Virus record (IMG/VR): IMGVR_UViG_3300009194_000040
Coordinates: 1-28,675 of that record
Length of the DNA: 28,675 bases
Direction: 5' to 3' (one strand)
From: a virus
Shown: in pieces, positions 1 to 28,675 of the stretch
How positions within the stretch are numbered: the first letter of the stretch is position 1
How the letters are laid out: every line of letters starts with the position of its first letter
Translations under genes and position numbers: made by a program
Notes under the pieces: model-generated
Seen by the model: only the letters and a program-made list of their open reading frames with translations
The model's database searches: none
Told to the model about the DNA's origin: nothing

Positions 1-1125
1 GGCCGGGGCGGCGGTGGGGACCTTGGCGCTGATGGCAGCGGCAACGGCCTTGGCGACGATGCTCTCGATGGACGAGGCATCCAAAGTAGCGGTCGGCGCA
101 GTAGGAGCGGCAGCCACCACGGCGTTGGAATCAGTCATTTTGTGTGGTGTCTGCTGTGATGTCGGCGCGGTTGTCGCGCCATCGACGGCAGCGGGAGTGC
201 TGATCGTCGAAATCTTGTCTTCAGGCTCGGAGAGTTCTTCTTCCTCTTCGATCTGGGCGGCCAGCGCCTTGAACCAGTCACGGCCGGCGGCACCGCCCCA
301 AAGGTTAGCGGCCACGTCGGCCGGGGTGTCGGCTTCGGCCTCGAGGAAGCGCTCATTGCGAGCCCACCAGGCCACAGCCTTCTTCACCTTCTCAACGCTG
401 GGCTCTTCGCCCTTGGCCAGATTGCGGGCGTCGATCACGGTGGCCTCCTCGAGGCCGTCCCCACCGAGGCCGTCTTCATACTGCCGGATGCCGCGCTCGA
501 GGTTGCGGCGAACGGTCGGAGGCGCCGTCTTGGTCACCGCCCGCGGATGCCAACAGGCAGCCATGGCCAGCATTTCGGTCATGCTGTCAGCCAGGCCGAA
601 AGCCACGGCTTCCTGCGCGGTGAACCATGTCTCGGACGTCATGGCCGCCCGGATCTGCGCCACCGGCTTTCCGGTGCGCTTGGAATAGATGCCGGCCAGA
701 ACCTCGGCGTGCTGATCTAAGGCCGCGGCCATCTTGCGCATATCGTCGGCCGTACCGGCAACCATGCCGGACGGGTCGTGAATCATGAACAGCGCCGCAT
801 CGGCGATCTCCACGGTGTCGCCGGCCAGAGCGATGATTGAAGCGATTGAGGCCGCGATGCCGACCACCCGGGTGGTCACCTGCGCATTACGGCCGCGCAG
901 CATATTGTAGATAGCCAGGCCGTCCCAGACGTTGCCGCCGGGGCTGTTGATCTCGACCACCAATGGCCCGGGGCCCACAGACTGCAGAGCATCGGAGAAG
1001 GCCTTGGCCGAAACACCGGATCCACCGAACCAGTCTTCGCCGATCTGGTCGAAGATCTGGATCATGGCGGGCTCAGTCGCCGCCGCTCTGGGCTGGTAGG
1101 AAAGCCAGTTTGTGACCTTGGTCAT
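1..1125 (-). CDS. ClpP-like prohead maturation protease, 3' end cut by window edge
   Basis: This is a serine protease of the ClpP/crotonase fold used by tailed phages to mature the prohead. Counting from the ATG at 1125, SPGG lies at residues 61-64, the nucleophile is Ser93 in GIAAS, the histidine is His116 in MIHDPS and the aspartate is Asp180 in EAVAFGLAD. This is the full ClpP Ser-His-Asp order. After about residue 200 the sequence becomes Ala/Glu/Thr/Ser rich and of low complexity, as expected for a scaffold-like tail (inference). The frame is open to base 1, so at least 375 codons are present and the end is missing. The ATG overlaps the portal stop as ATGA, so it is probably translationally coupled. 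The position after terminase and portal matches the lambda A-W-B-C order. Confidence 0.9.
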   Translation of the reverse strand, partial: MTKVTNWLSYQPRAAATEPAMIQIFDQIGEDWFGGSGVSAKAFSDALQSVGPGPLVVEINSPGGNVWDGLAIYNMLRGRNAQVTTRVVGIAASIASIIALAGDTVEIADAALFMIHDPSGMVAGTADDMRKMAAALDQHAEVLAGIYSKRTGKPVAQIRAAMTSETWFTAQEAVAFGLADSMTEMLAMAACWHPRAVTKTAPPTVRRNLERGIRQYEDGLGGDGLEEATVIDARNLAKGEEPSVEKVKKAVAWWARNERFLEAEADTPADVAANLWGGAAGRDWFKALAAQIEEEEELSEPEDKISTISTPAAVDGATTAPTSQQTPHKMTDSNAVVAAAPTAPTATLDASSIESIVAKAVAAAISAKVPTAAPA

Positions 1126-2657
1126 GTCGTCTTCGATCTAGGTTTCCGCTTTTTCGGCGCCTTGGCAATAACCTGCTGACTAGGTTCAGCCGGGATTTCT
1201 TCAGGCATGGCGCCGGTGGGCTCGACCTCGGGCGTCGGCTCGGCCGGTTCAGGCGCGATTGGGAGCTTCTGGGCGGTCGAGATCTCGGAGACGTCGATGC
1301 CGTACTTCACGGCCAGATCCCGGATGTGCTTGGCCTGCTGCGCCTTGGCCTCGAGGGCTGAGCGCCAGTCGATGCCGCGGGCGCCGTAAATCTCGTCGTA
1401 GGTCGTCACACCGGCCTCGAGCTCGGCGAGCTGGGCGGCCGAATTGCGGCCGACGTCGACATTGGGTGCACGGGGAGCCTGAATCGCCACCTCGTACCAG
1501 TCATCCGGCGAATCCTGCAGGCTGGGGTCGACGCGGATGGCGTACTCCATGACGTACTCCCAGATCCTACGGGCAGCCGAGGCCATCACCTGGTGCCGGC
1601 TGCGGAACCAGACCGACGACATATCGAGAGCGCCGCGGTACACGGTGCCCTGCATTCCCTCGGGGAAAACCAGAACGTAGGGGATGCCAACACCGGCACA
1701 CACCTTCTCGGTGAGCTGGCGCCAGTATTCCCTCATGTTGACGTTGGGGCGGTCGGCTTGAAACTGCTCGAACTCGTCGCCGCTCTTGAGAACCTTGACG
1801 GTCGAACCGAACACGTTCTCGTAGTAGGTCTGTGCCGTGCCCTGTGAACCAGCCACACCGGAGCGCAGGCTGGTGGCCTGCACCTCGCCTGAGGCCGTCT
1901 TGATGACCTGGGCCACGCTCGAGGCGAGCTTGCAGCTTTCCATCTCGAGCTTCTGCAGGTCGTCAAGATCGTGCAGGTCATTGATCACGCATGCAACGAA
2001 CGGCAGGCCGCGGAGCTGGCCAGCACGCTGGGCCTCGTAGATGTGAATGATCGAGTCGGACGAGATAGAGCGGATGTCCTGGAGCTGGCCCTGCTGCGAT
2101 TCCTGCCCGATGTAGTAGGACAAGGCCCGGCCGGTCTTAGTGTCGAACCGGACGCCATCGAACACGTCGACGTCGTTCTCCTTGCCATTCGGCGTAGCCA
2201 CCTGCTGCGGCTCAATGAGCTGCAGCCGCGGGCGCCCGGAGTCGCCCTTGGTCAAGAGGATAAAGGATTCGCCGTCGTAGAACCAACCGCGGGCAGCCAA
2301 TGACATCAGGGTGCCGAACGATTGCCGGCTGCCGATGTCCGGGTAACGGCACCAGGTATCCCACCAACGCTTCGCCCGGAGGTTCCAGTCGGGATCCGAG
2401 CTGGCCGGTTGAACCGAGAAATTGCTGCCGACGGTGTAGTTCTCGAATAGGTCACCGAGGCGGTTCATCACCGCGTTATTCTGCTCGAAGAACCGGCTTT
2501 TCCGCACAATCTGCTGCCGGGTCGAGGCCGTGACATCGAACCGGACCGAGGTGTAGGACGTATCGAGGAACGAACGGCGGATTGAATTGGCCGCCCCCTC
2601 GTAACGATCAACGGGCTGTGACCTGAGCTTCTGCAGGATGTTGGCGAAGATTCCCAT
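1122..2657 (-). CDS. Portal protein, lambda gpB-like
   Basis: The 511-residue product is a phage portal protein of the lambda gpB type, which forms the ring at the capsid vertex through which DNA is packaged and ejected. It shows the family pattern: an N-terminal region with RSRFFEQNNAVMNRLGDLFE, then NFSVQP, a WWDTW segment, and a central GVGIPYVLVFPEGMQGTVYRGA-like stretch, here near residues 325-345. The last 50 residues are Pro/Glu rich and then basic (KKRKPRSKTT), probably a disordered tail. Length fits the family. The gene starts in a TGATG overlap with the preceding small gene and ends in an ATGA overlap with the protease. No Shine-Dalgarno sequence is seen, so coupling is likely. Confidence 0.9.
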   Translation of the reverse strand: MGIFANILQKLRSQPVDRYEGAANSIRRSFLDTSYTSVRFDVTASTRQQIVRKSRFFEQNNAVMNRLGDLFENYTVGSNFSVQPASSDPDWNLRAKRWWDTWCRYPDIGSRQSFGTLMSLAARGWFYDGESFILLTKGDSGRPRLQLIEPQQVATPNGKENDVDVFDGVRFDTKTGRALSYYIGQESQQGQLQDIRSISSDSIIHIYEAQRAGQLRGLPFVACVINDLHDLDDLQKLEMESCKLASSVAQVIKTASGEVQATSLRSGVAGSQGTAQTYYENVFGSTVKVLKSGDEFEQFQADRPNVNMREYWRQLTEKVCAGVGIPYVLVFPEGMQGTVYRGALDMSSVWFRSRHQVMASAARRIWEYVMEYAIRVDPSLQDSPDDWYEVAIQAPRAPNVDVGRNSAAQLAELEAGVTTYDEIYGARGIDWRSALEAKAQQAKHIRDLAVKYGIDVSEISTAQKLPIAPEPAEPTPEVEPTGAMPEEIPAEPSQQVIAKAPKKRKPRSKTT

Positions 2658-3100
2658 CAGGTGATTCCCGTTCTAAAGGTGCCTTCGCGTCGGAAGTTCG
2701 AGAAGTCACCGCCGTAGGACGTGGCCGCGATCAGCACCACGGTCATCAGCTTGTTGTAGATCTGGGCGTCGGTCGGGTTGGAGATGCCATCCTGGCCGAG
2801 GTAATACACGGCCAGATCGTAGTCGTTCAGCAGGCTTTCCCACATCTCGACCATCTCGGAAGGCGTCGGGCCGCCCTTGCCGGGCTCGGCAAACTCGACC
2901 GACACATCCGAGGATGATGTCGACCGGACAATCTGGCCGGACTCGATGACCGAGGATGCCGCGATGGACTTGGCCGACAGGGCAGCCAGAAGCGTCGAAC
3001 CTCCGAGGGCCGAGTAAACGGCCCGCAGGTAGGAGCGCTTGATGGCAACGGTGAACGTAAACACCCGGCGGGAGAATGCATCTTCCGGGTACCGGTGCAA
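2657..3100 (-). CDS. Small protein between terminase and portal, possible head-tail joining protein
   Basis: I do not recognise a family. The 147-residue product has a basic N-terminus, an Ala/Ser-rich middle and a C-terminal half with MVEMWESLLNDYDLAV and a hydrophobic YNKLMTVVLIAATSYGG segment. It sits between the large terminase and the portal, where lambda encodes the head-tail joining protein gpW, so a joining or adaptor role is a positional guess only. The frame has a TTG at 3100, 15 bases after the terminase stop, and a GTG at 3064 (VFTFTVAIKRS). Neither has a clear ribosome binding site, so the start is uncertain. It ends in a TGATG overlap with the portal gene. Confidence 0.6.
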   Translation of the reverse strand: MHRYPEDAFSRRVFTFTVAIKRSYLRAVYSALGGSTLLAALSAKSIAASSVIESGQIVRSTSSSDVSVEFAEPGKGGPTPSEMVEMWESLLNDYDLAVYYLGQDGISNPTDAQIYNKLMTVVLIAATSYGGDFSNFRREGTFRTGIT

Positions 3101-3115
3101 TAGGTTAGCAGAACA

Positions 3116-4963
3116 TCATGTTTCGGCGGCCTGCACTAAGTCATTCCACAGCATCACTATTGCAAGCTGCATGATCTCGCAGTCGTGCAGGTGGTCCGGC
3201 CACTTCTGGTTGCGCTTAGTCCAGACGTGTTTGATCCGGCCCGCACGGTTGGCCACCGGCCGGAGCTGGTGGCTGTCGAGATGGCGCCAATACAGCTCCT
3301 GGTCGGCAAGGTAGGCGCCTTCGGCCTCGAGCACCGGAGGTGTCGGGCAGACTCCCCACTCCCGGTCGATGTCGCCTTTGCGCAGGCGGGAGAGCATATC
3401 GCGCAGGTGCTCGGTGTCGAACACCAGGAGGGGTTGCACCACGTCGGTGCGCATCGAGGATGACGTCGACAGGCCGAACGGGTGCACAGTGCCGCTCTGG
3501 GCCGTGAACCGGGCGCCGGTCTCCCGGCCCTTCAGCGGCAACCACCCGATGATCATCGGCTTGCGCAGGCCCCCTTCGGGCGGGTACCGGAGGCCGCACG
3601 GGTAGGTGATCGGGTTGGATGTGATCGTCGAATAGGCGCCACAGGCATCGTACACCGCCTGCGTGTTGAAGCCCGAGTCGATGCCGACATCCATGTCGTG
3701 CACCTCGAGCGCAATCTGCACCCGCCGGAGGGCTGCGAAATCATCGGCATGGCCCGCGGCGATCAGCGTGGAGTTGCCGTCCTTCCATTCCCGGCACACC
3801 CACCACAGGAACGGCGCCACGGCCTGCACGTCTGCGGTCAGGTAGCGCCGGCCGCCATCGAGCTTCACCTCGACCGATGTCTCCGGGCGCTCCTGCTGCA
3901 CGTCCTGCTGCTCCCAAGGCTCGGCTAGATTTCCATTGATGAAGCCCTGCAGGCCGCCCATCGACTGCTTGGCCTCGATGAAAGCCACGGCGAGGTGGCC
4001 CCAGGTGCATTTCCGGTCGGGGCTGTAGAGGCTTGACAGGTGATAGGAGCGCACGCCGGGCAGCGCCCCGGGATTCTCGGGGATCCACCGGCCATGGCGC
4101 AGCGCTGCCACCTTGTGGGCGTCGCTGATCTTGCCCTGGCAGAGCTGGCAGACGTAATGCGCCGAGGCCCGAATCTTTGAGAGGTCGTGCTTGCCGTCCT
4201 CGGTCTTGTGGTCCTCCCAGGTCACCTGGCGCCACTCCAGTCGGATGTATTCCTTGCAGTGCGGGCACGGCAGGTAGAACCGCCGCTGGTCGCCGCGGAG
4301 GAAGCGCTGCCAGATCCGGCCTTCGACCACAGTGGGCGTCGAGGTCATGAAGGCCTTCGACGATGAGAACGATTTGAGGCGCTGCTCGGCCAGGTCGAGC
4401 GCGTCGGCTTCCTTGGCCGTAGCCTCGGCGAACTTGTCCACCTCGTCGGCGATCAGCACCCGCACCGGGCGGCTGGCTAGGTTGGCCGGGCTGTTGGATC
4501 CGACAAAGGTCAGCGTCGACCGCGTGAAGTTCTGCTCGAGGTTGGTGATCTTGTCGGCCTCGGCCGGGAAGCATTCCAACATGGCCGGGCTGTCCTCGAG
4601 CATTGGGAGCCACCGACTCTTCGAGAATGATCGAGCTAGGTTCTCGGTCGGCATCAGCCACAACGCCGGGCTCGGCTCGTTGGCGATCAGCCAGGCCAAA
4701 CCGGCCATCAGGGTGGTCGTCTTCGAGGTCTGCGATCCCCAGCAGAGCGTCACCTCTGAGACCGATGTGTCCTTCCAGCATTCCATCGGCTCCCGGGTGT
4801 ACGGTCTCACCGATGTGCTGAATGGGCCCGGGTGCTCGGTTTGCCGGGCGGTCAGCCGCAGGTTGGCCTCGGACCATTCGACCACCGTCTGCACCGGGGT
4901 CGGCTTGTAGAGGTTGCGCCGGTAGTCGAGCAGGTTGCGCTGCAAATCAGTCAGGCTTTCCAT
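3116..4963 (-). CDS. terL: Terminase large subunit, gpA family
   Basis: This 615-residue protein is the DNA-packaging ATPase and nuclease of the lambda gpA family. A deviant Walker A, GSQTSKTT, lies at residues 76-83. Walker B is LIADE at 170-174. Two cysteine pairs (CPHC at 233-236 and CQLC at 272-275) form the zinc-ribbon insert typical of this family. The C-terminal half has an RNase H-like nuclease region with an aspartate-rich MDVGIDSGFN motif and further acidic residues. Length is normal. The ATG lies inside the end of the small-terminase gene (13-base overlap, different frame). It lacks a Shine-Dalgarno sequence. It acts with the product of the upstream gene at the portal. Confidence 0.95.
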   Translation of the reverse strand: MESLTDLQRNLLDYRRNLYKPTPVQTVVEWSEANLRLTARQTEHPGPFSTSVRPYTREPMECWKDTSVSEVTLCWGSQTSKTTTLMAGLAWLIANEPSPALWLMPTENLARSFSKSRWLPMLEDSPAMLECFPAEADKITNLEQNFTRSTLTFVGSNSPANLASRPVRVLIADEVDKFAEATAKEADALDLAEQRLKSFSSSKAFMTSTPTVVEGRIWQRFLRGDQRRFYLPCPHCKEYIRLEWRQVTWEDHKTEDGKHDLSKIRASAHYVCQLCQGKISDAHKVAALRHGRWIPENPGALPGVRSYHLSSLYSPDRKCTWGHLAVAFIEAKQSMGGLQGFINGNLAEPWEQQDVQQERPETSVEVKLDGGRRYLTADVQAVAPFLWWVCREWKDGNSTLIAAGHADDFAALRRVQIALEVHDMDVGIDSGFNTQAVYDACGAYSTITSNPITYPCGLRYPPEGGLRKPMIIGWLPLKGRETGARFTAQSGTVHPFGLSTSSSMRTDVVQPLLVFDTEHLRDMLSRLRKGDIDREWGVCPTPPVLEAEGAYLADQELYWRHLDSHQLRPVANRAGRIKHVWTKRNQKWPDHLHDCEIMQLAIVMLWNDLVQAAET

Positions 4964-5580
4964 GGGTCGGTATTGTGAAGGGTTTTTAGCGCCACCTCTT
5001 GCACCCAGCGGGAGAGCTCGCGCTCGGCGTGCTCCGGGTCGTGCGGTGCGATACGGCCGGAGAGTTGCTTCGGCATGGCCTTGAGAAGCGATGACACGGC
5101 GCCGTCGTGCTCCTGCATGACCTTGCGCACCCAGTCGCCGGAGACCAGGCGCCGTTCCTTCTCGGCCTGGGCGATCACCTCGTCCCGGGATGACGTCAGG
5201 TTCTTTGCCGCGGTGGCGTGGATGGCCACCAGTCGGGCTGCATCGGCCCGGCGGCCGCGGAGGGCTTGGACGGCAAGATCATAGGCCGCACGCTCGATCT
5301 CCTTCTGCCGCTCATAGGCGCCCTGCGGCGAGTCGGTGGCCGCGGTTGCGGTGTCGACAGGCTGCGCGGCTTCCTCGGGCCTGTAGGGGCCTTCCTGCTC
5401 AATGGCGGGGTCTTCCTGCTCCGAGGCAGTGGGCGGGGTGTTCCTGGCCCGAGCCCTCACGTTCTTCTGGCGCCAAGCGTCGGCGGCTTCTGCGCTGTCG
5501 AGCGGCATCCCACGGGAGACAAGCTGGGTGACGTAGCCTGAGGTTAGGCCAGAGTGCATTCGGTATTCCTTCTGGGTCAT
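4951..5580 (-). CDS. terS: Terminase small subunit-like protein
   Basis: The 209-residue product probably recognises the packaging site. The N-terminus (YRMHSGLTSGYVTQLVSRGMPLDSAEAADAWR) resembles the winged-helix start of Nu1-like small terminases. A Pro/Glu-rich linker follows at roughly residues 45-90, then a long charged alpha-helical region with two Arg/Ala-rich helices, and a C-terminal helix that may contact the large subunit. The gene immediately precedes and overlaps the gpA-type terminase, which is the main support. It starts with ATG in an ATGA overlap with the preceding small gene and has no clear Shine-Dalgarno site. Confidence 0.75.
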   Translation of the reverse strand: MTQKEYRMHSGLTSGYVTQLVSRGMPLDSAEAADAWRQKNVRARARNTPPTASEQEDPAIEQEGPYRPEEAAQPVDTATAATDSPQGAYERQKEIERAAYDLAVQALRGRRADAARLVAIHATAAKNLTSSRDEVIAQAEKERRLVSGDWVRKVMQEHDGAVSSLLKAMPKQLSGRIAPHDPEHAERELSRWVQEVALKTLHNTDPWKA

Positions 5581-5801
5581 GGCTTCAAGGCGTTGCGGAT
5601 CTCGTCGGGCATCATCGAATCAGGCAGCGTGGCTGCGTACTGCAGCGCCCGGAACACGCCGTCCCGGCGGCTGTCGCGCTCGTTGGGCACGCAATAGGCC
5701 ACAAGCTGCTCGGGCGGGGTGCCCCGCTTCATCAAACGAATGAACCACGCGGTGTTCGCCAGGCCGTACTGGTCGATCAAGAACTTAATGTGTTGTGGCA
5801 T
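5577..5801 (-). CDS. Small protein upstream of terminase, unknown
   Basis: This 74-residue protein is not recognised. It is mostly helical by appearance, with an amphipathic N-terminal half (QHIKFLIDQYGLANTAWFIRLMKRG) and an Arg/Asp-rich middle. It has no cysteine pairs or membrane segment. It heads the packaging operon and overlaps the small terminase by ATGA. The ATG follows a 73-base gap and an A/C-rich leader (CAATACAATAAAAAAG), without a Shine-Dalgarno sequence. The gap is one of few in the window, so transcription may start here. A packaging accessory role is only a positional guess. Confidence 0.65.
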   Translation of the reverse strand: MPQHIKFLIDQYGLANTAWFIRLMKRGTPPEQLVAYCVPNERDSRRDGVFRALQYAATLPDSMMPDEIRNALKP

Positions 5802-5874
5802 CTTTTTTATTGTATTGTCGACTTACTCACTCGGGAAGGAAGGGGTCTCGCGTTCACCTGTTTCTGGGAGCTGG
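5802..5874 (-). promoter_or_regulatory. Gap before packaging genes, possible promoter
   Basis: This 73-base gap contains TACAAT on the minus strand about 11 bases before the ATG at 5801, a 5/6 match to a sigma-70 -10 box. The hexamer 17 bases upstream (TTCCCG) is a poor -35. A transcript from this box would be nearly leaderless. It is listed because the gap separates a regulator from the packaging genes. The promoter call is weak. Confidence 0.25.
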
Positions 5875-6252
5875 TCAGGAGACTCCTTGACTTGTTGTGT
5901 TTGATGATAACGGGTTGTTATTGTTTAACAATAGCCGCTGTTCGTGTAGAAACTGCTCGTGCCCTTTTGCAATTATGTAAGCAACAGAACCGCGGGCCAC
6001 ACCGCAGGCCTTGGCGACATCTTCGAGTGTTAAACCACGGTCGCGCAACACATATGCCTTTCGACATATTTCCGGTGTGTGTACAGTAGTTGTCACGAGG
6101 TAGTCTGTTTCCGTGGTGTCGATGACATCACCGTCCTCGTTGACCTTGACGCTGGCCGGGTATGACATCCACCCGCGTTTAACTGCTCGAGCAACGAGGA
6201 ATCGGGCTTCAGCCAGAAGCATCGCATTGGTGACTGTAGATTTAAGAATCAT
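5875..6252 (-). CDS. Helix-turn-helix protein, putative regulator
   Basis: The 125-residue product has an N-terminal helical region (residues 8-30), a short acidic beta-like stretch, and a clear helix-turn-helix at about 67-97 (YVLRDRGLTLEDVAKACG, then VARGSVAYIIAKG) of the Hin/sigma-4-like type. The C-terminus is Asn/Ser rich and probably disordered. It lies between the replication genes and the packaging genes, so it could control late or packaging transcription (inference). The start is an ATG in an ATGA overlap with the zinc-finger gene upstream. The last part is relatively AT-rich compared with its neighbours. Confidence 0.7.
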   Translation of the reverse strand: MILKSTVTNAMLLAEARFLVARAVKRGWMSYPASVKVNEDGDVIDTTETDYLVTTTVHTPEICRKAYVLRDRGLTLEDVAKACGVARGSVAYIIAKGHEQFLHEQRLLLNNNNPLSSNTTSQGVS

Positions 6253-6554
6253 AGAAGTGATGGTTGAATATGTACTGCGAAAGTGTGCTTCTGCTGTTTG
6301 TTACCGATGATAGCGAATATGCGCTTGCGGTGTTGTGAGCCTGAATATCCGGGGTGACATACGCAAGCGAAACGGCCGTCATTCCAGATGATCAGGTGGT
6401 TACCGCCTTTGTCCTGGCCGGCCTCGTGACAGGCTGGGCAACGGCCAACAAAGCCACCCGATTGTTTGCGGAGGTTACCGACAAGGTTGAGCTGGAGGCC
6501 TGGAATGCCGTGGTCGACCTGTGGGGCGGATGGGGCGGATATTTTGAAACTCAT
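6249..6554 (-). CDS. Zinc-finger protein resembling a primase CHC2-type domain
   Basis: The 101-residue protein has Cys39-x2-Cys42-His43 and, after a short beta stretch (HLIIWNDGRFAC), Cys64-x-Cys66-His67. This is the arrangement of primase-type zinc ribbons that bind single-stranded template DNA. It is encoded just downstream of the PrimPol/SF3 gene but separated from it by an inverted-repeat cluster, part of which lies in its own first codons (SAPSAP). It may supply a template-recognition module in trans for the primase (inference). The ATG at 6554 has no Shine-Dalgarno site and an A/C-rich leader. Confidence 0.7.
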   Translation of the reverse strand: MSFKISAPSAPQVDHGIPGLQLNLVGNLRKQSGGFVGRCPACHEAGQDKGGNHLIIWNDGRFACVCHPGYSGSQHRKRIFAIIGNKQQKHTFAVHIQPSLL

Positions 6555-6694
6555 TGTGGTTGTAGATGCAGAATAGTCGATTTTTAGGAGCCATTAAGAG
6601 TTGGAAATTGCCGCCCCATCCGCCCCACATTGCATTTTCGTCAATGCTGGCGGGCCTAAAGTGTGGGGCGGATCTTTTTCGTATCCGCCCCACA
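6520..6694. repeat. Inverted GC-rich repeat cluster, candidate replication origin
   Basis: The 12-mer TGTGGGGCGGAT occurs on the plus strand at 6520-6531 and 6662-6673, and its reverse complement at 6618-6629 and 6683-6694. The last two copies form a perfect 12-bp hairpin with the 9-base loop CTTTTTCGT. The outer copies extend to a 19-base perfect inverted repeat, 6520-6538 against 6611-6629. A partial extra unit (GGGGCGGAT) follows at 6532. The cluster spans the 146-base gap after the primase-helicase stop and enters the next gene. There is no T-tract after the hairpin on the minus strand, so it is not a usual terminator. Repeats beside a P4/D5-type primase-helicase suggest initiator binding sites, by analogy. 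Confidence 0.6.
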
Positions 6695-6700
6695 TTTGGG

Positions 6701-8698
6701 TCATTCGAGGTTGTTACAGGCTTCATCGAGGCGGTAGAGCATGACGCGGAGGTAACCGCGGGTGCCTGAATCGTCACGGTCAGAGCGGTTGAGGTGCTTG
6801 GTCGGGATGGCCTGATGGACCTCGAGCATGAGCTCGGCGGCACGCCGCTGGAACTTCTTCTCAGGCTCGGAGGCCCACTCCTTGTTGCCGCACATCTGAA
6901 GGTAGGCCTGGAACAGTTCCTCGGTGCTGATGCTGTCCGCGGCCATGCTGGTGGGCTTGATGTGGTTGGTGATGAAGTAGCGGATCGAGTCGCTCTCTGA
7001 CAGAAGGCTGTCGATGCGTGCCCGCTGCTTGATGGTCACTGGGAACGAACGGCCTTGTTTCAATACACGCTGCAGTGATTCAGCGCCGGAAAGGAACCAG
7101 TTGAGAATACCGGGCCCCTCTTTATCAATCATCACATCGTGATAGTTTGGTATGACAGTTGATGGCTTAGGTTGTGAGAAGTCGAGCAGCAGCAGGCGTC
7201 GAGACCATGCACCGAGATCGCCCTGCACGTTCACTCTCAGTTTGCTATTGGCTGTGACAATGACATTCCAGTCACCGATCAGTGTCTTAACACCGTTGCG
7301 GTTCTTGAACTCTGCAATGATACGGTCGCCGCCGGTCATGGCCTTGAGGAACGATGATCCCTCGCAGGAGAGGAAGTCCGGGGCCACGTCGGCGCCAATG
7401 AGCAGGGTCTTGTCGTGGAACAGGCCGGCCTCGAAGCGCCCGCCGAGGTGGTTGGTGCGGAGCTCGGAGCAGTTCTCGTCGCCGACGAGGCGCCGGACGA
7501 CGCCGGCCACCGTCGACTTGCCGCCGCCGCCGGTGCCGGTCAGCAGGAGGATGACCTGTGGCTGGTTGCGTTGCAGGAGGGCCAGGCCGCCCCAGTGCTG
7601 CAGCATAAGCTGGTCTTCGGCCTCGGGCAGAGCGTGATCGAGGAAGGCCTGCCACATCGGGCTGGTGGCGCCTTCGACGTATCGGATGGGCGTCTGGTTG
7701 CGCGACATCCACTCCGGCGAGAAGCCATGCATCCCGTAGGGTGTGACGCGCAGGTCGACCATGACGTTCTCGGTGTGGACGATGGCGTCGGGGCGGTTGA
7801 ATGGCGCCCGCTCGACCTGAAGCTGAGCGGCCAGGTCGATCACGCCATTCGAGAACTGCGCGGTCAGCTTGGGCAGGAGGCTGCGCAGGTGTGGAGCGGC
7901 CTGGTCGGCGGCGTGGTCGAGGATGACTTTGCGGGCCATGGCCAGCACCCGCTGGCCGACTTCCTCCCGGGTCATGGACTGCCAAATGCCTCGGTCGGCT
8001 AGGTAGAAGTAGAAGCAGCCGGTGACGGTATCGAACAGAATGCGTTCCTTGGCCGCCAGGTAGGCCGCGAAGAATGGAGCCTGCAGCGTGCCGGTGCCTT
8101 GCTTCGAGAACACCCAAGGGTCGCCGTGTTGCTGCAGGAGCTCGGCGATTGCCTCGTTCTCGCCGGGCACCGGCCAGCCTTCGGGCCAGCGGATCTGGGA
8201 GAAGTCGAGGGTGATCGGAGGATTGTCGACCAGCACGGTGTACTCGCAGCCGGAGGGGTGGGTGCCCTTGACGGTCGAGAGGTTGCCGGTGCTGCGCCAT
8301 TCGTAGAGGGGTCGCCCGAGCTGCCGGCCATTGACCTCAACCATCTCGGTGGTGCTACGGGCCGATGAAGGGCCCGGGTAGGGCCCGGAGATGCGCACAC
8401 CGATCTGGGCGCCGCGGCGGCCTCGCCATCGGGCGGTGGTCTTCAGCTTCGGGTTGACGGCAAGGAAGGCATCGAGGCTCTGGTCATCGTCGAAGTCGAT
8501 CGCGCAGAACCCGCCGGAGTGCTCGCCCAGGCGAACGGCGACATTGCCGTGCTCGAGCAGGGCCTGATAGGTGGCCGCCGCGGTGCTCTGCAGGGTGTGC
8601 TGGGTGTACTTGACGAGCGGCACCTTAGTGCCCGGGCGGCAAGGCACTAGGAACAGCGGCGTGCCGAGCCATTGCTCGATCTCATGGGTGGACATCAT
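6701..8698 (-). CDS. Bifunctional primase-polymerase and SF3 helicase (D5/P4-like)
   Basis: This 665-residue protein combines an archaeo-eukaryotic-type primase-polymerase domain with a superfamily 3 helicase. The N-terminal part has AIDFDDD at 66-72 (metal-binding acidic motif) and KGTHPSG near 144-150, both typical of PrimPol domains. After a D5-like linker the helicase has Walker A GTGGGGKST at 388-396, then LLIGADV (Walker B region) and the motif around VIVTANSKLRVN, ending with an arginine-finger-like RRLLLLDF. It probably opens the origin and primes replication, possibly also extending primers. Two adjacent ATG codons are possible starts (8698 and 8695). No Shine-Dalgarno sequence is seen. 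The repeat cluster directly follows the stop. Confidence 0.93.
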   Translation of the reverse strand: MMSTHEIEQWLGTPLFLVPCRPGTKVPLVKYTQHTLQSTAAATYQALLEHGNVAVRLGEHSGGFCAIDFDDDQSLDAFLAVNPKLKTTARWRGRRGAQIGVRISGPYPGPSSARSTTEMVEVNGRQLGRPLYEWRSTGNLSTVKGTHPSGCEYTVLVDNPPITLDFSQIRWPEGWPVPGENEAIAELLQQHGDPWVFSKQGTGTLQAPFFAAYLAAKERILFDTVTGCFYFYLADRGIWQSMTREEVGQRVLAMARKVILDHAADQAAPHLRSLLPKLTAQFSNGVIDLAAQLQVERAPFNRPDAIVHTENVMVDLRVTPYGMHGFSPEWMSRNQTPIRYVEGATSPMWQAFLDHALPEAEDQLMLQHWGGLALLQRNQPQVILLLTGTGGGGKSTVAGVVRRLVGDENCSELRTNHLGGRFEAGLFHDKTLLIGADVAPDFLSCEGSSFLKAMTGGDRIIAEFKNRNGVKTLIGDWNVIVTANSKLRVNVQGDLGAWSRRLLLLDFSQPKPSTVIPNYHDVMIDKEGPGILNWFLSGAESLQRVLKQGRSFPVTIKQRARIDSLLSESDSIRYFITNHIKPTSMAADSISTEELFQAYLQMCGNKEWASEPEKKFQRRAAELMLEVHQAIPTKHLNRSDRDDSGTRGYLRVMLYRLDEACNNLE

Positions 8699-8707
8699 AT
8701 CGTGAAA

Positions 8708-9979
8708 TCAGGTCAGCGGTTCGCGGAGTTCAAAGCGGATGGCTTCCTCGGAGATGAACCAGCCCTTGGGCCATTCCTTCAGGTGCAGGCCGCCCAACGT
8801 CCTGACTCGGCTCAGCGCGACATAGCCTTGCCCGGGCTCTCGGGCCGCTCGGATGTCGATGTAGGCTGCGTCGAGAGTCAGGCCTTGGGCACGGTGTATG
8901 GTCATGGCGTAGGCGAGGCGGAGCGGATATTGCCACACGGTGACGCCCAACGTCTCGAAAAACCATTTCCTTAGCCCCACAGAAATGGTTTTGCCGCGGG
9001 TGTACACGTCGATGGTGTCGCCGCATTTGCCGGTGACGAATCCGATCTGGCCATTGGCGAACCCAGTCTCGGCGTCGTTGGTTGTGAACATCACGGCCGC
9101 CCCGATCTTGATCTGCAGCATCCGAGGCGTGCTCATGTTCTTTGTGGCGAAGTCGACGGCCTGTGTCACGCCCTTGGTGCGTGCCTCGACGGTGATGAGA
9201 TCGCCGGTAACGGTCTCGAGGCGGTAGCTGTTCCACTTGTCGACCTGAGCATTGTGGGTCAGCAGATGGGTGATCTCGGCCTTGGGGAACCATGATACAC
9301 GGGAGCGCAGCACGTCGGCGTCGGTCTTGGCCAGCTTACCGATGCGGAAGCCGCTGAGGGCCTGAACGAACAGCCTGTCGTCCTGGCGCCGGACGGTCTC
9401 GAGCTTGATCGTCTTGAAGTCGGCCTCGGCCCAGGCATCGGAGCGGAAGGCCCAGTCGTAGGGCTTGGACTGGTCGATGCGCACCGGCGGTAGCTGCAGG
9501 AAGTCACCGAGCACGATGATCTGCAGCCCGCCGAACGGCTTGGCATCCTCTCGGAGCAGCTTCAACCAGAAGTTGAGGAAATCGAATTGGCGCCCCGCCA
9601 TCATGCTGATCTCGTCGATCACGAGGATCTCGGCCTCCTCGACCCGCTTGCGGGCGTTGTGGATGGTTGGCTGATCGAACAGGCGGGTTGCGGCCTGATC
9701 GAAGGTTTCGTTGTCGCCGGGCCCGAGCTGCATCCCGCACCAGCGGTGCACCGTGGTGCCGCCGATGTTGAGAGCTGCAATGCCTGTGGGGGCGGTAATG
9801 GCGACGTTCTTGGTGGTCTCGATCTGGTGCAGGAATTGCCGCAGCAGATAGGACTTGCCGGTGCCGGCCTGCCCGGTCAGGAACACGTTCCCTCCGGTGG
9901 TCGCCCAGGTGATGAACCGGGATTCGGGCGTGAACTCCGGGAAGTCGGTGTCGATGACCGGACAGGTGGCTTGTGTCAT
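8708..9979 (-). CDS. PIF1-family SF1B DNA helicase
   Basis: The 423-residue product is a PIF1-like 5'-3' helicase. Walker A is GQAGTGKS at residues 36-43. Motif Ia is ITAPTGIAALNIGG. Walker B is VIDEISM at 120-126. Motif III is GDFLQLPPV near 195. The C-terminal region has AMTIHRAQGLTLD and GQGYVALSRVRTLGGL, the classic family ending. It likely helps fork progress, recombination or removal of DNA structures. The GC-rich hairpins near 6.6 kb are possible substrates (inference). It sits between the exonuclease and the primase-helicase with very short gaps, without Shine-Dalgarno sites, in one operon. Confidence 0.95.
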   Translation of the reverse strand: MTQATCPVIDTDFPEFTPESRFITWATTGGNVFLTGQAGTGKSYLLRQFLHQIETTKNVAITAPTGIAALNIGGTTVHRWCGMQLGPGDNETFDQAATRLFDQPTIHNARKRVEEAEILVIDEISMMAGRQFDFLNFWLKLLREDAKPFGGLQIIVLGDFLQLPPVRIDQSKPYDWAFRSDAWAEADFKTIKLETVRRQDDRLFVQALSGFRIGKLAKTDADVLRSRVSWFPKAEITHLLTHNAQVDKWNSYRLETVTGDLITVEARTKGVTQAVDFATKNMSTPRMLQIKIGAAVMFTTNDAETGFANGQIGFVTGKCGDTIDVYTRGKTISVGLRKWFFETLGVTVWQYPLRLAYAMTIHRAQGLTLDAAYIDIRAAREPGQGYVALSRVRTLGGLHLKEWPKGWFISEEAIRFELREPLT

Positions 9980-9980
9980 A

Positions 9981-10646
9981 TCAGTAGAGTTCCGGGCAAA
10001 GCACGTCGTGAACCTTCTGAGTCAGCTCGACATCCTGCACGGCATAGGCGATGGCGGCCTCACGATCCCGGAGCCACAGGTCGGAGAAGTCGGCGCCGCT
10101 GCCAGACTTTTCTCCGAGGTTCAGGTGACGGCAGATTGCAGCCAGGCTGCCGTGGGCTCGGTTGTCTCCGAGCTGCCAGATCTCCCGTAGGTCGACGATG
10201 AGGTCGTTCCAGTAACGGCCATGCCGGAGCCAGTAAGGCGGCGTCACACGGTGCTTCCAGGAGCGTTTGTAGAGGAACGGCAGGTCGAAGGCCTTGGTGT
10301 TGAATCCGACCAGTCGTGGCTGGCGCTCGAAGCCGGCAACGATCTTCCACCATTGCACCAGCATTTCCTTTTCGCCGTCGGCATCGGAGCACAGCACCCG
10401 GGCCTTCTCGCCGGGCAGTTTGTATCCGATGCAGAGCACCTGGCCGCTCAATGCATCCAAGGCAGCGTTCTTGATGTAGTCGGTGACGTGGTTCTCCTCG
10501 GCCTTCTGGATCTTCTCGGCGATCAGGTCGGGATTCTTGATGTTGCCGAGTTTGACCTGCGACGGGTCAAACGGCGGGATGACGAGCTCAGGTCGCGGTA
10601 ACGGGCCGGTCTCGATATCGAATATGATGATGGGATTAGCGGGCAT
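9981..10646 (-). CDS. DEDDy 3'-5' exonuclease
   Basis: The 221-residue product has the exonuclease fold of DNA polymerase proofreading domains. Exo I is FDIETG with Asp10 and Glu12. Exo II is GFNTKAFDLPFL with Asn116 and Asp121. Exo III is YAVQD with Tyr201 and Asp205. This makes the full D-E-D-D set with the tyrosine variant. It resembles the predicted stand-alone family related to PolB exonuclease domains. No polymerase domain is attached and none is found elsewhere in the window. It may proofread for the primase-polymerase or process recombination ends (inference). The ATG overlaps the end of the preceding gene by 11 bases. Confidence 0.9.
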   Translation of the reverse strand: MPANPIIIFDIETGPLPRPELVIPPFDPSQVKLGNIKNPDLIAEKIQKAEENHVTDYIKNAALDALSGQVLCIGYKLPGEKARVLCSDADGEKEMLVQWWKIVAGFERQPRLVGFNTKAFDLPFLYKRSWKHRVTPPYWLRHGRYWNDLIVDLREIWQLGDNRAHGSLAAICRHLNLGEKSGSGADFSDLWLRDREAAIAYAVQDVELTQKVHDVLCPELY

Positions 10647-10956
10647 CTGTTTTTGGTCGGTTGAGGCTGTAGTAGGCTGTGCTGACTGAGACTGAGAAGT
10701 GTTTGGCGATCTCCCGGTAGGAGTGCCACGGGTTGGTTTTTCGCCACTCTTGAATGCGAGACATCATCTCCTTGTTGATCTGGTAACGGCTCATCGGCTT
10801 GCGTGTCTGTGGCTTCCAGTGGGGCTGGCGCTTGGTTTTCTTCCTCGGCTTCTTGATGGCCTCCTGGTTGGCCGGAGGCTGTGGCGCCGGCCTGACGTAG
10901 CCAGGAGGCGGTGCGCAGAGCGCTGCGATACGTTCTGCAGAAAGGTTGAGCTTCAT
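10636..10956 (-). CDS. Small helix-turn-helix DNA-binding protein
   Basis: The 106-residue form starts at the ATG at 10956 (MKLNLSAERIAAL). An upstream in-frame extension to 11007 is possible but less likely. The first third is proline rich, the middle is very basic (KKPRKKTKRQPHWKPQTRKP), and the C-terminus carries a helix-turn-helix: WHSYREIAKHFSVSVSTAYYSLNR. A sequence-specific regulator or replication accessory protein is plausible. The start follows the A/C-rich leader GCATCACATCAA without a Shine-Dalgarno sequence. The end overlaps the exonuclease start by 11 bases. Confidence 0.65.
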   Translation of the reverse strand: MKLNLSAERIAALCAPPPGYVRPAPQPPANQEAIKKPRKKTKRQPHWKPQTRKPMSRYQINKEMMSRIQEWRKTNPWHSYREIAKHFSVSVSTAYYSLNRPKTDAR

Positions 10957-11014
10957 TTGATGTGATGCGCGTTTGTCCGCCGATGCGCGCCCCCGGCAAC
11001 GAACCATGAGTCCT

Positions 11015-11416
11015 TCAGCAACGGGCTGAAGAAAGTGTCTTGCCGCAGTGCGGGCAGATGTTGAGCTGGTACTGAGGCTCGACGCCCAACCAGTCGCAGA
11101 TCTCGTGATAGGTCTTCACGCCGAAATTGGCGACACAGCCCGGCCGGATGTGGCCTTTTTTGAAGAGATCGAGAGCCTCGTCACGATTGCGGATGCCGAT
11201 GGCCTCGATGAACCCGAGGCACCGGACGGTGAATGGGTAGCCCCATTCGGCCATGATGGCCTCGCGCCGGCCGTACTCCCGGAGGATCTGGTCGATGCGC
11301 TGCTTGGTCAAATTGAACCGAGCGGCGATCTGATGCAGCTTGAGCCCTTCATTGCGCAGCGCCAGCACCTGCGGGATCAGCTCGTCGGTCTTCTGCTGTG
11401 GTTTGCGTGTGGCCAT
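11015..11416 (-). CDS. Sigma4-like HTH plus alpha-CTD-like protein with zinc knuckle
   Basis: This 133-residue protein has three recognisable parts. Residues about 16-49 form a helix-turn-helix like sigma region 4 (LKLHQIAARFNLTKQRIDQILREYG). Residues about 63-111 look like the helix-hairpin-helix of the RNA polymerase alpha C-terminal domain (IEAIGIRNRDEALDLFKKG, then IRPGCVANFGVKTYHEI). The end has CPHC at 121-124 and a final cysteine. The combination suggests a compact transcription regulator imitating two promoter-contacting domains (inference). It lies after the SSB gene with a 7-base gap and no Shine-Dalgarno sequence. Confidence 0.7.
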   Translation of the reverse strand: MATRKPQQKTDELIPQVLALRNEGLKLHQIAARFNLTKQRIDQILREYGRREAIMAEWGYPFTVRCLGFIEAIGIRNRDEALDLFKKGHIRPGCVANFGVKTYHEICDWLGVEPQYQLNICPHCGKTLSSARC

Positions 11417-11423
11417 GGCGTGA

Positions 11424-12194
11424 TCAATAAGGGATCTCGTCGGAATCCTGATCCGCGGCCTCGGTGGCGAACTTCGCCTGATACCAGTCGAGCGCCTTGA
11501 TCAGCCGGCGGTCGTCCGCGGTGGTCTTCTCTTGGGCCTTGGTCTTCGGCAGCCAGTGCTCGATCAGGGCTCCGATGGCTTCCTCGGTCATCTCGCGCAG
11601 CTCGACGCCCTTGTGCTTGCCGACGTGCACCTTGGTCTTCGAGAGATCGGTCTCCTCCTGATTGTCCTGGCTGCCGGAGGTCTTCCGGTAGCTCGTATCG
11701 CCGCCTTCGGTGGCCTGGGTGCTGCCGTCCTTAGCCGGCCTGTCCTGCAGGCGCACCCACAGGCCCGAGGCCTGCAGTGCCTCACCGGCCTTGTGCGGTG
11801 TGATCAGCTTGATGTTGGCGAAGGTCTTCGATCCGTCCTGGCTCTGCTCGTGGACGATGACGACATTGGCCGGGCGCCCGATGAGCTGGTCGAGGTCGAG
11901 GCTGCTGGTCTCCTGGTCGGTGAGTTTGCGCCCGAACCAGTCGCGCAGGAACTTGGTCAGGCCTGCCTTCTCGTGCAGGCTCGGTGTCATGGGGGCGGTC
12001 ATGACCACCCAGGGCTGTGCCGGGTTACGGCTTTTGTCGATGAGATCGAGCTCGAAGGCGATCTTGAACTTCTCCTTGGTGCCGTACTGCGTTTCGTATG
12101 GCTTGAGAGGCGTGATATCAACGCACACTGCACGGCCATTGTATTCGGGGCACGGGGCGTAATCCTTGCCACCTGTTTTTCCACTTACGATCAT
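11424..12194 (-). CDS. Single-stranded DNA-binding-like protein
   Basis: The 256-residue protein has an OB-like beta-rich N-terminal half (residues about 1-135, with YNGRAVCVDITPL, FKIAFELDLID and PANVVIVHEQ). A low-complexity Gln/Thr/Asp linker follows, then a helical Lys-rich region and a very acidic tip, DQDSDEIPY, closely matching the DDDIPF tail by which SSB proteins contact partner proteins. Its position at the head of the replication genes agrees with an SSB or T7 gp2.5-like function. The gene has a CAA-repeat leader and no Shine-Dalgarno sequence, which suggests strong, unstructured-leader translation. Confidence 0.7.
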   Translation of the reverse strand: MIVSGKTGGKDYAPCPEYNGRAVCVDITPLKPYETQYGTKEKFKIAFELDLIDKSRNPAQPWVVMTAPMTPSLHEKAGLTKFLRDWFGRKLTDQETSSLDLDQLIGRPANVVIVHEQSQDGSKTFANIKLITPHKAGEALQASGLWVRLQDRPAKDGSTQATEGGDTSYRKTSGSQDNQEETDLSKTKVHVGKHKGVELREMTEEAIGALIEHWLPKTKAQEKTTADDRRLIKALDWYQAKFATEAADQDSDEIPY

Positions 12195-12227
12195 GTTTAC
12201 GTCTTACGTTGTGTTGTTGTTGTTGTG
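12195..12227 (-). promoter_or_regulatory. CAA-repeat leader before the SSB-like gene
   Basis: The 33 bases before the ATG read on the minus strand as CACAACAACAACAACACAA followed by CGTAAGACGTAAAC. There is no Shine-Dalgarno motif. Unstructured CAA-repeat leaders are known to enhance translation. Here it precedes a protein normally needed in high amounts. This is a direct sequence observation; the enhancer role is inference. Confidence 0.55.
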
Positions 12228-12425
12228 TTATTTCGAGGCCTGCTTTTCGACCTCGGAAAGTTGCTGGGCCATCTTCATGTAGTTCGCCCAATAGTCCGGG
12301 AATGCATCCCGCAGCTTCTTCAGGTTGCTGGGATCTGCAGCCAGTGCCGCGGCGCCCAAGGCACGCACGAAGCTGCCGCCGTACTCCTGCATGGTCCTAG
12401 CCACATCTCGATCGGTGACGTTCAC
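12228..12425 (-). CDS. Small helical protein, unknown
   Basis: The 65-residue product begins at a GTG that overlaps the previous stop as GTGA and is preceded by GGAAAGGG, a good ribosome site. It is helical, with NLKKLRDAFPDYWANYMKMAQQL near the C-terminus. It has no cysteines and no membrane segment. It is not recognised. It is the last gene of the small-ORF chain before the SSB leader. Confidence 0.6.
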   Translation of the reverse strand: MNVTDRDVARTMQEYGGSFVRALGAAALAADPSNLKKLRDAFPDYWANYMKMAQQLSEVEKQASK

Positions 12426-12571
12426 TTGGTTCCCTTTCCTCTGCGGCGCGTCCAGTAGGACGTGTATTCCATTTTCTTGGCCTTGCTGGCCGCCACGATC
12501 TCGGTGATCTCGCCCTTGCGGAAGCGGTAGTGTCCGGTGCCTTCGTGTCTGAGTTTGTCTGCTTTGTTCAT
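12422..12571 (-). CDS. Small basic protein, unknown (49 aa)
   Basis: This short frame starts with ATG in an ATGA overlap with the preceding gene and ends with a GTGA overlap with the next, which supports that it is translated. The product is very basic (GHYRFRKGEITEIVAASKAKKMEY, then WTRRRGKGTK), so nucleic-acid binding is possible. No family is recognised. The terminal codons carry the GGAAAGGG ribosome site of the following gene. Confidence 0.55.
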   Translation of the reverse strand: MNKADKLRHEGTGHYRFRKGEITEIVAASKAKKMEYTSYWTRRRGKGTK

Positions 12572-12792
12572 GGTTTCAGATCCCTGCATTGCTTGATGGC
12601 GTCGTCGATGGCTTTACGCATCATCGGCCATTCCTCTGGGTTGATGCTGACTTTACCATGGCCATCAGCAGATTGACTGACCTCGACGTACTCACCGCCG
12701 CCTTCATCAACGATCTCGATGTCGGTGCATTCCATGGAAAGCATGTGGTCGTCGGTAGGTGACAGCACCCATTTGATCGGTCGCAGTTTCAT
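12568..12792 (-). CDS. Small acidic protein, unknown (74 aa)
   Basis: The preferred ATG is at 12792 because GGAGGGACG stands directly before it and it overlaps the previous stop as ATGA; an upstream in-frame ATG at 12807 is weaker. The protein begins MKLRPIKWVLSP, then has an acidic beta-like stretch (MECTDIEIVDEGGGEYVEV) and a C-terminal helix ending in DLKP. It is not recognised. Chain position and coupling to both neighbours are the evidence that it is real. Confidence 0.6.
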   Translation of the reverse strand: MKLRPIKWVLSPTDDHMLSMECTDIEIVDEGGGEYVEVSQSADGHGKVSINPEEWPMMRKAIDDAIKQCRDLKP

Positions 12793-13130
12793 CGTCCCTC
12801 CAACCATTTTTTGAGGTCGTTCAGTTCGTCCTCTTTGGCTTCTAGCTCATTGATCCGCTCACGGGCTTTGAGCAGTGCGGCGCGATAGCGGTCTGATCTT
12901 GTTCCAAGCGTGTAGATGTACTCTCCGTCCTCGATGAGCCTTGTTTTGTAGGCTTGGACGTCCAATTCCAGCTCATTGACCCGCTTGTTCGCACCAGCCA
13001 GTTGCCGCTCTAGCTGACGGGCGAAGCCAGCCTTCACGAACTTGGTGAACGCAACCGTGACTGTCGGCTGCCGGTCTGTGCGAGGGGTTTTGCTTCCGAC
13101 CATTTTGTTGGCGTTAACAAGATGGTTCAT
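12789..13130 (-). CDS. TPRTD-motif coiled-coil protein
   Basis: The 113-residue product shares SKTPRTD near its N-terminus and FARQLERQLAGANKRVNELE with the SDTPRTD proteins at 14274-14588 and 14692-14937. The rest is a charged coiled coil with two heptad-rich helices (residues about 38-70 and 80-113). Function is unknown. The ATG at 13130 is 2 bases after the preceding stop. The end overlaps the next start as ATGA, and its last codons supply GGAGGGACG to that gene. Confidence 0.65.
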   Translation of the reverse strand: MNHLVNANKMVGSKTPRTDRQPTVTVAFTKFVKAGFARQLERQLAGANKRVNELELDVQAYKTRLIEDGEYIYTLGTRSDRYRAALLKARERINELEAKEDELNDLKKWLEGR

Positions 13131-13132
13131 AG

Positions 13133-13330
13133 TCAGAATTCTCTTAAGTGGTACACACGCTTCCGAAGCTCTGCGAGTTTAGCCTGCTTCTTGCCGATTC
13201 CGTAATGAACATCATACGATGTAGCGCACTTTCCATCTGGGGCATAAAACCGGCAGTAATTTTCAAGATAAACGATGCGCTCTGTCATTCGACGAATACG
13301 CCAGTTGCGATACCATTTGAGCGGATTCAT
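13133..13330 (-). CDS. Small basic protein, unknown (65 aa)
   Basis: The product begins MNPLKWYRNWRIRRMTERIVYLENYC and ends KQAKLAELRKRVYHLREF, so it is basic with two helices flanking a short YAPDGKCATSYDVHYG loop. The gene is visibly AT-richer than the flanking replication genes. It overlaps the preceding gene as ATGA, with GGAGTCAAAGCC before the ATG as a ribosome site. No family is recognised. Confidence 0.6.
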   Translation of the reverse strand: MNPLKWYRNWRIRRMTERIVYLENYCRFYAPDGKCATSYDVHYGIGKKQAKLAELRKRVYHLREF

Positions 13331-13575
13331 GGCTTTGACTCCACTCGTTCACGCCCAAGAGCCTCACGCGCATCATCTCGGACGTAGTTGTTCACGGCGT
13401 AGCCCAGATCTTCAGGATCTAGGAATCGGTTGATGAATGACTCGGTTCGCTTGATGCACTCTTGCTGCTCTTCAAGACGCTGCGCTGCTTCGGCAATCGC
13501 TACTGAGACAACGCCATCATTACCTTCGGATACGATTCGCATCGCTTTGATCAGTGTTTCGGTTGAGGTATTCAC
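13327..13575 (-). CDS. STETLI-family small protein, copy 2
   Basis: The 82-residue product starts at a GTG within the junction sequence (GTGA overlap, AAGGAGG eight bases before it). Its N-terminus, TSTETLIKAM, and the block VAIAEAAQRLEEQQE are nearly the same as in the gene at 13736-13942, so the two are paralogues. After the shared block the copies differ: this one has a NRFLDPEDLGYAVNNYVRDDAREALGR-type C-terminal part, apparently replaced by recombination. Function is unknown. Confidence 0.65.
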   Translation of the reverse strand: MNTSTETLIKAMRIVSEGNDGVVSVAIAEAAQRLEEQQECIKRTESFINRFLDPEDLGYAVNNYVRDDAREALGRERVESKP

Positions 13576-13739
13576 GGCTTGGCCTCCTTGTTTATCATGT
13601 CAAGTAACTCATCTCTTACTCGATGCTTTACAACCGACTCTGCAAGACCTCCATCTGAAGATTGTCTGGCCTGTTCAGATTTCGCGTCGATTGCTGCATC
13701 AATGTATTCCAATAGTTTGTTTAATAGTTCTTCGCTCAC
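13572..13739 (-). CDS. Small protein with GTG start (55 aa)
   Basis: This frame starts with GTG at 13739 (VSEELLNKLLEYIDAAID) in a GTGA overlap, preceded by AAGGAGG in the end of the gene upstream, and ends with KEAKP in another GTGA overlap. The protein is acidic and helical, with no known domain. The AT-rich composition (many TTA, ATA and AGA codons) differs from neighbouring replication genes. Its reality rests on the exact fit between two junctions and the uninterrupted frame. Confidence 0.6.
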   Translation of the reverse strand: MSEELLNKLLEYIDAAIDAKSEQARQSSDGGLAESVVKHRVRDELLDMINKEAKP

Positions 13740-13942
13740 GGCTTCACCTCCTTCTCATTCCACAGCAGCAGATCGGCGCGGAGAGCGTCGTTCTCCTGCT
13801 CTAGTTGGGAGATGCGCTCCTGCTGCTCCTCCAGACGCTGCGCTGCTTCAGCAATCGCCGCGTTGGCCACGCCATCGTCGGATTGGATTTCTGTTGCCAA
13901 TATGTGCATGGCTGCGATTAGTGTTTCGGTTGATGTTCTCAC
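13736..13942 (-). CDS. STETLI-family small coiled-coil protein, copy 1
   Basis: The start chosen is GTG at 13942 because it lies in the conserved GTGA junction with AAGGAAG in front; this gives 68 residues, VRTSTETLIAAM onward. It shares the N-terminal block and AIAEAAQRLEEQQERI with the gene at 13327-13575. It then continues as a leucine-rich coiled coil, ISQLEQENDALRADLLLW, ending EVKP. Function is unknown; such short coiled coils may mediate oligomerisation. Confidence 0.65.
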   Translation of the reverse strand: MRTSTETLIAAMHILATEIQSDDGVANAAIAEAAQRLEEQQERISQLEQENDALRADLLLWNEKEVKP

Positions 13943-14277
13943 AGCTTGGCTTCCTTGGCTTTGCGCCATTTATCTCTGGTTTTAGACCCTAGCGGACAGA
14001 ACGCTTTAAACTCGGAACACATCTCATCACCGGCCTCCTCCAGCCGCTTGATGCGCTCTCGCGCTTCATCACGCTGCTTCGTAAGCATTTGAATCTCACG
14101 CTTGCGACAGCCATCAGATTGACCAGTCCGTTTCCATTGATCGTCCGACCACATGATGTCTTGAATGGTCTTACACTTGTAAGTCGCAAACATACCATCC
14201 TCTGACACCAGCAGGTTTCCAACATGAACCATGATCGGCGACTCACAGAACGGGCATTTGTCTGGTACGGTTTTCAC
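13939..14277 (-). CDS. Zinc-knuckle plus coiled-coil protein
   Basis: The GTG at 14277 in the junction repeat gives 112 residues. The N-terminus has KCPFC and a later YKC, a zinc-ribbon-like arrangement, and a C-terminal coiled coil has RERIKRLEEAGDEM, closely matching the gene at 14692-14937. It ends with WRKAKEAKL, the junction-derived peptide. The nucleotide match of the coiled-coil part to the other gene is high (31 of 34 bases). It looks like a different combination of the same modules. Confidence 0.65.
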   Translation of the reverse strand: MKTVPDKCPFCESPIMVHVGNLLVSEDGMFATYKCKTIQDIMWSDDQWKRTGQSDGCRKREIQMLTKQRDEARERIKRLEEAGDEMCSEFKAFCPLGSKTRDKWRKAKEAKL

Positions 14278-14588
14278 GGCTTGGCCTCCCCCAAATAAAC
14301 AACCTGCGACGGGTAGAGCCATCTAATGTCAACACCGTGCCACTCTCGGTTTTCGGATTGGCCGCTGTGCTGTGCTATGGGATTGAGGCAGGCAATCCAC
14401 TTCTCCAGCCGCTCAATTCGGTCTTGAAGCCGCAGGTTCTCCTCATCCAGCAATTGCTGCTGCCGGATGATTGCGTTGGCTGCGTTGAGTTCGCATTCCA
14501 ACTGGCAAGCAAAGTTCGCGTTCACCCAATCTCCCATGAAGTGGGAGACTCCGCTTCGTTTAGCATCCGTCCTAGGTGTATCGCTCAC
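14274..14588 (-). CDS. SDTPRTD-family coiled-coil protein
   Basis: The GTG at 14588 in the conserved junction is the best start (104 residues). The protein begins with SDTPRTDAKR, then has NFACQLECELNAANAIIRQQQ and a coiled coil, LLDEENLRLQDRIERLEKWI, and a C-terminal tail with GVDIRWLYPSQVVYLGEAKP. The N-terminal block and the NAAN motif are shared with 14692-14937 and 12789-13130. A small perfect hairpin (7 bp) lies at 14530-14548 within the early coding part. Function is unknown. Confidence 0.65.
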   Translation of the reverse strand: MSDTPRTDAKRSGVSHFMGDWVNANFACQLECELNAANAIIRQQQLLDEENLRLQDRIERLEKWIACLNPIAQHSGQSENREWHGVDIRWLYPSQVVYLGEAKP

Positions 14589-14695
14589 GGCTTGGCCTCC
14601 TTCTTTCTGCACTTGTGGAAGAACGGGAACATGAATCGACCAATCCAACCGATGGTTTCTCCACACTTTTGGCAGCAATAGCTTGGATACTTCAC
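14585..14695 (-). CDS. 36-residue zinc-knuckle microprotein
   Basis: The frame begins with GTG at 14695 and ends at 14585, bounded on both sides by identical 18-base junctions. The product has YCCQKCGETIGWIGR followed by FHKC, so three or four cysteines and a histidine could bind one zinc ion. It ends RKKEAKP. It is too short for routine gene finding. The strong AAGGAGG site in front and the coupled arrangement support translation. Function is unknown. Confidence 0.55.
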   Translation of the reverse strand: MKYPSYCCQKCGETIGWIGRFMFPFFHKCRKKEAKP

Positions 14696-14937
14696 GGCTT
14701 GGCCTCCTTGGCTTTGAACCATCTTGTCGAACTATCAAAACAGTATTTGCAAATGAGAACTGATCTATCATCACATTCGCATTCCGTGTCATTCATTGGG
14801 TCCATCGCATCCCCCGCCTCCTCCAGCCGCTTGATCCGCTCATTGGCCGCGTTGAGTTCTCGCTCCATCTTCTGTGCTTCAGCGAACAACAGATGGAACG
14901 ACCAGTCGAAGTTATCCGTCCTCGGTGTATCACTCAT
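14692..14937 (-). CDS. SDTPRTD-family coiled-coil and cysteine-rich protein
   Basis: The ATG at 14937, with GGAGGGACTGAA in front and an ATGA overlap with the resolvase stop, gives 81 residues. It begins MSDTPRTDNFDW, then MERELNAANERIKRLEEAGDAM (coiled coil), then CECD and CKYC (possible zinc site), and ends WFKAKEAKP. It shares parts with three downstream genes and may be the intact form of the module set. Function is unknown. Confidence 0.7.
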   Translation of the reverse strand: MSDTPRTDNFDWSFHLLFAEAQKMERELNAANERIKRLEEAGDAMDPMNDTECECDDRSVLICKYCFDSSTRWFKAKEAKP

Positions 14938-15389
14938 TTCAGTCCCTCCGCCAGCATTGCGTGCTCCAAGATCAACACAGCGTCGGCCGTCTTCAGTGTG
15001 ATCGTCAGCCTCGGCTGCCGCTGCTGCGCGATCTGCTTCAGGTGCGCCTTCCAGCGATCGCCGTGCGTGGCCTTGGTGCCTGCCTGAATGGTCTTCTGCC
15101 AAGTCTGTGGCGGCACCTCAATCACCCGGGTCTTAGTGCTGGCGATCAGGCCGTGCAGGAAGCCCACATTGCGCCCGAAATTGAACATGGCCGAACCCGG
15201 GGCACCTTTGCCGCCCACATAGCCGCCGACCTTCTCGATGAACACCACGTCGCTTACACCCAGCCGGTCGAGCACCAGGTCGCGCACATCGGCGTCGGTG
15301 GTTGGCATAGCGTCCAGCGTCACACCGCTGGGGCCGTAGTGCGCCAGGCCGCCGGACAGGCCGGGGTCGATAGCTAGTATGCGTTTCAC
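14934..15389 (-). CDS. RuvC-like Holliday junction resolvase
   Basis: The GTG at 15389 gives 151 residues and has AGGAGG eight bases before it in a GTGA overlap; an ATG at 15410 is also in frame. The product has the RuvC/RNase H-like fold: AIDPG with Asp8, VVFIEKV with Glu52, and KTADAV with Asp136 as the metal-binding acids. The order and spacing match small phage RuvC-like nucleases. It probably resolves branched DNA before packaging or in recombination. It sits apart from the main replication genes, between the lysin and the small-ORF chain. Confidence 0.85.
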   Translation of the reverse strand: MKRILAIDPGLSGGLAHYGPSGVTLDAMPTTDADVRDLVLDRLGVSDVVFIEKVGGYVGGKGAPGSAMFNFGRNVGFLHGLIASTKTRVIEVPPQTWQKTIQAGTKATHGDRWKAHLKQIAQQRQPRLTITLKTADAVLILEHAMLAEGLK

Positions 15390-15523
15390 TTGGCGTTCCT
15401 CCTTAGCCACGCCTTTATCGCCTGCTCGGTGACGGCACCGACCTTCAGGCCTGCAGCCCGGCAGTAGTCTCGCAGCGTTTTGTGGATGTCTGGGTTCACG
15501 TTGATCGTCTTGGTTTTACTCAT
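15386..15523 (-). CDS. Small ribbon-helix-helix-like protein (45 aa)
   Basis: The ATG at 15523 overlaps the lysin stop as ATGA, and the end overlaps the resolvase start as GTGA. The 45 residues KTINVNPDIHKTLRDYCRAAG and AVTEQAIKAWLRR look like one beta strand followed by two helices, as in CopG/Arc-type ribbon-helix-helix DNA-binding proteins. It could be a small regulator of the adjoining genes (inference). The first codons are MSKTKT. The last codons carry AGGAGG for the resolvase. Confidence 0.6.
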   Translation of the reverse strand: MSKTKTINVNPDIHKTLRDYCRAAGLKVGAVTEQAIKAWLRRNAK

Positions 15524-15849
15524 TTGAGATGCTTGCGGACCTTGTTCCAGTAGGCCTCGGTGGCCTGCTTCTTATCGCCAGACGGGCCGCCATTCCAACG
15601 ACGGGCGAGCTGCTCGGTGCTGGCGCCGCGGCCGTAGTGCTTCAGGTAGGCCTCGCAGACGGCCCGGGCCTGCGCCCTGTTGGTCATGTCCTGATGCCGG
15701 TAGTGGCTTCCGGTGATCCGGTTCACATCGAGCACAACGGCCTTGTGGATCTGCAGAGGCCCGATGGCCTTGCCGTTGTCGCCTACTGCCATGTCGTTGC
15801 CGGATGACTCGACGATGATTAGGGCGCTGATGAGGTTGGTCAGGTTCAA
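15520..15849 (-). CDS. Lysozyme-like transglycosylase (putative endolysin)
   Basis: The preferred start is TTG at 15849, in a TTGA overlap with the preceding stop and with AGGAAAGGA in front, giving 109 residues. It has the soluble lytic transglycosylase pattern: IIVESSGN with catalytic Glu14, then DNGKAIGPLQIH, and later YLKHYG and LARRWNGGP with AYWNKV near the end. It would cut peptidoglycan glycan strands. It lacks a signal peptide, so it would depend on a holin for export. It may serve as endolysin or as a virion enzyme. Confidence 0.8.
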   Translation of the reverse strand: MNLTNLISALIIVESSGNDMAVGDNGKAIGPLQIHKAVVLDVNRITGSHYRHQDMTNRAQARAVCEAYLKHYGRGASTEQLARRWNGGPSGDKKQATEAYWNKVRKHLK

Positions 15850-16046
15850 AAGAGTTGGTCCTTTCCTACAAGGATTTGATGCCCGGACTCGAACCCACCA
15901 CCATTCTCCAACAGACGCACAATCGCGCCTTGTCCTTGACCACACGGACAATCTCTGACTATCTCGCAAGCTACTTCAAAGAATCCAACGTGACGGTATT
16001 TCGTTGTTCTTGGTATTTTGATAATCTTTCTCAGTTTTACTTTCAT
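15846..16046 (-). CDS. Small protein before the lysin, unknown (66 aa)
   Basis: The ATG at 16046 lies in an ATGA overlap with a short upstream frame, and the stop overlaps the lysin TTG as TTGA. The protein is basic at its N-terminus (MKVKLRKIIKIPRTTKYRH), has CPCGQGQGAIVRLLENGGGF and ends GHQILVGKDQLF. It is not recognised. The first half is AT-rich. Its DNA contains a tRNA T-loop-like stretch (GGTTCGAGTCC) that I take as coincidence. Being locked between two overlaps is the main support. Confidence 0.55.
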   Translation of the reverse strand: MKVKLRKIIKIPRTTKYRHVGFFEVACEIVRDCPCGQGQGAIVRLLENGGGFESGHQILVGKDQLF

Positions 16047-16159
16047 TTTGTCAGTTCAAAATTCTGCGCGTTGTTGAACCAGTCGCGCCCCTGGTGCCGG
16101 ACTTCCTCACCGGCGGGATGGGCGGTTTGATGGGCACCGCCATGCCCTGAAGTGATCAG
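16043..16159 (-). CDS. Candidate 38-residue ORF with non-ATG start
   Basis: This frame ends in an ATGA overlap with the 66-residue gene and could start at a CTG overlapping the previous stop (CTGA at 16159) or at TTG at 16165. The C-terminal part, EEVRHQGRDWFNNAQNFELTK, looks like a real protein. No ATG or GTG start and no Shine-Dalgarno sequence are present, so it may depend on reinitiation, or on a -1 frameshift from the gene upstream. Function is unknown. Confidence 0.4.
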   Translation of the reverse strand: MITSGHGGAHQTAHPAGEEVRHQGRDWFNNAQNFELTK

Positions 16160-16383
16160 GACCAAACCGGGCGGCCCGAGACGATGTACGGGGCAGCAGC
16201 GTCTTTGACAGCTTGCTCGTAAACCCAGTTGTGCTTGGCCAGCAGGTTGGATGCAACCTCAGCAGCTTGGAACTTGCTCAGTCCGGCCTTGGGGAAGTTG
16301 TAGACCGCCTCGGTGATCTTGGAGAGTTTGTTTTGCTTGCTCATGGTGTTGATCTCGTTGACGGGATCAATCTGCACCATCAC
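16156..16383 (-). CDS. Small protein, unknown (75 aa, or 62 aa from the inner ATG)
   Basis: The frame has two adjacent ATGs at 16383 and 16380 and another at 16344 (MSKQNKLSKITEAV). No start has a strong Shine-Dalgarno sequence. The product is helical, with FPKAGLSKFQAAEVASNLLAKHNWVYEQAVKDAA, without cysteines. It follows an AT-rich gap after the long tail gene and begins the series of short genes leading to the lysin. No family is recognised. Confidence 0.55.
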   Translation of the reverse strand: MMVQIDPVNEINTMSKQNKLSKITEAVYNFPKAGLSKFQAAEVASNLLAKHNWVYEQAVKDAAAPYIVSGRPVWS

Positions 16384-16469
16384 CCAAACACCTGCAACAC
16401 AATTTTACTATTTTTCCCTCTTTTTGCAGAAAACCCAATGTTTGCAGGGGTTAAACGAGGGTCGAAAAG
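16384..16469 (-). promoter_or_regulatory. AT-rich gap after tail operon, possible promoter and weak terminator
   Basis: On the minus strand this gap first has AACCC, an 11-base loop, GGGTT and then TT, a weak terminator-like hairpin. About 20 bases later comes TAGTAAAAT, containing TAAAAT (5/6 to a -10 box), with no good -35. The gap is AT-rich compared with both sides and separates the tail genes from the lysin and small-ORF block. Both calls are tentative. Confidence 0.3.
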
Positions 16470-19271
16470 TCAGGATGCCAGCTCATTCGGCAGTCGCAGA
16501 TCGACGTACCGGATGGTTTCGTATCGCTGCTCGTTGGCAACGGTGTCGAAGTAGCTCGAGACTTGGCGCCGCTCGCCGTCGCTGAAGTTGCGCAGGGTAT
16601 CGTACCCGGTCGGCAGCACCGGCACGGCCTCATTCGGCTGGCCGTTCTCGGTGTCGAAGTTCCACGCGGTAAAGCCCTGGCTGTCGGAATAGGCTGCGAG
16701 GTTGATGGCCGGAACGTACCAGTAGTCATTGCCGCCGGCATCCTGGTCACGGTAGCAAACCACGCCATTGGCGATCAGGAGATCGTGGGCCTGCTCGGAG
16801 ATGTAGAACGACGGGATGGTGCCGCCAGATTCACGCCCAGAAGGCCCGAGCAGCACCATGCCGATGGTCAGCACACCGAGCACACGGAATGATCCGTTGG
16901 CATCGTACAGCGGGCAGGATGACATCCCCAAGCACAGCGGCACGGCCCTCGTCCAGGCCCGCACCGACCATTCCAGCAGGTTCCAGAGCCACGGGCTCTT
17001 CGGGATCTTGTGGAAGAACGGGCCACCGCCGGGCAGGTAGGGATTGCCGACCGGGTTGTAAGGCAGATCAAACCCGACCTGCTCGACGCCACCTGTCCAG
17101 CATATGTGCGTCATGTTATCGCGGTACGGTGGCGAGTAGGTCGACGATTTGAACGGCACGCTGGAGGCGAACGAGGCGCCGCGGCCGTCCTTGAAGATGT
17201 CGTCCCGCTGGGCCGGCACCAGGTCGACAAACGAGCTGTTATCGGCTGTCGGTATGTAGGCGTACTGCTGCGTTCTGTTGGGACTGCCTGGGATCCGCAC
17301 CGAGGCGTCGATGCCTCCTGGGCCGCCCCACTTGTTCAGCCAGAAGTCGGCGCCCCACGGCCTGTCGTCGACGCCACCGCCAGATGCCATGTTGATCTCG
17401 TAGGTGCGCACCTGCTCGAAGTCGTAGATCGAGCTGGAAAAGCCCCAAGGGCCGCCAGCAGGGATGTAGGCGGTGTTGACTGCCTGCACACCGGATCCCG
17501 GCACCGGATTGAGTGCGGGCAGCACATTGCCCCATTGCTGGCTCGGGTAGGTTCCGGCGACCTGCAGGTAAAAGATATGCGTTCCGGAGGTGTACCGGGT
17601 ATTGAACCACGGGCCGACTCCGAATCCGATGGGGCGGTCGGCGATGTAGAGGCTCTCGTTGTCCGCAGTGGTCTCGAAGTTATTCAGCAGGCTGCCGCCA
17701 ATGCCTGTGGCCGTTGCCGCTCGGCACATCAGGCCCATCGGCGTCATGCTGACCACCGACACCTTCTCCTCAACGATGTCGACGGCATCGGTGTAGGTGT
17801 TCAGGAAACCAACCTCGACAGCGATTTTGCGCCGGAGGTTGCGCATTGTGTCGAAGATGGTCGGCTCGTTCCCGGCGTCCCAGGTGTAAGTTCCTGGCCC
17901 GCTGATCGGATCCATGCCCTTGCAATACTGCACCGGGTAGACCGTCGAGATGGTCTTCACGCTGGCGTCGATCTCCCAGTAAGGATTCGTGGTCGTGGTG
18001 AAGATGTTGGCGTCGATAGGGTAAATCCGGATGACGCCGCGCTGTGTGGTCACCTGCATCCCGGTGGCCGTGACGTTCACGTCGATGCCTAGATCGCGCA
18101 GACGGTCGACCAGGCTGGTCGTGCCGTTGAAAACCCGGATTTGATCGGATACGACATTCCCGGCCGCGTTGCTGAACGTCACCCGGGCACGGCCCCAAGT
18201 GAACACGGCGTCCCCGATGGTCGTATTGGCATCGGTCGGGTCGGCATAGACTCCGGTGTACACCTGTCTCGGATCGTATGGGATGAACGGGTCGTGCACC
18301 GCACCCATCACCCGGCGCCACTCAAACAGAATGAACGGGTTGGCCACGTTGTTCGCTTGGGCGGATCGTTCGAGGCTCAGGAACTCCGACTGGGTGGCGG
18401 TGTCGGACCATGACGGCGGCCCCTCGGCGAGGAACGGGATGTCGCCGGTGAAGTATGGGAAGAAGTAGCGGCAGAATGTTCCGCCCGGGAAGGTCACCGC
18501 CCAGGTGCCGTCAGGCCGGCGCCGGAAAGCCCTGCAGGAGCCCGCGGAAACGAATTGGCGGTCTGCGCTGCCATCGGGCAGTTGCAAGAACACCACGGCC
18601 GATCTGGTGCCGCAGTTGTGCACCCGCCAGCAATCGTAACGCTGGTATGTGCGCAAGATCCGGAACTCGTAGATGCCTTCGAGCGCGATCTCGGCAACGG
18701 CCAGCCGGTGCTTGTGGATTCGCCCAGGAGGCAGTGTCGGGTCAATGCCGGCGCCGAGACTGCCTCGAACATAGGACGTCAGGCCCGAGGTTGACGGCGG
18801 ATCCCAGCCTAGATGCACGTCGTACTGGATCCCGGCCACCTCGCGCTTCAGCAGCTCGAAGCTGTAGTGGATATCGGCGACGTCACAGGTGAACGGGTCG
18901 CCACCAGCCACCCAATGGTCGACGTAGGCCTGCCCGCCTTCGACGTCGAGGTGCTTGGTCTCGAGCTTCGACAGCTCGACCTGTGTCTGCACCTGGTTGT
19001 GGTTGTCCCGCCAGTCGGTGCCGATGCCGGGGATGTAGTCCGGGCCGACTGCATTGTCGGCTCTGAGGCGTTTGCAGGTGTCCTGGTCGTTGCGGTAGAC
19101 GTACCAGACGCCGTATGGATATTTCCCCTCCCATGCACCGGATGCGGAGTTGGCGAACAACGGGCTTTTGCCGTTGAGCACCCGGTGGCATTTCTGGTCG
19201 AAACGGGAATAGAGGCTGTTCAGGTTCGACGCCGTGAACATCTTCTCCCGCTTGTCTACGGCGAAAGGCAT
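16470..19271 (-). CDS. Large tail or tail-tip protein, unrecognised (933 aa)
   Basis: The largest gene of the window follows the tail genes and probably encodes a tail hub, tip or receptor-binding protein (positional inference). I recognise no domain. It is rich in aromatic residues, Gly, Pro and Asn, and has many cysteines (for example TCDVADIHYSFELLKRE, YDCWRVHNCGTRSA, GTFCRYFFPYF, CLGMSSCP). A short hydrophobic stretch, LGVLTIGMVLLG, lies near residue 810. The C-terminus, RYETIRYVDLRLPNELAS, looks helical. The ATG at 19271 has GATCCGCCACC in front and no Shine-Dalgarno sequence. Composition is uniform; I see no frameshift. Confidence 0.75.
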   Translation of the reverse strand: MPFAVDKREKMFTASNLNSLYSRFDQKCHRVLNGKSPLFANSASGAWEGKYPYGVWYVYRNDQDTCKRLRADNAVGPDYIPGIGTDWRDNHNQVQTQVELSKLETKHLDVEGGQAYVDHWVAGGDPFTCDVADIHYSFELLKREVAGIQYDVHLGWDPPSTSGLTSYVRGSLGAGIDPTLPPGRIHKHRLAVAEIALEGIYEFRILRTYQRYDCWRVHNCGTRSAVVFLQLPDGSADRQFVSAGSCRAFRRRPDGTWAVTFPGGTFCRYFFPYFTGDIPFLAEGPPSWSDTATQSEFLSLERSAQANNVANPFILFEWRRVMGAVHDPFIPYDPRQVYTGVYADPTDANTTIGDAVFTWGRARVTFSNAAGNVVSDQIRVFNGTTSLVDRLRDLGIDVNVTATGMQVTTQRGVIRIYPIDANIFTTTTNPYWEIDASVKTISTVYPVQYCKGMDPISGPGTYTWDAGNEPTIFDTMRNLRRKIAVEVGFLNTYTDAVDIVEEKVSVVSMTPMGLMCRAATATGIGGSLLNNFETTADNESLYIADRPIGFGVGPWFNTRYTSGTHIFYLQVAGTYPSQQWGNVLPALNPVPGSGVQAVNTAYIPAGGPWGFSSSIYDFEQVRTYEINMASGGGVDDRPWGADFWLNKWGGPGGIDASVRIPGSPNRTQQYAYIPTADNSSFVDLVPAQRDDIFKDGRGASFASSVPFKSSTYSPPYRDNMTHICWTGGVEQVGFDLPYNPVGNPYLPGGGPFFHKIPKSPWLWNLLEWSVRAWTRAVPLCLGMSSCPLYDANGSFRVLGVLTIGMVLLGPSGRESGGTIPSFYISEQAHDLLIANGVVCYRDQDAGGNDYWYVPAINLAAYSDSQGFTAWNFDTENGQPNEAVPVLPTGYDTLRNFSDGERRQVSSYFDTVANEQRYETIRYVDLRLPNELAS

Positions 19272-19280
19272 GGTGGCGGA

Positions 19281-19487
19281 TCAGTAGAACCAGGATTCCT
19301 CGGCGGTCTGCGTTATTCCGATGCTCGGCTGGATCTTCAGGGTCGTGCCGTTGGCATTCTGCTCGACGCGTTGCCCCGGCCCGGCGACAAGCTGAACCCG
19401 GCGCACAGCCTCAATGAGCTGGTTAATGGTTCGAGCATGGTCTGATTTGAGACCACGCTCGGACAATTTGGCTGGGAGCTGGATCAT
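19281..19487 (-). CDS. Small tail-region protein, unknown (68 aa)
   Basis: The ATG at 19487 (MIQLPAKLSERGLKSD) is preferred to upstream starts that overlap the previous gene. The product has a helical half, HARTINQLIEAVRRVQLVAGPG, then a beta-like NGTTLKIQPS and ends EESWFY. It lies 4 bases after the second paralogue and 9 bases before the 933-residue gene. Its role in tail assembly is a guess. Confidence 0.6.
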   Translation of the reverse strand: MIQLPAKLSERGLKSDHARTINQLIEAVRRVQLVAGPGQRVEQNANGTTLKIQPSIGITQTAEESWFY

Positions 19488-19491
19488 GGCG

Positions 19492-19848
19492 TCATATCTC
19501 GCAGAACTGCGCGAAGATCTTAACCGGGGAGTTCGATGCCTTGACGTACATGGTGGCATCGACCCACGGGATCAGGATGAACTGACCGGCAGGGATCTGG
19601 AAGCTGTACGGCGAGGAAGGACCGATTGAGACCGAGTTGACCAGATCGAGGTTGACCACCAGGAGTCGGTACGGCGTGGCCAGATCCGCGGTCAGATCGA
19701 GGGCCTCGTCGGTCGTACCGACCACCTGAGTCTGCTGCCCCATATCGGTGCCGGTCATGTTGGCCACCGCGCTGTAGGACAGTGAATTGATCGTTGCACC
19801 GCCTTTCGCAGCATAAAGCCGCGCCGACATCTCGACTTCGTTGGCCAT
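19492..19848 (-). CDS. Tail-region protein, paralogue B (118 aa)
   Basis: This is the second member of a tandem pair with 19861-20220. About half of the residues are identical, including ARLYA, GTDMG, QTQ, EALD, IPAG, LIP and the C-terminal FCEI. The pattern looks like a compact beta-sandwich, as in phage decoration or tail-ring proteins; the function is unknown. The ATG follows the A/C-rich leader AACCAACCAACACC without a Shine-Dalgarno sequence, suggesting high expression by an SD-independent route. Confidence 0.75.
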   Translation of the reverse strand: MANEVEMSARLYAAKGGATINSLSYSAVANMTGTDMGQQTQVVGTTDEALDLTADLATPYRLLVVNLDLVNSVSIGPSSPYSFQIPAGQFILIPWVDATMYVKASNSPVKIFAQFCEI

Positions 19849-19860
19849 GGTGTTGGTTGG

Positions 19861-20220
19861 TTAGATCTCGCAGAAGGTGGCCTGAATGGTCACCGAGGAA
19901 GTGTCGGCCTTCAGGTAGAGCGTGGCGCTGACATACGGAATCAGCATGGTCTCACCGGCCGGGATGCGCATCGTGTAGGTGCCGGAGACGAACCCAGCCT
20001 CGACGAAGTTGGTGCTGTCGAGGTTGCTGATCAGCAGCTTGTAAGGGCTGGAGACATCGACGGGCACGTCGAGAGCCTCGACCGTGATGCCGATGAGCTG
20101 GGTCTGGCTGCCCATGTCGGTGCCGACCATGGTGGCGGTTTTGGTGTAGGTGACCGAGGGCAGATACGCACCGTTTTTCGATGCGTACAGCCGGGCCGTC
20201 ATTTGAATCTCGTCTGCCAT
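19861..20220 (-). CDS. Tail-region protein, paralogue A (119 aa)
   Basis: This is the first member of the tandem pair, similar to 19492-19848 along the whole length. It is beta-rich, with LLISNLD, TYTMRIPAG and LIPYVSATLYLK. The conserved cysteine near the C-terminus (FCEI) is kept in both copies. It lies between the 275-residue tail protein and the second copy. The leader is CCTCAACCAACATCCGCACACC, again without Shine-Dalgarno. Possibly the two form a hetero-oligomer. Confidence 0.75.
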   Translation of the reverse strand: MADEIQMTARLYASKNGAYLPSVTYTKTATMVGTDMGSQTQLIGITVEALDVPVDVSSPYKLLISNLDSTNFVEAGFVSGTYTMRIPAGETMLIPYVSATLYLKADTSSVTIQATFCEI

Positions 20221-20244
20221 AAGGTGTGCGGATGTTGGTTGAGG

Positions 20245-21072
20245 TTAGAAGAACGGGTAAATATCAAGATCGTATGGGGCGAACGTCCAGGAGATCACCT
20301 GCTCGACCTGGTTGGTCTTGGTGATCAGGTTGGTCGAGTAGTTCGTTTGCTTCCAGCCCCACGCGGTCCCGGATGGAGCCTGCACCTGTCCGGTGATCGG
20401 ATCAACAGGAACGGGTGGCAGCATTGACGAGACCGAAAAAGGAAGGCTCCAGATCTGAATGAACGAGAGCGGGTAGTAAACAGGCGGGATGCCTTGCGGA
20501 ACTTGCGGCAGCCCCAGATTGCCTGAGAACGTGGCAATGCGCGTCAGGCTTACCCGGGCCACCGGAAACGAGTCCTCGCCGCGGGCCAGCTTCGCCCAGA
20601 TCCGGCGAGCAATAGGAAGGTTTCCTAGAGGCGAGATGTCCTCGAGCTTCTGGCCATTTCTGACTGCCTCTTCAATGGTCTTCTTGTAGTAGGCAGGATC
20701 CCCAGTTGCATCGGCCTCTTTGGCTACGGCAGGCAGAGCAAAAACGCTGATGTCGACGTAATCCGTGCGGAACTCGTAGCGGATGTCAGCGATCTCACCT
20801 GGCTGCGGGACCGACTGCTCGTAAATCTCAACGCCGGGGTCGTAGCTGCTTCCGCCGATGGTGACCGTGGCTTCAGAGTAGGGGCCATCCTCCCGGATCG
20901 AATACTTGGCGCCAATGGCCACCCATTGCGCCGAGGCGATTCTAAGAACGTCCTTGGGCCCTCTGAAGGTGAGCTGAACCACGCGGCCTGTACCGCTGTT
21001 GTCGTAGGATCTCGAGACCTCGATGTAGCCAGGAAACGCTGCCAGCTCGTTTGCTTGTTGGATCGTCGCCAT
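20245..21072 (-). CDS. Tail protein after tape measure, distal-tail-like (275 aa)
   Basis: The gene stands directly after the tape measure (1-base gap), where siphophages encode the distal tail protein. I see a beta-rich sequence with YIEVSRSYDNSGTGRVVQL, RYEFRTDYVDISVF and a C-terminal WGWKQTNYSTNLIT region. No motif proves the assignment. The ATG at 21072 follows CTCCGAATAAC and has no Shine-Dalgarno sequence. An alternative is a minor tail or hub protein. Confidence 0.6.
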   Translation of the reverse strand: MATIQQANELAAFPGYIEVSRSYDNSGTGRVVQLTFRGPKDVLRIASAQWVAIGAKYSIREDGPYSEATVTIGGSSYDPGVEIYEQSVPQPGEIADIRYEFRTDYVDISVFALPAVAKEADATGDPAYYKKTIEEAVRNGQKLEDISPLGNLPIARRIWAKLARGEDSFPVARVSLTRIATFSGNLGLPQVPQGIPPVYYPLSFIQIWSLPFSVSSMLPPVPVDPITGQVQAPSGTAWGWKQTNYSTNLITKTNQVEQVISWTFAPYDLDIYPFF

Positions 21073-21073
21073 G

Positions 21074-22171
21074 TTATTCGGAGACGGCCTCGGCCGTGCG
21101 TTGAGTGTTGCGGCTGATGTCGCGGATATCCTGGGCCTGCGTCTTCACGGCGCCAAAGTAGCGGTCCATGTTGCTCTGGAAAGCGGTGAACCCACCAGTG
21201 CGTGCGAGCTGATCGCCCGATACCGCGGATACGGCAACCATCTTTCCGGCCGGGCTTCCTTCAAAGGATGCATTGCGCATCAGTTCCGCCCTCTTTTCGC
21301 GGGCTTCTCTGCGGGCCTGCAGCTCGGTGTCCTGTTCATCCATTGATGTCCTGAATGCCTGCAGGCTTTGCGAGATGATGTTTTGAGTTTCACTCACAAC
21401 ACCTTTGCCTGAAATCATGTTAACGAACGTCTGCGATCGCATTCTGGCGAATGTGTCGAACATATTTCCAACAGCCTCCAGCAGCTTAAAAAACGGCACC
21501 ACCACGTTGGCTATCAACGAGCCTGTGCCTGCAGCCATCGTTTTGTTCATGATCTCCACCCGATCATTGGCTTCGTCGAGTGTGGTGATGACCTCATTCG
21601 ACATGACCATGCCGAGGTTCCTAGCCTGCTGAGCGGCTTCTCCAAGGCCTTCGACCATTGAAGGGATCAGTGCGCCAGCCCCTCTGCCTGCGAGTTCTCG
21701 AAACGGTTCGAGCAGTTGCTGGGGATTCGATACGTTCTCGAAGGCCTTTCCGATCTTCAGGAAGATGTCCTCGAGTTTGGCCGTCTTCAGCTCTTCTGCA
21801 GTGATCCCGAACTTGGTGAATGCTGCAATCAGGCCTTGGTTTCCTTGGAGTGCACCAGTCCTAGCCACCGCGATTTTCTCGAGTGCGCCGCTGACTCCTT
21901 CCAGGCTTCCACCAGACATCTCTGCGGCAAACTGCATCTCCTGCAGGAACTCCGCGGTAACACCGAGCTGAGTCGACAGGTCGTTGATTTTTCCGGCTGC
22001 ATCAATGGCCTGCATCCCGAACTGGGCGAGCTTGTCGACGGTGAAGATATTCGCCAGCGACGAGCTGATTTCCCGGCTGATACCTTTGGCCAACGACGTG
22101 GCCCTCTTGGCACCTGTTTCAAAGGCCGTACCGTCGAACCCCAGCTTTGCCAACAGTGAGAAGATTGCCAT
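21074..22171 (-). CDS. Tape measure protein (short, 365 aa)
   Basis: The product is mostly alpha-helical with long Ala-rich stretches, typical of tape measure proteins. Features include LAQFGMQAIDAAGKINDLSTQLGVTAEFLQEMQ, FGITAEELKTAKLEDIF and a hydrophobic central stretch (LIANVVVPFFKLLEAVG) which may be the membrane-active part. A length near 365 residues would set a tail of about 50-60 nm at the usual 0.15 nm per residue (rule of thumb). The ATG at 22171 is 2 bases after the preceding stop; an in-frame extension to 22231 overlaps that gene and is less likely. Confidence 0.8.
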   Translation of the reverse strand: MAIFSLLAKLGFDGTAFETGAKRATSLAKGISREISSSLANIFTVDKLAQFGMQAIDAAGKINDLSTQLGVTAEFLQEMQFAAEMSGGSLEGVSGALEKIAVARTGALQGNQGLIAAFTKFGITAEELKTAKLEDIFLKIGKAFENVSNPQQLLEPFRELAGRGAGALIPSMVEGLGEAAQQARNLGMVMSNEVITTLDEANDRVEIMNKTMAAGTGSLIANVVVPFFKLLEAVGNMFDTFARMRSQTFVNMISGKGVVSETQNIISQSLQAFRTSMDEQDTELQARREAREKRAELMRNASFEGSPAGKMVAVSAVSGDQLARTGGFTAFQSNMDRYFGAVKTQAQDIRDISRNTQRTAEAVSE

Positions 22172-22173
22172 GG

Positions 22174-22731
22174 TCAGTTTTGAGGGTGTTGCTGCGCCCA
22201 ACGCCACAAGGCCTCGTCCTTGGCGCTCCACAGCTCGACGTCACCATGGGTCTCGGCTCGAGCTAGGACAAGCCTTTCGGCATCACCTATCGGCATTGAT
22301 AGCACGGTTTCCTCGCTCAGACCAAGGTCGAGGCAGCAGGCCATCATTCTCTCAGGCCAAGGCATCGACAGCGCCTTTTTCACGCCCGGCTTGGTCAGGA
22401 TCTCCGGCGCCGTAGATTGGCCGGCCATCCAGTTGTTCCATTTCTCGAACTCGACCTCGAACGACAGCTTGATGGTTTTGCGCGTCCAAAAACGAACTGC
22501 AATACCTCGGAGAGGTGATCGCATCGTTTTAAGTGATTCGCTGATAGGCTGGGAGCAGATCAGAACCGCCTGCATGAGTTCCGGCCTGCCAACCTCACCA
22601 CCGACAACAAGCGGAGACTGCAGTCGGTGCAGAACCAACGAATGCCCTACAGAAAACGGAACAAGGCGCAGCCCCATCACAATCGGACAGGGTGGCGCCG
22701 TGGCGATCAGAATGTCGGCTAGGCCGATCAC
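22174..22731 (-). CDS. Tail assembly chaperone-like protein (185 aa)
   Basis: The GTG at 22731 in a GTGA overlap with the tube gene is the chosen start; a longer upstream frame would lie inside the tube gene. The product stands between tube and tape measure, the place of tail assembly chaperones. It has an EKWNNWMAGQSTAP region, PWPERMMACCLDLGLSEETV and ends ALWRWAQQHPQN. The tryptophan-rich helical C-terminus fits chaperones of this kind. I found no clear programmed frameshift product. Confidence 0.55.
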   Translation of the reverse strand: MIGLADILIATAPPCPIVMGLRLVPFSVGHSLVLHRLQSPLVVGGEVGRPELMQAVLICSQPISESLKTMRSPLRGIAVRFWTRKTIKLSFEVEFEKWNNWMAGQSTAPEILTKPGVKKALSMPWPERMMACCLDLGLSEETVLSMPIGDAERLVLARAETHGDVELWSAKDEALWRWAQQHPQN

Positions 22732-23204
22732 AGGTTGGTGGCGGCGCCCGAGGCGGTCAGGTTGGTGTAGCGCTTCAGCGTGATGGTGCCGGTAGCCTTG
22801 CCGGTCTGGGTCGTCTTGATAGAGCCACCGCCGGAGTAGATCCAACGGTTGCCGGTGGCCGCGTTGATGGCGTCGGCATAACCACCGATTTCGATCACGG
22901 GAGCTCCGGTAATGACGCAAGTGCCGTTGACATCCGGCAGGCTGGCAGCCAGCAGGGCATTGGCAGCGCTGGCGCCGCTCGGGATGAAGTTGAGTGTCAG
23001 CGTCAGGCGGTTGTTGTATCCGATGTGACCGACAACCTCGCCCGAGCTGTTTCGCACCTCTTCGGTGTCGGCTTCGTGCGTGATGTCGTAGCTCTCGACG
23101 TCGGGCGCGACGTAGCCTGTGACAACGAGGTTCCCCGCGGCGTCATAGAGCGCCATCGAGGCCGGTGATCCAAAAACGTATTTACTGCCTTGAGTGTTAG
23201 CCAT
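22728..23204 (-). CDS. Major tail tube protein
   Basis: The 158-residue protein has the features of a siphophage tube subunit: a beta-rich fold starting MANTQGSKYVFGS, a central VESYDITHEADTEEVRNSSG, then GHIGYNNRLTLTLNF and a C-terminal SIKTTQTGKATGTITLKRY. The start of the motif set (hydrophobic strands with conserved DITHEAD) resembles TP901/lambda-V-like tube proteins. Position before the chaperone and tape measure supports it. The ATG follows CTGTAACACATTACT, no Shine-Dalgarno, as in other abundant virion genes here. Confidence 0.7.
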   Translation of the reverse strand: MANTQGSKYVFGSPASMALYDAAGNLVVTGYVAPDVESYDITHEADTEEVRNSSGEVVGHIGYNNRLTLTLNFIPSGASAANALLAASLPDVNGTCVITGAPVIEIGGYADAINAATGNRWIYSGGGSIKTTQTGKATGTITLKRYTNLTASGAATNL

Positions 23205-23213
23205 AGTAATGTG

Positions 23214-23696
23214 TTACAGGGTTGCGGAACAATACAGCGTGAAAGTCCGGGTGAACGTCCTGGACCTATTTGAAATTGAAGATGCACCGAAATCAAGCGG
23301 TGCGGCGAACTGCGCCGTGAATGGACCACTGGCGTTGTCCTGGTCGGCATCTAGCACAGATGCACCATTCGCGTCGAAAAGCGGCAGAATGAGGCTGTCC
23401 AGCGCCGCCACGGTGGTCAGCACATCGGCCTCGTCGGTGTCGTCGGCCGATAGCTGCAGCTCGACCTCCATATTGACCTCGCAGGTCAGATCGGTGCGCT
23501 GCATTGGCCGCGCAGAAGTCGACGAGACAACCACCCGCGGAAAATTGGGCATGGTGTCCTGCTCGTCGGGATCGTCGTACAGGCCGCGGCTGTAGGATGT
23601 CAGGAACGACGGGGTGCCGGCGCCGGCCCCAGACCAATCTCCGGAGGCTAGGTAGTCGACAAGCGCCTTCTCGGCTCTGGGTGCAACGCCGTTCAT
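23214..23696 (-). CDS. Tail terminator-like protein (160 aa)
   Basis: Located immediately before the tube gene and overlapping the neck gene as ATGA, it fits a tail terminator or tail-completion protein. The sequence has an N-terminal helix (APRAEKALVDYLASG), a beta core with FPRVVVSSTSA, CEVNMEVELQLS and the C-terminal SRTFTRTFTLYCSATL, compatible with this alpha/beta fold. Several Asp/Glu-rich loops are present. The family cannot be proven from the sequence alone. Confidence 0.55.
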   Translation of the reverse strand: MNGVAPRAEKALVDYLASGDWSGAGAGTPSFLTSYSRGLYDDPDEQDTMPNFPRVVVSSTSARPMQRTDLTCEVNMEVELQLSADDTDEADVLTTVAALDSLILPLFDANGASVLDADQDNASGPFTAQFAAPLDFGASSISNRSRTFTRTFTLYCSATL

Positions 23697-24490
23697 TTGA
23701 TGTCGATGCCGTTATCTACCAACACCTGCCCATTGGCAAGCAGTGCATCGGTCAGGTGAGTCGATAGTTCCGCCAGCTCGTCGTCGTAGGCCTTCTGCAT
23801 CGACGAATCATAGATCGACTTCACTCGACCGAGTTGATTGTCGGCGATGCCGGACTGCATCAGCACCGATGCCGTTGGATTCCAGCCAGGCACAGCTTGA
23901 AAGCCTTTTGCCCTGGTGCCCTTGTGAACGGCGACGTTTTCCGCTGGAAGGCCGTATTGGTTGGCGATGGCTACCAACGCTGCGTTGGGCTTTTTCGGGG
24001 CCTTGTATCCGGCCGGTTTCACAAGCGGCTTCCACTTCGGCTTGTCGTATTGGCTGAAGCCTTTGTTGAAAACTCGGATTGCCTTGACCACACCGGAGCG
24101 CAGGTAACCTACCGACCCGATGGCCTTACGGTAGACTGCCGATGCAGCCTGCTTCATTTCCTCGCCGTACAAACCGCGGCGGCCGGCCTTGCGTTCTCGG
24201 GCCTGAGCGATCAGATGAACACGGCGCAGCAAACGGCTCTTGCCGATGCGCTTGCCGGTCTTCTTGCTCTTCCGGTTGATGTCTCCGAGCGGTTTGGAAA
24301 GGTAGTCTGCGATGCGTGCGCGTTCCGATGCCGGGCTCTTGGGAGGCACCAGAACGAACAAGCGGACCATCAGGTAGAACATCCGGGCGTTCACCGCCTT
24401 GTCGAGATCACGGGTGGTGGCCAAGAGGTACTGCTTCAGCGCAGCGTCGAACCTCGAGGAATCCACCGTGATATTGACGACAGGCCTCAT
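23693..24490 (-). CDS. Neck or minor capsid-like protein (265 aa)
   Basis: The preferred ATG is at 24490 (MRPVVNITVDSS) in an ATGA overlap with the upstream gene, giving 265 residues. It begins with a beta-like stretch and SRFDAALKQYLLATTRDLDKAVNARMFYLM, similar in style to HK97 gp10-like neck proteins. A highly basic middle follows (RKSKKTGKRIGKSRLLRRVH), which could contact DNA or RNA. The family is not certain. It is followed by the tail terminator-like gene. Confidence 0.5.
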   Translation of the reverse strand: MRPVVNITVDSSRFDAALKQYLLATTRDLDKAVNARMFYLMVRLFVLVPPKSPASERARIADYLSKPLGDINRKSKKTGKRIGKSRLLRRVHLIAQARERKAGRRGLYGEEMKQAASAVYRKAIGSVGYLRSGVVKAIRVFNKGFSQYDKPKWKPLVKPAGYKAPKKPNAALVAIANQYGLPAENVAVHKGTRAKGFQAVPGWNPTASVLMQSGIADNQLGRVKSIYDSSMQKAYDDELAELSTHLTDALLANGQVLVDNGIDIK

Positions 24491-24942
24491 TTGCTCTTGG
24501 CCCCGAGTTCGAGGCTGTAATAGGCGCCTGAAGCGTCCACGCGGCACGATAGGATGCGCAGCGTGCGGCCTTGGTACATGAGCGTGCGCCCGACCACCGG
24601 CCGAGGTTTGCAGAAGGTCAAAGCGATGCGGTCGGTGTTCTCCAAGAGAACGAACCCGGAGTCCTCACGCTGCAGCCTCGAGAAGGTCGTGCCCTGGTCG
24701 AGCGTGTACAGCGTCGAGTCCATGGAGACGAGCGTGCTATCGCAGGTCTTCCAATCGGAGAACATGACCAGGATTCGGGATGTCACGTTGTCCTGAAACC
24801 CGCCTGCCACCGGGGTGTTGGCATCGGCGACCGCGGCCGGGATGCACCGGATCGACGAGCCCTCCCAGATGAACATCGGCGCCCCGAGCATCTGCTGGAG
24901 CACCGTCATGCCCTGCTGGAGACTGGATCCGATGGTGGTCAT
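24487..24942 (-). CDS. Head-closure-like connector protein (151 aa)
   Basis: The product looks beta-rich: MFIWEGSSIRCIPAAV, RILVMFSDWK, FVLLENTDRIALTF and RTLRILSCRVDASGAYYSLEL. Position between a fibre-like gene and the neck protein suggests head closure or a connector. The start overlaps the preceding stop by one base (TGATG). No Shine-Dalgarno is seen. Function is by position only. Confidence 0.5.
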   Translation of the reverse strand: MTTIGSSLQQGMTVLQQMLGAPMFIWEGSSIRCIPAAVADANTPVAGGFQDNVTSRILVMFSDWKTCDSTLVSMDSTLYTLDQGTTFSRLQREDSGFVLLENTDRIALTFCKPRPVVGRTLMYQGRTLRILSCRVDASGAYYSLELGAKSK

Positions 24943-25442
24943 CAGCAGGTGAAGTAAACGCCCGAGACAAGGATCCGGCTGGTGGCTTGGAGCTGGCTGG
25001 CCAGGCTCGAGATGTCGCCGGTTTCGTAGTGGCTGAGTTGGCAGTAGGACGTGCCGCCGACCACCTTGCCGATCACCGCGGTCTTGGCCTGCGTGGTGGC
25101 ATTATCGAGCCAGATCGAAACCGCGGCATCATAGGTCGACGTATCGGGCAGGCTCAGGCGGAGTTCGCCGGTGGCGCTGCCAGTCACCGAGTTGATCGTC
25201 AGATCCGCGGTGAAGGTGGTGACGAACCCGATGGACGTGTGCCGAGCGGTGTTGACGGTGAAAGCGAACGTCCGGCCGCCACCGGAATCGGTCAGCGTCG
25301 GCACCCAGGTCGACGGCGCCACAAGCGGGAGCGCGGCGTAGATCTCGTCGAAGTTGTCGTTGATCTTCTGGCCGGCGCCCCGGAGCGTGTCGCCGGTGTT
25401 GTCGTTGGCGATTGCGCCGATGTTGATGGTTTGCTGGGCCAT
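24942..25442 (-). CDS. Tail fibre-like protein with INDNFDEIY motif (166 aa)
   Basis: The N-terminus has NIGAIANDNTGDTLRGAGQK followed by INDNFDEIYAAL, a motif often seen at the start of phage tail-fibre and virion attachment proteins. The rest is beta-rich (FAFTVNTARHTSIGFVTTF, GELRLSLPDTSTYDAAVSIWLD). It lies between the lipoprotein and the connector genes. It could be a short fibre or a decoration protein. The ATG follows CCAAGAACTGATC without a Shine-Dalgarno sequence. Confidence 0.6.
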   Translation of the reverse strand: MAQQTINIGAIANDNTGDTLRGAGQKINDNFDEIYAALPLVAPSTWVPTLTDSGGGRTFAFTVNTARHTSIGFVTTFTADLTINSVTGSATGELRLSLPDTSTYDAAVSIWLDNATTQAKTAVIGKVVGGTSYCQLSHYETGDISSLASQLQATSRILVSGVYFTC

Positions 25443-25444
25443 GA

Positions 25445-25675
25445 TCAGTTCTTGGGTAAAACGTACCAGCCGGCAGGCAGCGTCACCTTGGACGGCCCCA
25501 CCAGCTTCTTGTCCTTGTCGAATCCGTAGACGCTGGCCTGCACAGGCTTGGCCAGCATCACCGGATCACCGTGCGGCACCATCACCACCTTCGTCTGCTG
25601 GCAGCCCAGGCAGATCGGCAATGCGATCAGCCAGATCAGCCTTGAGCTGCTCAGGTGCTTTGCCGTGTTGAACAT
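25445..25675 (-). CDS. Lipoprotein with lipobox, Rz1/o-spanin-like candidate
   Basis: The 76-residue product starts inside the preceding gene in another frame. It has a signal sequence with basic start and hydrophobic LIWLIALPICLGC, so Cys25 would be lipidated. The mature part is QQTKVVMVPHGDPVMLAKPV and ends VTLPAGWYVLPKN, short and proline-containing. Embedding in another frame and a lipid anchor resemble the Rz1 outer-membrane spanin subunit, but Rz1-like proteins vary so much that the call is tentative. It requires a Gram-negative-type outer membrane. Confidence 0.6.
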   Translation of the reverse strand: MFNTAKHLSSSRLIWLIALPICLGCQQTKVVMVPHGDPVMLAKPVQASVYGFDKDKKLVGPSKVTLPAGWYVLPKN

Positions 25676-25739
25676 CGGTGGGTGGTGTTTCTCTGAACCA
25701 GTCGAGCAGGGCCTTGAGAATCTGGTAGATCCAATTCAC
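25566..25739 (-). CDS. Small coupled protein in lysis region (57 aa)
   Basis: The GTG at 25739 overlaps the upstream holin-like gene as GTGA. The product begins with an amphipathic aromatic helix (NWIYQILKALLDWFRETPP) and continues with APEQLKADLADRIADLPGLPADEGG. It lacks an obvious membrane segment, so it does not fit a standard i-spanin well. Its second half overlaps the lipoprotein gene over 110 bases in another frame. Function is unknown. Confidence 0.5.
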   Translation of the reverse strand: MNWIYQILKALLDWFRETPPTDVQHGKAPEQLKADLADRIADLPGLPADEGGDGAAR

Positions 25740-25927
25740 TCGGGCTTCTTCTCGGTCTCCTTGGCATCCTTGGCCATGATCAGGCCGAACCCGGCAGTCG
25801 CCGCGGCAATGGTCGAGGCTAGGTCGACAGTGGTCGCAGGATCGCCGTCGAAGAGAGCCTTGAGAGCGCCGCCGATGGCAACGAGGATGGCGCCGATACC
25901 GGCCAGCGTAGTCTTGGTGTTTTTCAT
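25736..25927 (-). CDS. Holin-like two-segment membrane protein (63 aa)
   Basis: The ATG at 25927 overlaps the previous stop as ATGA. The product MKNTKTTLAGIGAILVAIGG has a first hydrophobic segment at about 7-26, an acidic loop FDGDPATTVD, a second segment at 36-52 (STIAAATAGFGLIMA), and a charged tail KDAKETEKKPE. This is the general layout of small phage holins. It would form the inner membrane lesion that releases the lysin. Two similar genes in a row suggest holin and antiholin, which is inference. Confidence 0.65.
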   Translation of the reverse strand: MKNTKTTLAGIGAILVAIGGALKALFDGDPATTVDLASTIAAATAGFGLIMAKDAKETEKKPE

Positions 25928-26100
25928 TTCTTGAAGAAGAGCTTGTAGGCGCCGTAGAGCGCACAGATCAGACCAACCACAGCAGTCGCCAGTCGGACCC
26001 AATCGGTCAGCACCGGGATGAACGATGCCGCCGTAGCACCGGCAGCGGCTGCAAGTGAGATGATCGGGCCGTTGGTTCCTGCGTGGTTGGTCGCGTCCAT
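25924..26100 (-). CDS. Second small membrane protein, holin/antiholin-like (58 aa)
   Basis: The ATG at 26100 follows GAGTAACAC and the stop overlaps the next ATG. The product has two hydrophobic segments at about 12-31 (PIISLAAAAGATAASFIPVL) and 37-56 (ATAVVGLICALYGAYKLFF), separated by TDWVR, and ends with KK. It is shorter than usual gene-finding limits but the tight coupling supports it. It may be a holin partner. Confidence 0.6.
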   Translation of the reverse strand: MDATNHAGTNGPIISLAAAAGATAASFIPVLTDWVRLATAVVGLICALYGAYKLFFKK

Positions 26101-26103
26101 GTG

Positions 26104-26253
26104 TTACTCAGGCTTGGCTTGGGCAGCATTGAGGATCAGATCGACGAGCGGAAGAGCGGCACGGGCGTTGGCCACACCACCGGCCTTCACAGCAACGTCG
26201 ATGAGCTGGAGCAAGCTATTGGCCTGCTCCTGAGTGAGTTCGATCTTGATCAT
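26104..26253 (-). CDS. Small helical protein, unknown (49 aa)
   Basis: The ATG at 26253 is one base after the previous stop; an upstream in-frame extension would overlap that gene. The product MIKIELTQEQANSLLQLIDV continues AGGVANARAALPLVDLILNAAQAKPE and looks like two amphipathic helices. No Shine-Dalgarno is seen. Similar short helical proteins are common before phage holins. Function is unknown. Confidence 0.6.
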   Translation of the reverse strand: MIKIELTQEQANSLLQLIDVAVKAGGVANARAALPLVDLILNAAQAKPE

Positions 26254-26254
26254 A

Positions 26255-26734
26255 TCAGGCCGCAGTGTCGGCAGACACAGGCTGATCCGCAACGATTTCC
26301 TGCGCCGAAGACGGCTCGGAATCGGCCTGCGTCGCCAAAACCGGCGTCACCTGAGGCAGCATCGGAGGAACGATTTCAACCGGCGGCGATGAAGGCTGCG
26401 CCACCCACGGCAGCGGCGGAGCGATGACCGGAGGGTTGATCTGGTCGTTGATCTGCTGCGTGACGTTCGCTTCGATGGCGGTCTTGTTCACGCCGTTCTC
26501 GTAGCACCAACCAAGCACCTGTTCCTGCGTCAGATCAGGATACGGCGTGAAGGCCTCCGTAGGAGGAGCGAACGACGCGCTGCCGTAGCAGGTGCCGCTG
26601 TAGGTCTTCGCGTCGTCGCCGGTGCCGGTGGTTTCGGTGCCGTTGCAACGCCAGTCGGCGGTAATCACAACGTCCGTGAGACTGCCTTCGGTCGGCTTAA
26701 CGAGAAGGCGTTCGATGATCCAAGAGATGTTCAT
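26255..26734 (-). CDS. Conserved-looking phage protein of DUF7936-like type (159 aa)
   Basis: The N-terminal half resembles a small protein common beside phage tail-fibre genes: WIIERLLVKPTEGSLTDVVI, then ADWRCNGTE, TYPYPDL-like FTPYPDLTQEQVLGWCYE and IEANVTQQINDQINPP. I recall this family as DUF7936 but cannot check. The C-terminal 60 residues are Pro/Val/Ala/Glu rich and disordered. It follows the fibre gene and precedes the small lysis-region proteins. Function is unknown. Confidence 0.65.
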   Translation of the reverse strand: MNISWIIERLLVKPTEGSLTDVVITADWRCNGTETTGTGDDAKTYSGTCYGSASFAPPTEAFTPYPDLTQEQVLGWCYENGVNKTAIEANVTQQINDQINPPVIAPPLPWVAQPSSPPVEIVPPMLPQVTPVLATQADSEPSSAQEIVADQPVSADTAA

Positions 26735-26745
26735 GGTGGTATGGA

Positions 26746-28005
26746 TTAGGCGTTAGCGAGCGTGGTGACAGTGCCGGAAGATCCACGGTACTTCAGCGCA
26801 CCGGCTTCGACGTAGAGCTGGCCACCAGTCACGTTGGCCGTAGGAGCGGTGCCGTTGGCAATCTGGATGGTCTTGGCAGCGGTAGTTCCAGCAGCGGTAA
26901 GACCGACGAGCAAGTTGCCGAGGGCGTCGAGCGTCATCGCTTGGGTGAAGGTGATGGCGTTGCCAGCGGTGCCGCTGGGGGCGGTGTACCAGCTATGTAT
27001 TCCAGCTTCCTGACGGTACTGTGTGGCAAAATTGGAACCGATGTATGTGTTGTTACCAGCACCGTTGATAAACCAATTCTGCCCAATAATAGCAGCAAAG
27101 TTGTCGGTTCTGGAAGCTAGACAAGCAGAGGCACCAACTTGAACCGCCTTCCAACTCGAAAACCACGCACTCGGCGTAACCCCCACGCCGACGTTTGCAG
27201 CCGCATCAATTGTAACAGCTTCGCGGTAAACGCTGGCGTTCGCGGACGCGACGATCAGCTTGAGACTTCCAGCGGTGGAATTGTCAGCACCAAGCGCAAG
27301 TATGCGCGAACCGCTGGAGTAATCGAAAGACAGTGCGTTTGCGGTCGGGTTGCTGGACAGGTTCCCGATAGAACCTGTCGTCAGGAACGCACCATTCGTC
27401 TGAACCTTTCCAACGGTAGGCACAACCCCCACGCCCAGCCCCGTGGAGTTCAGGGTCATTCGAGTGCCGCCTGCGCCGTCGAGCCAAGTGAACACCCCAG
27501 AAGGATCAATCCGATACTGTTCGTTTCCGCTAACAACAAACCGCATTCTGTTCGTCGAATGATCATATCCAACTTCGCCAACAGAAGACGAATCGACGTC
27601 ACCAAAGTTGATCCGAACTTGCGACGTGTTCGGACCAATCAAAGTCAAATCATTGGCAACAGCACTCGCGCCGGTGATTCGAGCCACGGCAAACGAACTC
27701 GTCGCCGTCGAAGCTCCAGTCGCAAGAATATCAAGCAGATGAGCAGGACTCGCCGTATTAATACCCACCCGATTGTTCGTCGAATCAACCTTCAGCGTAC
27801 TCGTGTCCACCGTCAGATCGCCGGTGATGGTGGCGGAGGCGAGGGTGGCGGTGGGAGAACAAGCGAGGATGTTGTTGATGCTGATTCGCTTGGTCGTGCC
27901 GGATGCCGCCATCGACGTATCGGACACGTCTACAATCGGCATCATGTCGTTTGCGGGATCGGCCGCCGTAAGGGCCGTCAGGGCTGTAATCTTAGAGTCT
28001 GCCAT
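26746..28005 (-). CDS. Tail-fibre-like protein (419 aa)
   Basis: The product starts [20 protein letters not shown] and has repeated beta-helix-like motifs: [60 protein letters not shown]. These repeats are typical of environmental-phage fibre and tail-spike proteins. No peptidase S74 end is present. The middle (about 27000-27780) is less GC-rich than the ends, suggesting exchange of the receptor-binding part. The ATG follows AATCAAACTGACCC without a Shine-Dalgarno sequence. Confidence 0.8.
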
Positions 28006-28008
28006 GGG

Positions 28009-28239
28009 TCAGTTTGATTGGATTTGAAGTTTTCCGTCGTCCTCCCGAAAGAGGAAGCCAGCGTCCTCTAGCAGAAGGGAATCAAAGGTGCCGAACGTGA
28101 TTACGATCTTTCCGGTGCCGTCCTCCTGCAGGATAAAGAACTCGTCCTCCTGGAGAAGGTCACGGCGCAGCACAGGCAGGTCGGTGCCACCGGCTTGGCC
28201 CGGGAACAACCTATTCAGTGCTATGCCGTTTGCGATCAT
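28009..28239 (-). CDS. Small protein with repeated acidic motif, unknown (76 aa)
   Basis: The ATG at 28239 directly follows the previous stop. The product has a repeated theme: LLQEDEFFILQEDGTGKIVI and LLLEDAGFLFREDDGKLQIQ, i.e. LxxED followed by hydrophobic-hydrophobic-E/D. It could be a small beta-strand protein of the fibre or capsid. No known family is recognised. No Shine-Dalgarno sequence is present. Confidence 0.6.
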   Translation of the reverse strand: MIANGIALNRLFPGQAGGTDLPVLRRDLLQEDEFFILQEDGTGKIVITFGTFDSLLLEDAGFLFREDDGKLQIQSN

Positions 28240-28500
28240 TTAGCTACGGGCAAGGAAGGCCACCACGCTGCCGGAAGAGATTTGAAAGCCGGTGATGTTG
28301 CCAACCAGCGGGAAGCCCGCCGGGATGGTCTTGGAGGTCCAGGTGCCGCTGATCTGGAAGCCGGTGATCGACGTGAACACCGTCGGCTCAGTCGGGATCA
28401 GTGCCGAGTAATTTCCGGTCTGGGCCGTCGTGGCGGTCACCAGCGCAAAGCCTTCGCGGCCCATGCTGTACTCGGTCGAGATGTCTGCTTGAACGGCCAT
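28240..28500 (-). CDS. Small beta-rich protein, possible capsid decoration (86 aa)
   Basis: The product begins MAVQADISTEYSMGREGFALVTAT and contains two copies of ITGFQIS (residues near 45 and 69) in a TFTSITGFQISG / GNITGFQISSG pattern. It is Thr/Ser/Gly rich and beta-like. It follows the suspected capsid gene, where decoration or stabilising proteins are common, but this is a guess. The ATG has leader CTGATCAAACACA without Shine-Dalgarno. Confidence 0.6.
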   Translation of the reverse strand: MAVQADISTEYSMGREGFALVTATTAQTGNYSALIPTEPTVFTSITGFQISGTWTSKTIPAGFPLVGNITGFQISSGSVVAFLARS

Positions 28501-28517
28501 TGTGTTTGATCAGTAGA

Positions 28518-28547
28518 GGGGGCCCCGGCCCTATTGCCGAGGCCCCC
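28518..28547. terminator. Strong GC-rich hairpin between genes
   Basis: On the plus strand GGGGGCCCCGGC, a six-base loop and GCCGAGGCCCCC form a 12-bp stem with a single G-T wobble. It lies in the 57-base gap between the suspected capsid gene and the 86-residue gene. No T-run follows on the minus strand, so it may be an attenuator, RNA-processing or mRNA-stabilising structure rather than a full terminator. Confidence 0.5.
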
Positions 28548-28557
28548 GGGTTGTCTG

Positions 28558-28675
28558 TTATCCTTTACGAACTTTCGGTGCAACGCTGCCCTGTATCCAC
28601 AGGATCAGCTTCGTGCCCTCTGCAATCTTCGCGGGTTGAAGTCTTCGCGCTGGGCGGCAGCGTCGACTTCGGGAC
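28558..28675 (-). CDS. 3' end of a gene cut by the window edge, possibly capsid protein
   Basis: The reading frame ending at TAA 28558-28560 gives a C-terminal LILWIQGSVAPKVRKG that looks like a genuine protein end. The outermost bases, however, read better in the neighbouring frame (VDAAAQREDFNP), with the join near 28626-28636. One missing base in the sequence or a short real frameshift would join them. Gene order (protease at the other edge) makes the major capsid protein a candidate, by inference only. Confidence 0.4.
   Translation of the reverse strand, partial: SRSRRCRPARRLQPAKIAEGTKLILWIQGSVAPKVRKG

Follow-up and report, generated by a model that had tools for sequence, protein, structure and literature searches.

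What is the function of the short inverted repeats that follow the gene for a PrimPol/SF3 primase-helicase in this phage genome? The window analyzed here is the entire 28,675-nucleotide stretch of the viral record, and the initial annotation had described four exact copies of a 12-mer in it, suggesting that they may be either a replication origin or an autoregulatory site bound by an initiator of the P4/D5 type. A recount in the record confirmed that TGTGGGGCGGAT occurs four times without mismatch, twice on each strand, at 6520-6531 (+), 6618-6629 (-), 6662-6673 (+), and 6683-6694 (-). Zero copies were found elsewhere in the 28,675 bases, the pattern read backwards gave 0 copies, and by our own arithmetic approximately 0.003 occurrences of a random 12-mer are expected in the record. 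The count with two mismatches allowed is not unusual. The pair making a 12-bp hairpin and the 19-base inverted repeat of the earlier description were also recovered. The hairpin spans 6659-6697 with a 12-bp stem and a 9-nt loop, and the longer inverted repeat extends to 25 nt per arm at a 92% match, with 19 exact pairs in succession and a spacer of 60 nt.

The conserved repeat unit was found to be 9 bp, as opposed to the 12-mers described initially. There are six units in the window, with TGGGGC beginning at 6522, 6531, and 6664 on the + strand and GCCCCA beginning at 6613, 6622, and 6687. The outer arm of the long inverted repeat (6520-6544, +) contains the units at 6522-6527 and 6531-6536, and a partial fifth copy of the 12-mer at 6529-6540 corresponds to the second 9-bp unit of this arm. 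The inner arm (6605-6629, -) contains, in the letters of the + strand, GCCCCA at 6613-6618 and 6622-6627. Each arm of the short hairpin carries a single unit, TGGGGC at 6664-6669 and GCCCCA at 6687-6692. The spacer of the long repeat (6545-6604) is 38% GC versus 60% for the record, within the lowest 1% of 60-mers, and is a candidate DNA unwinding element. This unusual AT-richness is counted in favor of an origin.

The coordinates agree with the initial placement of the cluster directly past the stop codon of the PrimPol/SF3 gene and reaching into the next gene, since one arm lies within the first ~12 codons of the gene at 6249-6554 (-). This gene encodes a small stand-alone zinc-binding domain, similar to the T7 primase zinc finger and matched by tblastn to the zinc domains of phage primases/helicases; it starts within the repeat and is kept downstream of the primase in relatives. 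At its C-terminus the product has IQPSLL (in relatives LDISLL), a sequence similar to sliding-clamp-binding motifs. The presumed initiator is encoded at 6701-8698 (-) and, from Pfam and PHROG matches, combines a PrimPol domain (Prim-Pol, PF09250), D5_N, an SF3 helicase (DUF5906), and a C-terminal winged helix. Its closest solved relative by sequence is 7ola, a "DNA primase" (E 3.8e-19) that we take to be SaPI5 Rep. No TOPRIM match was found in the window primase, the primase domain being Prim-Pol (AEP), and in this the window differs from the phage P4 alpha/ori system with its TOPRIM-type domain. The primase gene is preceded, on the same strand, by genes for a PIF1/Dda-like helicase (8708-9979) and a PolB-type exonuclease (9981-10646), and thus the replication genes are grouped. 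Approximately 0.7 kb from the repeats, beside the gene for the terminase small subunit, positions 5845-5858 probably represent a physical genome end with a 14-base terminal repeat. Near-identical contigs from several metagenomes begin at 5845-5858, two of these (29,198 and 29,427 bases) have their other end there as well, and in a fully read contig the 14-base terminal sequence GTCTCGCGTTCACC is common to both ends. The segment is likely a cohesive-end site.

The initial annotation held that a usual terminator was not supported, and our scan found neither terminator-like nor promoter-like sites at the repeats. An intrinsic terminator was rejected because a GC-rich stem with a T run is not present. 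The same scan bears on whether the primase-helicase binds the repeats mainly as an operator, regulating the primase operon or the zinc-finger gene, with replication starting elsewhere. Initiators often autoregulate, and one arm overlaps the start of the zinc-finger gene. We nevertheless judge this function improbable, as the cluster is located after, not before, the primase gene, there is no sigma-70-like promoter at the repeats, homologues keep the cluster with or without a zinc-finger start nearby, and the equivalent element of plasmid pRN1 is an origin (PMC4234260).

Homologous primases of 60-99% identity were collected from about 90 viral contigs. The inverted repeat is present in all 58 (~60) distinct sequences with a readable interval between the primase and the zinc domain. 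The prediction that the repeat would persist at the same spot in diverged relatives was thus borne out in every relative with both genes, and its absence from close relatives, which had been named as evidence against an origin, was not observed: the sequence differs and the inverted repeat stays. The arm words are TGTGGGGCGGATGGGGCGG in the window, TGAGACGGATGAGACGG in L158, TTTGGGACGGAGGACGGC in L149, TTTGGGGCGGCGGGCGGC in L127, TGTGGTACGGATGTCAC in L085, TTGGGACGGTTGTGAC in L175, and TGTGGCACACAAGTCACA in L082. The arm cores are complementary at 91% of positions within genomes and 60% between genomes, and the true pairing of arms is the single best among 5040 permutations. In the window the hairpin and the long repeat have one word in common, and in L018 and L082 these two elements likewise share a word, a different one. 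The units of all words share G-N-N-R-C, usually as TGNNRC, with two units per arm spaced by 9 bp. Imperfect arms occur in L035 and mixed words in L331. The third codon positions of the zinc gene are quieter in the arm (0.20 bits) than elsewhere (0.35 bits). A scan for additional GGGGC relatives gave the primase C-terminus only in those already known, and scans of viral contigs with the L174 and L252 primases gave nothing new.

It could be argued that the arms have no function and owe their similarity to template switching or to gene conversion acting between the inverted repeats. Long inverted repeats can self-correct during replication, and the change from GGGAC to GGGGC in L029 and L127 affects all units at once. 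We find this the hardest of the alternatives to credit, since it leaves unexplained why the repeat stays in a fixed location among primases of 60-99% identity and also in ~37%-identical homologues, as well as the 9-bp skeleton and the link to the wing residues described below. Matched changes in the two arms would also be expected if a long hairpin in the transcript controlled translation of the zinc-finger gene or the stability of the transcript. The start codon is just outside one arm, and the predicted fold is very stable, the cluster folded as a DNA strand being much stabler than its shuffles (z -8.0). Among the arm mismatches, though, 53 are G-U and 57 are A-C, so that there is no excess of G-U in these counts, which ignore relatedness; the distant loci L347 and L367 have direct units only, and the word tracks residues of the primase. 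No Rfam family matched the cluster up to E = 1, and a known structured RNA was rejected for this reason. Control through the RNA is very unlikely in our estimation.

The C-terminal domain of the primase-helicase (residues 548-665; 6704-7057, -) was modeled separately with AlphaFold, and the model (pLDDT 80) has the secondary structure of a winged helix. The AlphaFold model of the full-length protein is poor (pLDDT 57) and was set aside. The best fold match of the domain model among solved structures is the DNA-binding domain of RFX1 on X-box DNA, with a modest E of 0.0085. RFX1 contacts DNA largely through its wing. In the model, residues 633-637 (codons at 6788-6802, -; T-K-H at 633-635) lie where the first strand of the wing ends, and these top word-predicting columns are candidate specificity determinants. 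Their location in the wing and the fold match to RFX1 bound to DNA are counted in favor of reading by the winged helix.

In an alignment of 50 close primases with ~654 columns, only column 634 separates two non-sister GGGGC viruses (K) from 47 GGGAC viruses (N). The window has the GGGGC word and K634, as do all GGGGC viruses recovered with the primase C-terminus. Across 33 loci, base 2 of the word is C wherever residue 635 is D, and G wherever it is anything else. Within the D635 group, N, H, or D at 634 occurs with GGAC and T or R with ATAC. K634 is found with GGGGC and N or H634 usually with GGGAC. The residue classes had been picked after seeing the data, and the columns were therefore also ranked without choosing classes. 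The highest AMI values among 441 scorable columns were obtained for columns 635 (0.60), 634 (0.49), 637 (0.47), 402 (0.43), and 633 (0.42), using word labels that were assigned by the analyst from several scans, here as well as on the tree. Column 634 ranks first in a close-pair test, differing in 6/6 pairs that change the word and in 2/8 pairs with the same word. On a tree from which the C-terminal domain had been omitted, independent pairs agree in 10/10 cases, and in 7/7 on the well-supported branches; none of the tree-independent contrasts is significant singly. The residue code was derived from the same loci that support it. Prediction rules fixed beforehand were applied to four new loci in a small test. 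Clusters were found in two of the four, both of which obeyed the base-2 rule; one matched the full word (TGGGAC), and the other had TGGTAC where a GGAC-type word was predicted. The covariation with wing residues supports an iteron word that is bound by the primase-helicase, and because the word changes together with amino acids in the DNA-binding tail, the repeat is very probably the docking site of the enzyme.

A degenerate inverted pattern recovered the same layout in the Verrucomicrobia contigs L227, L252, and L211, beside primases of 36-37% identity, where it falls within the 3' part of the zinc gene's coding sequence. In L338, L341, L343, L344, and L348 the layout is just past the primase, and in L411 it occupies the 3' part of the initiator's coding sequence. 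The coding context thus shifts among loci while the DNA layout stays, and this is counted in favor of an origin. Sampling of 388 genomes in the phylum to which the L227 genome belongs gave 39 with a homologue; detectable clusters are usually ≤~0.6 kb after the primase and have the words TGGGAC, TCGGAC, or TCATAC. Searches for homologues in two other phyla gave none, and a third phylum gave 4, two of them informative. No such cluster was found near many distant homologues, several of which have RTD or RND. Some of the words were found by scanning for four preset words, and an unbiased scan missed the family's own clusters in L018, L149, L127, and L044. L347 and L367 contain three direct units with no inverted partner, and inversion is therefore not essential. 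Of the 119 genome matches obtained with the degenerate inverted pattern, most have the appearance of scattered 9-bp repeats without linkage to a primase, and these were set aside. MAGs of Victivallales, Acidobacteria, Planctomycetes, and similar groups (L191, L195, L208, L226, L260, and others) contain scattered 9-bp TGGGACNNA arrays that run in either orientation, with several per genome in some and apparently no linkage to a primase. Similar inverted 9-bp clusters (L177:3621-3700, L184:12659-12737, L192:7104-7159, and L286:3814-3870) adjoin, or lie within the 3' coding part of, genes for helicases that by eye appear to be of other families (DUF927-like); those of L192 and L286, from Psychrobacter, are of the latter kind. 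These suggest that the inverted 9-bp arrangement extends beyond PrimPol initiators.

From the layout, its conservation, and the covariation, we consider it highly probable that the cluster is an iteron origin bound by the winged helix of the primase-helicase. In the proposed mechanism, the working unit would be the iteron TGGGGC every 9 bp, two per arm, facing one another across the AT-rich spacer, and the small upstream hairpin would add one unit per side. Each unit would be read by the C-terminal winged helix, with residues 633-637 of the wing setting the word. Protein bound to both inverted arms may then load two SF3 rings head to head, after which the AT-rich spacer would melt and the PrimPol domain would prime replication there. 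The initial proposal of an origin or autoregulatory site is thereby upheld by the covariation as to binding by an initiator; of the two candidate functions for this phage the origin appears preferable and the operator is disfavored. The initial annotation had also looked to GC skew. This proved uninformative: the main genes are on one strand, and for a near-complete relative the cumulative curve is monotonic.

Recognition of a fold instead of a sequence, at a single-stranded hairpin, is the stem-loop model proposed for pRN1. The mutants of pRN1 that disturb the stem-loop lose replication (PMC4234260), and the predicted fold of the window cluster is strong. The TGNNRC skeleton with its 9-bp spacing, the association of residues with words, and the homologues with direct repeats instead indicate reading of a double-stranded sequence, and we regard a hairpin origin as a rather remote prospect. 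Downstream origins of the iteron type, here favored for the window, are already known as a kind from pRN1 and SaPI. The shared iteron skeleton and the wing-residue code were not found in the open-access papers searched, which leave most subscription journals uncovered. With somewhat better than even confidence, we propose that the stem-loop origins of PrimPol/SF3 replicons, which keep their structure as their sequence varies, in fact consist of iteron arrays that face each other and are recognized in double-stranded form by an RFX-like wing, that residues 633-637 form a code predicting the word, and that these replicons drift into mutually incompatible specificities through paired changes in wing and word. 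For pRN1-type replicons this would provide a candidate bound motif, TGNNRC at 9-bp intervals, in most cases as inverted copies flanking AT-rich DNA, together with a few residues that seem to determine it. Origins in metagenomic phages could be located from sequence by this motif, and origin choice and incompatibility become directly testable for PrimPol/SF3 phages, prophages, and plasmids.

Several known replicons are comparable. In N15, PY54, and phiKO2 the origin is within the 3' part of the repA primase-helicase gene, which encodes a TOPRIM-type primase. The ends of these repA genes contain TGGATC words in both orientations, and they were rejected as a match since the word and spacing differ. 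The closest counterpart is pRN1 of Sulfolobus, in which a 100-bp stem-loop 54 bp after the orf904 AEP-SF3-wHTH gene is needed for replication and works when moved; among relatives its sequence varies and the fold is kept (PMC4234260). The window likewise has an AEP/PrimPol, SF3, and winged-helix initiator followed by a large inverted repeat of conserved structure and varying sequence, the pRN1 element having 21-nt arms and a 58-nt loop downstream of the gene, dimensions close to those in the window. pRN1 differs in being an archaeal plasmid whose origin was proven by plasmid assays, whereas the window cluster is a predicted origin. The origin was described by its authors as being without iterons, and the motif bound by the initiator was not identified (PMC4234260). 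In our own reading of the published sequence, the pRN1 arms TTGGACACTATGGACATA contain two units (TTGGAC and ATGGAC) 9 bp apart, and the pRN2 arms CGGACCGATAGGACAGG also contain two units 9 bp apart. For the Bordetella phages BPP-1/BIP-1, a stem-loop 3' of the replication gene has been proposed as the origin (PMC4234260). In BPP-1 (L406), also a PrimPol-type phage, a 48-nt inverted repeat follows the primase at a distance of ~0.4 kb, and both of its arms contain ACGAGGC units at 9-bp intervals. This repeat is a candidate for the published stem-loop; it differs from the window in its own word and the longer distance from the gene. In related AEP primases, a winged helix has been put forward as the part that recognizes the origin (PMC5862659). 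SaPI Rep recognizes iterons just downstream of its own gene via its C-terminus (PMC7581432), and the window likewise has multiple short repeats directly 3' of the initiator gene, here as 9-bp-spaced units with an AT-rich spacer. SaPI Rep and Cch2 of SCCmec are, as proposed for the window protein, D5/SF3-type helicases that load themselves and recognize, through the C-terminal domain, iterons situated directly past the gene encoding them. Cch2 differs in having AAGTG iterons and in that binding needs direct repeats, not inverted ones (PMC7581432).
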